From contig CAMZDW010000010.1 of the NCBI GenBank assembly GCA_947305555.1, forward strand, positions 1 to 34,585: a DNA stretch of 34,585 bases. The letters are read 5' to 3'. The stretch comes from an uncultured Elusimicrobium sp. Its GTDB lineage: Bacteria > Elusimicrobiota > Elusimicrobia > Elusimicrobiales > Elusimicrobiaceae. The notes beneath the pieces were generated by a model. It was given only the letters and a program-made list of their open reading frames with translations. It searched no databases and was not told where the DNA came from. Shown here piece by piece: positions 1-34,585 of the stretch; the stretch's first letter is position 1; every line of letters begins with the position of its first letter. The position numbers were made by a program, and so were the translations under genes.

Positions 1-65
1 GACTGCCTGCAAGTAATGCTTGAAATTTGTGCCAATTTTCGCAATACTTAAAGAAGGGATTATTT

Positions 66-551
66 ATGAGAAACAAGAATGGTTTTACCTTATTAGAATT
101 ATTAATTGCGGCTGCGATTGTAGGCGGTTTGGCTGTAATGGCAACAGTTTCCTACCGTAACAGTGTGGCGGAAACACGTATCCAGGCTGCAAAGGCACGG
201 GCAGATGTGTTGGCCGGTGCTGTGCAACGTTTTCGTTTGGAGTATCCGAACGCTAGTATATCAAGCGATAAAATGACGGATGATTACGCGTCTGATACTT
301 GTTCTACGGGGAGTTTGTCCCCTACTAGTTTGGTTACTTGTGGTTTTGTAGACAAAGGCGGTTGGGAGGATCCATTTGTTGTTTTTTACATCTGTAACGG
401 TAAAAAAGGGGGCTGTAGTAATTCGAGCATAGATGCGCCCTTGGTCTGTATGACGGGAAATAATAGTCAGTCTAAGTTGCCCGATAAATACAAAGGAAAG
501 TATTCGTACTGTGTAAATGAATTTGGTAGCGCAACGACCAGTGCGGGATGA
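66..551 (+). CDS. Type IV prepilin-like protein 1 (GspG/H- or FimU-like)
   Basis: 161 aa. The start is ATG 66, because GAAGGG about 8 nt upstream is a good ribosome site and this start gives the short basic prepilin leader MRNKNG. The class III signal follows: cleavage after Gly6, then FTLLELL with Glu at mature position +5 and a hydrophobic helix of about 20 residues. The globular part has at least six cysteines, compatible with disulphides outside the cytoplasm. By family knowledge such proteins are cleaved and N-methylated by PilD and assembled into a pilus or pseudopilus at the inner membrane. It is the first of five consecutive pilin-like genes; the operon may begin before the window. 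Whether it is a major or minor pilin cannot be told from sequence. Confidence 0.88.
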   Translation: MRNKNGFTLLELLIAAAIVGGLAVMATVSYRNSVAETRIQAAKARADVLAGAVQRFRLEYPNASISSDKMTDDYASDTCSTGSLSPTSLVTCGFVDKGGWEDPFVVFYICNGKKGGCSNSSIDAPLVCMTGNNSQSKLPDKYKGKYSYCVNEFGSATTSAG

Positions 552-565
552 TTTGGGAGTTAATT

Positions 566-1114
566 ATGAATAAACGCGGTTTTACCCTAATGGAAGTTTT
601 GGCGGTTTTGATGCTTTTAGCGGTGGTGGCTTCGTTATCAATACCGGGTATTCGTGCTGTTCGGTATGAAATCAAAAACGGACAAGCTAAGGTGGCCGCT
701 AAGAAGATGGTGGAAGGTATTAAGTACTTTCGACAGATGACACGCGGAGGAACCGTTAATTCTTTTGGAAGTGATGGCTTTGACCCAAATTCACTAGAGA
801 ATATAGAAGAAGAAGAGTGCGAAGGGGGAATGAATACGGGAATTCCGGGAAGGGAAATTTCGGTTGGTATCCGCCAATTGTTTGCGTGTGGCTATTTGTC
901 TCCGAAAGATTTTAGGGGAGTCCCGTACAAGTTTTATTATGTTGCTATACCATCATCACCAGATGCGCCAGCTATCCCGGCCGATAAGCAGCAGGGAGAC
1001 ATTGTATTGATGGTACTTGGACAGGATGGCGCCGGTCCACGGTATGCTCATGATAAGTATGCTATTTACATAGATGATCGTATGGAACCGATAGAATATG
1101 AAGTAGAGGATTAA
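566..1114 (+). CDS. Type IV prepilin-like protein 2
   Basis: 182 aa. The start is ATG 566, with GGGAG 7 nt upstream; an in-frame ATG at 548 would put six residues before the prepilin leader and is less likely. The leader is MNKRG, then FTLMEVLAVLMLL with Glu+5, the standard prepilin signal and N-terminal helix. The exposed part is rich in charged residues (an acidic EEEE stretch near residue 80) and has a CGYLSPKDF segment. The gene follows pilin 1 after 14 nt and precedes pilin 3 by 7 nt, so all are likely co-transcribed. Its role is probably a minor pilin/pseudopilin by position; the exact GspG/H-type assignment is not certain. Confidence 0.87.
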   Translation: MNKRGFTLMEVLAVLMLLAVVASLSIPGIRAVRYEIKNGQAKVAAKKMVEGIKYFRQMTRGGTVNSFGSDGFDPNSLENIEEEECEGGMNTGIPGREISVGIRQLFACGYLSPKDFRGVPYKFYYVAIPSSPDAPAIPADKQQGDIVLMVLGQDGAGPRYAHDKYAIYIDDRMEPIEYEVED

Positions 1115-1121
1115 ACAATTT

Positions 1122-1631
1122 ATGAAACGGATTCTAAAAAATCGACGAGGTGTTACGCTTTTGGAAGGATTGATTGCCCTGGGCTTGCTAGCTCTAGTGG
1201 CGGCCGGAACGTTTGGTGTGTTGCTTTCAGTTGCCCATAAATCCAGCAAGCCGGATATTCGTGAAGAGATGGTGTTGGCCGTGGAAAAAGCCAACGACCA
1301 GTTGCATGCTTATTCGCAGAATATGAACAATACGCTTACAGAAAATACAACTAAATTATGTGCGGAAGATACGCAAACAAAGCCATTGGCAACGGGAGAA
1401 CATAACATTATATGTTTGCTTCCGGTAATTTGTGATCGGGATCAAAGTTCTTTTACATACACTGTATCAAACGCGATGGAGATGAAATTCTACGACGAAG
1501 AAAATGACGATAAAGCACAAAATAATTTTTTGGCTAAGGACAATTATATTAATGCCGCGGGACTTCAAAATATCAAATCTCTTCATCGGCAAATTACTTT
1601 TAATATTACATGCAATGGGTTTGTATTATGA
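1122..1631 (+). CDS. Minor pseudopilin-like protein 3 (GspI/PilV-like by position)
   Basis: 169 aa. ATG 1122 gives MKRILKNRRG followed by VTLLEGLIALGLL. Mature residue 1 would be Val, not Phe, with Glu at +5. The GxTLLExLIAL pattern is typical of GspI and PilV minor pseudopilins. Its stop TGA (1629-1631) overlaps the ATG of the next pilin gene in an ATGA junction, suggesting translational coupling. A short hydrophobic helix is followed by a polar domain with three cysteines near the C-terminal half. The GspI/PilV label rests on the signal and on gene order, not on an alignment. Confidence 0.82.
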   Translation: MKRILKNRRGVTLLEGLIALGLLALVAAGTFGVLLSVAHKSSKPDIREEMVLAVEKANDQLHAYSQNMNNTLTENTTKLCAEDTQTKPLATGEHNIICLLPVICDRDQSSFTYTVSNAMEMKFYDEENDDKAQNNFLAKDNYINAAGLQNIKSLHRQITFNITCNGFVL

Positions 1632-2320
1632 AACATAAACAAGGTTTTACATTAACGGAAATTTTGTTAGCAGTAATGGTCGTGGGAATTATCGGCGTTG
1701 CGCTAGCTTCGTTGACAACGGCTGCTTCTAGGGAATCCGGTACCGGGCGGAGCCGTGTTATGTTGCGTAATAATTTATCTGTAGCTTTGCGTCAGTTGCG
1801 ACAGGATGTGCATGAGGCCAGCCGAATTATTTATGCGAAGGGCCCTACTAGCAATACAGATGGGCCACTGTTGGTGTTAGCAAGTAATGTGGATTTGGAT
1901 GGAAATGCTTTGGTTGGAACGGCCCGGAAATATATTGCATATTGTTTTACGGCAGCTGGTCTAAATGAAACTTCTTCCGGGGATCCCGTGCAACCCGAGG
2001 GTTCAGCATGGGATGGTGGAGTTATCCGCAGAGTTGTTTCCGGCACGGCCTTAATCCCATCAAACGCTTGTGACACAGCGGGCAAAGAGGGAAAAGTGTG
2101 GCTAAACAATGTGAAATTTATTGCTGCGACGAGTGAATATCCGGTGCCTTGGTTTGATTTTACCAGTTATAATGGGAGCACCTGCCGCGAGGGAGCGAAT
2201 GAAGGACAATGTGCCATTTTAGATGTAAAATTAATTGTAGAATTGAATTCTTTACCCGTTGTAAATGAGGCGGTAGAGGAACGTATTTTAGTTTCTAACG
2301 GGGGCGGCGTGATTGATTAA
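1628..2320 (+). CDS. Minor pseudopilin-like protein 4 (GspJ/PilW-like by position)
   Basis: 230 aa, the longest of the five. The chosen start is ATG 1628 in the ATGA overlap with the preceding gene; the in-frame ATG at 1610 would add six residues before the leader. MKHKQG is followed by FTLTEILLAVMVVGIIG with Glu+5. The sequence after the helix (LRNNLSVALRQLRQDVHEAS, about residues 55-75) looks like the RL.xDLxxA.. segment common in GspJ/PilW proteins. Four further cysteines lie in the C-terminal domain. Order (after a GspI-like, before a GspK-like gene) and greater length both fit GspJ/PilW. It is probably inserted in the inner membrane and assembled at the tip of a pseudopilus. Confidence 0.84.
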   Translation: MKHKQGFTLTEILLAVMVVGIIGVALASLTTAASRESGTGRSRVMLRNNLSVALRQLRQDVHEASRIIYAKGPTSNTDGPLLVLASNVDLDGNALVGTARKYIAYCFTAAGLNETSSGDPVQPEGSAWDGGVIRRVVSGTALIPSNACDTAGKEGKVWLNNVKFIAATSEYPVPWFDFTSYNGSTCREGANEGQCAILDVKLIVELNSLPVVNEAVEERILVSNGGGVID

Positions 2321-2341
2321 CGCCCTAGTCTGAGGGAAATT

Positions 2342-2800
2342 ATGTTAAGCAATAAAAAAGGTGCAGCTTTATTACAAGTTTTGTTAGTTACAGCGATATT
2401 GGCCGGTATTGCAACGATGTTGCTTAGAGCCAGTTTATCGCGTACGACGTCTGTTCGGCAGACACGGCGAGCAGTATCTGAAGAGTTATTGATAGAATCT
2501 TGCATGGCAGAGGTTAATATGATGTGGAGTAACAAAACTCCGGAAGCGTTTAAGCGTGATATGGCCGGTTGCTGGATGAATTGTAAGACCCCTGCTACCG
2601 GAGCAGAACTTAATATTGATGCCAGTAATTATCTCACCTCAGCCTGTAATACGGACGGTAATTCTATACGTTATTATATTTGCAAAACTCCTCAAGCCAA
2701 TGTGTCGGTGAAAGCTACTTTTGAGGATCCGAGCGTTACTGGCGCTGGCGATTGTAAGTTGACTTATTCCGTCGAAAGAGGAGACGCAGAACAGATGTAA
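2342..2800 (+). CDS. Minor pseudopilin-like protein 5, lacking Glu+5 (GspK/PilX-like)
   Basis: 152 aa. ATG 2342 has GAGGG about 6 nt upstream. The leader MLSNKKG is followed by AALLQVLLVTAILAG, so the residue at mature +5 is Gln where prepilins normally have Glu. GspK and some PilX-type minor pilins characteristically lack Glu+5 and sit at the tip of the pseudopilus, which agrees with this gene being last in the pilin series. It is shorter than GspK proteins (usually about 300 aa), so it is better compared with PilX-like forms. It has five cysteines. The stop is 12 nt from the start of the metallopeptidase-like gene. Confidence 0.78.
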   Translation: MLSNKKGAALLQVLLVTAILAGIATMLLRASLSRTTSVRQTRRAVSEELLIESCMAEVNMMWSNKTPEAFKRDMAGCWMNCKTPATGAELNIDASNYLTSACNTDGNSIRYYICKTPQANVSVKATFEDPSVTGAGDCKLTYSVERGDAEQM

Positions 2801-2812
2801 TTGGTAGGAATT

Positions 2813-4531
2813 ATGAAAACGAAGGTAGTCTGTCTGATTAGTAGTTTATTTTTTAGCATAGTGGTTTGGGGGCAGACTGCTTCGCAAAGTGAGGAGGTGT
2901 CTTCTTCTTTGCGGCTTCCTTCCTCTACGCCGGAAGTTTCTTCCAGCATTGATTTACTAAAAAAGTCTCTTCACAGCTCTTCTCAAACTGTGGTAGGTGT
3001 TGCAAGCTCCACTTCACGTGCCAAGCGAGCAAATAAACAACCCGCCGCGGAGACTTCTCAATCAGATTCAACTCCAGCGCAGACGGACCAAAATACTTCC
3101 AAGCCTGATACTGCCGCCTCGTCCACAGCCGTTCCAACTCAATCGGGTGCTTCAACTGCTGCGGCAGCCGTTTCCGTGCCGACGGGGGCGTCTACTTTAG
3201 ATATGCCTCTTGAAATAGGGGGGACTGCCCAATCTGTTCAAACCTCGGTGAAACCTGTAAAGGCCACGAAACCTTTGTCTCCGGCTGTTGCAAACCGGGT
3301 GGCGAAATCTAAGCAGCAACGTGAAAAAAAAGCAGAACAATCTGCTCCTACGGAAATAGAGAAGGCCATTGAAACCGAAAATACTTTATTGCCACCTTCC
3401 TCCAAAGCTGAGCCCACGGAGGCGCCAACTCCTACCGCCGAAGAAGAAGCTGCCGACGCGGAGTTGGAATATGCTGTTAAAATGTTGGAAGAATCCAAAG
3501 AAAAGGCTAATTCTACAGGACGCCGTATTTTGCCATCTGCTTCTCAGAATCGTCCAAGCAAAGTGCCGGCTCCCAATAAAGCATTTAATCCCAGCGCATA
3601 TCGGCCAGGGGTAACGTGGCTGCCCAGCAAAAGCACACATTTTGATATTTACACGCAGAAACGTACGGAAGGAATTCCCTCGGCAAATATGCCCATGACT
3701 TTTGAATCCGCTTATCAAACGTTGAGCCGTTTTATCCCGTGGATGATGTCCGGCCGCGTGCGTGTATTTGTGTACCAGGATCGTGCTTCTTATCTGCGCC
3801 ATGAACCCAATGCGATTGCTTGGTCGCGTGCAGTTGCTTATCCTACCCGAGGAGAAGTAGTGGTCTATGATGAGCCGGGAAAAAACCAAGAGCTTAAAGA
3901 GTCATTTACGCACGAGTTAACTCACATTTTTACCCAACAGTTTTTTGACAGCCATAAAACGGGACAATTGATGACTCCGTTGTGGTTGGATGAGGGCTTG
4001 GCTGTTATGATGGAAGATCAGGCTTACAACGGCGCTAAAGGCGGCCCTTGGGCCAATGATTTAAAAACCATTAACTTCCAGCGAAATCCGGCCTCTACGG
4101 TGGGGATCGGCGTTCCTTCTTCAAGTATGTTTGGGTCTTCCAATTTGATGAAAAAAAATAGTAAGAAGCGCGGGAAAACCATTGTTTTTGATACGTTTGA
4201 AGATTTTATGCAGGATAATTCTTTGCAAGTAGCTGATAGTAAGGGCAAAGCGCAAGATTGGTATTTACAAGCGTACGCAATGGTGCGGTTTTTGTTCAAC
4301 CCGTCAGGTTCTTCTTCGCCCTCTAACCGAATGCAGTTTGAACAGTTTACGCGTTTGTTATCTCAAGGGGAACCGAAACGGAACCCTTCTACCGGTTTTA
4401 CAGTGAAAGATAAAAATGGTAAGACGATTTACGAACCTTATTCGGTGGAGAAAGCCCTGGGGAAAGCCTACCGATATAATAACATTGCTAGTTTCGAAGA
4501 TGGTTTCTGGCGGTGGGCCAATAATCAATAA
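2813..4531 (+). CDS. Secreted zinc metallopeptidase-like protein (gluzincin HExxH) with long low-complexity linker
   Basis: 572 aa. ATG 2813 is preferred over an in-frame TTG at 2801 because it starts a clear signal peptide (MKTKVVCLISSLFFSIVVWG, then QTA). Residues about 25-260 are Ser/Thr/Ala/Pro/Glu-rich low complexity. The folded part has H367-E368-x-x-H371 in FTHELTHIF and a likely third zinc ligand E394 in WLDEGLAVMMED, the gluzincin (clan MA) arrangement. It therefore probably acts as a metallopeptidase outside the cytoplasm, although the substrate is unknown. The gene lies 12 nt after the pseudopilin series and is likely in the same transcript, so it could be an exported partner or substrate of that machine (inference). 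No membrane anchor beyond the signal is visible. Confidence 0.82.
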   Translation: MKTKVVCLISSLFFSIVVWGQTASQSEEVSSSLRLPSSTPEVSSSIDLLKKSLHSSSQTVVGVASSTSRAKRANKQPAAETSQSDSTPAQTDQNTSKPDTAASSTAVPTQSGASTAAAAVSVPTGASTLDMPLEIGGTAQSVQTSVKPVKATKPLSPAVANRVAKSKQQREKKAEQSAPTEIEKAIETENTLLPPSSKAEPTEAPTPTAEEEAADAELEYAVKMLEESKEKANSTGRRILPSASQNRPSKVPAPNKAFNPSAYRPGVTWLPSKSTHFDIYTQKRTEGIPSANMPMTFESAYQTLSRFIPWMMSGRVRVFVYQDRASYLRHEPNAIAWSRAVAYPTRGEVVVYDEPGKNQELKESFTHELTHIFTQQFFDSHKTGQLMTPLWLDEGLAVMMEDQAYNGAKGGPWANDLKTINFQRNPASTVGIGVPSSSMFGSSNLMKKNSKKRGKTIVFDTFEDFMQDNSLQVADSKGKAQDWYLQAYAMVRFLFNPSGSSSPSNRMQFEQFTRLLSQGEPKRNPSTGFTVKDKNGKTIYEPYSVEKALGKAYRYNNIASFEDGFWRWANNQ

Positions 4532-4551
4532 TTTATAACATCAATCTCACA

Positions 4552-4589
4552 GGAAAATAAAAACACCCCAAACTTAGTTCGGGGTGTAT
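4552..4589 (-). terminator. Rho-independent terminator of the small secreted-protein gene
   Basis: On the minus strand, arms at 4587-4581 and 4569-4563 (seven pairs, extended by AAC/GTT) form a hairpin that includes the stop codon of the 4574-5167 gene; a T-rich tract follows. There is no T-run in the plus direction, so it probably does not stop the metallopeptidase transcript. Confidence 0.75.
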
Positions 4590-5167
4590 TCGTCATCTAA
4601 ATCAATAACGTCCGTCGTGGAGAAAACGGCTTCCATCATAGTTTCCATTTGTTCAGCTTGGATAACCCGGGCAGCACGGCTCGACAAGGTGCCATCTTGA
4701 TCTGCTTTTAGAAATGCGAAAATACTTAATAGATCTGTGCAGTCATCCACTTTTACTTTGGAGGCCGGAACCTCAGTCTGATTTTTAATAATATTGGACG
4801 CTAATTCTTTCAATACCGGCGTAATTTCTGCATTGATTTCATCACTGGAGTTTTTAATTTTATTAAAAATGGCAGGGATGGTTGTATTTAATGCTTTATC
4901 AATAGCTTTGTCAGTTTCATTCAGGTTACCTGCGTTCAGATGGTCATCGTAATTAATCAATCCTCCCTTGAGCGCTTTTATTACGTCTAACGCTTGCTGT
5001 TTCATTTCACTTTCTTGTTGAGATTGAGTCTCTATACTGGTTATTTGCTGTTCCATCCCACCAAAAAAGAGATCAATAAGACCTCGTAATTCGGATGTAT
5101 TACCGGCAAATGCCATGTTCGTAAGGGTTACTGCGACTAGGGCTAACAACCATCTCTTCATTTTCAT
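4574..5167 (-). CDS. Small secreted alpha-helical protein of unknown function
   Basis: 197 aa. I do not recognise the family. The start at 5167 follows a strong AGGAGG; a second ATG at 5161 (MKRWLL) lies 10 nt from that site and is also possible. Residues 1-21 form a signal peptide ([21 protein letters not shown]), so export to the periplasm is likely. The mature part is predicted helical and rich in Gln, Glu, Lys, Asn and Asp, with a single cysteine in [11 protein letters not shown]. It is transcribed divergently from clpP and convergent with the metallopeptidase gene, so it is a single-gene unit. Confidence 0.75.
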
Positions 5168-5293
5168 AATTCCTCCTAGAAATTTTACTTCTACAAGTAT
5201 TCTAAGCAATTTTTACCAAAAGAACATGAGCCTTTGGACCTATTTCAAAGCAATAAAAAGACCTAGAAATTTGCTAGGCCTTCCGCCAAAAAT

Positions 5294-5309
5294 ATACTAC
5301 AATATATAC
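5294..5309 (+). promoter_or_regulatory. Promoter -10 region giving a near-leaderless clpP mRNA
   Basis: TACAAT at 5298-5303 ends 6 nt before the clpP ATG. An alternative -10, TATACT (5294-5299), has TTGCTA 17 nt upstream (5271-5276). No Shine-Dalgarno sequence precedes the ATG. Either reading gives a leader of at most about 4 nt. Confidence 0.55.
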
Positions 5310-5897
5310 ATGATTATACCTACAATTATTGAAAAAAACGTTGGTTATGATATTTTTTCCCGTCTGCTGAAGGATCGTATTATCTTCGTGGGCGGCCGCG
5401 AGGGCGAGGTAGATACGGCCAGTGCCAATATGATTATCGCTCAGCTCTTGTATTTGGATGCGGATGATCCTACCCGGGAAATTAACCTCTATATCAATTC
5501 CCCCGGTGGAATGGTCACAGCCGGGCTGGCTATTTACGATACAATGCAATTTATTAAGGCTCCAATCACCACCATTTGTATGGGGCAAGCAATGAGCTTT
5601 GGCGCGGTGTTACTGGCCGCTGGTTCGAAGGGAAAACGCTATGCTTTGCCGCATGCGCGCATTATGATTCACCAGCCCTTAATTTGGGGCGGCGGTATTT
5701 CCGGCCAGGTGACGGATATTGAAATTGAGGCAAAAGAATTGCGTGATAACAAAGAACATCTCTTGGATATTTTAGCCAAACATACCGGCCAAGATAAGGA
5801 AAAAATCCGCCAGGATAGTGAGCGTAATTACTATATGTCCGCACAAGAAGCCAAGGCGTATGGGTTGATTGACGAAGTTTTAGAACTCAAGAAATAA
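5310..5897 (+). CDS. clpP: ATP-dependent Clp protease proteolytic subunit, Asn in place of catalytic Asp
   Basis: 195 aa, the usual ClpP length, beginning [10 protein letters not shown]. ClpP forms a tetradecameric chamber that degrades proteins fed by ClpX/ClpA-type ATPases in the cytoplasm. Visible motifs are the conserved [15 protein letters not shown] with nucleophile Ser96 (usual AASMG changed to AMSFG) and MIHQP with His121. Where the catalytic Asp of the E. coli triad lies (TERDRF), this protein has SERNYY, Asn173 (AAT, 5826-5828). A three-residue longer loop (IWGGGISGQ) precedes it. Listeria ClpP1 has a similar Asn, so a second-paralogue role is plausible. The gene is isolated: neither clpX nor tig is adjacent. 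The start was set from the N-terminus and promoter, since an upstream extension of 65 codons is non-homologous. Confidence 0.95.
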
Positions 5898-5910
5898 TAG
5901 ACAATCTATA

Positions 5911-5940
5911 AAAACACCCCGGATTTTTCCGGGGTGTTTT
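5911..5940. terminator. Bidirectional terminator between clpP and the clostripain-like gene
   Basis: AACACCCCGGA and TCCGGGGTGTT form a perfect stem (about 5913-5923 with 5928-5938) around a TTTT loop; A-tract upstream and T-tract downstream make it work for both convergent genes. Confidence 0.9.
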
Positions 5941-5949
5941 TTTGTTTCA

Positions 5950-7383
5950 CTATAGGGCGTAGAAAGAGGCTGACCTTTCTATGTTAGGTTGCGTAAGTGC
6001 GGTTTGCAGAAGCGAGTTGTCTACGGGAGAAGAATAATTTTCTCTCTCCAAGCGGTTTAGAAAATCATTCCATCGGTTCAGTTCTTCTACGGACACTTTG
6101 GAGGCAACCTGATGTGTTTTTAACTCATCAATTGCAGCATTATCTATCGAGAATCCGGCGATACACGGATCTCCGTAGGGGACTTGAGTGATATTTGAGT
6201 ATTCTTTTTGAGAATAAGAATTATAACAGTGGTAACTCAGTATAGGCTTTGCAAGAGCAGTAGCCAAACGCTGGCTAGCGGACTTTACTGCCGGAGCTGC
6301 ATTGGTTGCTTTGGAAATATCTCGCAGTAAATGTAACATGGCAAACCCAGGCAAGCCTTTTGCAAACGTACTGGTAGGCAAGTTAAATCTTCCGCCTTGG
6401 GTAGCTAAAGGCAACCAATTCTCCAACATGGGAGCAACTTGTTGCCGATAAATATCACCATCTACCACCATCACATTATGTACAACTTTCTTGCCGGGAT
6501 AATACTTAGCCAGTGCCGTTTGCAAAGCAGCTTCTTTGGGGGATTGTCCCAAATTTTTAATTAGGGCCAACGGCCCGGTGGAAAATCCAATTCTTTCCCC
6601 ATCAATTTCCCTGGTTTTTGTATTGTCCGACGCGGAGAAATTGGAAGATGTGATAAGGTACTTCACATCGCTGCCAGTTAGTAGGTGATGGATGTTGGCC
6701 ATGGTGGCCATATAACAGGAAGATAAATCCAGTAAATCCACTTTTAAGTGATTGGCTTTGAGTGCATTAACGAGATGAAAAATAGTAATGTACGGTTTGT
6801 TATCCGTTGTTTTCATCGCTATTTTCATGTGGTGTCCGCTTCCGTGGGCTTTAAACAAAATAGCTGTCTGAAGTCGAGGAGATGCTTGTAACTGTTTCAT
6901 CAACCGGTTTAATACTTCCTGCGCAGACAATTTACTTACATCAACTTGTTTGTATGAATATTTTGGCTCGTCGGAAGGATTATACCCTTTTTCCTTGATT
7001 TGGGGTTTGGCTTGAAAAATATTTAAAAAGGAAGAACCATCTTGACGGGAATAAAACAAGATAGCCTTTTCTACATGATGGGCTTTAAATTGTTTAACCA
7101 ATTCTTCCCGGGTATCGTCTACGGCACCCCATTTTTCCAAATTTCCGGTATTGAGAAAAATAAGCACTTGCCATTTTTTATCAAACGTAGAGGCAGGAAG
7201 AATGTTTTCCAGAGAAGATTGTAGCTGGGCCGGTGAAGAATGTAGGGAGCTTGACTGATTGGTTTTGGCATTGTGCAAAAATTCCAGCAGGCGGCTTCCA
7301 TCCATGTTTGCCGACGGACGTTGTTGCGCCTGGGAATATACACTCATCAAGCCAAATAATAAACCTATCAATAATTTTTTCAT
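5950..7383 (-). CDS. Secreted clostripain-like cysteine peptidase (family C11)
   Basis: 477 aa. ATG 7383 follows GAGGA by about 6 nt and opens a signal peptide (MKKLLIGLLFGLMSVYSQAQ); the upstream in-frame extension covers promoter sequence and was dropped. C11 peptidases use a His-Cys dyad: His180 in FKAHGSGHH and Cys223 in DLSSCYMAT fit, the Cys being preceded by a hydrophobic strand (KVDLLDLSS) as in the family. The protein is likely exported and, by family knowledge, would cleave after Arg or Lys, though the specificity pocket cannot be read here. No neighbour suggests a pathway. It has its own promoter with near-consensus boxes and shares a terminator with clpP. Confidence 0.85.
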   Translation of the reverse strand: MKKLLIGLLFGLMSVYSQAQQRPSANMDGSRLLEFLHNAKTNQSSSLHSSPAQLQSSLENILPASTFDKKWQVLIFLNTGNLEKWGAVDDTREELVKQFKAHHVEKAILFYSRQDGSSFLNIFQAKPQIKEKGYNPSDEPKYSYKQVDVSKLSAQEVLNRLMKQLQASPRLQTAILFKAHGSGHHMKIAMKTTDNKPYITIFHLVNALKANHLKVDLLDLSSCYMATMANIHHLLTGSDVKYLITSSNFSASDNTKTREIDGERIGFSTGPLALIKNLGQSPKEAALQTALAKYYPGKKVVHNVMVVDGDIYRQQVAPMLENWLPLATQGGRFNLPTSTFAKGLPGFAMLHLLRDISKATNAAPAVKSASQRLATALAKPILSYHCYNSYSQKEYSNITQVPYGDPCIAGFSIDNAAIDELKTHQVASKVSVEELNRWNDFLNRLERENYSSPVDNSLLQTALTQPNIERSASFYAL

Positions 7384-7414
7384 AAAAATCCTCACAAATA
7401 AGTTGTGTATTTTA

Positions 7415-7443
7415 ATTATAGAAGTATTTTGGGGAACTTTCAA
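7415..7443 (-). promoter_or_regulatory. Promoter of the clostripain-like gene
   Basis: On the minus strand TTGAAA (7443-7438), a 17-nt spacer and TATAAT (7420-7415) lie 31 nt upstream of the ATG. A typical housekeeping sigma-70-type promoter. Confidence 0.75.
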
Positions 7444-7475
7444 GTTCTCCGTCGGCATTGATAATATAATTAAAA

Positions 7476-7502
7476 TTAGCAAACAAATTTATTATTTGCT
7501 AA
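7476..7502. promoter_or_regulatory. CIRCE-like inverted repeat overlapping the lon -35 box (putative HrcA operator)
   Basis: TTAGCAAAC, 9 nt, ATTTGCTAA. The geometry (9-9-9) and the outer TTAGCA/TGCTAA half-sites match the HrcA operator consensus TTAGCACTC-N9-GAGTGCTAA; 13 of 18 positions agree. The arms extend to a perfect 12-bp inverted repeat (7472-7483 with 7495-7506). The right arm contains the -35 box of lon, the placement expected of a repressor site. Confidence 0.6.
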
Positions 7503-7524
7503 TTTTGAAATAATTTGCTACAAT
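7496..7524 (+). promoter_or_regulatory. lon promoter with extended -10
   Basis: TTGCTA (7496-7501), 17-nt spacer, TGC-TACAAT (7516-7524). The predicted start of transcription near 7531 gives a leader of about 60 nt ending in the GGGGGAG ribosome site (7579-7585). Confidence 0.8.
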
Positions 7525-7589
7525 TTCTCTTGTAACGCGTAGATTTTGATTTTTACGCACAGTTTTGAGTACATATATGGGGGAGTTTT

Positions 7590-10091
7590 ATGATGGAAGA
7601 AACAAAAAAATTGACACTTTCTTTGCCTACGGTTGTTCCAGCCGTGGCTATTCGGGATGTGGTGATGTTTCCGGGGATGAATTTACCTCTGTCGGTAGAC
7701 CGTCCCAAATCTATTGCGGCGGTGGAACTAGCTTTAAATACGCCTGAGAAGTATATTTTAGCCGTTTCTCAAAAAAATGCGGAAATTGATGACCCGCACG
7801 AGCAGGACATTTATCATTTCGGTGTGATTGCTCAAATTACGCAAAATCTGAAAATGCCCGATGGCTCTATGAAAATTTTCTTGCAAGGGCTCGTGCGAGC
7901 GCGTGTGCATAAATTGGAGGTCAACAACGTGGCCGGCTCGTGGTTTGCCTCGGTGGAGTATATTGAGGAAGAAGATGATAATTCCCCGGTTGTGCAAGCG
8001 CTCATGCGTAAGGTATTGGATGAATTTGACCATTATGCCCGTGTTTCGCATCGAATTGCAGTGGAGGGGGTTTCCTTCTTGCGGCAAATTAATGATGCTT
8101 CTAAGCTGGCCGATACGGTTGCTTCCAATATGTTAGTTAAGACCCCGCAACGGCAAGAAATTTTGGAAGCGGTACATATTAAAGATCGTTTGGAAAAAAT
8201 CTTAAAATTGATTACCAGCGAAGTGGAAATTTTGGGATTGGAAGAAAAAATTCATTCTAAAGTCCGCGCACAAATTGAGAAAAATCAAAAGGAATATTAT
8301 CTAAATGAGCAAATGAAGGCCATCCAGAAAGAGCTCAGCCAAAAGGATGATTTCCAAAAGGAAATCGACGATATGCGCGGCAAAATTAAGAAGAATGGGT
8401 TGCCGCCGCACGCCAAAGAAGCGGCCGAAAAAGAGTTGGACCGGTTGGCTAAAATGGCACCTTTTTCACCGGAAGCGACGGTTTCACGCACCTATTTGGA
8501 TTGGCTACTCAATATGCCGTGGAACAAAACGACCCAAGATGTGTTAGATTTGAAAAAAGCACGCGAAATTTTGGACGAAGATCATTTTGGCCTGAATAAA
8601 CCCAAAGAACGCGTGTTGGAATATTTAGCGGTCAATAAGCTGACTAATAGCTTGCGTGGACCCGTGTTGTGTTTTGCCGGTGCGCCGGGCGTAGGGAAAA
8701 CGTCCCTTGCCAAATCCATTGCACGCGCTATTGGACGCAAGTTTGTGCGGATGTCTTTGGGTGGAGTACGGGATGAAAGCGAAATTCGCGGTCACCGCCG
8801 TACTTATATCGGTTCTATGCCGGGCCGTATCATCCAGGGCCTAAGCAAAGCCAAAAGTGCCAATCCGGTATTTTTATTAGACGAAATAGACAAAATGGGG
8901 TCGGACTGGCGTGGTGACCCGGCGGCTGCTTTGCTGGAATTATTAGACCCGGAGCAGAATAAAGAATTTACCGATCACTTTTTAGATGTTCCGTTTGATG
9001 TTTCTAAAGTGATGTTTATTACGACGGCTAACTCACTTGCCGGGATTCCGTCTACGTTGCGAGACCGGTTGGAAATCATTGATTTCGACGGATACACCGA
9101 ATACGAAAAGCACGATATCGCTGCACAGTATTTACTTCCCCGACAAATGAAGATGCATGGTATTAAAGAGGGACAATTGGTAGTAGAAAAGGAGGCGGTT
9201 TCTTTGCTAATGCGCGACTATGTGCGCGAAGCCGGCGTGCGTAATTTAGACCGGGAAATCGGCTCTCTATGCCGCAAAGCCGCTAAGATGTTGGTGGAAG
9301 GAAAAAAGAAAATTGTGGTAACGCGTGAGAATTTACATGATTTTTTGGGCGTTCCGCGTTATGCTAATTTCGCTACCGAAGAAAACGGTGTAGGGATCGC
9401 CACCGGGCTTGCCTGGACCAGCGTGGGAGGTGAAACATTATCCATCGAAGCCACCAAATTGCCGGGTAAGGGTAATTTAATATTAACCGGGATGTTGGGA
9501 AATGTGATGAAAGAGTCCGTCCGCGCGGCGCTCACCTATGCGCGTAGCCGTGGTTATGGTAAGAAAATAGATTTTGACAAAACGGATTTTCATATCCACT
9601 TCCCGGAGGGGGCGGTACCGAAGGATGGACCGTCTGCCGGGAGTGTGATTACTACTGCACTGACCAGTTTGCTCCTGGGTCTTCCGGTAAAAAAACAACT
9701 GGCTATGACGGGAGAAGTAACCATCACCGGTCGCATATTACCGGTGGGGGGAATTAAGGAAAAGTTTTTGGCGGCGTACCGAGAAGGAGTTAAAACAATT
9801 CTTTATCCGCATACTAATGCCAAAGACGTAGCAGAAATCCCGGAACGTGTCCGTAAAGAGCTGACACTGATTCCCGTAAAACATATGGATGAAGTGTTAC
9901 CCTTAGCGTTGGAAGGTTGGAAAGAATTTGCCGGGAAAGAACACAAAAAATCAACCGGCAAAAAAGCGTCTCGCGCAACCAACACGAAGAAAAAGAGAAC
10001 GGTTGTTAAAAAAACCGCGAAAAAAACTTCTGTAAAAAAAGCCAAACAAACGACTCAAAAAAAATCGGTTAAGCACAAAAAAAGACATTAA
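7590..10091 (+). CDS. lon: ATP-dependent Lon protease with lysine-rich C-terminal tail
   Basis: 833 aa, about 50 longer than usual. Lon degrades misfolded and regulatory proteins in the cytoplasm as a hexamer. Domains in order: LAN N-terminal domain (about 18-210), coiled segment, AAA+ module with Walker A GAPGVGKT (364-371) and Walker B VFLLDEIDKM, and protease domain with Ser682 in KDGPSAG and Lys725, 43 residues on as in other Lon enzymes. The excess length is the tail from about residue 780, dominated by Lys, Thr and Ser with motifs such as KKTAKKTSVKKAK, resembling histone H1-like or AlgP-type tails. ATG 7590 was taken; ATG 7593 is better spaced (7 nt) from GGGGGAG and also possible. A CIRCE-like repeat at the promoter suggests heat-shock control. 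Confidence 0.97.
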   Translation: MMEETKKLTLSLPTVVPAVAIRDVVMFPGMNLPLSVDRPKSIAAVELALNTPEKYILAVSQKNAEIDDPHEQDIYHFGVIAQITQNLKMPDGSMKIFLQGLVRARVHKLEVNNVAGSWFASVEYIEEEDDNSPVVQALMRKVLDEFDHYARVSHRIAVEGVSFLRQINDASKLADTVASNMLVKTPQRQEILEAVHIKDRLEKILKLITSEVEILGLEEKIHSKVRAQIEKNQKEYYLNEQMKAIQKELSQKDDFQKEIDDMRGKIKKNGLPPHAKEAAEKELDRLAKMAPFSPEATVSRTYLDWLLNMPWNKTTQDVLDLKKAREILDEDHFGLNKPKERVLEYLAVNKLTNSLRGPVLCFAGAPGVGKTSLAKSIARAIGRKFVRMSLGGVRDESEIRGHRRTYIGSMPGRIIQGLSKAKSANPVFLLDEIDKMGSDWRGDPAAALLELLDPEQNKEFTDHFLDVPFDVSKVMFITTANSLAGIPSTLRDRLEIIDFDGYTEYEKHDIAAQYLLPRQMKMHGIKEGQLVVEKEAVSLLMRDYVREAGVRNLDREIGSLCRKAAKMLVEGKKKIVVTRENLHDFLGVPRYANFATEENGVGIATGLAWTSVGGETLSIEATKLPGKGNLILTGMLGNVMKESVRAALTYARSRGYGKKIDFDKTDFHIHFPEGAVPKDGPSAGSVITTALTSLLLGLPVKKQLAMTGEVTITGRILPVGGIKEKFLAAYREGVKTILYPHTNAKDVAEIPERVRKELTLIPVKHMDEVLPLALEGWKEFAGKEHKKSTGKKASRATNTKKKRTVVKKTAKKTSVKKAKQTTQKKSVKHKKRH

Positions 10092-10097
10092 ACAACT

Positions 10098-10130
10098 AAA
10101 AAATCCCGGGTTTGTGCCCGGGATTTTTTT
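10098..10130. terminator. Bidirectional terminator between lon and the AGCS symporter gene
   Basis: ATCCCGGG (10103-10110), TTTGTG loop, CCCGGGAT (10117-10124), with A-tract before and T-tract after, serves both convergent genes. Confidence 0.9.
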
Positions 10131-10145
10131 GGCAGATAAAACCAA

Positions 10146-11699
10146 TTACTTGTCTGTTTGTTTGGTGGCCTTGGCAGCTTCTTTGGCTGCTTTGGCTTGA
10201 GCCGAACGTGCTCGGCACGCTGCTTTTCCAACAAGTGCACGTAAATTCTTGCTGGTCGTTTTAACGACTACTTTACGCAAGCACCACAAGGCCCACACGT
10301 TGGGGACCGTCATCATGGTCATTGTAAGAATCGCCAGTGCCCACATAAACCGCGTGGAAACGTTTGCTTCCGCCGTACGGGTTAGTGAGTCTGCAATAGT
10401 GAAATCCCACGAGAAACTGGTTCCAATCCAGGCCCCGATAAATACCAACGCGATAAAAAGCAAACGGGTTGGTTTGATTAGTTTATTACTTCCCTTGCAC
10501 AGGAATTGGAGTGATTTTTCAGTGTAATATCCCCATCCGATAATAGTCGTAAAAGAGAAAATTACGAGTGAGAAAATCAAAATAGGTGTTCCAATGTACG
10601 GTACCGTTTTGAATGCACTGTTACACAAGTTAGCGGCATAAACATTGGGGTTTTGCCAATCGCCAGCCAGTACGATTACCATCCCTGTTAAGGAACAGAT
10701 GAAAATCGCCCAGAACACACTGGTCGCAGAAACGATCGCCATTTGGGTAGCACTGCGCGTTTTGGCGGCGGCTGCAGCAATAGAGGCGCTTCCCATGCCG
10801 GCTTCTGTAGCGAGTACGGCCCGGGTTACCCCGGCAGAAATGGCCGGAATCATGCTCTGAATAATGGCCATAATTCCCACCCCTACGGCGCCACCAGCGG
10901 CGGCTTTTCCGGTAAAGGCACTACGAATCACGGTCCATATTGCTTGTGGAATTTGTGTGAAATGCATGCCCAGTACAATGAGCGCTAAAAGGAGATACAA
11001 ACCTCCCATAATCGGCACCAACCATTCCGAATAAGCAGCAATACGTTTCACTCCGCCAATAACAACTATCGCGGTTACAGCTGCGATGAAGGCTCCCACA
11101 TACCACGGGTTTAAATTATAACCTTCGCGCAATGCATCAGCGATTGAGTTCGACTGCAGGGCGCTTCCGGCGGTCAACCCCATTAGTAAGGTTCCTACCG
11201 CGAAAATAATTCCCAGCCATTTTAGTTTTAAAATGCGTGTTAGATAATACATCGGTCCTCCAACGTATTCTCCGTCAGGCAATTTTACCCGGTACTTAAA
11301 GGCAACTAAACATTCGCTATACTTAATTGCAAAGTTAAAAATCCCGGCAACGACCATCCAAAATAAGGCACCTGGGCCGCCTTCGGCTACGGCGGTGGTA
11401 ACCCCAATGATACTACCGGTTCCCACGGTCGCACCGATCATAACAGCCAAAGAGCCAAAACTGCTTACCATTCCTTCACTATCCACTTTTTGAAGTGAAA
11501 GACGCATGGCCGGCCAGGTATATTTTTGCAGAAAATTAAGACGAATGGTAAAATAAATCCCAAGGGCCAGTAAGATGGTAATCATGGGGGGACCCCAAAT
11601 TAATGCGTTGAAGCCATTTAAGATATCGTAACCATGATTGACTGACGGCTCCACGAAGAACAGCGTGATAGCGTTCCATAAAGCAAGTAAACTTTGCAT
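10146..11699 (-). CDS. AGCS-family alanine/glycine:cation symporter
   Basis: 517 aa integral membrane protein with about 10-11 hydrophobic segments. AGCS symporters import alanine or glycine with sodium or protons. Family marks are SSFGSLAVMIGATVGTGSIIGV near residues 80-100 (Gly-rich helix), GGPGALFWMVVAG, KLPDGEYVGGPMYY and TEAGMGSASIAAAAA. The C-terminus is an Ala/Lys-rich cytoplasmic tail (about the last 40 residues) that is unusual in composition but may be simply disordered. The ribosome site AGGAGGA lies 14 nt upstream of the ATG, longer than normal, with no alternative in-frame start between. It is a single-gene unit with its own TGCTATAAT promoter. The exact substrate cannot be read. 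Confidence 0.9.
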   Translation of the reverse strand: MQSLLALWNAITLFFVEPSVNHGYDILNGFNALIWGPPMITILLALGIYFTIRLNFLQKYTWPAMRLSLQKVDSEGMVSSFGSLAVMIGATVGTGSIIGVTTAVAEGGPGALFWMVVAGIFNFAIKYSECLVAFKYRVKLPDGEYVGGPMYYLTRILKLKWLGIIFAVGTLLMGLTAGSALQSNSIADALREGYNLNPWYVGAFIAAVTAIVVIGGVKRIAAYSEWLVPIMGGLYLLLALIVLGMHFTQIPQAIWTVIRSAFTGKAAAGGAVGVGIMAIIQSMIPAISAGVTRAVLATEAGMGSASIAAAAAKTRSATQMAIVSATSVFWAIFICSLTGMVIVLAGDWQNPNVYAANLCNSAFKTVPYIGTPILIFSLVIFSFTTIIGWGYYTEKSLQFLCKGSNKLIKPTRLLFIALVFIGAWIGTSFSWDFTIADSLTRTAEANVSTRFMWALAILTMTMMTVPNVWALWCLRKVVVKTTSKNLRALVGKAACRARSAQAKAAKEAAKATKQTDK

Positions 11700-11738
11700 G
11701 AGTAGTGTATTTTCCTCCTAAAATAGTACAACTTTATT

Positions 11739-11747
11739 ATTATAGCA
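11739..11747 (-). promoter_or_regulatory. Extended -10 promoter of the AGCS symporter gene
   Basis: The minus strand reads TGCTATAAT (11747-11739), 39 nt upstream of the ATG. No clear -35 box at 16-18 nt, as expected of an extended -10 promoter. Confidence 0.65.
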
Positions 11748-11795
11748 AAAAGAGAGGGCTTGTAGTTATAAAATAATACGCGTAAGGGAAAATAC

Positions 11796-11824
11796 TTTCC
11801 ATTTTTTTGTAAATGATATATAAT
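11796..11824 (+). promoter_or_regulatory. Promoter of the lipoprotein-nadA-nadC operon
   Basis: TTTCCA (11796-11801), 17-nt spacer, TATAAT (11819-11824). The leader of about 35 nt carries a GCGC/GCGC mini-hairpin and ends in the strong AAGGAGAGGGG ribosome site. Confidence 0.6.
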
Positions 11825-11866
11825 TTGAGTAGCGCTCTGTGCGCATTTTATCAAGGAGAGGGGTTT

Positions 11867-12367
11867 ATGAAAAAACTTTTACTTTTAGCAGGGATGGCAA
11901 TGTTTGTCGTGGCGTGTTCTTCTGATTCAAAACGCACCACTTCTTCGGCGGATGGCACTGTTGGTTCGTATCGAACGGCTTCCACTGATAAAACATCCAA
12001 ATACCAAATTATTGATCAAGAATTTGATAACATGTTGGCCCCGGAAACCGATTACGAAACTCTTACCGATTATGAATTACAAGCTTGTGGTGCTTCTTAT
12101 CTGCCGCCGGAACCAGAATTAAAGAATGTACAACCTAAAACCGAAGTGGTGGTGTTGAAAGAAGAAGATTTGAACGTGGACGAATCACGTAAGAAAAAAG
12201 TAGTGAAGAATAAAAACATCTACTACATGGATGGCCCAGCTCCGAAAAAAGTGTCGTCGACCTCGACCACAACGGTTACTTCTTCGTCCAGCAGTAGCTC
12301 CAGCTCGACGGTAAACGGTGCAACGACCTACAACAGTAATGCTTCCACGTCTACGACGACGTATTAG
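11867..12367 (+). CDS. Small lipoprotein with Ser/Thr-rich C-terminus, unknown function
   Basis: 166 aa. ATG 11867 follows AAGGAGAGGGG. MKKLLLLAGMAMFVVAC is a lipoprotein signal with lipobox VVAC, so Cys17 would be lipidated and the protein anchored to a membrane facing the periplasm. A middle acidic segment (about 45-105) with a FDNMLAPETDYETLTDYE pattern is followed by a KKK patch and a Ser/Thr-only C-terminal region of about 35 residues that may be a disordered linker. I do not recognise a family. The gene is 11 nt before nadA, so it is probably the first gene of that transcript, but no functional link to NAD synthesis is evident. Confidence 0.8.
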   Translation: MKKLLLLAGMAMFVVACSSDSKRTTSSADGTVGSYRTASTDKTSKYQIIDQEFDNMLAPETDYETLTDYELQACGASYLPPEPELKNVQPKTEVVVLKEEDLNVDESRKKKVVKNKNIYYMDGPAPKKVSSTSTTTVTSSSSSSSSSTVNGATTYNSNASTSTTTY

Positions 12368-12378
12368 TCGTGGTGGCA

Positions 12379-13422
12379 ATGCCTGAAACGTTAGAAACTC
12401 AAGCCCAACTTATGCAAGAGGCAAACCGCCTCTACGGTTGCTTGCGTTCTGTTTCGAAAACAAAAATTACTAAATGGACGTTAGAAGACTGCCTGCAAGC
12501 CGCCCCATATACCTTAGCTATCAACCGTTTTAAACAGGAAAAAAATGCAGTGATTTTAGCTCATTCCTACACTACACCAGATATTGTTTACGGCGTGGCG
12601 GACTTTCGGGGAGACTCTTACGAACTGGCTTTAAAGGCACAGCAGGTTTCCGCAGATATCATTATCTTTGCCGGCGTGTGGTTCATGGCAGAAACTGCTA
12701 AGATTATTAATCCCTCTAAGCAAGTACGTATTCCTGCCGGGAAAGCCGGTTGCAGTTTGGCTGATTCTATTACCGGTAGCGAAGTGCAAAAAATACGCGA
12801 GGATCATCCGGGTGTGCCGGCCTTGTGCTATATCAACAGTACGGCTGAAGTAAAAGCCCAGTGTGATGCCTGCGTAACTTCTTCCAACGTATTTGATATC
12901 GCGCAAAAAATGCCGGGACAGGAGCTAATTTTTGTGCCGGATATGCTGATGGCTCAGAATTTGGAAGCGGAGTTAAAACGCCGCGGTACCCCTAAAAAAA
13001 TTATTGCTTCAGGCGGTTCATGTTGCGTGCATGATAAGTATCGCCCGGAGCAGGTAGAAAAATTGCGGGCCGATTATCCAGGGATTCGTGTGGTGGCCCA
13101 TCCGGAATGCCCGATAGAAGTCTGCTCCTTGTGTGATTATGTAGGAAGTACCAAAGGGATGGCCTCTTATATTGCTTCTTCGAAAGATCATACGTTTGGC
13201 ATGCTGACGGAATTTGGCTTGGTTAACCGGATGGAAGCAGAACACCCGGATAAACAATTCGTGTGGCCGTTTGGGATATGCAGCTACATGAAAAAAAATA
13301 GTTTGATCAATGTGCTAGAAGCCTTGTTGGATCCCCGAGCAGACCAAATTGTTTCGGTGGACGAAATGGTCGCCGCAGCGGCCAAAAAATCAATTGAGCG
13401 AATGTTTGAGTTAGCAAAATGA
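12379..13422 (+). CDS. nadA: Quinolinate synthase (NadA)
   Basis: 347 aa, the same length as E. coli NadA. It condenses iminoaspartate with dihydroxyacetone phosphate to quinolinate, in the cytoplasm, using an oxygen-sensitive [4Fe-4S] cluster. The three cluster cysteines align: Cys125 (GKAGCSLADS), Cys215 (GGSCCVHDKY, first Cys) and Cys301 (GICSYMKKNSL). Other family marks are AHSYTTPDI, FAGVWFMAETAK, STAEVKA and AHPECP. ATG 12379 was chosen; GTG codons at 12370 and 12373 are in frame upstream, but ATG is preferred and gives the expected length. The last four bases overlap nadC (ATGA). Confidence 0.96.
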   Translation: MPETLETQAQLMQEANRLYGCLRSVSKTKITKWTLEDCLQAAPYTLAINRFKQEKNAVILAHSYTTPDIVYGVADFRGDSYELALKAQQVSADIIIFAGVWFMAETAKIINPSKQVRIPAGKAGCSLADSITGSEVQKIREDHPGVPALCYINSTAEVKAQCDACVTSSNVFDIAQKMPGQELIFVPDMLMAQNLEAELKRRGTPKKIIASGGSCCVHDKYRPEQVEKLRADYPGIRVVAHPECPIEVCSLCDYVGSTKGMASYIASSKDHTFGMLTEFGLVNRMEAEHPDKQFVWPFGICSYMKKNSLINVLEALLDPRADQIVSVDEMVAAAAKKSIERMFELAK

Positions 13423-14252
13423 TATTAGATAAAATTATTGAACTTGCCTTGCAAGAAGATTTAAGTCTGGGGGATATTACCTCCGACACGATTTTTTCGC
13501 CCGAGGACCGGGCTATCGCCGCGATAACGGCCAAAGAAGATTTGGTGCTTTGCGGCATGGATACAGCGCGCCAAGTTTTTGATGCGGTAGACTCCAAATT
13601 GATCTTTCGTCCACTTAAAAAAGATGGCGATTTCGTTAAAAAAGGGGAACGCGTGTTGGAACTGGAGGGGAGTGTTCTTTCTATTTTGAAGGCAGAGCGG
13701 ACTGCACTTAATTTTATGCAACGGATGAGCGGAATTGCTACCGCTTCACGCGAGTATGCGCAAATAGGTAAAAAGTACGGCGTGATGATTGTAGATACCC
13801 GTAAGACGCAGCCCGGACTTCGCCGATTGGATAAATATGCCGTTCGGGTTGGGGGGGCGCGCAACCACCGTATCAGTTTGGCGGATAGTGTCATGATTAA
13901 AGACAATCACATTGCAGCAGCCGGTTCCATTACAAAAGCCGTGCAGAAAATTAAATCCGTCATTGGGCATACGCCTAAAATCGAAGTAGAAACGACAAAC
14001 TTAGAAGAAGTTAAAGAGGCATTGTCCGCCGGAGCCGATATTATCATGTTGGACAATATGACGGTAGAGCAGATTCAAATTTGTAAAAAAGAAATTAACG
14101 GCCGGGCTATCATTGAAGTTTCCGGCGGTGTGAATAAGCAGAACTTGGAACAATATTGTCAAACTGGCGTGGATGTAATTTCCATGGGAGCGCTGACACA
14201 TTCCGTTCCGGCAAAAGATTTAAGTTTAAAAATAGTACAATATATTAGATAG
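13419..14252 (+). CDS. nadC: Nicotinate-nucleotide pyrophosphorylase (carboxylating)
   Basis: 277 aa. It converts quinolinate and PRPP to nicotinate mononucleotide with loss of CO2, the step after NadA. Family motifs are EDLSLGDITSD at the N-terminus, DTRKTQPGLRRLDKYAV (about 128-144), RVGGARNHRISLADSVMIKDNH, IEVETTNLEEV, LDNMT and the C-terminal EVSGGVN. The length matches QPRTase enzymes. Its ATG overlaps the nadA stop. The third de novo gene, nadB (aspartate oxidase), is not in the window; the next gene is an aminotransferase 29 nt on. Confidence 0.96.
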   Translation: MILDKIIELALQEDLSLGDITSDTIFSPEDRAIAAITAKEDLVLCGMDTARQVFDAVDSKLIFRPLKKDGDFVKKGERVLELEGSVLSILKAERTALNFMQRMSGIATASREYAQIGKKYGVMIVDTRKTQPGLRRLDKYAVRVGGARNHRISLADSVMIKDNHIAAAGSITKAVQKIKSVIGHTPKIEVETTNLEEVKEALSAGADIIMLDNMTVEQIQICKKEINGRAIIEVSGGVNKQNLEQYCQTGVDVISMGALTHSVPAKDLSLKIVQYIR

Positions 14253-14281
14253 TTGGAAGATATAGAGGCAAAGAGACGAAG

Positions 14282-15487
14282 ATGAATTATAGCGAGTTGT
14301 ATTCTCATGTGGTCAGACGTTCCAAAGCATCGGCCATTCGCGAACTTTTAAAAGTGATTTCTAACCCCGGCATTATTTCTTTTGCCGGCGGTTTACCGGA
14401 CCCGGCGCTTTTCCCTGTAGAAGAAGTAGCGCAGATTATGAAAAAAGTCGTACTGGAACACCCGAAAGAAGCCTTGCAGTACGGTACGACGGAAGGTCAA
14501 GATAAATTTAAACAAGAACTTATCAAACTGTTAAAAGAAACCGAAAATATTACCGTGAAGCCGGAGCAAATTTTGGCAGTATCTGCTTCTCAACAAGCCT
14601 TGGATATGGCTGCGCGAATTTTTGTGGATCCCGGGGATGCTATTGTTACAGCGGCTCCCACTTATTTAGGTGCCTTACAGGCGTTTCAGGTGGCTGGTGC
14701 GGATATCATTGGTGCGGAAAGCGATAACCATGGTATTTTGCCCGAGAGTTTAGAAGAAAAATTGGCTACACTAAAGACCCAGGGAAGACGTTGCAAATAT
14801 GTGTATTTAGTGCCGGATTTCCAAAATCCGACGGGCACCACGATCCCGGAAGAACGACGAATTAAAATTTTGGAAATCGTAAAAAAATACAACACCTTTA
14901 TTTTGGAAGATTCTCCATACCGGCAAGTTCGTTTTGAAGGAACGGCCCCGACTACGTTCTACGCACTGGATAAAGGGCAGGGCAATGTTATTACGATGTT
15001 TACATTTTCCAAAATTTTCGTTCCGGGTTTCCGGTTGGGATATTTTATCGGCCCGGAAGAAGTAATCCGTAAATTTGTAATTTTGAAACAATCCATGGAT
15101 TTGTGTACGTCGCCTTTGCTGCAGTTGGCTACGGCGGAATATTTACACAGTGGCCGTTTAGTAGCACACATCAAAGAGATGATTGAGGTTTATCGGGAAA
15201 AGCGGGATTTGATGATTAAGACATTGGCTGAGGTAATGCCAAAAGGAATCTCGTGGACGCACCCGGAGGGGGGGCTTTTTCTGTGGTTGACGCTTCCTAA
15301 ACAGATGGATTCGTCGGTGTTACTGCAAAAGGCCATTCAAAATAAAGTGGCCTATGTGGCCGGCGTTGATTTTTATCCTTCACTCGACGTGAAGAATGAT
15401 ATGCGCTTAAACTTCTCTTACTCTACGAAAGAACAAATTGTGGAAGGGCTGAAACGGCTGGCGCAAACCATCAAAGAAAATATGTAG
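14282..15487 (+). CDS. PLP-dependent class I/II aminotransferase (2-aminoadipate/aromatic aminotransferase type)
   Basis: 401 aa fold-type I aminotransferase. PLP contacts visible: FAGGLPDPALFP (residues 36-47), YGTTEGQDKF, SASQQALDM for phosphate binding, DFQNPTGTT, LEDSPYRQVRF, and FTFSKIFVPGFRLGY with the Schiff-base Lys. The overall pattern matches the LysN/KAT II/MocR-tail group (2-aminoadipate, kynurenine or aromatic aminotransferases); the substrate cannot be assigned. It ends the nadA-nadC operon, 29 nt after nadC. That position suggests co-regulation but it need not act in NAD synthesis. A GC-rich terminator follows. Confidence 0.9.
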   Translation: MNYSELYSHVVRRSKASAIRELLKVISNPGIISFAGGLPDPALFPVEEVAQIMKKVVLEHPKEALQYGTTEGQDKFKQELIKLLKETENITVKPEQILAVSASQQALDMAARIFVDPGDAIVTAAPTYLGALQAFQVAGADIIGAESDNHGILPESLEEKLATLKTQGRRCKYVYLVPDFQNPTGTTIPEERRIKILEIVKKYNTFILEDSPYRQVRFEGTAPTTFYALDKGQGNVITMFTFSKIFVPGFRLGYFIGPEEVIRKFVILKQSMDLCTSPLLQLATAEYLHSGRLVAHIKEMIEVYREKRDLMIKTLAEVMPKGISWTHPEGGLFLWLTLPKQMDSSVLLQKAIQNKVAYVAGVDFYPSLDVKNDMRLNFSYSTKEQIVEGLKRLAQTIKENM

Positions 15488-15507
15488 AATTATTCGTATC
15501 CTAAAAA

Positions 15508-15537
15508 AACCCCGGGTTAATCCCGGGGTTCTTTTTT
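15508..15537. terminator. Bidirectional terminator between the nad operon and pit
   Basis: AACCCCGGG (15508-15516), TTAAT loop, CCCGGGGTT (15522-15530), preceded by A7 and followed by CT6, between convergent genes. Confidence 0.92.
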
Positions 15538-15546
15538 ATTTAATCT

Positions 15547-16593
15547 TTAAAACAACAAGACTCGCAGCCCGTATGAAATGGCTGCAATTAGCGCGGCGGC
15601 CGGAATCGTTATAAACCACGCCCATATAATGCGCCGTGCTACGCCCCAATGTACGCCGGATAATCTGCGCAGAGAGCCAATTCCTACGATCGCGCCCGTA
15701 ATGGTATGCGTGGTGCTGACGGGGATTCCTAAGAATGAAGCAATGAAAATAGAACTACCGGCAGCAGCTTCGGCACAGAATCCGTCCACCGGGCGAAGGC
15801 GCGTAATTTTTTGGCCCATTGTTTTGACAATACGCCATCCACCTGAAAGCGTGCCTAGCGCAATCGCTGCTTGGCAGATAATTACTACTGAAAACGGTAC
15901 AATAAATTCACCGTTATGGATGGCCGTTAATTCCTGATGTGAGTAGAAAAATTCTTGCAGTGCCGTAACGTCCGTTCCGGCCATTCCACCGACGAGTAAC
16001 ATGCTGATAATACCCATCGTTTTTTGTGCATCGTTTCCACCATATCCTAAGGAATAAGCCGCCGCGGAAAATAGCTCAGCCCGGCGGAAAAATCCGTCTA
16101 CCTTAGAGGGTTTAAAATGATTGGCAATATTAAACACAATAATCCCAACAACAGTGCTGAAGATAAATCCAAGCAGCGGTGCAATAAAGATAAACGCCAC
16201 CGTTTTCAAAATCCCACTTGCCACGAGAGCTTGCGTGCCGCCTTTGACTAACCCGGCCCCAATCAGTCCACCAATGAGTGCGTGGGAGGAACTGGAGGGT
16301 AACCCAAACCACCATGTAATCAAATTCCAACCGCAGGCCCCTACAAGCGCACCGAACACTAAATTAGCGTCTATAAACTGCGTGTGGATGATACCGGCTC
16401 CGATCGTTTTTGCTACGGCGGTGCCGAAAATCAAAAACGCCACGAAGTTAAAAAACGCGGCCCACCACACTGCCAAACGTGGAGATAATACCCGCGTGGA
16501 AATAACGGTGGAAACGGCGTTGGCTGCGTCGTGAAAACCGTTGAGGTAATCAAAAAATAAGGCCAAAATAATTAAAAAGATAATCCATGCCAT
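15547..16593 (-). CDS. PiT-family inorganic phosphate transporter
   Basis: 348 aa with about ten hydrophobic segments. PiT permeases import phosphate (or metal phosphate) with H+ or Na+. Duplicated PiT signatures are visible: GFHDAANAVSTVISTR near residue 19 and GIPVSTTHTITGAIVGIG near the C-terminus, plus GLPSSSSHALIGGL mid-protein. This is the short PiT form lacking the large cytoplasmic loop of E. coli PitA (about 500 aa). It starts 12 nt after the DUF47 gene, the usual DUF47-pit arrangement. The intervening ribosome site is weak (AGGCG), consistent with translational coupling. Confidence 0.93.
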   Translation of the reverse strand: MAWIIFLIILALFFDYLNGFHDAANAVSTVISTRVLSPRLAVWWAAFFNFVAFLIFGTAVAKTIGAGIIHTQFIDANLVFGALVGACGWNLITWWFGLPSSSSHALIGGLIGAGLVKGGTQALVASGILKTVAFIFIAPLLGFIFSTVVGIIVFNIANHFKPSKVDGFFRRAELFSAAAYSLGYGGNDAQKTMGIISMLLVGGMAGTDVTALQEFFYSHQELTAIHNGEFIVPFSVVIICQAAIALGTLSGGWRIVKTMGQKITRLRPVDGFCAEAAAGSSIFIASFLGIPVSTTHTITGAIVGIGSLRRLSGVHWGVARRIIWAWFITIPAAALIAAISYGLRVLLF

Positions 16594-16605
16594 AATGCAC
16601 GCCTA

Positions 16606-17223
16606 TTAATTATTTTTTACCAAGATGGACTCTACCATGTTGGCCACATGTTCGCAGAAATCACTGGTGGTCTCGGCAATTTCATACAATTCTTTTTGTT
16701 TGATAACCATGATCGGGTCCTTTTCGTTACTAAACAAATAAGAAATTGCTTCGTCGCGGAGCACATCTCCTTCGTTTTCAAGACGGTTAATTTCCACGCA
16801 TTGGCGCAAAGTTTCCGTCATATTCTTTTTGTGTCGAAGTGCAACCAATGCTTTTTGTAAAGCACGAGATGTCTGTTCCAAAATGACGGCTAATTTCTTG
16901 CTGTATTCGGTCGGTTTGGTAATTTTGTACAGGTAGAAGCGATTGGCCAGCAGATAGATGTTATCAACGATATCATCCAAACGATTGGCTAATGCTAAAA
17001 TATCTTCGCGGTCAAACGGGGTGATAAAAGTTTCGTTTAAAGTATTGATGGTGTTATGCGTAAGTTCGTCCCCATAATGTTCAAACTCATGCATTTTGCG
17101 TACATTTTCGGGGGTAAATGAACCTTCGTCCACGAGCTTATGGTAAAGCTCAGCAGCCCGGACAATATTTTCTGCTTGTTTATCAAACAAATCAAAGAAT
17201 TTCTCTTCTCTGGGTAAAAACAT
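16606..17223 (-). CDS. DUF47/PhoU-like protein, partner of PiT
   Basis: 205 aa, all-helical cytoplasmic protein. DUF47 members (TIGR00153, PhoU-like) usually sit next to PiT genes and are thought to affect the activity of the permease. Seen here: RLDDIVDNIYLLANRFYLYK (about 80-100), NRLENEGDVLRDEAISYLF (about 148-166) and YEIAETTSDFCEHVANMVE, the conserved E/D-rich repeats that bind metal in PhoU proteins. AAGGAG lies 11 nt upstream of ATG 17223. It is first in the transcript with pit. Confidence 0.9.
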   Translation of the reverse strand: MFLPREEKFFDLFDKQAENIVRAAELYHKLVDEGSFTPENVRKMHEFEHYGDELTHNTINTLNETFITPFDREDILALANRLDDIVDNIYLLANRFYLYKITKPTEYSKKLAVILEQTSRALQKALVALRHKKNMTETLRQCVEINRLENEGDVLRDEAISYLFSNEKDPIMVIKQKELYEIAETTSDFCEHVANMVESILVKNN

Positions 17224-17277
17224 ACGTTAATTAACTCCTTTGCATAACCCACAGGGTTTTAAGGTGGGTTTTTGATT

Positions 17278-17310
17278 TTAAAAAAGCCCGTTTGAATGAC
17301 ACAAACGGGC
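17278..17310 (-). terminator. Terminator of ackA
   Basis: On the minus strand, arms at 17310-17302 and 17294-17286 form a perfect nine-base-pair stem (GCCCGTTTG) with a T-run (complement of 17280-17285) immediately downstream of the ackA stop. Confidence 0.9.
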
Positions 17311-17319
17311 GCAACTAAT

Positions 17320-18684
17320 TTAAGATTTTATCTCCTGCTTTAATGCTTCCGGCAGATTAACAGCTGCCTTTAACAAGAAGGGTCGCTTTTTGACCTCCTC
17401 TATAAACGCAGCATCACGCAATTTATTGCGGTATTCTTTTTCCTGGAAAATATAACGGAACTTAGTGTACACGTCATACGTTCCAGCCAGGAGTGCCACA
17501 ATATCCTGCACCCCTACGATTTCTTCATCCGTCGGGATTACATACACCTTGACGGGGGAATTATCCGCCGAGATACGACATTCGGCTTTATTAGTGTTTG
17601 CAGCATCATTGCGTTCTTCATCTAAAATAATTCCAAAGTTTTCCAGTCCTTTCAGTACACGCGCGCGAACGTCTGGAGCGCGTTCCCCAATGCCGGCCGT
17701 AAATACAATACAATCCAATCGGCCTAGAACAGCCATATAAGCCCCAATGTATTTTTTAATGCGGTGTGCTTGTACTTCTACGGCTAGTTTGCACAGCTCA
17801 TCTCCGTTTTCAGTTCCTTTGCGCACATCGCGTTGGTCGGAAAACCGATCCCCGGTAAGAGCATACATGCCGCTTTTTTTATTCAAGATTGTATACATGT
17901 CATCCGGTTTCATATTTAGTTTATGCATCATATGAAAACAGACGGAAGGGTCAATGTCCCCTGAGCGAGAGCCCATCACGAGACCTTCTAGTGGCGTTAA
18001 TCCCATACTTGTATCTACACACTGGCCGTTTTTGACAGCTGTTACACTGGCGCCTGCACCAATGTGGCAAACGATAGTATTTACTTCATCTACATTTTTA
18101 TCCATCAAAACTGCAGCCCGGCGCGAGGTGTATAACACGGAGGAACCGTGAAATCCATATCGGCGGATTTGATAGTCTGTATACCACTTGCGCGGAAGGG
18201 CATACATGTAGGCTGAGGCTGGCATGGTTTGGTGAAAAGCTGTATCCATCACACATACGTGGGTGACGTTAGGTAAAATAGCTCGCGCAGCTTCAATCCC
18301 CATGATATGGGCCGGATTATGAAGCGGTGCTAAATCGGCAATGTTGCGTAGTTCTTCCACCACGCTGTCATCCACAATGACGGACTTAGCAAATTTTCCA
18401 CCATGCACGATGCGGTGCCCTACGGCGCTGATTACATTGATATTTGCAATAACCCCATGTTCTTTATCGGTTAAGGTATTAATCACTAAGTTGATTGCAT
18501 CCTTGTGATCTTTGCAGTTACGTTTAAGTTCGAAAGAAGGAAGCCCAGGCCTGTCATGTGTAATACAAGAGCCCTCAATGCCAATACGCTCTACTGTCCC
18601 GGCACAAAGACTTTTCTTTTGGTCCCAATCATACACGCTGTATTTGACGGAAGAACTTCCGCAGTTTAAAAATAAAATAATCAT
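17320..18684 (-). CDS. ackA: Acetate kinase with C-terminal extension
   Basis: 454 aa; acetate kinases are usually about 400. The enzyme makes ATP and acetate from acetyl phosphate, the last step of fermentative substrate-level phosphorylation. ASKHA-fold motifs: LNCGSSSVKYSV (6-17), GHRIVHGG (94-101), MDTAFHQTMP, GFHGSS, HIGAGASV, GSRSGDIDP and the C-terminal FTAGIGERAPDVR and PTDEEI. The kinase core ends near residue 400. The remaining about 50 residues (starting TYDVYTKFRYIFQEKEY) are additional and not a domain I recognise. The phosphotransacetylase gene is not adjacent. ATG 18684 has AAAGGA about 7 nt upstream. It is a single-gene unit with a TGCTACAAT promoter. Confidence 0.95.
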   Translation of the reverse strand: MIILFLNCGSSSVKYSVYDWDQKKSLCAGTVERIGIEGSCITHDRPGLPSFELKRNCKDHKDAINLVINTLTDKEHGVIANINVISAVGHRIVHGGKFAKSVIVDDSVVEELRNIADLAPLHNPAHIMGIEAARAILPNVTHVCVMDTAFHQTMPASAYMYALPRKWYTDYQIRRYGFHGSSVLYTSRRAAVLMDKNVDEVNTIVCHIGAGASVTAVKNGQCVDTSMGLTPLEGLVMGSRSGDIDPSVCFHMMHKLNMKPDDMYTILNKKSGMYALTGDRFSDQRDVRKGTENGDELCKLAVEVQAHRIKKYIGAYMAVLGRLDCIVFTAGIGERAPDVRARVLKGLENFGIILDEERNDAANTNKAECRISADNSPVKVYVIPTDEEIVGVQDIVALLAGTYDVYTKFRYIFQEKEYRNKLRDAAFIEEVKKRPFLLKAAVNLPEALKQEIKS

Positions 18685-18742
18685 GAATAATCCTTTAAGC
18701 CCTAAAAAGGGAAAATTGGGAAGGAAAACTTCCCTTATTATT

Positions 18743-18751
18743 ATTGTAGCA
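18743..18751 (-). promoter_or_regulatory. Extended -10 promoter of ackA
   Basis: The minus strand reads TGCTACAAT (18751-18743), 58 nt before the ATG. The leader contains a six-base-pair hairpin (18734-18729 with 18723-18718) whose role is unknown. Confidence 0.65.
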
Positions 18752-18806
18752 AAAAATGGGGGGAAGTGGGCGAAAAAAGAGCTCGAAAAAATCCAAAAAC
18801 AGAGAT

Positions 18807-18840
18807 AAAAAACTCCCTAGTATTTTCTAGGGAGTTTTTA
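18807..18840. terminator. Terminator of the DUF885 gene (usable both ways)
   Basis: AAAACTCCCTAG, TATTTT loop, CTAGGGAGTTTT (about 18809-18820 with 18827-18838), flanked by A- and T-tracts. It lies 23 nt beyond the DUF885 stop. Confidence 0.9.
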
Positions 18841-18862
18841 ACGTCTGGAAACAGATACTTAA

Positions 18863-20725
18863 TTACGATTTTTTTGCTTTTTTATAAAAGCGAGATAATT
18901 CTTTATCCAAAGAAGCAGGAGTTAGATTTCCGGCACGGAGTAACTTTTGATAAAAGTCAGCTTCGTTAAATTTCTTGCCTTGCTTCTTTTGATATTTTTT
19001 GTAAGTGTTTTGCAATATTTCCAGCCCAGATTGGAAACTTAATGCTTCCCCAGGGCGAAGCACAACTTCTTTGATTAAGGCTTCTGCCTGTGCTTGTTCG
19101 ACCCCATGTTCCTGCGTCAATAAATCCAAGGCATCTGCGTACGAGAATTGGCGCGTATTGAGTTTAGCATCCACTAAGGCTTTTAAGGCTTGTATGTATT
19201 TTCCCCAGGCAAAGAACAACAAGTCTTCATCTGATATCAAGTAACCTTGTTGTTTTGCTAACTCTTGTGCGTAGGCCTCCCAACCGTTTACAAGTCCCAC
19301 TGCTGGATACAAACGACGTACCGCAGACATATTTTCATTCGCGACTGTTTGATAGTAATGCCCCGGTATTAATTCGCTGGCAATCATCAATTTTTTGGTA
19401 GATTCATTGAAATCGCGGTTTAGCTGTTCTTGCTTGGCCAACTTATTTCCTTCCGGCAAACGCAGAAAGAATGTAGACTGCGTAAGAGGCTGATTGTTAT
19501 AAGGGAGGAGAAATAAGTAAGCATCAGTATATGTATAGAACTGAGGCATTTCTGATATTTGAAATGACAATTCGCTTACAGGTAGAATCCCTTTTTCACG
19601 GAAATAACCAATAGCATTTGCTACGTTTTCTGTAACCGTTTGTAAAGAGGCTTGATCTTCATTTACAGAGACGATCCGCTTAGATACTGCATAAAAATCT
19701 TGTGCATTTCTAAGCCCAGAGAAAGGTTCTTCCACTTGGATAGATTCGGTGCTTCCAGAGGCAACGGCGGCTTCTGTGGGAATAGGATTATTTTCATCAA
19801 TTACCGTGAGCTCAGCCGTGCGAATATCTTGCATGAAAGGTTCCAAAGCACGTGTAAGATCCTGTTGCGCGGTTTGGACATCTTGTTGTAACTTGGAAAC
19901 CAAGCCTTCTACAGGACGATCAATTTGATACTGATTGTTCAATAAAAACTTATAATCAGCAGTACCCAAACGAAAATCTTTAGAGTTTTCTTCTTGGGAC
20001 AGTCGTTTGAACAAATCAAAGAGTCGTTTGATGGCCTGTTTGGCAGAAGAAGCTTCTTCTTTAATTTGTCGAATTGCTTCCGGATCAGGAGCTGTCTGTG
20101 CTAAGAAACTAGCAAGCTCATCCATAGATAAAAATGCGTAGTATGCTTTTTCCATGGCCAGTTGAGCTTGAAATGCCGGAGCCTGGGTTAAATATTGCTC
20201 CGCTTGATTGGCCACTTGGGAAAGAAGTTTTAGACGATCCGCAATTTCGGAACGTTGTCTAAACGGAGAAGGATGCGGTTTGACACGTAATTCGTATACA
20301 GCATCCAGGGCTTCGGCATAATACAGCGGATCTGAGACAGAACGGTTTCTCTGTCCTAACCAAATCATGTAATCTATGTCATTTAGCAAGAGTTGGCGGT
20401 CCGCTTGTTTAGCGGGGGACAGACTCTCTTCTTCTAGATTATTCAACTGTTGGCGCAAATTTTTCAAAGCGGTCAAAGCTTGTTGAGCACGTTGGGGAGA
20501 ACGATCATCCAATCTGCTATTGCCGGAGGCAAACCCCAAGTGAGATGCACGTTCCGGGAAAAAAGACAACAAAAGTGAGGCATAGCGGTTAGCTATATCA
20601 CTAAATTCGTTATCTTCTAAGATAGTGTCAATATTCTCGAAGTCTATAGTAGTTTGGGCAACGACGGGTGTTCCAAAAAGCAACCCTACACCTAACAGGC
20701 CCAAAACTATTTTTCGAATAGTCAT
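18863..20725 (-). CDS. Exported DUF885-family protein with altered metal motif
   Basis: 620 aa. The N-terminus (MTIRKIVLGLLGVGLLFG, then TPVVAQ) is a signal peptide, so the protein is exported. The rest is largely helical and fits DUF885, a family of putative metallopeptidases related to M3-type gluzincins with motif HExxPGHHxQ. Here the motif reads ASELIPGHYYQT: Ser450 replaces the first His, Glu451 and His456 remain. Downstream, the usual EGWxxYAE is NGWEAYAQ. Activity is therefore doubtful unless the ligands shifted. A Ser/Glu/Pro-rich insert lies at about 310-335. A strong promoter precedes it; GAGGA lies 9 nt before the ATG. It is a single-gene unit. Confidence 0.8.
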   Translation of the reverse strand: MTIRKIVLGLLGVGLLFGTPVVAQTTIDFENIDTILEDNEFSDIANRYASLLLSFFPERASHLGFASGNSRLDDRSPQRAQQALTALKNLRQQLNNLEEESLSPAKQADRQLLLNDIDYMIWLGQRNRSVSDPLYYAEALDAVYELRVKPHPSPFRQRSEIADRLKLLSQVANQAEQYLTQAPAFQAQLAMEKAYYAFLSMDELASFLAQTAPDPEAIRQIKEEASSAKQAIKRLFDLFKRLSQEENSKDFRLGTADYKFLLNNQYQIDRPVEGLVSKLQQDVQTAQQDLTRALEPFMQDIRTAELTVIDENNPIPTEAAVASGSTESIQVEEPFSGLRNAQDFYAVSKRIVSVNEDQASLQTVTENVANAIGYFREKGILPVSELSFQISEMPQFYTYTDAYLFLLPYNNQPLTQSTFFLRLPEGNKLAKQEQLNRDFNESTKKLMIASELIPGHYYQTVANENMSAVRRLYPAVGLVNGWEAYAQELAKQQGYLISDEDLLFFAWGKYIQALKALVDAKLNTRQFSYADALDLLTQEHGVEQAQAEALIKEVVLRPGEALSFQSGLEILQNTYKKYQKKQGKKFNEADFYQKLLRAGNLTPASLDKELSRFYKKAKKS

Positions 20726-20767
20726 AATTTCTTTCCTCGTTAGTAGTAATTTGAAAAAGACACTACT

Positions 20768-20796
20768 ATTTTAGCGCTTGTGAAGGCTCTTGTCAA
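20768..20796 (-). promoter_or_regulatory. Promoter of the DUF885 gene
   Basis: On the minus strand TTGACA (20796-20791), 17-nt spacer, TAAAAT (20773-20768), 42 nt before the ATG. Confidence 0.8.
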
Positions 20797-21024
20797 CTTG
20801 TGAGGTCTTTTATAATATAGGGAAAAACAAGAGTTTTCTTTAGAAAGGCATATTGTCCAACCGTATAGAGTGGAAGACGGCATGTTCTTTAACAACCAAA
20901 ACTGCTATAATATACAAAGGTAATATGTTTAGCGAGTGCTAGATATACGTTGCAACTTATAGATATTTCGTTGTCGGCAAACTTTCCTTTCCCTCTACAA
21001 ATATGCTATAATAATTTCACACAA
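20797..21024 (+). promoter_or_regulatory. Intergenic region with stacked plus-strand promoters ahead of tRNA-Lys
   Basis: No credible gene lies here. It holds three -10 hexamers on the plus strand: TATAAT at 20811-20816 (TTGTCA 15 nt upstream, weak), extended TGCTATAAT at 20903-20911, and TGCTATAAT at 21004-21012. The last starts about 6 nt before the tRNA and is clearly its promoter; the middle one would transcribe about 100 nt of non-coding DNA first. Confidence 0.6.
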
Positions 21025-21097
21025 GGGCCATTAGCTCAGTTGGTAGAGCAGACGCCTCTTAAGCGTAAGGTCGTGAGTTCGAGCCTCACATGGCCCA
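21025..21097 (+). tRNA. tRNA-Lys (anticodon CUU)
   Basis: 73 nt cloverleaf read by eye: acceptor GGGCCAT/ATGGCCC, D arm GCTC..GAGC, anticodon loop CTCTTAA (anticodon CTT, U33 present), T arm GTGAG-TTCGAGC-CTCAC, discriminator A. The 27-43 pair is a G-A mismatch. The CCA end is not encoded. The anticodon reads AAG codons; a UUU-anticodon tRNA-Lys must lie elsewhere. Confidence 0.95.
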
Positions 21098-21121
21098 CTT
21101 TTAGTTTTTCAAACACAATTC

Positions 21122-21203
21122 GGACGGATGGCGGAACTGGTAGACGCGTACGCCTTAGGAGCGTATGGTTCACACCGTGAGGGTTCAAGTCCCTCTCCGT
21201 CCA
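21122..21203 (+). tRNA. tRNA-Leu (anticodon UAG)
   Basis: 82 nt class II tRNA: acceptor GGACGGA/TCCGTCC, anticodon stem TACGC/GCGTA with loop CTTAGGA (anticodon TAG), a long variable arm, T arm GAGGG-TTCAAGT-CCCTC, discriminator A. CCA is not encoded. It follows tRNA-Lys by 24 nt with no terminator between, so they are probably co-transcribed, perhaps with trigger factor. Confidence 0.95.
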
Positions 21204-21245
21204 TATTTTTCCGGCTTGTCCGGTACCTAATGAGGAGTCATAAAC

Positions 21246-22532
21246 ATGTCCATTTTCAAAACTGCGCAAAGCGGTGAAGTCAAAACCAAACAAATTAGTA
21301 AGGAAGGATGTCGCGTTACCTTGTCCGTAGAAGCTACCCCAGAATTAGTCACTAAGTGCTTCCAAAATGCAGCGGTACAAGTGCAATCACGCGCTCAAAT
21401 GCAGGGCTTTCGGGCAGGTAAAGTGCCGTTGGATTTAGTCAAACAAAATTTTGGAGGTCACATCAAGGAGCGTGCGCTTGATTTAACGGTCAAAGCCGCA
21501 ATCAATGCCGCAGTATCTGACGCAAAATTAGATCCTGTTGCTGTGCCTACATTGACGAAGGCAGATTTTGCCAACTTTAATGAAGGAAAAACATTTACTT
21601 TTGAAATTGCGGTAGATGTAGCCCCGGAGTTTGATGTAAAAGACTATAAAGGAATTGAAATTTCCAAAAAGCCGGAAACTGCAACAGAAGCAGACGTAAC
21701 GGAAAATTTAAACCGCGTGTTGGATGCCAATGCCCGTTTGGAAAGTGCGGCTGAGGGCGCCGTCATTGATGATAAATGCTACGCCGTTATTCACTATACT
21801 GGCAAACGCAATGGAACGGATGACTATAAACTGTCCGCCGATAGCGAACTGGTCGACATGTCTGCCCCACAAACCATGCCGGGTTTGGCGGAGGCCTTGA
21901 CCGGTCTTAAGAAAGGAGATGTGAAAGACGTAGAAACGAAAGATGCCCAAGATACCATCTCTTATCACGTGACGGTGGATGATATTAAGAATAAAATCGT
22001 ACCGGAACTCAATGACAGCTTTGCCAAAGATATGGGCTTTGAGACCTTGGATGCTTTGAAGGCAAAAGTAAAAGAAAGCCTGGATGCCGAAGCCAAACAA
22101 ACTTCTTCACGCGACGAAGTAGCCCAAATTGAAAATCATCTCGTTAAGATGAATAACTTTGAACTCCCGCAAAGTTTAGTAGAAGAATATACGGAGTCTT
22201 CGCTTCACAACTTTGTACACAATATGACCAATTTGGATCCGCACAACTTACCAGCAGAGCAACATAAGGCGTTTGAAGAACGCATCCGCCCGACGGTAGA
22301 AAAGGATCTTCGCATTGGGTATATTGTACATGCCATCGCCAAGAAAGAAAATTTGGAAGCCGTAGAAGCCGATTGGAAAACAGAATTGGATAAAAGCTTG
22401 ACTTCCGCTAAAAACAAGAGCGATGAAAAGAAAATTAAAGCTTTCTTTGAAGAACGCAAAGCGCATATTTTAGCGACGTTGACGGAACGGAAAGTATTTG
22501 ATTTTCTGAAAGCCAACGCGAGCTACAAATAA
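21246..22532 (+). CDS. tig: Trigger factor
   Basis: 428 aa ribosome-associated chaperone and peptidyl-prolyl isomerase. Domain order fits: N-terminal ribosome-binding domain (1-115) with the GFRAGKVPLDLV signature (about 54-65), FKBP-like PPIase domain (about 165-245, DKCYAVIHYTGK to HVTVDDIK), and the helical C-terminal chaperone arms (about 260-428). GAGGAG lies 8 nt upstream of ATG 21246. In many bacteria tig is followed by clpP and clpX, but here the next gene is unrelated and clpP lies 15 kb away. It is likely read through from the tRNA genes 42 nt upstream. Confidence 0.96.
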   Translation: MSIFKTAQSGEVKTKQISKEGCRVTLSVEATPELVTKCFQNAAVQVQSRAQMQGFRAGKVPLDLVKQNFGGHIKERALDLTVKAAINAAVSDAKLDPVAVPTLTKADFANFNEGKTFTFEIAVDVAPEFDVKDYKGIEISKKPETATEADVTENLNRVLDANARLESAAEGAVIDDKCYAVIHYTGKRNGTDDYKLSADSELVDMSAPQTMPGLAEALTGLKKGDVKDVETKDAQDTISYHVTVDDIKNKIVPELNDSFAKDMGFETLDALKAKVKESLDAEAKQTSSRDEVAQIENHLVKMNNFELPQSLVEEYTESSLHNFVHNMTNLDPHNLPAEQHKAFEERIRPTVEKDLRIGYIVHAIAKKENLEAVEADWKTELDKSLTSAKNKSDEKKIKAFFEERKAHILATLTERKVFDFLKANASYK

Positions 22533-22551
22533 GTCTCGTTTGTTTTACTTA

Positions 22552-22590
22552 ACGCCCTCCTCTTAATTAAAGAGGGGGGCGTTGTTTATC
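22552..22590 (+). terminator. Terminator of trigger factor
   Basis: AACGCCCTCCTCTT and the complementary arm ending GGGGGGCGTT (about 22552-22565 with 22571-22584) form a long stem around AATTA; a short T-rich stretch follows. Confidence 0.75.
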
Positions 22591-22648
22591 TGAAAACGTT
22601 GCGTTGTGTTAAAATGAGGGCTTTTGTATAGTGGCGGAGAAGGAAATT

Positions 22649-22663
22649 TGCTATAATTTGTAC
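22649..22663 (+). promoter_or_regulatory. Extended -10 promoter giving a leaderless spoIID-like mRNA
   Basis: TGCTATAAT (22649-22657) ends 6 nt before ATG 22664, so transcription is predicted to begin at or next to the A of the start codon. The only purine-rich ribosome-like sequence (GAGAAGGA) lies upstream of the -10, outside such a transcript. Confidence 0.6.
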
Positions 22664-24817
22664 ATGGGAAGATATCGTTTATTATTTGCCTTATTGTTTG
22701 TGTTTTTTACACCGTTGGTGTTGGCGGAAACGGTGGTTGACACCGAGGAAACCCCTGTGGAAGTAACTCGCACGGTCACAAAGTCATCTTTAGCGGCTAC
22801 GCGTGTTGATAGCAAACTCAACGAAGCGGTGCTTCATAAATCGGTGGTGGATTACTCGCTCCCGGAGGACCTACTTCCGGTCATGAAGAAGTGCGTGCAG
22901 GGAGAAGAGGACGATTGCTATTTTTCCCTTAAAACTTTTGAAAATTCATCCGATCCGGCTACTGCATCGGCGGCAAATTTAGAATTAGCTTATCTTTCCC
23001 TGCAACGGGGACTAATGAAACAGGCTTTGGCGTATGTGGGGCATGCGGCCGAGTTAAGTCCGGATGACCCTTTTATCCAACTTTCGAAGGGATGGTTTTT
23101 GTTGTCGGCCGGAAAGTATAAAAAAGCACGAGAGGCTTTTGCGGATTTAATGTATTTAACAGCCGATTTTGAATATGTTTCATCAGCTAAATTAGGAACG
23201 GCCCTATCCTTTTACTATACTGGCGATAAAGAAAAGGCAATTCAGGAATTGCAGTACTTATACACTTCCAATCCTTATGCGATTTCGTTTGTATCCTACA
23301 TGCTGGGCAAAATAGCTGCACAGACCAAAGATGGGAAAAAAATAGCGCCCGTATTTTTACAACAATCACTTTCACATGATGAAAAAAATTATGCAGCTGC
23401 CAAATTGTATGCAGAGATTTCCGCCAAAGAGAAAGAAGACTTACGTTCCTGGCAATATTACGCTACGCTTTATGCGCTCGATCCCGACAATAAGAAATTA
23501 GCTGCAAAGATGGAGCGTTATGCAACAAAATTTGAAGACAAACGGATTGATTACTTGTTTTATTTTAAGCTGGACCAACCTATTGTGCAAGAGTTAGTAC
23601 ATACTCCTTCCGAAAGAATTAAAATGGCACTTTATGCGAACCGAGAGCAAGTGCCTCAATCCTTGATCTCTGCATCGGTGATGGGAGCCGGGCGTTTCGT
23701 GGTTACCGATGAAAAATTAGGGGAAGTGTTGCGTGTAGCGTCTTACACGGAAAAGAAGATTGTGTTTAATGCCGAAACCGGAGGGGTGGATTTGCAAGAT
23801 GCTAAAGGGCGTGTGGAATTTTCCGCGAAGCGTCCATTTACTATCTCCTCAGAGAAGACTGAACGTACGTTGTTAGTTTCTAAACCGTTAGCAACCAATA
23901 TTTTTGCGGCCGATTTAAGTGACAAAGAATTGGCCGGGGCATTGATAGTAATCCCGAATAAAGAGGGATTTACTTTGGTTAACATGGTTTCGGTGGAAGA
24001 TTTAATTCCTTCGTTGTTGGCGGTTCAAGCACCTAACGTAAAAGAAACGGAAGCATTAAAGGCGTTAGCGATTGTACTTCGTTCTTCTCTGCAAGCAGCC
24101 AGAACCGAACACGCGGACCAACCGTACCAAATTACGGATAATGATCCGGAGTTTAAATTTAAAGGCATTAATTTGATTTCTACAGCTTTGCTAGATGCGT
24201 CTAAAAGTTCTACTGATTTTCGTTTGACACAAGCCCAGGCAGGTTTTTATTCTGATTGTGGAGTTGTGACGGCGAACGGACTTGCTAATAGCGCATCCTT
24301 GCCGGGATATGTATTCTCCCCGGTTAATGTGAGCAAATATATCCTATCTAATCCCCCGGCAGATTTGTATTCCCGGCCGCAGGATCCCACCCAGTGGGCC
24401 AGTATCAAGTGGATATATGAATACGATGCAAAAGAAATTGAACAACGGCTGTCCTACAAAAAGAATATTGGTAAATTACGCGCCATTGTGCCGGTGAAAT
24501 TTTCACCGCAGGGACGTATTTTATCAATGCGTTTTGAAGGCAGCAAAGGCAGTTACCAATCCCAGTCTGCACAGGAAACAGTTTTTATCCTAAGCGCAGG
24601 CACTATGCGTTCTAACCTGTTTGATGTAGTGCCATTTTATAAGGGGAAAAACATCAAAACCATCTTAGTACGCGGCTACGATACGGGAGAAGGAAACGGC
24701 CTTTGTTTGCATGGAGCGGACGGCCTGGCAAAACAAGGTGCGGATTATATGGCCATTATTAAATATTATTTCCCCGAAGCGCGCATCCTAAATACCCAAA
24801 CAGGAACAGTAAATTAA
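22664..24817 (+). CDS. TPR-containing SpoIID/LytB-like protein, catalytic Glu replaced by Gln
   Basis: 717 aa. ATG 22664 was chosen because it gives the signal peptide MGRYRLLFALLFVFFTPLVLA; a GTG at 22631 adds sequence that overlaps the promoter. Residues about 60-270 are TPR-like helical repeats (SPDDPFIQLSKGWFLLSAGK). Residues about 430-717 resemble SpoIID: EDLIPSLLAVQAPNVKE, TEALKALAIVLRSSLQAAR, FYSDCGVVT, and a C-terminal GLCLHGADGLAKQGADYMAIIKYYFP. SpoIID is a lytic transglycosylase that cuts glycan strands lacking stem peptides. Its essential acid (E88 of B. subtilis, in ASEMP) aligns with Gln455 here, so the protein may bind rather than cut. It is first in an operon with the GT4 and acyl-CoA dehydrogenase genes. 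Confidence 0.82.
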   Translation: MGRYRLLFALLFVFFTPLVLAETVVDTEETPVEVTRTVTKSSLAATRVDSKLNEAVLHKSVVDYSLPEDLLPVMKKCVQGEEDDCYFSLKTFENSSDPATASAANLELAYLSLQRGLMKQALAYVGHAAELSPDDPFIQLSKGWFLLSAGKYKKAREAFADLMYLTADFEYVSSAKLGTALSFYYTGDKEKAIQELQYLYTSNPYAISFVSYMLGKIAAQTKDGKKIAPVFLQQSLSHDEKNYAAAKLYAEISAKEKEDLRSWQYYATLYALDPDNKKLAAKMERYATKFEDKRIDYLFYFKLDQPIVQELVHTPSERIKMALYANREQVPQSLISASVMGAGRFVVTDEKLGEVLRVASYTEKKIVFNAETGGVDLQDAKGRVEFSAKRPFTISSEKTERTLLVSKPLATNIFAADLSDKELAGALIVIPNKEGFTLVNMVSVEDLIPSLLAVQAPNVKETEALKALAIVLRSSLQAARTEHADQPYQITDNDPEFKFKGINLISTALLDASKSSTDFRLTQAQAGFYSDCGVVTANGLANSASLPGYVFSPVNVSKYILSNPPADLYSRPQDPTQWASIKWIYEYDAKEIEQRLSYKKNIGKLRAIVPVKFSPQGRILSMRFEGSKGSYQSQSAQETVFILSAGTMRSNLFDVVPFYKGKNIKTILVRGYDTGEGNGLCLHGADGLAKQGADYMAIIKYYFPEARILNTQTGTVN

Positions 24818-26065
24818 ATGGAAAAAACAAAGATACTTTATTTCATCACGCGGATGGATCAAGGTGGTGCACAAAACAGTGTGCTAACTACCATGAAAAC
24901 GATTAACAAACAGCAGTTTGAAGTTTTTTTAGCTACCGGACGTGGAGGACGTTTGGATGGAAAAATCAAACAGGACTCTTCCCACTTGTTCTTTATTTCA
25001 GCACTCCGCCATCCCGTGCATCCCAAATACGTACTGCACGATTTTTGGGCTATTTTACAAATGGGCCGCGTGCTACGCCGTGTCAAACCGGATATCGTAC
25101 ATACTAACGCCCCAAAGGCGGGGATTTTAGGCCGTATTGCCGCACGGATTTTTTGGCGAAGAGCCAAAGTAGTACATACGTTTCACGGACTTGGGTTTGC
25201 TAAAGAGCATGGCGAAAAGCAGTTTAAATTTTTCGTATCTGTGGAAAAATTCTGTGCCAAATTTACGGACGTACTTGTGTTTGTATCTCGTAAAAACGCA
25301 ATGGAAGCAAAACAACTGGGCATTGGAAAGAGTGTTCGTACCGAACTTATTCGTGCCGGGATTAGTTTTACGCCGATTTTACCGCTAAAATTTGATCCTG
25401 TTGCCAAAAAAGCTTCGCTTAAAATTCCGGCTAATGCCAAAGTTGTGCTGGCACTGGCGAATTTTAAACCGCTTAAAAACCCTATTCATTTTGTATTGGC
25501 CGCTTACAAAGTGCTTAGCCAAATGAAAAATGTTTACTTCATTTTTACGGGAGAAGGTCCGCTGAAACAAACAGCGGAAAATTTAGCCAAAAATTTGAGC
25601 ATTGAAAAGCAAGTCCTATTTCCCGGGTGGCGGAATGATGCTTTGGAATTATTAGCGATTAGTGATGTGTTTGCCAGTGTTTCGCTTCGGGAAGGGTTAC
25701 CCATGTCGCTGTTGGAAGCGATGGCCATGCGTGTGCCGGCTGTGTGCTACAATGTGGACGGTATCAGCGAAGTAGTTACGGATAACAAAACGGGCTTTTT
25801 AGTGCCGCCCAATGACATTAATTTATTTGCGGAAAAAGTGAAAGTGCTTTTGCGTCACACGTCTCTTCGGGAACGTTTTGAAGCGGCCATTGATCACCGG
25901 GATTTTGCAGAATTTACGGCGACCACCATGGTTAAAAAACAAGAGCGGCTGTATCGCAGTTTAGTGCCTCCTACCAAAAAAAATGGTGGGAAAAGACATT
26001 TCTTCCGTCGGCGTCGCTATACGAAAAAATTCAACCAGGGAGTGAAAAATGGACTACGCAGTTAA
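24818..26065 (+). CDS. GT4-family (GT-B) glycosyltransferase
   Basis: 415 aa. It transfers a sugar from an activated donor to an unknown acceptor, probably a cell-surface glycan; the enzyme is cytoplasmic or membrane-attached. N-terminal acceptor half begins KILYFITRMDQGGAQNSV, the GGA loop usual for GT4. The C-terminal donor half has NFKPLKNPIHFV, FTGEGPLK, LFPGWR, and the nucleotide-sugar motif SLREGLPMSLLEAMAM (E-x7-E) followed by DGISEVV and GFLVPP. A basic tail ends the protein (about 385-415, KKNGGKRHFFRRRRYTKK). It starts directly after the stop of the SpoIID-like gene and its end overlaps the next gene by 17 nt, so the three are translationally linked. Confidence 0.92.
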   Translation: MEKTKILYFITRMDQGGAQNSVLTTMKTINKQQFEVFLATGRGGRLDGKIKQDSSHLFFISALRHPVHPKYVLHDFWAILQMGRVLRRVKPDIVHTNAPKAGILGRIAARIFWRRAKVVHTFHGLGFAKEHGEKQFKFFVSVEKFCAKFTDVLVFVSRKNAMEAKQLGIGKSVRTELIRAGISFTPILPLKFDPVAKKASLKIPANAKVVLALANFKPLKNPIHFVLAAYKVLSQMKNVYFIFTGEGPLKQTAENLAKNLSIEKQVLFPGWRNDALELLAISDVFASVSLREGLPMSLLEAMAMRVPAVCYNVDGISEVVTDNKTGFLVPPNDINLFAEKVKVLLRHTSLRERFEAAIDHRDFAEFTATTMVKKQERLYRSLVPPTKKNGGKRHFFRRRRYTKKFNQGVKNGLRS

Positions 26066-27746
26066 CGAGTTAGAACAAGAAGTATTAAATGCTTCGCGCG
26101 AACTGGTGCAGAAAAAAATTAAACCTTTGCGTGCCGAGATGGACGAAAAGGAACAGTTTTCACAAGAAATGTTAGAAGCATATCGTGCGGCGAATATGTT
26201 TGGTTTGTGGTTACCAAAAGAGTATGGCGGATTAGGGGGAGGAATTACCTGCCTGGCGATGTCGTTTGAGGAACTTTCGCGCGGATGTGCCGGCTTGGCT
26301 TTAACTCCGGGAACGTCTGCTTTAGGGGCCATTCCCATGTTTTTGGCCGCTACCAAAGAACAACGTGACCGTTGGTGCCCGGATCTTGCCAGCGGCAAAA
26401 AATTGTGGGCGTTTGCGCTAACAGAGCCGGAAGCTGGGAGCGATGCAACTGCCCTAAAAACCACTGCCATTAAAGATGGCGATTTTTATGTGGTCAACGG
26501 TACCAAACACTTTATTTCTACCGGCAAAGAAGCTGATTTTTATACCGTAGTTGTCAATACTAATCCCAGCCGCGGTGCACGTGGAATTTCACTTTTAGTG
26601 CTTGAAAAAGGCATGCCCGGGTTTACGTTTGGCAAAAAAGAATCAAAGATGGGAATCCGTTCCAACCCGACGTATGAACTTATTTTTGAAAATGTGCGCG
26701 TGCCAAAAGAAAATTTACTGGGCAGCGAAGGCCGCGGTCTTTTATATGTACAGGAAACGCTAGACTATTCTCGCCCAGGTGTGGCGGCGCAGGCAGTAGG
26801 CATTGCGCAAGGCGCGTTGGACGTTACAATTCCTTATTTGAAAACACGCAAACAATTTGGCCAACCAATTATTACTTTCCAAGCCTTGGGGCATAAAGTC
26901 GCCGAATTGGCGGCTAAAACGGAAGCCGGCCGGGCCATGGTGTATAATTTGACACACCGTATGGATCAGGAATGGTTCCCGGCGGTAAAAAATGCGATGG
27001 CTAACGGAACAACAGTGCATGATGAACTTAAAAAGTTAAAGGGAGCTCGTTGGACAAAATATAGCGCAGAAGCCAAGTTGTTCTGTTCTAATGTCGCGAT
27101 GGAAGTTGCCGATGAATGTGTAACGCTGTGTGGCGGAATTGCTTATATGCGCGATTTCCCGTTAGAGAAGTATATGCGTGATGCCAAAGTTACACAAATT
27201 TACGAAGGAACTGTGCATATCCAAAAGAACGAAATTTTGAACGCACTTATTAAAGAATATGCGGCCAGCGGTACTGCGGAAGTAAATCCTCCCGCGCATA
27301 AAGCAGGTACGCTCAATGAACTGTTGCGTGATTATCACAAAAAACATACTTCGTCAGTACAGCCAGAAGAAGGCAAAGTGGATATTTCTCAAGCGGAAGT
27401 AGTCGTGGCCGGCGGCCGCGGCGTAGGCAGCAAGGAAGGATTTTTACTCCTTCAAAAATTAGCTGACAAATTAGGCGGCGTGGTGGGTGCTACCCGCCCG
27501 GCAGCGGATAACGGATGGATTGATTCCCGTTATCAAATTGGTGTGACGGGGCGTACGGTTAAACCAAAGCTATATATTGCCTGTGGAATTTCGGGTCAAA
27601 TGCATCATATGTCCGGTGTAAACGGAGCCGACGTGATTGTAGCAATTAACAAGGACCCCAATGCGCCGATTATGAAAATGGCACACTATGCTGTGGAGGG
27701 GGATTTGCATGAAGTGATTCCTTCCCTCTTAGAAGCATTGAAATAA
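26049..27746 (+). CDS. Acyl-CoA dehydrogenase fused to the FAD-binding domain of ETF-alpha
   Basis: 565 aa. Residues 1-395 are a full acyl-CoA dehydrogenase: LPKEYGGLGGG, ALTEPEAGSDA, GTKHFISTG, RKQFGQPI and YEGTVHIQ with catalytic base Glu386. It would reduce or oxidise short-chain acyl-CoA through FAD. After a linker (about 396-445), residues about 446-565 match the C-terminal FAD domain of electron-transfer flavoprotein alpha (VVVAGGRGVGSKEGF, VVGATRPAADNGW, QIGVTGRTVKP, LYIACGISGQMHH, VIVAINKDPNAPI). The N-terminal ETF-alpha domain and ETF-beta are absent from this protein and window. The fusion places an electron-accepting FAD next to the dehydrogenase. The start is preceded by GGGAG and overlaps the glycosyltransferase gene. 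Confidence 0.93.
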   Translation: MDYAVNELEQEVLNASRELVQKKIKPLRAEMDEKEQFSQEMLEAYRAANMFGLWLPKEYGGLGGGITCLAMSFEELSRGCAGLALTPGTSALGAIPMFLAATKEQRDRWCPDLASGKKLWAFALTEPEAGSDATALKTTAIKDGDFYVVNGTKHFISTGKEADFYTVVVNTNPSRGARGISLLVLEKGMPGFTFGKKESKMGIRSNPTYELIFENVRVPKENLLGSEGRGLLYVQETLDYSRPGVAAQAVGIAQGALDVTIPYLKTRKQFGQPIITFQALGHKVAELAAKTEAGRAMVYNLTHRMDQEWFPAVKNAMANGTTVHDELKKLKGARWTKYSAEAKLFCSNVAMEVADECVTLCGGIAYMRDFPLEKYMRDAKVTQIYEGTVHIQKNEILNALIKEYAASGTAEVNPPAHKAGTLNELLRDYHKKHTSSVQPEEGKVDISQAEVVVAGGRGVGSKEGFLLLQKLADKLGGVVGATRPAADNGWIDSRYQIGVTGRTVKPKLYIACGISGQMHHMSGVNGADVIVAINKDPNAPIMKMAHYAVEGDLHEVIPSLLEALK

Positions 27747-27776
27747 TAACGGCTGATATTAAGTTTCGCAAAATGC

Positions 27777-27807
27777 AGAAAAACGGCAATGAAGAATTGC
27801 CGTTTTT
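27777..27807. terminator. Bidirectional terminator after the fusion gene
   Basis: AAACGGCAAT (27781-27790), loop, ATTGCCGTTT (27796-27805) then T-run; separates the convergent fusion and methyltransferase genes. Confidence 0.85.
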
Positions 27808-27808
27808 C

Positions 27809-29053
27809 TTATAGCTTTTTAATAGCCCAGTTTTTGGGATAGAGATTGTTCGCGCGCTCCCCTAAGTTTTTCATAAAACCCAGTGCATAGCCCCGGTAAG
27901 TAACCAGCACAAATCCGCGTGGTGTGTCCGGCGGCAGTATCAAACTTTCCCGGTGTAAATAACGTTGCGCCTGCTCTAGCGTTAGTTCCGCTTGCGGGTA
28001 AGTCCCCGGGAGGGTGGTTATGGATAAGGCTTGTGCAATGGAGGGAATTTTTTCTTTTCCTTTTATTTCTTCGGTGACGATTCCATCCGATAATAAGTGA
28101 AGAATACGGTTTTTCTTCGCTTGTTCTCGTAGCGAAGAAGGCAGCGTAGCGCGTTCAGGACCGACTCTTGTTTTTCGCAATATCGCCATAAATAATCCCT
28201 CGCTTTGCGTTAGCCCTGGAATAAAACGGTATACGGGTTGTTGAAAACCTGTTAGGAGCGATCCGGTAAGGTGCCAATGCTCTTGAGTAGAAACGGGTAA
28301 AACTTCGGCACCCAGTTCTTCTGCAATAAAGCGCACATTTTCTTCATTTTCCTGCGTATTAAAAGTGCAAGTGCTATAAATTAATAGCCCTCCCTGTCGT
28401 AAACAAGGCCAAATATCACGCAGAATTTTACGTTGCCGTTCTTGGCAGAAGTGCACATTTTGCAAACTCCATTCATTAATCGCATTTGCATCCCGGCGGA
28501 ACAATCCTTCGCCGGAACAAGGAACATCCGCCAAGATTACGTCAAAGGCTAAATTCGTTTTTGAAAATTCGTGCGGGAAATTGTGGGTGACCAGGGCGTC
28601 CGGATGGCCTTGTTTGAGCATATTTTCTAAAAGAATATTTGCTCGTCGGCGGTCGGGCTCGTTACTAATCAGGACAGAGCCGGGAGGTAAAGCCGCACGC
28701 ATGAGGGTAGATTTTCCGCCGGGAGCGGCACATAAATCTAGGGCACTGACCGGGGAAGTAACATGCTCCCGGAGCACATGGTCTAAAAATAATGAACCGG
28801 CTTCTTGCACATAATACACACCGGCGTGCAACAATGGGTCTAACGTGAAATGCGGCCGCTCGGAAAGCCAATAGGCCTGGCTACACCAAGGAATAGGGGT
28901 TTGTCCACTAAACAGTATACTATCCCGACATTTGAAAGGATTTAGGCGAATGCTGACGGGAACGTTTTCGTCAAACGACTGCATAAAACGTTGCCAACGT
29001 TGTTTGCCGAATAAAGCAGACGTATAGGTCGTAAAATCTTGGGGTAGTTGCAT
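27809..29053 (-). CDS. RNA m5C methyltransferase, NOL1/Nop2/Sun family (RsmF-like)
   Basis: 414 aa. SAM-dependent methylation of cytosine-5 in RNA, most likely rRNA, in the cytoplasm. Motif I LDLCAAPGGKST (about 105-116), motif IV ADVPCSGEGLF with one catalytic Cys, motif VI IYSTCTFNTQENEENV with the second. The C-terminal about 130 residues (GLFMAILRKT onward, HRESLILPPDTPRGFVLV) look like the RsmF-type extra domain, as opposed to RsmB whose extension is N-terminal. The chosen start is ATG 29053 (MQLPQDF); an in-frame ATG at 29068 is 15 nt upstream but lies in the promoter -10. No Shine-Dalgarno is seen, only TACAAT ending 6 nt before. Confidence 0.9.
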   Translation of the reverse strand: MQLPQDFTTYTSALFGKQRWQRFMQSFDENVPVSIRLNPFKCRDSILFSGQTPIPWCSQAYWLSERPHFTLDPLLHAGVYYVQEAGSLFLDHVLREHVTSPVSALDLCAAPGGKSTLMRAALPPGSVLISNEPDRRRANILLENMLKQGHPDALVTHNFPHEFSKTNLAFDVILADVPCSGEGLFRRDANAINEWSLQNVHFCQERQRKILRDIWPCLRQGGLLIYSTCTFNTQENEENVRFIAEELGAEVLPVSTQEHWHLTGSLLTGFQQPVYRFIPGLTQSEGLFMAILRKTRVGPERATLPSSLREQAKKNRILHLLSDGIVTEEIKGKEKIPSIAQALSITTLPGTYPQAELTLEQAQRYLHRESLILPPDTPRGFVLVTYRGYALGFMKNLGERANNLYPKNWAIKKL

Positions 29054-29065
29054 GGTGTTATTGTA
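29054..29065 (-). promoter_or_regulatory. Promoter -10 giving a leaderless methyltransferase mRNA
   Basis: The minus strand reads TACAAT (29065-29060) then six bases then ATG (29053), the same spacing as for clpP and the spoIID-like gene. No ribosome-binding site is present. Confidence 0.5.
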
Positions 29066-29141
29066 CAATTATTTATTCAAATTTGTCTTAGTAAGTAGTA
29101 TTCTTTAGATTTTTCGTAGCATAGTAAGGTACAAACCATAG

Positions 29142-29609
29142 TTATTTTATCCAATAGGCTTTTTCACCCCCGATGATTTCGGGGGTATTTTCATTATGTG
29201 CTTGCGTGATACAAAAATCTTCCCCGGCACTGTTTATCGGTACACAATTAAGTCGTGCAAAATTATGCGTGGTTACCAGTTTGTAACGTGCGTGGGTATC
29301 TTCTTTTAGTTGCGTGAATTCCGCTTCCCAGCAAATTTCGTTGGGATCTGTTTTTTCGCGGCAAACTAATTGCCCGGTAAAATAATTTAATTTTGTTTGC
29401 TGTAATCTATCAGTAATGCGGTCGGCCTGTTGCTGTGATAGAGAAGCCCCGGTAACCCAATTTTTTTGCCGGCCCCATAGTGTAACAACTTCGGTAATGC
29501 GAGCACTTTCTACGGCGTGGAAGTAATAAGGCAGGGCAACACCCACCAAAATGGTCACGATCGTAACCACTACTAACATTTCCAGTAATGAAAAACCGGC
29601 AGACTTCAT
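29142..29609 (-). CDS. Type IV pilin-like protein 6, coupled to an AlbA_2 gene
   Basis: 155 aa. Short leader MKSAG, then FSLLEMLVVVTIVTILVGVALPYY with Glu+5, a complete class III prepilin signal and hydrophobic N-terminal helix. The globular part has four cysteines and a C-terminal EIIGGEKAYWIK. It is assembled in or on the membrane by a type IV pilus machine that is not in this window. Its ATG (29609-29607) overlaps the stop of the upstream AlbA_2 gene in an ATGA junction, an unusual partner for a pilin. It is separate from the 66-2800 operon and could be a dispersed minor pilin. Confidence 0.87.
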   Translation of the reverse strand: MKSAGFSLLEMLVVVTIVTILVGVALPYYFHAVESARITEVVTLWGRQKNWVTGASLSQQQADRITDRLQQTKLNYFTGQLVCREKTDPNEICWEAEFTQLKEDTHARYKLVTTHNFARLNCVPINSAGEDFCITQAHNENTPEIIGGEKAYWIK

Positions 29610-30790
29610 ATAGCCTCGCGAAGTAGTTTTTCCGTCAATGATTTGATTTCTTCGTTGGAAAGTTGCAAGCCCAAAGACCAGGCAACTTCATGTAATAAAC
29701 TTTCCAAAATGAAGGGGAGTTCGGTTTGAAGTTCCGTTTGGGAAAAAGAACGATCTAAACGCAGGTAGTCTTCCAACATCGTGGATTGTCGGTTTAAGAA
29801 TAAAGCACGCCGTGCACAAAGATGTTCTAATTTTAAACGGAAAGAAAGGGGGCCTCCGCTGGCCAGTTTATCTAAAAATTTGCGGGCCGTTAAAAAGAAC
29901 AGCGTAATATTTTGAGCCAGCGTTTCAAAACGAATGATGCTACCTACATGCCCATTTACCATTTCTTCCGCAGAAACCACTTGCTTATTCATAATCAGCC
30001 CATAGGCGTTAAATTCGGTCATTTTGTATTCTGCGCGTTTGTTGGAGATAATCACCATCCCGTCTTGGACGGGCAGGAGGGGAAAATCCGGGTTGGCCAT
30101 TGTACCATAAGGAGCGCGTGCGGCTGCACTGGTAATGAAATCGGGCAATTTTTTATAACTGGCTAGGGGTTCATCCGGGTAAGTAGGTAAAATAGACAAG
30201 GTGCAAACAGCCTCTTGTTGTATATTTGCAGTTCGTGTTTTTAGATAATTTTCGAAATGGCTTTCGGCCTTGTCATACAGAATATGACGTAAATTTTCAG
30301 ATTTTCTGCGGTGGTCCAACAGCCAGGGTAATTTTTCGGGATGAACAATTGCTTCCGGGCGGCTGGATTGCCCTGTACGGATGTAGGCTCGTTTTAATTT
30401 GCCCACAAGATGGGGCGTTAAATTACTCTGCGGAATTTGAATTACCACAAACATCCGATCCCCTGTTTTATTGACGCAAATGTTAATATCCACAAACACA
30501 ATAGGGTCAATGTATACTTGGATAATATCTTCAATACTGTTTCGTAGTTTTTCGTGATAGGGAATCCCGGTAAATGGAGGGCAGGGCTTGTCATTACGGT
30601 CATCCTGTACCCCGATAATTACCACTCCTCCCAACGCATTAGCAAACGAGGCAATCGTTTTGGCAAATTTTTCGTGATTTTTGGGCAGTAAATACTTATA
30701 GTCCAACTGTTTGCCCTCCGGTAATTGACGTTGGCAAAAATGGACAATGTCCTCAAAGGTTAATTCATGAAACGGTTTATCAAAAAACAT
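29606..30790 (-). CDS. AlbA_2 (Schlafen-like, divergent AAA_4) domain protein
   Basis: 394 aa. ATG 30790 (MFFDKPF) was chosen: GAGG lies 7 nt upstream; the ATG at 30796 is only one nt from it. Residues about 5-135 fit the AlbA_2/Schlafen domain: LDYKYLLP, KFAKTIASFANALGGVVIIGVQDD (the conserved FAN..GG..IGV core), DRMFVVIQIPQS and KRAYIRTGQSSRPE. The family binds nucleic acids or acts as a regulator, and some members are nucleases; no function is established here. The C-terminal half (about 200-394) is helical with no domain I can name. It is cytoplasmic and is translated together with a pilin-like gene, so a regulatory role on that pilin is conceivable (inference). Confidence 0.82.
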   Translation of the reverse strand: MFFDKPFHELTFEDIVHFCQRQLPEGKQLDYKYLLPKNHEKFAKTIASFANALGGVVIIGVQDDRNDKPCPPFTGIPYHEKLRNSIEDIIQVYIDPIVFVDINICVNKTGDRMFVVIQIPQSNLTPHLVGKLKRAYIRTGQSSRPEAIVHPEKLPWLLDHRRKSENLRHILYDKAESHFENYLKTRTANIQQEAVCTLSILPTYPDEPLASYKKLPDFITSAAARAPYGTMANPDFPLLPVQDGMVIISNKRAEYKMTEFNAYGLIMNKQVVSAEEMVNGHVGSIIRFETLAQNITLFFLTARKFLDKLASGGPLSFRLKLEHLCARRALFLNRQSTMLEDYLRLDRSFSQTELQTELPFILESLLHEVAWSLGLQLSNEEIKSLTEKLLREAI

Positions 30791-30802
30791 ACGCATACCT
30801 CG

Positions 30803-30851
30803 TTGGTTTGGTCCCTCAAATTTATTATAATAAAATTAATTGTTTCTGCAA
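30803..30851. promoter_or_regulatory. Overlapping divergent promoters for the AlbA_2 and MgtE-like genes
   Basis: Plus strand: TTGGTT (30803-30808), 17 nt, TATAAT (30826-30831). Minus strand: TTGCAG (30851-30846), 16 nt, TATAAT (30829-30824). The palindrome TTATTATAATAA supplies both -10 boxes, so polymerase cannot occupy both at once. Confidence 0.65.
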
Positions 30852-30863
30852 GGTGTAATTGAT

Positions 30864-31607
30864 ATGAATGAACCTATTCGCGCATTGGCAAACGAAATAA
30901 CGGAAAAGTTTATCTTGGCCGCCCCGGACCGAGCCGCACAGGCATTGGAAACGTTGGCCACCCATGAGATTTTACTGTTGCTTTCTCCGTTAAAGGCGCA
31001 AACGTTGGTTTCGTGTTTTAACGCTATGCAGCCGGCAAAAGCTGCAGCGGTATTGCGCCGTTTGCCACTCAAACAAGCGACTCATATCCTCATGCATTTG
31101 GAAATTACGCAAGCCTCCCGGCTGATGCAAGAATTTTCAGGGCCGTTTCGGGAGCGAATTTCAGCGGCGCTTCCCACTTCTTTCTTGCAGATTTTGCAAG
31201 AATCTTCTTCCTATGCCCCCGGTAGTGCCGGGTGTTTGATGTCAACCGATTTTGTAGCAGTCAAAACGGAGGCTAAAGTGGCGCAGTTGGTGGACCGTTT
31301 AAAAACATTGCCTCGTGCTAAATTACCGGCTGCATGCTTTGTCACAAGCAAAGACGGCGTGTTGAAAGGATTTATCCGGACCGGGGAACTGGCATTTTAC
31401 AGCGTTGATTCTGTATGCGGTTCCGTGATGACTCCTTGCGAGGGGATTTCTCCACAACTAGCAGAGGAAGCACTGGAAGAACGGTTGAATTCGTCAGAAA
31501 CAGATTTGCTGCCTGTAGTAAATGAAAAGCAGGTGTTGGTAGGCGTTTTAAATCGCTGGATGGTGCAAACCCCTAAGAAACCCTTTTGGAAAAAATGGGC
31601 CTCTTAA
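30864..31607 (+). CDS. Stand-alone MgtE N-domain plus CBS-pair protein (no membrane domain)
   Basis: 247 aa soluble protein. Residues about 1-115 resemble the helical MgtE N domain (superhelix of short helices, ILLLLSPLKAQTLVSCFNAM, AAAVLRRLPLKQATHILMHL). Residues about 120-235 are a pair of CBS motifs (SAGCLMSTDFVAVKTEA, GVLKGFIRTGELAF; GSVMTPCEGIS, LLPVVNEKQVLVGVLNRW). In MgtE these cytosolic domains sense Mg2+ and gate the channel, but the five-helix pore is missing here and the protein ends with KKPFWKKWAS. It may sense Mg2+ or nucleotides for another partner. AAGGTG lies just upstream of ATG 30864; an in-frame ATG at 30840 is inside the predicted start of transcription. Confidence 0.8.
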   Translation: MNEPIRALANEITEKFILAAPDRAAQALETLATHEILLLLSPLKAQTLVSCFNAMQPAKAAAVLRRLPLKQATHILMHLEITQASRLMQEFSGPFRERISAALPTSFLQILQESSSYAPGSAGCLMSTDFVAVKTEAKVAQLVDRLKTLPRAKLPAACFVTSKDGVLKGFIRTGELAFYSVDSVCGSVMTPCEGISPQLAEEALEERLNSSETDLLPVVNEKQVLVGVLNRWMVQTPKKPFWKKWAS

Positions 31608-31663
31608 ATTCTATTGTATTGTGCTTAATTTTTTGTTTGGGTTGTGGTACCATTTGAATAATC

Positions 31664-31691
31664 TTGTTTTTTCAAATTAGTTGTGTATAAT
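31664..31691 (+). promoter_or_regulatory. Promoter of the GH3 gene
   Basis: TTGTTT (31664-31669), 16-nt spacer, TATAAT (31686-31691). The predicted leader is about 10 nt, with purine-rich GGAGG just before the ATG. Confidence 0.6.
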
Positions 31692-31707
31692 AGGAGATGG
31701 AGGCGTT

Positions 31708-33516
31708 ATGAAGAAAATCACATTTCTAATCACTGTTTTGTTTGCCTTTTATTGCTATTTGTCGGCGGAAGGCACCTCGTTTGCGCTGCGCCAAAAAGTG
31801 GAAAAAACTATTGAGAATCATGTCCCGTTACAAGCAGATCAACTGTCTTTACGTGAGCAGGTGGGGCAAACCATCATGCCGCGTGTATTTGTCGGGCAAC
31901 AAGCGGATTTTAAAGAATCTGTACTAAATGGAGAAGTGACCGGCTTTTTTGTGAAATCACACTTACCATTTGATGCTAAGTTCTTAGAAGAGAATACGCC
32001 TGCCCAAATGCAACAGCGTTTCAAAAAGGAGCGAGCCCAATTAATTCAAACCATTCGGGATTTACAAACGTGGGCCCAACAAAGCCGCCATCAGATTCCA
32101 TTGCTTTTTGCGATTGATTATGAAGGGGGACAGGTTACCTCCCCAATGTATATGGGGCTCAAGCAAATGCCCTCTAACATGCTGTTAGGGGCCTCCCAAG
32201 ATGAAAGTATTATTACGGCTGCCTATGATGCTCAAGCCAAAGAATTACTGCAGGTAGGGGCGAACGTCTCTTTTGGACCTGTAACAGATGTAAATTCAAA
32301 CCCGAATAATCCAATCATCCAGGCTCGTTCTTTTGGAGGAAATGCTAAAGATGTAGGCCGTAAGGCTGCCTTGGCCGTACTCGCTTTACAAGCAAATCGG
32401 GTCCCTGCTTTTAATAAACATTTCCCCGGACATGGGGATACCGAAACAGATACACATGTGGGACAAACTTTCATGAACTTGTCCTGGGAGGACTTGTGGG
32501 CTCAACATGTGAGTGCGTTTATGCCGTCTATTCGTGCGGGAGTGAAAGGAGTGATGAGCGCCCATGTGACGTATAAGGCGTTGGACGAGGGGTCCAATGG
32601 TTCTCTTTCGCCCAGAGTAATTAAAAAATTGTTACAAAAAAAGATGGGGTTTAGGGGGGTAGTTGCTACGGATGGGTTAGATATGGGGGCCATGGGTAAA
32701 ATGACGGTGGAAGATATGGTGCTGCATGCTTACAAGGCTGGGAATCATTTGCTTTTGCTCACTAGTACCGTAGATAACCCGAAGGATGCTCCGATGTATG
32801 CACGAAAGGCTGGTGATTTTGTAGAACAAAATATTCAAGCAGTAGAAAGTGGGAAAAGATCTCCAAAGGGAAATTTATCCCGAAAAGAAATTCGCAACGC
32901 TGCTCAAAAAATAATTGAACTAAAACAATGGATGGGGCTCTTTGATGGAAATAAGCCCGCTGTTGCAGGGGACACGGGTTTTGAGAAAATGGCCCGACGT
33001 GCGGCGTTGGAAGGGGTGACAGTGGTGCGCGACTCACAACATTTGATTCCTGTTACAAAGAAAAAACAAAATGTGTGCAGCGTATTTTTTGCATTACCGG
33101 TTTTTCAAGAACAACTGGGCAAATTTAACACTTACTTGGCTAGTAAGGGGAAACACGTTGAAACGGTATTTGCCCCTGTTAAAATGGATGCAAAAGAAGC
33201 GGATGCTTATCAACAACAAATTCAAGCCTGTATGCAGGGAGCTGATTTGGTGGTATTGGGAACTTCAGGTTCACCCAAGAAAGAAGCCTTCCCGGACCAG
33301 TATGCTTTGGCTTCGCAAATTCTAAATCAAGCAGAACAGACTGGAAAACAAGCCGTGTTGTTGTCGTTAGTTAGCCCATATGACATCCCCTTATATCCGC
33401 AGGCTAAAACGGTATTAGCCCTATATGGCCCCACAGCAGATACGACGGAAGTGGCTGCCCAAATTTTGATGGGGCAGGTCAAAGCGAAAGGAGTTTTACC
33501 GGTGGATTTAAAATAG
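31708..33516 (+). CDS. Exported glycoside hydrolase family 3 protein (NagZ-like beta-N-acetylglucosaminidase)
   Basis: 602 aa. ATG 31708 opens the signal peptide MKKITFLITVLFAFYCYLSA. The GH3 TIM barrel (about 45-380) contains NagZ marks: FAIDYEGGQV, ARSFGGN, NKHFPGHGDTETDTHVGQ with acid/base His250, and ATDGLDMGAM with nucleophile Asp322. The KHFPGHG..xDTH loop is diagnostic of the NagZ clan, which removes GlcNAc from peptidoglycan fragments. A second domain (about 420-602) with VTVVRDSQHLIPV and VVLGTSGSP is the GH3 C-terminal domain, absent from short cytoplasmic NagZ. The usual EGGRVxR reads EGGQVTS, changing residues that contact substrate. Probably periplasmic or surface wall turnover; the substrate is not certain. 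Confidence 0.9.
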   Translation: MKKITFLITVLFAFYCYLSAEGTSFALRQKVEKTIENHVPLQADQLSLREQVGQTIMPRVFVGQQADFKESVLNGEVTGFFVKSHLPFDAKFLEENTPAQMQQRFKKERAQLIQTIRDLQTWAQQSRHQIPLLFAIDYEGGQVTSPMYMGLKQMPSNMLLGASQDESIITAAYDAQAKELLQVGANVSFGPVTDVNSNPNNPIIQARSFGGNAKDVGRKAALAVLALQANRVPAFNKHFPGHGDTETDTHVGQTFMNLSWEDLWAQHVSAFMPSIRAGVKGVMSAHVTYKALDEGSNGSLSPRVIKKLLQKKMGFRGVVATDGLDMGAMGKMTVEDMVLHAYKAGNHLLLLTSTVDNPKDAPMYARKAGDFVEQNIQAVESGKRSPKGNLSRKEIRNAAQKIIELKQWMGLFDGNKPAVAGDTGFEKMARRAALEGVTVVRDSQHLIPVTKKKQNVCSVFFALPVFQEQLGKFNTYLASKGKHVETVFAPVKMDAKEADAYQQQIQACMQGADLVVLGTSGSPKKEAFPDQYALASQILNQAEQTGKQAVLLSLVSPYDIPLYPQAKTVLALYGPTADTTEVAAQILMGQVKAKGVLPVDLK

Positions 33517-33536
33517 AAATCCTACGCATTTAACAT

Positions 33537-33571
33537 AAAACACGCTCTGGGAAAACCCAAAGCGTGTTTTT
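33537..33571. terminator. Bidirectional terminator between the GH3 gene and the terminal lipoprotein gene
   Basis: AAAACACGCT..TGGG, AAAA loop, CCCA..AGCGTGTTTT (33537-33551 with 33556-33570), with A- and T-tracts, between convergent genes. Confidence 0.88.
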
Positions 33572-33604
33572 CTTGGCAATCTTGCGTGTTTTACAAAAGG
33601 TCCC

Positions 33605-34540
33605 CTATTCCAATTCCCATATCAGCTGTGCACGCTTATCCGTGGGCGTTATGGTTTGCGTGTTAGTATCTATTGCCCAGGTTCCGCAAGAAAAAGTGGA
33701 GGAGCGTAACTGTTTGACATCCAGCCCTGTGCGGGCTTTGGCTTGGCAAGTCAGCGTGAATTGGTTCTCTTTTCCTGAAGAATGTGTTTGAATAATTCGG
33801 TCGCTAAGCAAAAAGAAAGCACCCTGTTTCTTATACGTTTTATCCATTTGATAGAAAAAAGTATCTACTTTGAGGCCTGCTTGTCGTTGGAACAAGGCCT
33901 TGGCTAATTCTTCCGAAGTAGGGGAAACATTCTTTCGAACGGTTTTAGTAGCACTCTTTTTTTTATTTGCTTTTGTAGCAGAACCAGTTGAAGAGGAATT
34001 GAGCTGTGCAGATTGGGCCTGAGCTTCCTTAATAGCTGCGGTTAAGGCTGTTTGTTGCCGGGCAGCTTCCTCTAATTGAGCCAGCCGGGTGGGATTTTCG
34101 TATTCTTTGTAGGAAAGTTTCACAAGTCCACTAGTAGAAATAGCACGTTGCGGAGATACGGTTACCTTGGTGGTATTTAACCAATTGGCGTGGGCTATTT
34201 TTAACGTAATTTTGTCTGGAGAATATTTACGAGCACGGCCGTAAAGGGCTAGGTCTGCATCAAAATTTTTATTAAAATCCAATACCACTTCTTCCTGTTC
34301 GCTACGCCAACAACAGGAAGAGATACAACTCTTTTTTAAATCTAACTGCTCGGCAGCTTCTTGCGGCCAGAAATGTAATTTAAATTGGTAACAAGAATCA
34401 TATTGTTTACCGTCGAAATCTTGTTTTTTCCCGGCAATCTCCAACCACGGCTTAGTGGTCGCTACACCGGAGTTATTCATTGGGGTATAACAACCTGCTA
34501 GCATAAATAAGAGCATTGCAGAGCAGATATATTTTTTCAT
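33605..34540 (-). CDS. Lipoprotein of unknown function
   Basis: 311 aa. MKKYICSAMLLFMLAGC is a lipoprotein signal with lipobox LAGC, so Cys17 would be lipid-modified and the protein held on a membrane. About residues 40-120 look beta-rich with cysteine pairs (SCYQF, KKSCISSCCWRSEQEE). A Gln/Ala-rich helical stretch (about 150-180) and a basic Ser/Thr/Lys linker (about 185-210) follow. The C-terminal part (about 215-311) is again beta-like with a Cys pair (TLTCQAKAR, STFSCGTWAI). I do not recognise a family. A TATAAT box ends 8 nt before the ATG and no ribosome site is seen, as for three other genes of the window. Confidence 0.72.
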   Translation of the reverse strand: MKKYICSAMLLFMLAGCYTPMNNSGVATTKPWLEIAGKKQDFDGKQYDSCYQFKLHFWPQEAAEQLDLKKSCISSCCWRSEQEEVVLDFNKNFDADLALYGRARKYSPDKITLKIAHANWLNTTKVTVSPQRAISTSGLVKLSYKEYENPTRLAQLEEAARQQTALTAAIKEAQAQSAQLNSSSTGSATKANKKKSATKTVRKNVSPTSEELAKALFQRQAGLKVDTFFYQMDKTYKKQGAFFLLSDRIIQTHSSGKENQFTLTCQAKARTGLDVKQLRSSTFSCGTWAIDTNTQTITPTDKRAQLIWELE

Positions 34541-34548
34541 ACACTTTT

Positions 34549-34554
34549 ATTATA
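34549..34554 (-). promoter_or_regulatory. Promoter -10 of the terminal lipoprotein gene
   Basis: The minus strand reads TATAAT (34554-34549), then 8 nt, then ATG 34540. The predicted leader is 1-2 nt. Confidence 0.45.
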
Positions 34555-34585
34555 GTAACTTTTTGGAGCAAGAAAATATATGCAA

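What the first reader, a model, noticed from the sequence alone, without database searches (positions are those of the whole stretch)
2813..4531. Metallopeptidase with a 230-residue disordered stalk in the pseudopilin operon
The last gene of the pilin series encodes a signal peptide, a long Ser/Thr/Ala/Pro stalk and a HExxH...E catalytic domain. Its place suggests a pilus-linked or exported protease, perhaps a cargo of the pseudopilus or a processor of it.
Basis: inference. Interest (0 to 1): 0.5.

Follow-up and report, generated by a model that had tools for sequence, protein, structure and literature searches.

The report
Metallopeptidase ending a pilus operon
A gut bacterium related to Elusimicrobium ends its type IV pilus operon with a gene for an exported zinc protease, and nearly all close relatives do the same, which suggests that this pilus works together with its own protein-cutting enzyme.

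Summary
The 572-residue ORF (2813-4531) has a signal peptide, a Ser/Thr/Ala/Pro-rich tail and a catalytic domain with conserved HExxH(x22)E. The tail is no uniform stalk: about 21-156 is predicted disordered, 157-233 largely helical, with short conserved islands.

The neighbourhood is a type IVa-like pilus operon (PilMN, O, P-like, Q, B, C, pilins, a PilX/GspK-like pilin, then the peptidase); two PilT genes lie elsewhere. The peptidase directly follows a pilin gene in 51 of 51 testable genus loci and 16 of 20 from other genera of the family. In the sister family a same-strand pilin is within 3 kb in 16 of 20; in other families of the class none of 19 is adjacent. A paralogue in the same genome is not in the pilus operon.

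The fold is gluzincin, nearest M9 collagenase and M30 lugdulysin. Best reading: a Sec-exported endopeptidase dedicated to this pilus, in the slot of PilY1, most likely displayed or exported by the minor-pilin tip. Display is inferred; a periplasmic role is the main rival. Tail-less relatives and the lack of an aromatic anchor argue against a simple TcpF-like signal.

The parts
2813..4531 (+). metallopeptidase gene (572 aa), last gene of the pilus operon
2813..2872 (+). signal peptide, residues 1-20 (cleavage before Q21 inferred)
   Evidence: Q21 in 44 of 45; helix 2-19
2873..3280 (+). disordered part of the tail, residues 21-156
   Evidence: mostly pLDDT under 50
2900..2971 (+). conserved island I in the tail, residues 30-53 (D47 44/45, L48 41/45, P42 40/45)
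3194..3250 (+). conserved island II, residues 128-146 (P132 42/45); holds the STL.M-like motif that recurs in 7 of 9 tailed g5 proteins
3281..3511 (+). helical linker, residues 157-233, with conserved helix 209-233
   Evidence: pLDDT up to 86; A214, E217, L218, A221 in 45 of 45
3584..4528 (+). catalytic domain, residues 258-572
   Evidence: model of residues 205-572, mean pLDDT 84.8, gluzincin fold
3911..3925 (+). HELTH zinc-binding motif, residues 367-371
3992..3994 (+). E394, presumed third zinc ligand
   Evidence: 71 of 71; 22 residues after H371
2342..2800 (+). PilX/GspK-like minor pilin, Gln instead of Glu at mature position 5
   Evidence: weak NF037980 GspK match (E 0.012); sequence
1628..2320 (+). 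minor pilin, J/PilW-like by position and size
   Evidence: N_methyl above cut-off
1122..1631 (+). minor pilin, I/PilV-like by position
   Evidence: N_methyl above cut-off; weak GspI match
566..1114 (+). pilin
   Evidence: N_methyl above cut-off
66..551 (+). pilin; the rest of the operon (pilMN, O, P-like, Q, B, C, start of the first pilin) lies on contig C8 of the same genome (L174), with an apparent gap of about 440 bp

Best explanation
The gene encodes a Sec-exported zinc endopeptidase (gluzincin, MA clan) that is a dedicated accessory of the cell's type IVa-like pilus machine. It is encoded in the same operon, directly after the PilX/GspK-like tip pilin, the slot that PilY1 takes in other T4aP operons. 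Most likely mechanism: after Sec export the enzyme meets the minor-pilin complex at the pilus base, its N-terminal tail (conserved islands on a disordered chain) helps it dock, and pilus growth carries it through the secretin, so that a PilT-retractable pilus presents or releases a protease outside the cell. Shown here: catalytic residues, signal-peptide-like N-terminus, operon position and its conservation, T4aP-like gene content, predicted fold. Inferred: proteolytic activity, docking to minor pilins, passage through the secretin, substrate.
For: Conserved position: directly after a pilin gene in 51 of 51 testable genus loci (50 the PilX/GspK-like one), after the PilX/GspK-like gene in 16 of 20 from other genera, within 3 kb of a same-strand pilin in 16 of 20 in the sister family; a relative in 87 of 90 genomes of the family. 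By hand, 184 of 187 genomes with a peptidase match (paralogues included) also have a PilC match. Comparison: the paralogue in the same genome lies between rsmG- and rsmH-like genes (names by my reading). Catalytic residues conserved. Machine type: PilM_2 marginally above cut-off (27.2 against 27), two PilT/U well above cut-off, exactly one PilC match in 57 of 58 genus genomes. Tail islands and a predicted disordered stretch; a short motif of island II recurs in 7 of 9 tailed g5 proteins (post hoc). Precedents: TcpF and CofJ, secreted proteins of pilus operons, are bound by a minor pilin through a flexible N-terminus (PMC9565799, abstract and passages); [quoted passage not shown] the protease PepO was reported as secreted with the help of T4P components in Francisella novicida (PMC4688374, passages).
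Against: The tail is 3-31 residues in 8 of 20 representatives of other genera (g3, g4, g6 and five g5) and the protein is mostly about 300 aa in the sister family, so the tail cannot be a universal docking signal. In the window protein the tail has no F or W and a single Tyr (Y220), whereas the TcpF and CofJ signals depend on an aromatic residue; six of nine tailed g5 proteins do have F or W within the first 10 mature residues. The catalytic domain is conserved nearly as much as PilQ, PilC and PilB (0.74 mean pairwise identity against 0.77-0.83), while minor pilins (0.47-0.49), PilO-like (0.47) and PilP-like (0.53) vary; this is equally compatible with a periplasmic housekeeping enzyme. In other families of the class the gene is not adjacent to pilins (0 of 19). 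Two g2 genomes and one g4 genome have no same-strand pilin within 3 kb. 52 of 236 PilC-bearing genomes of the phylum have no peptidase match. No localisation, activity or interaction data exist here.
Confidence: 0.45

Rival explanations
1. Periplasmic pilus-maintenance protease: it stays in the periplasm and trims, matures or clears pilins or envelope proteins at the pilus machine. The tail tethers it to the machine or acts as a pro-region.
For: Catalytic domain nearly as conserved as PilQ and PilC; sister-family members are mostly little more than a signal peptide plus a domain, about 300 aa; no export signal is demonstrable; the genome has 49 N_methyl sites, so many potential substrates; helices at 157-233 adjoin the catalytic domain in sequence, as a pro-region might.
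Against: Prepilins are processed by PilD (PMC10191384, passage), an unrelated membrane aspartic enzyme (recalled). The minor pilins vary fast (0.47-0.49) while the enzyme does not, so a pilin-specific substrate would have to lie in their conserved N-terminal parts.
Confidence: 0.3
2. General exoprotease for amino-acid supply that happens to be co-transcribed with the pilus operon and reaches the outside by another route, with no functional link to the pilus.
For: In other families of the class the gene is not adjacent to pilins (0 of 19); two g2 genomes keep the enzyme away from pilus genes. In the three loci scanned outside the family (L134, L146, L170) a uvrA gene is a neighbour, so shared synteny could explain part of the linkage.
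Against: Tight in-operon position in 67 of 71 testable loci of the family (51 of 51 and 16 of 20), and tail-to-tail adjacency even when inverted (L146, L149, L152). One PilC-type machine per genus genome at the threshold used; other export routes, Tad systems included, were not searched for.
Confidence: 0.15
3. Cargo of a true type II secretion system rather than of a pilus: the operon is a T2SS and the peptidase one of its substrates.
For: The platform protein scores best as GspF; pilin order resembles GHIJK; weak GspM and GspC/T2SSB resemblances.
Against: PilM_2 marginally above cut-off, PilM-PilN-like fusion, two PilT/U ATPases above cut-off in the genome, PilQ and PilB models scoring slightly better than GspD and GspE. 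None of the T2SS equivalog cut-offs is reached; nor are those of PilQ and PilB.
Confidence: 0.07

Closest known systems
PilY1/PilC tip protein of type IVa pili
   Same: Type I signal peptide (here by inspection), poorly conserved N-terminal region, well conserved C-terminal domain, gene beside the minor pilin genes
   Different: C-terminal domain is a gluzincin peptidase, not the PilY1 domain (no PF05567 match); tip location unknown
TcpF / CofJ, secreted proteins of type IVb pili
   Same: Soluble exported protein encoded in a pilus operon, flexible N-terminus
   Different: Enzyme domain; T4aP-like machine; no aromatic anchor residue near the mature N-terminus of the window protein; tail missing in many relatives
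Peptidase_MA_2 (PF13485) gluzincins
   Same: HExxH...E core; 21 of 21 diverse members match at E up to 0.01
   Different: Window protein scores 27.0-28.6 bits, below the 32.4 cut-off; this branch is pilus-linked
M9 collagenase and M30 lugdulysin peptidase domains
   Same: Fold: VIA Z 15.0 (7esi_A, 226 aligned, rmsd 3.8) and 14.9 (7bb9, 246 aligned, rmsd 4.2)
   Different: 10-15% identity; no PDB chain at Foldseek E 0.001 or better; no M9 or M30 family among the Pfam matches at E up to 1
PepO of Francisella novicida
   Same: A protease reported as secreted with the help of T4P components (PMC4688374, passages)
   Different: No sequence compared; not known here to be operon-encoded or related

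Membership tests
MA-clan gluzincin (Peptidase_MA_2) | HExxH with a downstream Glu ligand | tested here: met
   H367, E368, H371, E394; invariant in 21 of 21; metal binding itself not tested
MA-clan gluzincin (Peptidase_MA_2) | Pfam gathering score 32.4 for the window protein | tested here: not met
   27.0 bits whole protein, 28.6 for residues 205-572
MA-clan gluzincin (Peptidase_MA_2) | gluzincin fold | tested here: met
   predicted model, pLDDT 84.8; matches to M9, M30 and M1 peptidases
M9 collagenase | membership by sequence or by collagen cleavage | tested here: inconclusive
   fold match only; no M9 family among Pfam matches; activity not testable
PilY1 | PilY1 C-terminal domain PF05567 | tested here: not met
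   no match
PilY1 | type I signal peptide, variable N-terminal region, gene next to minor pilins | tested here: met
   signal peptide by inspection; tail identity 0.36 against 0.74 for the domain; position
PilY1 | location at the pilus tip | not testable with these tools
   needs microscopy or purified pili
TcpF/CofJ-type T4bP secreted protein | encoded in the pilus operon | tested here: met
TcpF/CofJ-type T4bP secreted protein | aromatic anchor residue near the mature N-terminus | tested here: not met
   window protein: no F, W or Y in residues 21-219; 6 of 9 tailed g5 relatives have F or W within the first 10 mature residues; requirement from PMC9565799, passages
type IVa pilus machine | PilM-type cytoplasmic protein and PilT-type retraction ATPase | tested here: met
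   PF11104 27.2 bits (cut-off 27), but TIGR01175 pilM 43.1 of 133; TIGR01420 418 and 478 bits (cut-off 319.1)
type IVa pilus machine | NCBIfam cut-offs for PilQ, PilB and a PilC or GspF model | tested here: not met
   relative L032: PilQ 224.8 of 284.35, PilB 565.7 of 675.65, GspF 322.8 of 424, PilC 284.2 of 700; Pfam Secretin, T2SSE and T2SSF far above cut-off

The most novel reading that the evidence does not exclude
In Elusimicrobiaceae and relatives the T4aP tip protein PilY1 has been replaced by a metallopeptidase, so that a retractable pilus carries a protease at its tip: a device that can attach, cut and pull protein substrates, or release the enzyme at a distance.
Probability: 0.25. 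Interest if true: 0.75.

Novelty: new variant of a known kind. Interest (0 to 1): 0.5.

Why it matters
To my knowledge, export of soluble proteins by type IV pili is documented for few proteins and its signal is known in detail only for T4bP. A pilus operon that ends in an enzyme in nearly every tested locus of a family gives a testable T4aP-like case, with a natural series of tailed and tail-less relatives to find what docks to the minor pilins. It would also help explain why a phylum whose isolates are reported as non-motile (PMC11257099, passage) keeps retraction ATPases and many pilins.

Tried and rejected
1) Absence of PilY1 as proof of replacement: PF05567 gave 0 of 90 genomes in the family, and in the class 1 of 196 at E 5e-4 with 0 of 196 above cut-off; the 14 control genomes also gave none, so this does not show absence.
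2) A shared docking motif was noticed by eye after aligning. With SSTLDM, 7 of 12 tails of other genera gave p of 0.03 or less against shuffles, all seven in g5; the other five (two g5, all three g2, whose STF variant I first took for the same motif) gave 0.09-0.94. The tails are related, so the combined p is not independent evidence. The longer SSTLDMPL was weaker (9 of 12 above 0.1), and island I gave 2 of 12 under 0.05.
3) The neighbour of about 920-980 aa in L134, L146 and L170 is UvrA, a synteny neighbour and not a partner; a UvrA fragment also lies near the g5 peptidase in L085. Similar-sized neighbours in other loci were not scanned.
4) In two g2 genomes (L098, L100) I asked whether the peptidase had moved together with its PilX/GspK-like pilin. 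It had not: the K profile found nothing in L098, L100 or L102, and the neighbour looks like a small helix-turn-helix protein (my reading).
5) Co-inheritance: Mantel r of the peptidase domain with PilC, PilQ, K and J is 0.77-0.84 (32 loci), but pairs of pilus genes give 0.79-0.86, so this shows vertical descent and is not specific.
6) Literature: no paper holds 'metallopeptidase' and 'type IV pilus operon' together (a narrow phrase); the E. minutum genome paper is not held. Listings for Elusimicrobium or Elusimicrobia with pilin, secretion system, type IV pili or peptidase and for PilY1, tip and protease (12 of 58 listed) showed no title or abstract on this gene; only a few passages were read. 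PMC6668835 (passage) reports Tad systems in Elusimicrobia, which I did not search for.
7) Promoter scan at chance level (11 found, 11.9 expected); the hairpin at 4563-4587 just after the gene scores as a terminator only for the - strand.

Full report
What is there. The window is the whole contig C10 of an incomplete genome (79.9% complete, 1.36 Mb in 60 contigs). The named records that encode close relatives are mostly Elusimicrobium, Elusimicrobiales and Elusimicrobiaceae MAGs, one of them Candidatus Avelusimicrobium; those whose titles tell a source are from gut, rumen or faeces. The gene runs from ATG 2813 to stop 4531 (572 aa; the mechanical ORF begins at TTG 2801). It follows five pilin-type genes on the same strand; the last of these, the PilX/GspK-like pilin, has Gln at mature position 5 (position read from the sequence).

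The protein. Residues 1-20 are a signal peptide by inspection, and Q21 is the commonest residue in 44 of 45 genus members. The stretch 21-255 is 50% S+T+A+P. A whole-length AlphaFold model (45 sequences, mean pLDDT 73.4) is mostly under 50 for 21-156, but helical at 157-175, 181-188 and 209-233, the last with block pLDDT 84-86. The stalk is therefore a disordered chain plus a helical linker. Within the genus it holds conserved islands: mean share of the commonest residue 0.62 (30-53), 0.55 (128-146), 0.54 (183-193) and 0.68 (210-247), against 0.22 for 54-126 and 0.81 for the catalytic domain; 0 of 5000 column shuffles reach the observed clustering. Counted to the residue before W269 with a crude cleavage rule, the tail is 169-257 residues in 48 genus proteins and 83-162 in 12 of the 20 representatives of other genera; the other 8 have 3-31. 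In the sister family the whole protein is mostly about 300 aa.

The enzyme. HExxH (367-371) and E394, 22 residues after H371, are conserved (71 of 72 or better; 21 of 21; the one departure at E368 is L078, a fragment at a contig end). All 21 members of a diverse alignment match Peptidase_MA_2 at E up to 0.01, four match DUF2268 and three Peptidase_M1; the window protein itself is below the MA_2 cut-off. The model of residues 205-572 (pLDDT 84.8) aligns best with M9 collagenases and M30 lugdulysin (Z 13-15, rmsd 3.4-4.5) and then with M1-type chains (Z 10.4-11.5). Foldseek gave no E of 0.001 or better; its top rows are M1 and M61 aminopeptidases. A profile search of PDB sequences gave M1 aminopeptidases at E 0.005 and above. 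I infer a zinc endopeptidase; activity is untested.

The operon. In relatives the upstream part is complete. In the window's own genome it lies at the end of contig C8 (L174), which stops inside the first pilin; compared with the relative L032, about 440 bp are missing between the two contigs. It encodes a 530-aa protein with a PilM N-terminus (PF11104 marginally above cut-off) and one transmembrane segment near residue 346, so probably a PilM-PilN fusion (my reading), a PilO-like protein, a PilP-like protein (signal-peptide-like start, charged linker, C-terminal stretch weakly resembling T2SSB/GspC), a secretin, a PilB/GspE ATPase and PilC/GspF. Two PilT/U genes above cut-off lie on C18 and C26. 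Of 58 genus genomes sampled, 57 have exactly one PilC match at E up to 1e-20 and one (G032) has none. The machine is best read as a type IVa-like, retractable pilus, the only one of its type in the genus at that threshold. The NCBIfam cut-offs for PilQ, PilB and PilC/GspF are not reached by the relative L032, so the label is by gene content; Tad systems were not searched for.

Conservation of the link. A relative at E up to 1e-5 occurs in 87 of 90 genomes of the family. Among 53 genus loci (52 plus the window), 51 have upstream sequence; in 51 of 51 the next gene upstream is a pilin-type gene, in 50 the PilX/GspK-like one, mostly within about 25 bp, and 46 of 51 also show pilus core genes upstream. 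In 20 loci of other genera the PilX/GspK-like gene is directly upstream in 16 and a pilin lies within 3 kb in 17; the exceptions are L098 and L100 (g2) and L102 (g4). In the sister family (21 loci, 20 testable) a pilin is directly upstream in 12 and within 3 kb on the same strand in 16; in L146, L149 and L152 the gene is inverted but still ends beside the pilin series. In 19 loci of other families of the class none is adjacent, 2 have a pilin within 3 kb and 12 have secretin, ATPase or platform genes upstream on the same strand. The 40 loci outside the family are one match per genome, chosen from the genomes listed, not a census. In the three of these whose large neighbour was scanned (L134, L146, L170) it is uvrA. 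Across 294 genomes of the phylum, 187 have a peptidase match (paralogues included) and 236 a PilC match; by hand, 184 of the 187 have both, and 52 PilC-bearing genomes lack the peptidase. The paralogue in the same genome lies between rsmG- and rsmH-like genes (L002; names by my reading), and in two other genomes the paralogue has no profile-recognised pilus gene within the 6 and 9.5 kb fetched (L177, L178).

Rates. In the genus the catalytic domain has mean pairwise identity 0.74, near PilQ 0.77, PilC 0.79 and PilB 0.83, and above the minor pilins (0.47-0.49), PilO-like (0.47) and PilP-like (0.53); the tail has 0.36. The enzyme is thus kept about as strictly as the conserved core of the machine. 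Distances of the peptidase, PilC, PilQ, K and J are all correlated, as expected for vertical descent.

How it most likely works. [quoted passage not shown] TcpF and CofJ are soluble proteins whose flexible N-terminus binds the tip minor pilin; the proposed model is that the growing pilus carries TcpF out (PMC9565799, abstract and passages). The present gene has the position and layout of PilY1 with an enzyme in place of the PilY1 domain. I therefore favour export or tip display of the peptidase by the minor-pilin complex (0.45). Points against: tail-less relatives, no aromatic anchor in the window protein (though 6 of 9 tailed g5 proteins have one), core-like conservation, weak linkage outside the order. 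A periplasmic maintenance role is the main rival (0.30).

Novelty and verdict. The literature searches showed no report of this pairing (listings and a few passages only; the E. minutum genome paper is not held). I rate it a new variant of a known kind, interest 0.5. The finding is real and conserved; the mechanism needs localisation data.

Noticed in passing
whole genome G000; window 66-140, 566-637, 1137-1211, 1628-1705, 29532-29609: 49 N_methyl (prepilin) sites above Pfam's cut-off in a 1.36 Mb genome that is only 80% complete, a few of them within open frames of 464-591 aa.
   Followed up: partly
window 29142-30796 (-): A lone pilin gene overlaps the end of a gene with a Schlafen/AlbA_2 domain, away from the pilus operon.
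   Followed up: no
L174:4074-5663: Probable PilM-PilN fusion (530 aa, PilM N-terminus, single transmembrane segment near 346) in the window's own pilus operon.
   Followed up: partly
L002:1396-2634: A second MA_2-type peptidase (above the Pfam cut-off) between rsmG-like and rsmH-like genes, with an N-terminal Pro/Ser-rich stretch of its own; one search lists more than one match for 55 of 58 genus genomes, not checked one by one.
   Followed up: partly
window 4574-5209 (-): Fast-evolving protein with a signal-peptide-like start and no Pfam match (mean identity 0.34 in 14 loci), convergent with the peptidase gene; its cluster has members in 24 of the 84 sequences compared.
   Followed up: no
window 5950-7482 (-): Clostripain-like protein (Peptidase_C11, 20.4 bits, below the cut-off of 25.8) with a signal-peptide-like start, three genes downstream of the metallopeptidase: another candidate secreted protease.
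   Followed up: no
L159:10795-13998, L161:11238-14501, L162:11777-15001: In three genomes of other families of the class the peptidase is followed on the same strand by a protein of at least 1,068-1,088 aa that runs off the fetched stretch; the one scanned (L161) has beta-helix and SBBP repeats. It could be a surface partner or substrate.
   Followed up: no
L085-L089, L091, L092, L094-L097, L099 (g5): Within one genus some peptidases have a tail of about 110 residues and others almost none, a natural tail-deletion series.
   Followed up: partly

What the first reader, a model, noticed from the sequence alone, without database searches (positions are those of the whole stretch)
7472..7524. CIRCE-like operator over the lon promoter
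TTAGCAAAC-N9-ATTTGCTAA has the exact 9-9-9 geometry of the HrcA operator and its conserved outer halves, in a perfect 12-bp inverted repeat, and the right arm contains the lon -35 box. HrcA control of lon in this lineage would be a specific, testable heat-shock circuit.
Basis: partly seen in the sequence, partly recalled or inferred. Interest (0 to 1): 0.55.

Follow-up and report, generated by a model that had tools for sequence, protein, structure and literature searches.

The report
Heat-shock operator fused to lon promoter
In a family of gut bacteria (Elusimicrobium relatives), the gene for the quality-control protease Lon carries the same kind of repressor-binding site as the heat-shock chaperone genes, built into its promoter, so the protease and the chaperones are probably switched on together by heat.

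Summary
The element is real: TTAGCAAAC-N9-ATTTGCTAA at 7476-7502, inside a perfect 12-bp inverted repeat (7472-7483/7495-7506), its right arm holding the lon -35. On its inner bases alone it is weak: 5 of 18 consensus positions differ, and about 4 sites as good by a matrix are expected per genome. Comparison decides it. The genome has one hrcA. Exact TTAGCA-N15-TGCTAA occurs three times in it: before hrcA, groES and lon. The lon site is kept in 61 of 61 same-genus genomes with upstream DNA (60 exact), amid unconserved sequence; in 17 its left half is canonical TTAGCACTC. It occurs in 13 of 18 other family genomes and 0 of 42 more distant ones, where lon mostly lies close behind clpP. Unexpectedly, hrcA and groES promoters carry a second upstream operator whose right half is the -35 itself (TTAGCAnTC-N9-GGTTGACAA), in the same register as lon. 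So the lon site is most likely an HrcA operator of a -35-embedded variety. HrcA-lon control is known in Mollicutes; the phylum and the -35-embedded design appear new. HrcA binding is untested.

The parts
7476..7502 (+). HrcA-type operator of lon (9-9-9: TTAGCAAAC-N9-ATTTGCTAA)
   Evidence: exact outer arms; conserved in 61 of 61 genus genomes with upstream DNA (60 exact, 1 with one mismatch)
7472..7506 (.). full perfect dyad, 12-bp arms AAAATTAGCAAA / TTTGCTAATTTT
   Evidence: in the genus AAAA precedes the site in 48 of 61 and TTTT follows it in 60 of 61
7496..7501 (+). -35 hexamer TTGCTA of lon, inside the right half of the operator
   Evidence: TTGCTA at this register in 61 of 61 genus genomes
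7519..7524 (+). -10 hexamer TACAAT of lon (17-bp spacer, TG before it)
   Evidence: TACAAT/TATACT/TAAAAT in 38/18/5 of 61
7579..7585 (+). likely ribosome-binding site GGGGGAG
   Evidence: sequence; inference
7590..10091 (+). lon, ATP-dependent protease La (833 aa)
   Evidence: LON_substr_bdg, AAA, Lon_lid, Lon_C
5115..5897 (+). clpP; the gene directly before lon in the order and class outside this group
   Evidence: named by sequence, start codon uncertain
5950..7383 (-). divergent secreted-looking protein between clpP and lon; probably not part of the circuit
   Evidence: own - strand promoter-like site 7443-7415

Best explanation
The element is the HrcA operator of lon. HrcA, sitting on the dyad at 7476-7502, covers the -35 (7496-7501) and keeps RNA polymerase off the lon promoter. 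On protein-folding stress HrcA loses activity (by the known GroE-titration or thermosensor routes) and lon is made together with hrcA-grpE and groES. The operator is of a -35-embedded kind: TTAGCAnnC, a 9-bp spacer, then a right half that is also the -35 region. At hrcA and groES the -35 is consensus TTGACA and the right half is poor, and a second better operator lies 47-51 bp downstream over the -10/+1. At lon the right half keeps TGCTAA, the -35 is weaker (TTGCTA) and there is no second operator, so repression should be milder. Shown: sequence, conservation, register, hrcA presence. Inferred: HrcA binding, repression, heat induction, relative strength.
For: One hrcA in the genome, 173.6 bits. 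Exact TTAGCA-N15-TGCTAA three times in 1.36 Mb: hrcA, groES, lon. In 66 genus genomes the Y/R form occurs mostly 3 times per genome; the reversed-pattern control is 0 in 64 of 66. lon site in 61 of 61 with upstream DNA, arms near 2 bits per column against mostly under 0.3 bit upstream; 47 distinct operator sequences. Left half canonical TTAGCACTC in 17 of 61. Same-register -35-embedded operator at hrcA 29 of 29 and groES 29 of 29. The pattern YTAGCANNC-N11-TTG has 155 matches in 594,529 bases of held genus loci, all at these three promoters; eight altered controls give 0-11. Sister-genus hrcA operators use GTTTGCTAA and TTAGCAAAT halves. The operator stays although the -10 sits closer to it in the sister genus.
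Against: The lon site of this genome has 5 of 18 mismatches to consensus and scores 11.4 where hrcA/groES sites score about 24-28; about 4 such sites per genome are expected by chance. In Mollicutes, sites with more than two mutations were judged non-functional (PMC5138195 passages). A second sigma-70-family gene of unknown role exists (below the RpoH cut-off in 66 of 66), so lon may have other control. No binding or expression data.
Confidence: 0.88

Rival explanations
1. The dyad is bound by another, lon-specific repressor whose site resembles CIRCE in its outer arms only.
For: Right inner triplet at lon is never GAG, left inner triplet is mostly not CTC (44 of 61), and an extended AAAA...TTTT dyad is mostly kept.
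Against: The arms occur at hrcA, groES and lon and hardly elsewhere; 17 of 61 lon sites have TTAGCACTC; hrcA and groES share the same -35 register; sister hrcA operators use the same halves. CtsR is absent in 65 of 66.
Confidence: 0.07
2. Only the promoter (-35, -10) is conserved and the upstream arm is a relic or chance.
For: The right arm overlaps the -35; the site is weak by matrix.
Against: The left arm, outside the promoter, is fixed (A3 G4 C5 A6 in 61 of 61) while the 40 bp upstream are unconserved; in sister genera the arms persist with the -10 at another distance.
Confidence: 0.03
3. The inverted repeat acts as an RNA or DNA hairpin: a terminator or a 5' leader element.
For: Perfect 12-bp arms with an 11-base loop followed by T's.
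Against: It lies upstream of the predicted lon start point; no terminator-like site and no Rfam match; the inner positions vary without keeping pairing, as TTAGCACTC faces ACTTGCTAA in several species.
Confidence: 0.02

Closest known systems
CIRCE/HrcA (TTAGCACTC-N9-GAGTGCTAA; consensus as printed in PMC545781 and PMC3842655, passages read)
   Same: 9-9-9 geometry, exact outer TTAGCA/TGCTAA, repressor gene present, hrcA-grpE and groES carry it too
   Different: inner triplets differ (AAC/ATT); right half doubles as the -35; target is lon
HrcA control of lon in Mollicutes (Spiroplasma melliferum, Mycoplasma pneumoniae; PMC5138195, PMC7737663, passages read)
   Same: lon preceded by an HrcA site
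   Different: other phylum; in M. pneumoniae lon is also read from the trigger factor promoter; no -35-embedded half is described in the passages seen
Paired CIRCE before one operon (Lactobacillus plantarum hrcA, PMC3842655; S. melliferum dnaK and clpB, PMC5138195; passages read)
   Same: two operators at one promoter, as at hrcA and groES here
   Different: here the upstream one is fused to the -35 in a fixed register, and lon has that one alone
sigma-32 control of lon in delta-proteobacteria (PMC545781, passages read)
   Same: lon as a heat-shock gene, often behind clpP
   Different: no RpoH above cut-off here; repressor operator instead

Membership tests
CIRCE operator (HrcA) | 9-bp halves separated by exactly 9 bp | tested here: met
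   7476-7502
CIRCE operator (HrcA) | outer TTAGCA ... TGCTAA | tested here: met
   exact here; 60 of 61 exact in the genus in the Y/R form
CIRCE operator (HrcA) | inner CTC ... GAG (full consensus) | tested here: not met
   AAC ... ATT, 5 of 18 mismatches; this genome's groES and hrcA sites have 2 and 3; left CTC in 17 of 61 lon sites. Hence filed as a variant, not as canonical CIRCE
CIRCE operator (HrcA) | hrcA gene in the genome | tested here: met
   65 of 66 in the genus; C-terminal domain 172.4 bits, DNA-binding domain 20.6 against cut-off 21
CIRCE operator (HrcA) | same element at groES and the hrcA/dnaK operon | tested here: met
   30 of 30 hrcA and 30 of 30 groES loci examined
CIRCE operator (HrcA) | lies over or next to the promoter of a stress gene | tested here: met
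   overlaps the lon -35
CIRCE operator (HrcA) | bound by HrcA and relieved by heat | not testable with these tools
   needs gel-shift and expression data
CtsR operator (considered) | ctsR gene present | tested here: not met
   1 of 66 genus genomes, not this one

The most novel reading that the evidence does not exclude
In this family HrcA reads a two-part operator code: an upstream operator whose right half is the -35 hexamer itself (O1), with or without a second operator over the -10/+1 (O2). lon, once read from clpP, gained its own promoter with O1 alone and became a mildly repressed member of the HrcA regulon, with a built-in trade-off between promoter strength and operator strength.
Probability: 0.6. 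Interest if true: 0.55.

Novelty: new variant of a known kind. Interest (0 to 1): 0.45.

Why it matters
It predicts the chaperone/protease heat-shock circuit of a little-studied gut lineage that shows no RpoH above the curated cut-off and almost no CtsR. It shows an HrcA regulon taking over lon outside the Mollicutes, apparently as lon parted from clpP. The -35-embedded operator gives a simple testable rule for how strongly each target is repressed, and would be missed by scans for the canonical CIRCE.

Tried and rejected
A strict matrix from hrcA/groES operators did not by itself support the lon site. A 3-mismatch CIRCE search of the genome finds only groES and hrcA, not lon. Other sites with one mismatch in the outer arms (3 besides lon, hrcA and groES; reversed control 2) were taken as noise and not followed. 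Extra exact-arm sites in some family genomes lie by other genes (G075: some way before a ParB/methylase-type gene; third site of G095: by genes unrelated to heat shock) and were taken as chance. RNA element: no Rfam match. The idea that the lon right half has T instead of G only because of the -35 was weakened, since sister genera keep TTTGCTAA although their -10 lies only some 7-8 bp behind it.

Dropped before counts: of 66 genus genomes, 3 had no lon match (G028, G040, G054) and 2 had the contig end too close (G008, G027), leaving 61. hrcA and groES operators were read in 30 loci each, of 65 and 61 genomes with a match; one of each (L101, L158) had too little upstream for O1. Outside the genus, 18 family, 22 order, 11 class and 9 phylum upstreams were taken, out of the 232 genomes with a match. 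The 155 matches include repeats of the same lon loci and 10 antisense readings of the palindrome. The list was cut after G026; its tallies cover all 66.

Full report
What is there. The window is contig 10 of a 1.36-Mb, 60-contig genome. Nearest named lon relatives are bins labelled uncultured Elusimicrobium, several from rumen. Between a divergent gene (5950-7383, -) and lon (7590-10091, +; Lon domains) lies AAAATTAGCAAAC-AAATTTATT-ATTTGCTAATTTT; the 27-bp core is 7476-7502 and the arms are perfect over 12 bp. TTGCTA (7496-7501) and TACAAT (7519-7524), 17 bp apart, form the likely lon promoter.

Is it more than chance? With a matrix trained only on hrcA and groES operators of the genus the site scores 11.4; it is the best of the window but the next scores 11.2, and 4.4 such sites per genome are expected in random sequence. 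Taken alone, the inner bases therefore do not identify it. The exact outer arms do better: TTAGCA-N15-TGCTAA occurs three times in the genome, 33 bp before the hrcA start codon, before groES, and before lon.

Conservation. Among 66 genomes of the genus, the Y/R form of the arms occurs mostly three times per genome, and the reversed control is absent from 64 of 66. Before lon it is present in 61 of 61 genomes with upstream DNA (60 exact, G015 with one mismatch). Column information is 2 bits at most arm positions and mostly below 0.3 bit in the 40 bp upstream. Left inner triplets are CTC 17, GAC 16, ATC 11, AAC 8, others 9; the third base is C in 60 of 61. The right half always ends its inner triplet with T and reads TTGCTA, with a -10 (TACAAT 38, TATACT 18, TAAAAT 5) at 17 bp. 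The 87 sense-strand copies held comprise 47 different operator sequences.

Range. They are absent in 22 genomes of the sister family in the order, 11 of the class and 9 of the phylum. In g5, g6, the sister family (22 of 22) and 9 of the 11 class genomes, clpP lies just upstream of lon (gap -19 to 197 bp by extrapolation), as in the clpP-clpX-lon operons listed for delta-proteobacteria. In g2, g3 and g4 clpP was not seen in the fetched upstream (at most about 700 bp; under 200 bp for G216); in the genus, where clpP was seen in 19 of 30 loci checked, the gap is 161-932 bp. So the operator goes with lon having its own promoter. This is a correlation, not a dated event.

The regulator. hrcA is present once here and found in 65 of 66 genus genomes; the protein matches PDB 1STZ, named an HrcA homologue, at 2.9e-28. 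The C-terminal domain is clear; the DNA-binding domain scores 20.6 bits against a cut-off of 21. CtsR is absent from 65 of 66 (the one, in G065, may be a contaminant). No sigma factor passes the RpoH cut-off in 66 of 66, though a second sigma-70-family gene exists.

An unlooked-for feature. The hrcA and groES promoters each carry, besides the operator over the -10/+1 (O2), a second one upstream (O1): TTAGCA[G/A/C]TC-N9-GGTTGACAA at hrcA (29 of 29; one begins CTAGCA and one has TATTGACAA) and TTAGCA[C/A/G]TC-N9-GGTTGACAA at groES (29 of 29). Its right half is the -35 TTGACA itself, and TTAGCA starts exactly 20 bp before the -35, as at lon. O1 and O2 are 50-51 bp apart at hrcA and 47-48 bp at groES. 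In this genome these are C11:30161 with 30211, and C13:15908 with 15860 on the minus strand. YTAGCANNC-N11-TTG has 155 matches in 594,529 bases of held genus loci, both strands, all at these three promoters; eight altered controls give 0-11. A fixed-place match has probability about 1e-4 by base composition, so the agreement of hrcA and groES with lon is hardly chance. Sister-genus groES promoters have the same design, TTAGCAnTC-N9-GATTGACAA in 13 of 13 (g2) and the like with GTTTGACAA in 2 of 2 (g3), not in g5 or g6. Sister-genus hrcA operators include TTAGCAGTC-N9-GTTTGCTAA (G068, G072, G107) and TTAGCAAAT-N9-GAGTGCTAA (G256): the lon-type half serving hrcA itself.

How it probably works. 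HrcA on the lon dyad blocks the -35. At hrcA and groES the -35 is optimal and O1's right half is poor, but O2 adds a second hold; at lon the right half keeps TGCTAA, the -35 is suboptimal and no O2 is seen among the sites starting at 7491-7600 (best 10 of 18). I infer a weaker promoter with milder repression, relieved on heat as chaperone demand inactivates HrcA. Geometry and conservation are shown; binding, repression and induction are inferred.

Against. The site departs from consensus more than sites judged functional in Mollicutes (at most two mutations; PMC5138195), and lon sites score below hrcA/groES sites. Sister genera keep TTTGCTAA although there the -10 follows some 7-8 bp behind it and the -35 must lie elsewhere, so the -35 overlap cannot be the whole reason for the inner bases. 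Two of 13 g2 genomes lack the lon site.

Known or new. HrcA control of lon is in print for Mollicutes (PMC5138195 and PMC7737663, passages), and paired CIRCE for L. plantarum hrcA (PMC3842655, passages). A search for papers holding Elusimicrob and HrcA listed four, none on this by title. Searches for two CIRCE and for CIRCE with -35 terms (listings only) showed no -35-embedded operator by title or abstract start; most subscription papers are not held. I call it a new variant of a known kind.

Noticed in passing
G000 C11:30161-30237 and C13:15834-15908 (L240, L241): hrcA and groES promoters each carry two operators, the upstream one using the -35 TTGACA as its right half, 50 and 48 bp apart here.
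   Followed up: yes
5950-7383 (-): 477-aa secreted-looking protein between clpP and lon with HGSGHH and SSCYMA motifs (clan CD cysteine peptidase-like, from recall); no Pfam match at E<=0.001, only Rimk_N at 0.19.
   Followed up: partly
27-2800: Five successive ORFs, several opening with pilin/pseudopilin-like GFTLLE-type motifs (motif from recall).
   Followed up: no
G000 C2:62203-62991: Second sigma-70-family gene (153 bits to RpoH, below cut-off) present across the genus; its promoters and role are unknown.
   Followed up: no
G065 C28:435-644: CtsR-like gene in one genus genome, absent from the other 65; perhaps contamination.
   Followed up: no
G015 C49:3858-4759: lon match broken into two pieces with an in-frame TAA in this genome; its operator has the only outer-arm mismatch of the 61.
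   Followed up: no

What the first reader, a model, noticed from the sequence alone, without database searches (positions are those of the whole stretch)
26049..27746. Acyl-CoA dehydrogenase fused to the ETF-alpha FAD domain
A complete acyl-CoA dehydrogenase (catalytic Glu386 in YEGT) continues through a short linker into a complete ETF-alpha C-terminal FAD-binding domain, without ETF-alpha domain I and without ETF-beta in the window. Normally the dehydrogenase passes electrons to a separate soluble ETF. In this single chain a second FAD sits beside the active site, which could allow built-in electron shuttling, direct bifurcation with a separate partner, or a one-protein acyl-CoA reductase in an anaerobe.
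Basis: partly seen in the sequence, partly recalled or inferred. Interest (0 to 1): 0.75.

Follow-up and report, generated by a model that had tools for sequence, protein, structure and literature searches.

The report
Dehydrogenase fused to its electron shuttle
In some gut and rumen Elusimicrobia an acyl-CoA dehydrogenase gene has been joined, by loss of about 1.3 kb of operon, to the flavin-carrying shuttle domain of its electron-transfer partner, while the rest of that partner was lost from the genome; the joined protein is real, conserved and under selection, but what feeds it electrons is not known.

Summary
The fusion is real. ORF 26049-27746 (565 aa) holds a complete acyl-CoA dehydrogenase (ACAD, Glu386) and a complete ETF-alpha domain II (the FAD domain), joined by a 39-aa linker. 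It is not an assembly error: full-length fusions occur in 14 independently assembled genomes of one gut Elusimicrobiaceae genus and in none of the other 99 genera sampled in the phylum.

About 40 congeners keep ACAD-etfB-etfA as three genes at the same locus. The fused genomes lost etfB and EtfA domain I (about 1.34 kb). Ten of ten fused genomes retain only one other ETF (EtfB2 + ferredoxin-type EtfA2); 14 of 14 unfused genomes have both. The tethered domain is under purifying selection (dN/dS about 0.11) and keeps most alpha-FAD contacts, but two flavin-site changes are fixed and the semiquinone-stabilising Arg is Gln in 8 of 13. ETF-II trees give one origin; ACAD and flanking genes scatter the fused genomes, suggesting lateral spread.

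Best reading: a tethered one-domain shuttle relaying electrons between a separate donor (perhaps ETF2) and the ACAD FAD. It lacks the NADH/beta-FAD base, so it cannot bifurcate alone. Crotonase, thiolase and HGD-D were not detected; a butyrate role is unlikely.

The parts
26049..27746 (+). fused ACAD::EtfA-domain-II gene, 565 aa
   Evidence: single ORF; Pfam; orthologous fusion in 14 congener genomes
26049..27260 (+). acyl-CoA dehydrogenase part, residues 1-404; catalytic Glu386 in YEGT; docking residues F155, E198, D369
   Evidence: Pfam, closest solved chain 5ol2_C C. difficile Bcd, residue mapping and conservation, Foldseek TM-score 0.94-0.95 to ACAD chains
27261..27380 (+). linker, about residues 405-444; two low-confidence stretches (409-419, 437-442) around a predicted helix 422-435 with the conserved TL.E[LV]L..Y motif; linker length 34-39 aa across the fused proteins
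   Evidence: AlphaFold2 model; alignment
27381..27743 (+). ETF-alpha domain II (FAD domain), residues 445-565; R483, T500, H520 match the human alpha-FAD contacts R249, T266, H286; T482 and H519 are fixed differences from the unfused proteins
   Evidence: PF00766 full length, closest solved chains CarE 6fah_A, 7koe_B, 5ol2_A, mapping, group-specific residues
24818..26065 (+). upstream family-4 glycosyltransferase gene, overlapping the fusion start by 17 bp; conserved neighbour in fused and unfused genomes
   Evidence: Pfam, synteny
22631..24817 (+). SpoIID-domain protein, 728 aa, conserved upstream neighbour in both states
   Evidence: Pfam, synteny

Best explanation
The protein is an acyl-CoA dehydrogenase carrying its own tethered ETF shuttle domain. 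It arose when about 1.34 kb of an ACAD-etfB-etfA operon was lost in frame, removing etfB and EtfA domain I and joining the dehydrogenase to EtfA domain II through the old interdomain segment. The covalent linker now does what EtfB's fixed contact with the dehydrogenase did before: it keeps the flavin domain close to the dehydrogenase. The domain II FAD passes electrons to or from the dehydrogenase FAD when docked, and swings out to meet a separate partner. The likeliest partner is the one complete ETF left in these genomes (EtfB2 with ferredoxin-type EtfA2). Shown: anatomy, locus, loss of the base, conservation, purifying selection, altered flavin site. Inferred: FAD binding, docking geometry, direction of electron flow, partner.
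For: Complete ACAD and complete domain II in one frame. Same locus holds ACAD-EtfB-EtfA in unfused congeners; 1444-1485 bp there against 34-39 codons in fused genes. PF01012 count: 2 in 10/10 fused genomes, at least 4 in 14/14 unfused. dN/dS of domain II: 0.11 fused, 0.067 unfused. In human ETF the FAD ring is contacted by R249, T266 and H286 (PMC5827430): the H286 match is kept in all 13 fused, T266 match in 12 (Ser in one), R249 match in 5. On the dehydrogenase side E198, D345 and F155 of C. difficile Bcd, which contact domain II or bridge the two FADs (PMC5691135), are E198, D369, F155 here, invariant in all 13 fused. In that complex R243 of EtfA, the same Arg as human R249, makes the docking salt bridges; it is Gln in 8 of 13 fused, compatible with a tether making them less necessary. 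AlphaFold2: two folded domains with flexible linker.
Against: No protein data; FAD binding by domain II alone is not shown, and R->Q, Q->H and S->T changes could also mean weakened flavin binding. The placement of the two domains in the model is not known to be reliable (pTM 0.71). No substitution in EtfB2, EtfA2 or ACAD2 cleanly separates fused from unfused genomes, and that comparison is confounded by relatedness, so ETF2 as partner is only an inference from what is left. Domain II evolves somewhat faster after fusion.
Confidence: 0.6

Rival explanations
1. Domain II is a stub without electron-transfer function: it binds no FAD, or binds it idly, and is kept for folding or stability, while the ACAD gets electrons directly from ETF2 or another carrier.
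For: Loss of the conserved Arg in 8 of 13, fixed Q->H and S->T at the flavin site; dN/dS higher than in unfused EtfA.
Against: Purifying selection remains strong (dN/dS about 0.11); GISG, AINKD, Thr500-type and His520 positions kept; changes at the flavin site are specific and shared, not scattered decay; every one of 14 fusions keeps the full domain.
Confidence: 0.2
2. Domain exchange: the tethered domain II docks onto the EtfB2/EtfA2-domain-I base and takes electrons there, making the ACAD a second client of the one bifurcating-type ETF.
For: ETF2 is the only base left in fused genomes; EtfB2 has the Gly at the A. fermentans G123 position (21 of 21) that PMC12630350 reports as invariant in bifurcating ETFs.
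Against: EtfA2 has its own intact domain II that would compete; no diagnostic co-changes in ETF2, test confounded.
Confidence: 0.15
3. Self-sufficient two-flavin enzyme: a soluble one-electron carrier (ferredoxin, flavodoxin) reduces domain II directly, so that the protein is a one-chain enoyl-thioester reductase with no ETF at all.
For: Cognate ETF base lost; loss of the semiquinone-stabilising Arg in 8 of 13 would be expected to lower the first potential (Talfournier 2001, cited in PMC12630350).
Against: No direct evidence; no new carrier gene sits beside the fusions; the Arg is kept in this window's protein.
Confidence: 0.1
4. Artefact: frameshift, mis-assembly or a binning error joined two genes.
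For: All genomes are MAGs.
Against: 14 independent genomes, different studies and hosts, 79-85% identity full length, shared linker motif.
Confidence: 0.01

Closest known systems
EtfAB/Bcd complex of Clostridium difficile (PDB 5ol2; PMC5691135)
   Same: ACAD part is closest in sequence to its Bcd; domain II homologous to EtfA 200-331; docking residues E198, D345, F155 conserved on the ACAD
   Different: separate subunits there; here EtfB and EtfA domain I are absent and domain II is covalently attached; flavin-site substitutions
Caffeyl-CoA reductase-Etf CarCDE (PDB 6fah)
   Same: closest solved chain for domain II is CarE; ETF2 of these genomes has the same ferredoxin-domain EtfA layout
   Different: three subunits with a complete bifurcating ETF
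Acryloyl-CoA reductase AcrC/AcrA (NCBIfam NF042972, NF042970)
   Same: best NCBIfam matches for the two halves
   Different: both far below cut-off (373.8 of 640; 133.9 of 600); separate subunits
Unfused ACAD1-EtfB1-EtfA1 of congeners (e.g. L016, L044)
   Same: same locus, 85-91% identity over the ACAD; direct counterpart of the gene before fusion
   Different: three genes; EtfB1 has Ser at the G123 position (41 of 41)

Membership tests
Acyl-CoA dehydrogenase family | N-terminal, middle and C-terminal ACAD domains | tested here: met
   PF02771, PF02770, PF00441 above cut-off
Acyl-CoA dehydrogenase family | catalytic Glu in YEGT position | tested here: met
   E386, invariant in 50 sequences
Acyl-CoA dehydrogenase family | acyl-thioester oxidation/reduction, one FAD per subunit | not testable with these tools
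   needs protein
ETF alpha subunit | domain II FAD-binding domain | tested here: met
   PF00766 profile 1-81 of 81
ETF alpha subunit | domain I (PF01012) | tested here: not met
   no PF01012 in the protein
ETF alpha subunit | cognate EtfB encoded beside it | tested here: not met
   no etfB in the window; only EtfB2 elsewhere in the genome
Bifurcating EtfAB/Bcd system | EtfB with beta-FAD/NADH base as part of the system | tested here: not met
   base lost from the locus in fused genomes; ETF2 is encoded with ACAD2
Bifurcating EtfAB/Bcd system | dehydrogenase residues contacting domain II | tested here: met
   E198, D369, F155 in all 13 fused
Acryloyl-CoA reductase AcrC | score over the curated cut-off | tested here: not met
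   373.8 against 640 bits

The most novel reading that the evidence does not exclude
The fusion is a two-flavin enoyl-thioester reductase of lipid synthesis. The genus has FASII genes (PlsX, FabG, FabZ), but only FabG-type SDRs (Y-x3-K) and no FabI-type were seen, and no convincing FabK; an ACAD with an ETF shuttle could supply the missing enoyl reduction, in the fused species as one chain. Counter-observations: congeneric-family genomes G107, G110 and G120 lack any ACAD match and also showed only a FabG-type SDR, Elusimicrobium minutum-like G102 has only ACAD2, and the FabV search had no working control.
Probability: 0.1. Interest if true: 0.85.

Novelty: new variant of a known kind. Interest (0 to 1): 0.62.

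Why it matters
The swinging domain II is the moving part of ETF electron transfer. Here nature has cut it free of its base and tied it to the client enzyme, so that one can ask whether the shuttle works without EtfB, whether a tether replaces docking salt bridges, and how the alpha-FAD potential changes. Sister species with the three-gene form give matched controls. The apparent lateral spread of the fused form within one gut genus suggests that it is useful, not a degenerating accident.

Tried and rejected
NCBIfam assignment to a named ACAD: all below cut-off. Recombination breakpoints by sliding nucleotide identity along the ACAD: no sharp block, species too divergent. Co-change of EtfB2/EtfA2/ACAD2 with the fusion state: many lineage-linked differences, none diagnostic, confounded by relatedness. 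Butyrate/beta-oxidation role: no crotonase, no above-cut-off thiolase, no HGD-D in 12 genomes. FabV absence: cannot be claimed, control genomes did not ring. FabK/FabI in E. minutum-like G102 by regular expression on 1.6 of 1.64 Mb: nothing found, but a weak test. Literature: no paper found that describes an ACAD-EtfA fusion; two likely mentions checked and unrelated; the library is partial and a review of the ETF family was not held. Distribution outside the phylum was tested only through close peptide patterns, so distant independent fusions could be missed. Fold search on the model returned ACAD chains only among the 50 listed.

Full report
Observation. The window has one ORF at 26049-27746 of 565 aa. 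Pfam places three ACAD domains at 8-400 and the complete ETF_alpha FAD domain (PF00766, 81 of 81 positions) at 445-525, with no PF01012. The closest solved chains are C. difficile Bcd (5ol2_C) for the front and CarE (6fah_A) for the back.

Not an artefact. The window lies in G000, a 1.36 Mb MAG. Searching 341 genomes of the phylum found full-length fusions in 14 genomes including this one, all in the same genus (about 65 genomes sampled), and none in the other 99 genera. Named records place the relatives in Elusimicrobiaceae from rumen, yak, sheep and horse samples.

Origin. In congeners the same locus reads SpoIID-like gene, GT4 glycosyltransferase, ACAD, etfB, etfA; in fused genomes the ACAD::domain II gene occupies the slot directly. 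The distance from the ACAD C-terminus to EtfA domain II is 1444-1485 bp in 39 unfused loci and 34-39 codons in 13 fused ones, so about 1.34 kb is missing. PF01012 matches number 2 in all 10 fused genomes tested, of 72-99% completeness, and at least 4 in all 14 unfused ones: the cognate base is gone from the genome. What remains is ACAD2 - EtfB2 - EtfA2, the last with two 4Fe-4S motifs.

One origin, probably spread. Domain II of the 13 fused proteins forms one clade in protein and DNA trees (SH-aLRT 98), and all share a linker motif TL.E[LV]L..Y. Yet the ACAD DNA (dlnL 204, p 1e-36) and the neighbouring GT4+SpoIID proteins (p 5e-7) reject the fused genomes as one clade, placing them beside unfused species. 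Pairing domain II with the apparent sister is rejected for L081/L066 (p 0.002 and 0.011) and L042/L062 (p 0.030 and 0.032), not for window/L107 (p 0.16 and 0.083). Transfer of the fused form is the simpler reading; repeated fusion followed by convergence is not excluded, since the domain is only about 120 aa.

Selection and flavin site. Median dN/dS is 0.043 (ACAD, fused), 0.111 (domain II, fused) and 0.067 (domain II, unfused); synonymous sites are near saturation, so these are rough. Published contacts of the human ETF flavin are R249, T266 and H286 (PMC5827430); these map to R483, T500 and H520. H520 is kept in 13 of 13, T500 in 12 (Ser in L042), R483 in 5, the other 8 having Gln together with Asp->Asn four residues on. 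S->T at 482 and Q->H at 519 are fixed in all 13. R483 matches C. difficile EtfA R243, which salt-bridges to Bcd E198 and D345 in the dehydrogenase-docked state and whose mutation cut activity (PMC5691135); both Bcd residues and the bridging F155 are conserved here. ACAD positions 127 and 152 near the flavin, and 199 beside E198, also shift between groups.

How it probably works. In ETF complexes EtfB holds the dehydrogenase by a fixed contact and domain II swings between base and client. With the base gone, the 34-39 residue linker can hold domain II near the ACAD. AlphaFold2 gives two folded domains (mean pLDDT 88.4) with disordered linker ends; pTM is 0.71 and domain placement should not be trusted. 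I infer that domain II relays electrons between the ACAD FAD and a separate partner. The protein cannot bifurcate NADH electrons alone. ETF2 is the only complete ETF left, its EtfB2 has the bifurcating-type Gly (21 of 21; criterion from PMC12630350), and it is the first candidate, but no co-change supports it. The lost EtfB1 had Ser at that position (41 of 41), so whether ETF1 ever bifurcated is open.

Substrate. No crotonase, no above-cut-off thiolase and no HGD-D in 12 genus genomes. FabZ and FabG-type SDRs are present; no FabI-type SDR and no convincing FabK were found. A lipid-synthetic role is a lead, with counter-observations given in the section on the most novel reading.

Verdict. Real, conserved, genus-restricted within the sampled phylum, and a new variant of the ACAD/ETF system. 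Function remains inferred.

Noticed in passing
L022:2180-5880 (G000 contig C7) and counterparts L256-L275: Second system ACAD2 (573 aa) - EtfB2 - EtfA2 with ferredoxin motifs, present in all 21 genomes compared; EtfB2 carries the bifurcating-type Gly.
   Followed up: partly
L016:6024-6818 and 40 other unfused loci: EtfB1 has Ser at the A. fermentans G123 position (CGKQTNDSDTGHIGP, 41 of 41), neither the Gly of bifurcating nor the bulky residue of canonical ETFs.
   Followed up: partly
L118, L126, L121 and genomes: FASII genes with no FabI-type SDR or convincing FabK in the genus: the enoyl-ACP reductase is not identified.
   Followed up: partly
L127, L130-L133, L174, L175: Very long ORFs (around 1000-3200 aa) with weak ketoreductase-type matches, PKS- or PUFA-synthase-like, in many of these genomes.
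   Followed up: no
L126:1219-3449, L121:240-2223: Ketoreductase beside a ketoacyl synthase, resembling an aryl-polyene-type cluster.
   Followed up: no
L032:5712-6766 (G018): Unfused ACAD split into two overlapping ORFs (236 and 132 aa), possibly a frameshift in the assembly.
   Followed up: no
G102 (1,643,562 bp, one contig): This congeneric-family genome has only ACAD2-EtfB2-EtfA2, no ACAD1 (1.6 Mb examined).
   Followed up: partly
window 30840-31607: 255-aa protein matching only the N-terminal half of MgtE.
   Followed up: no
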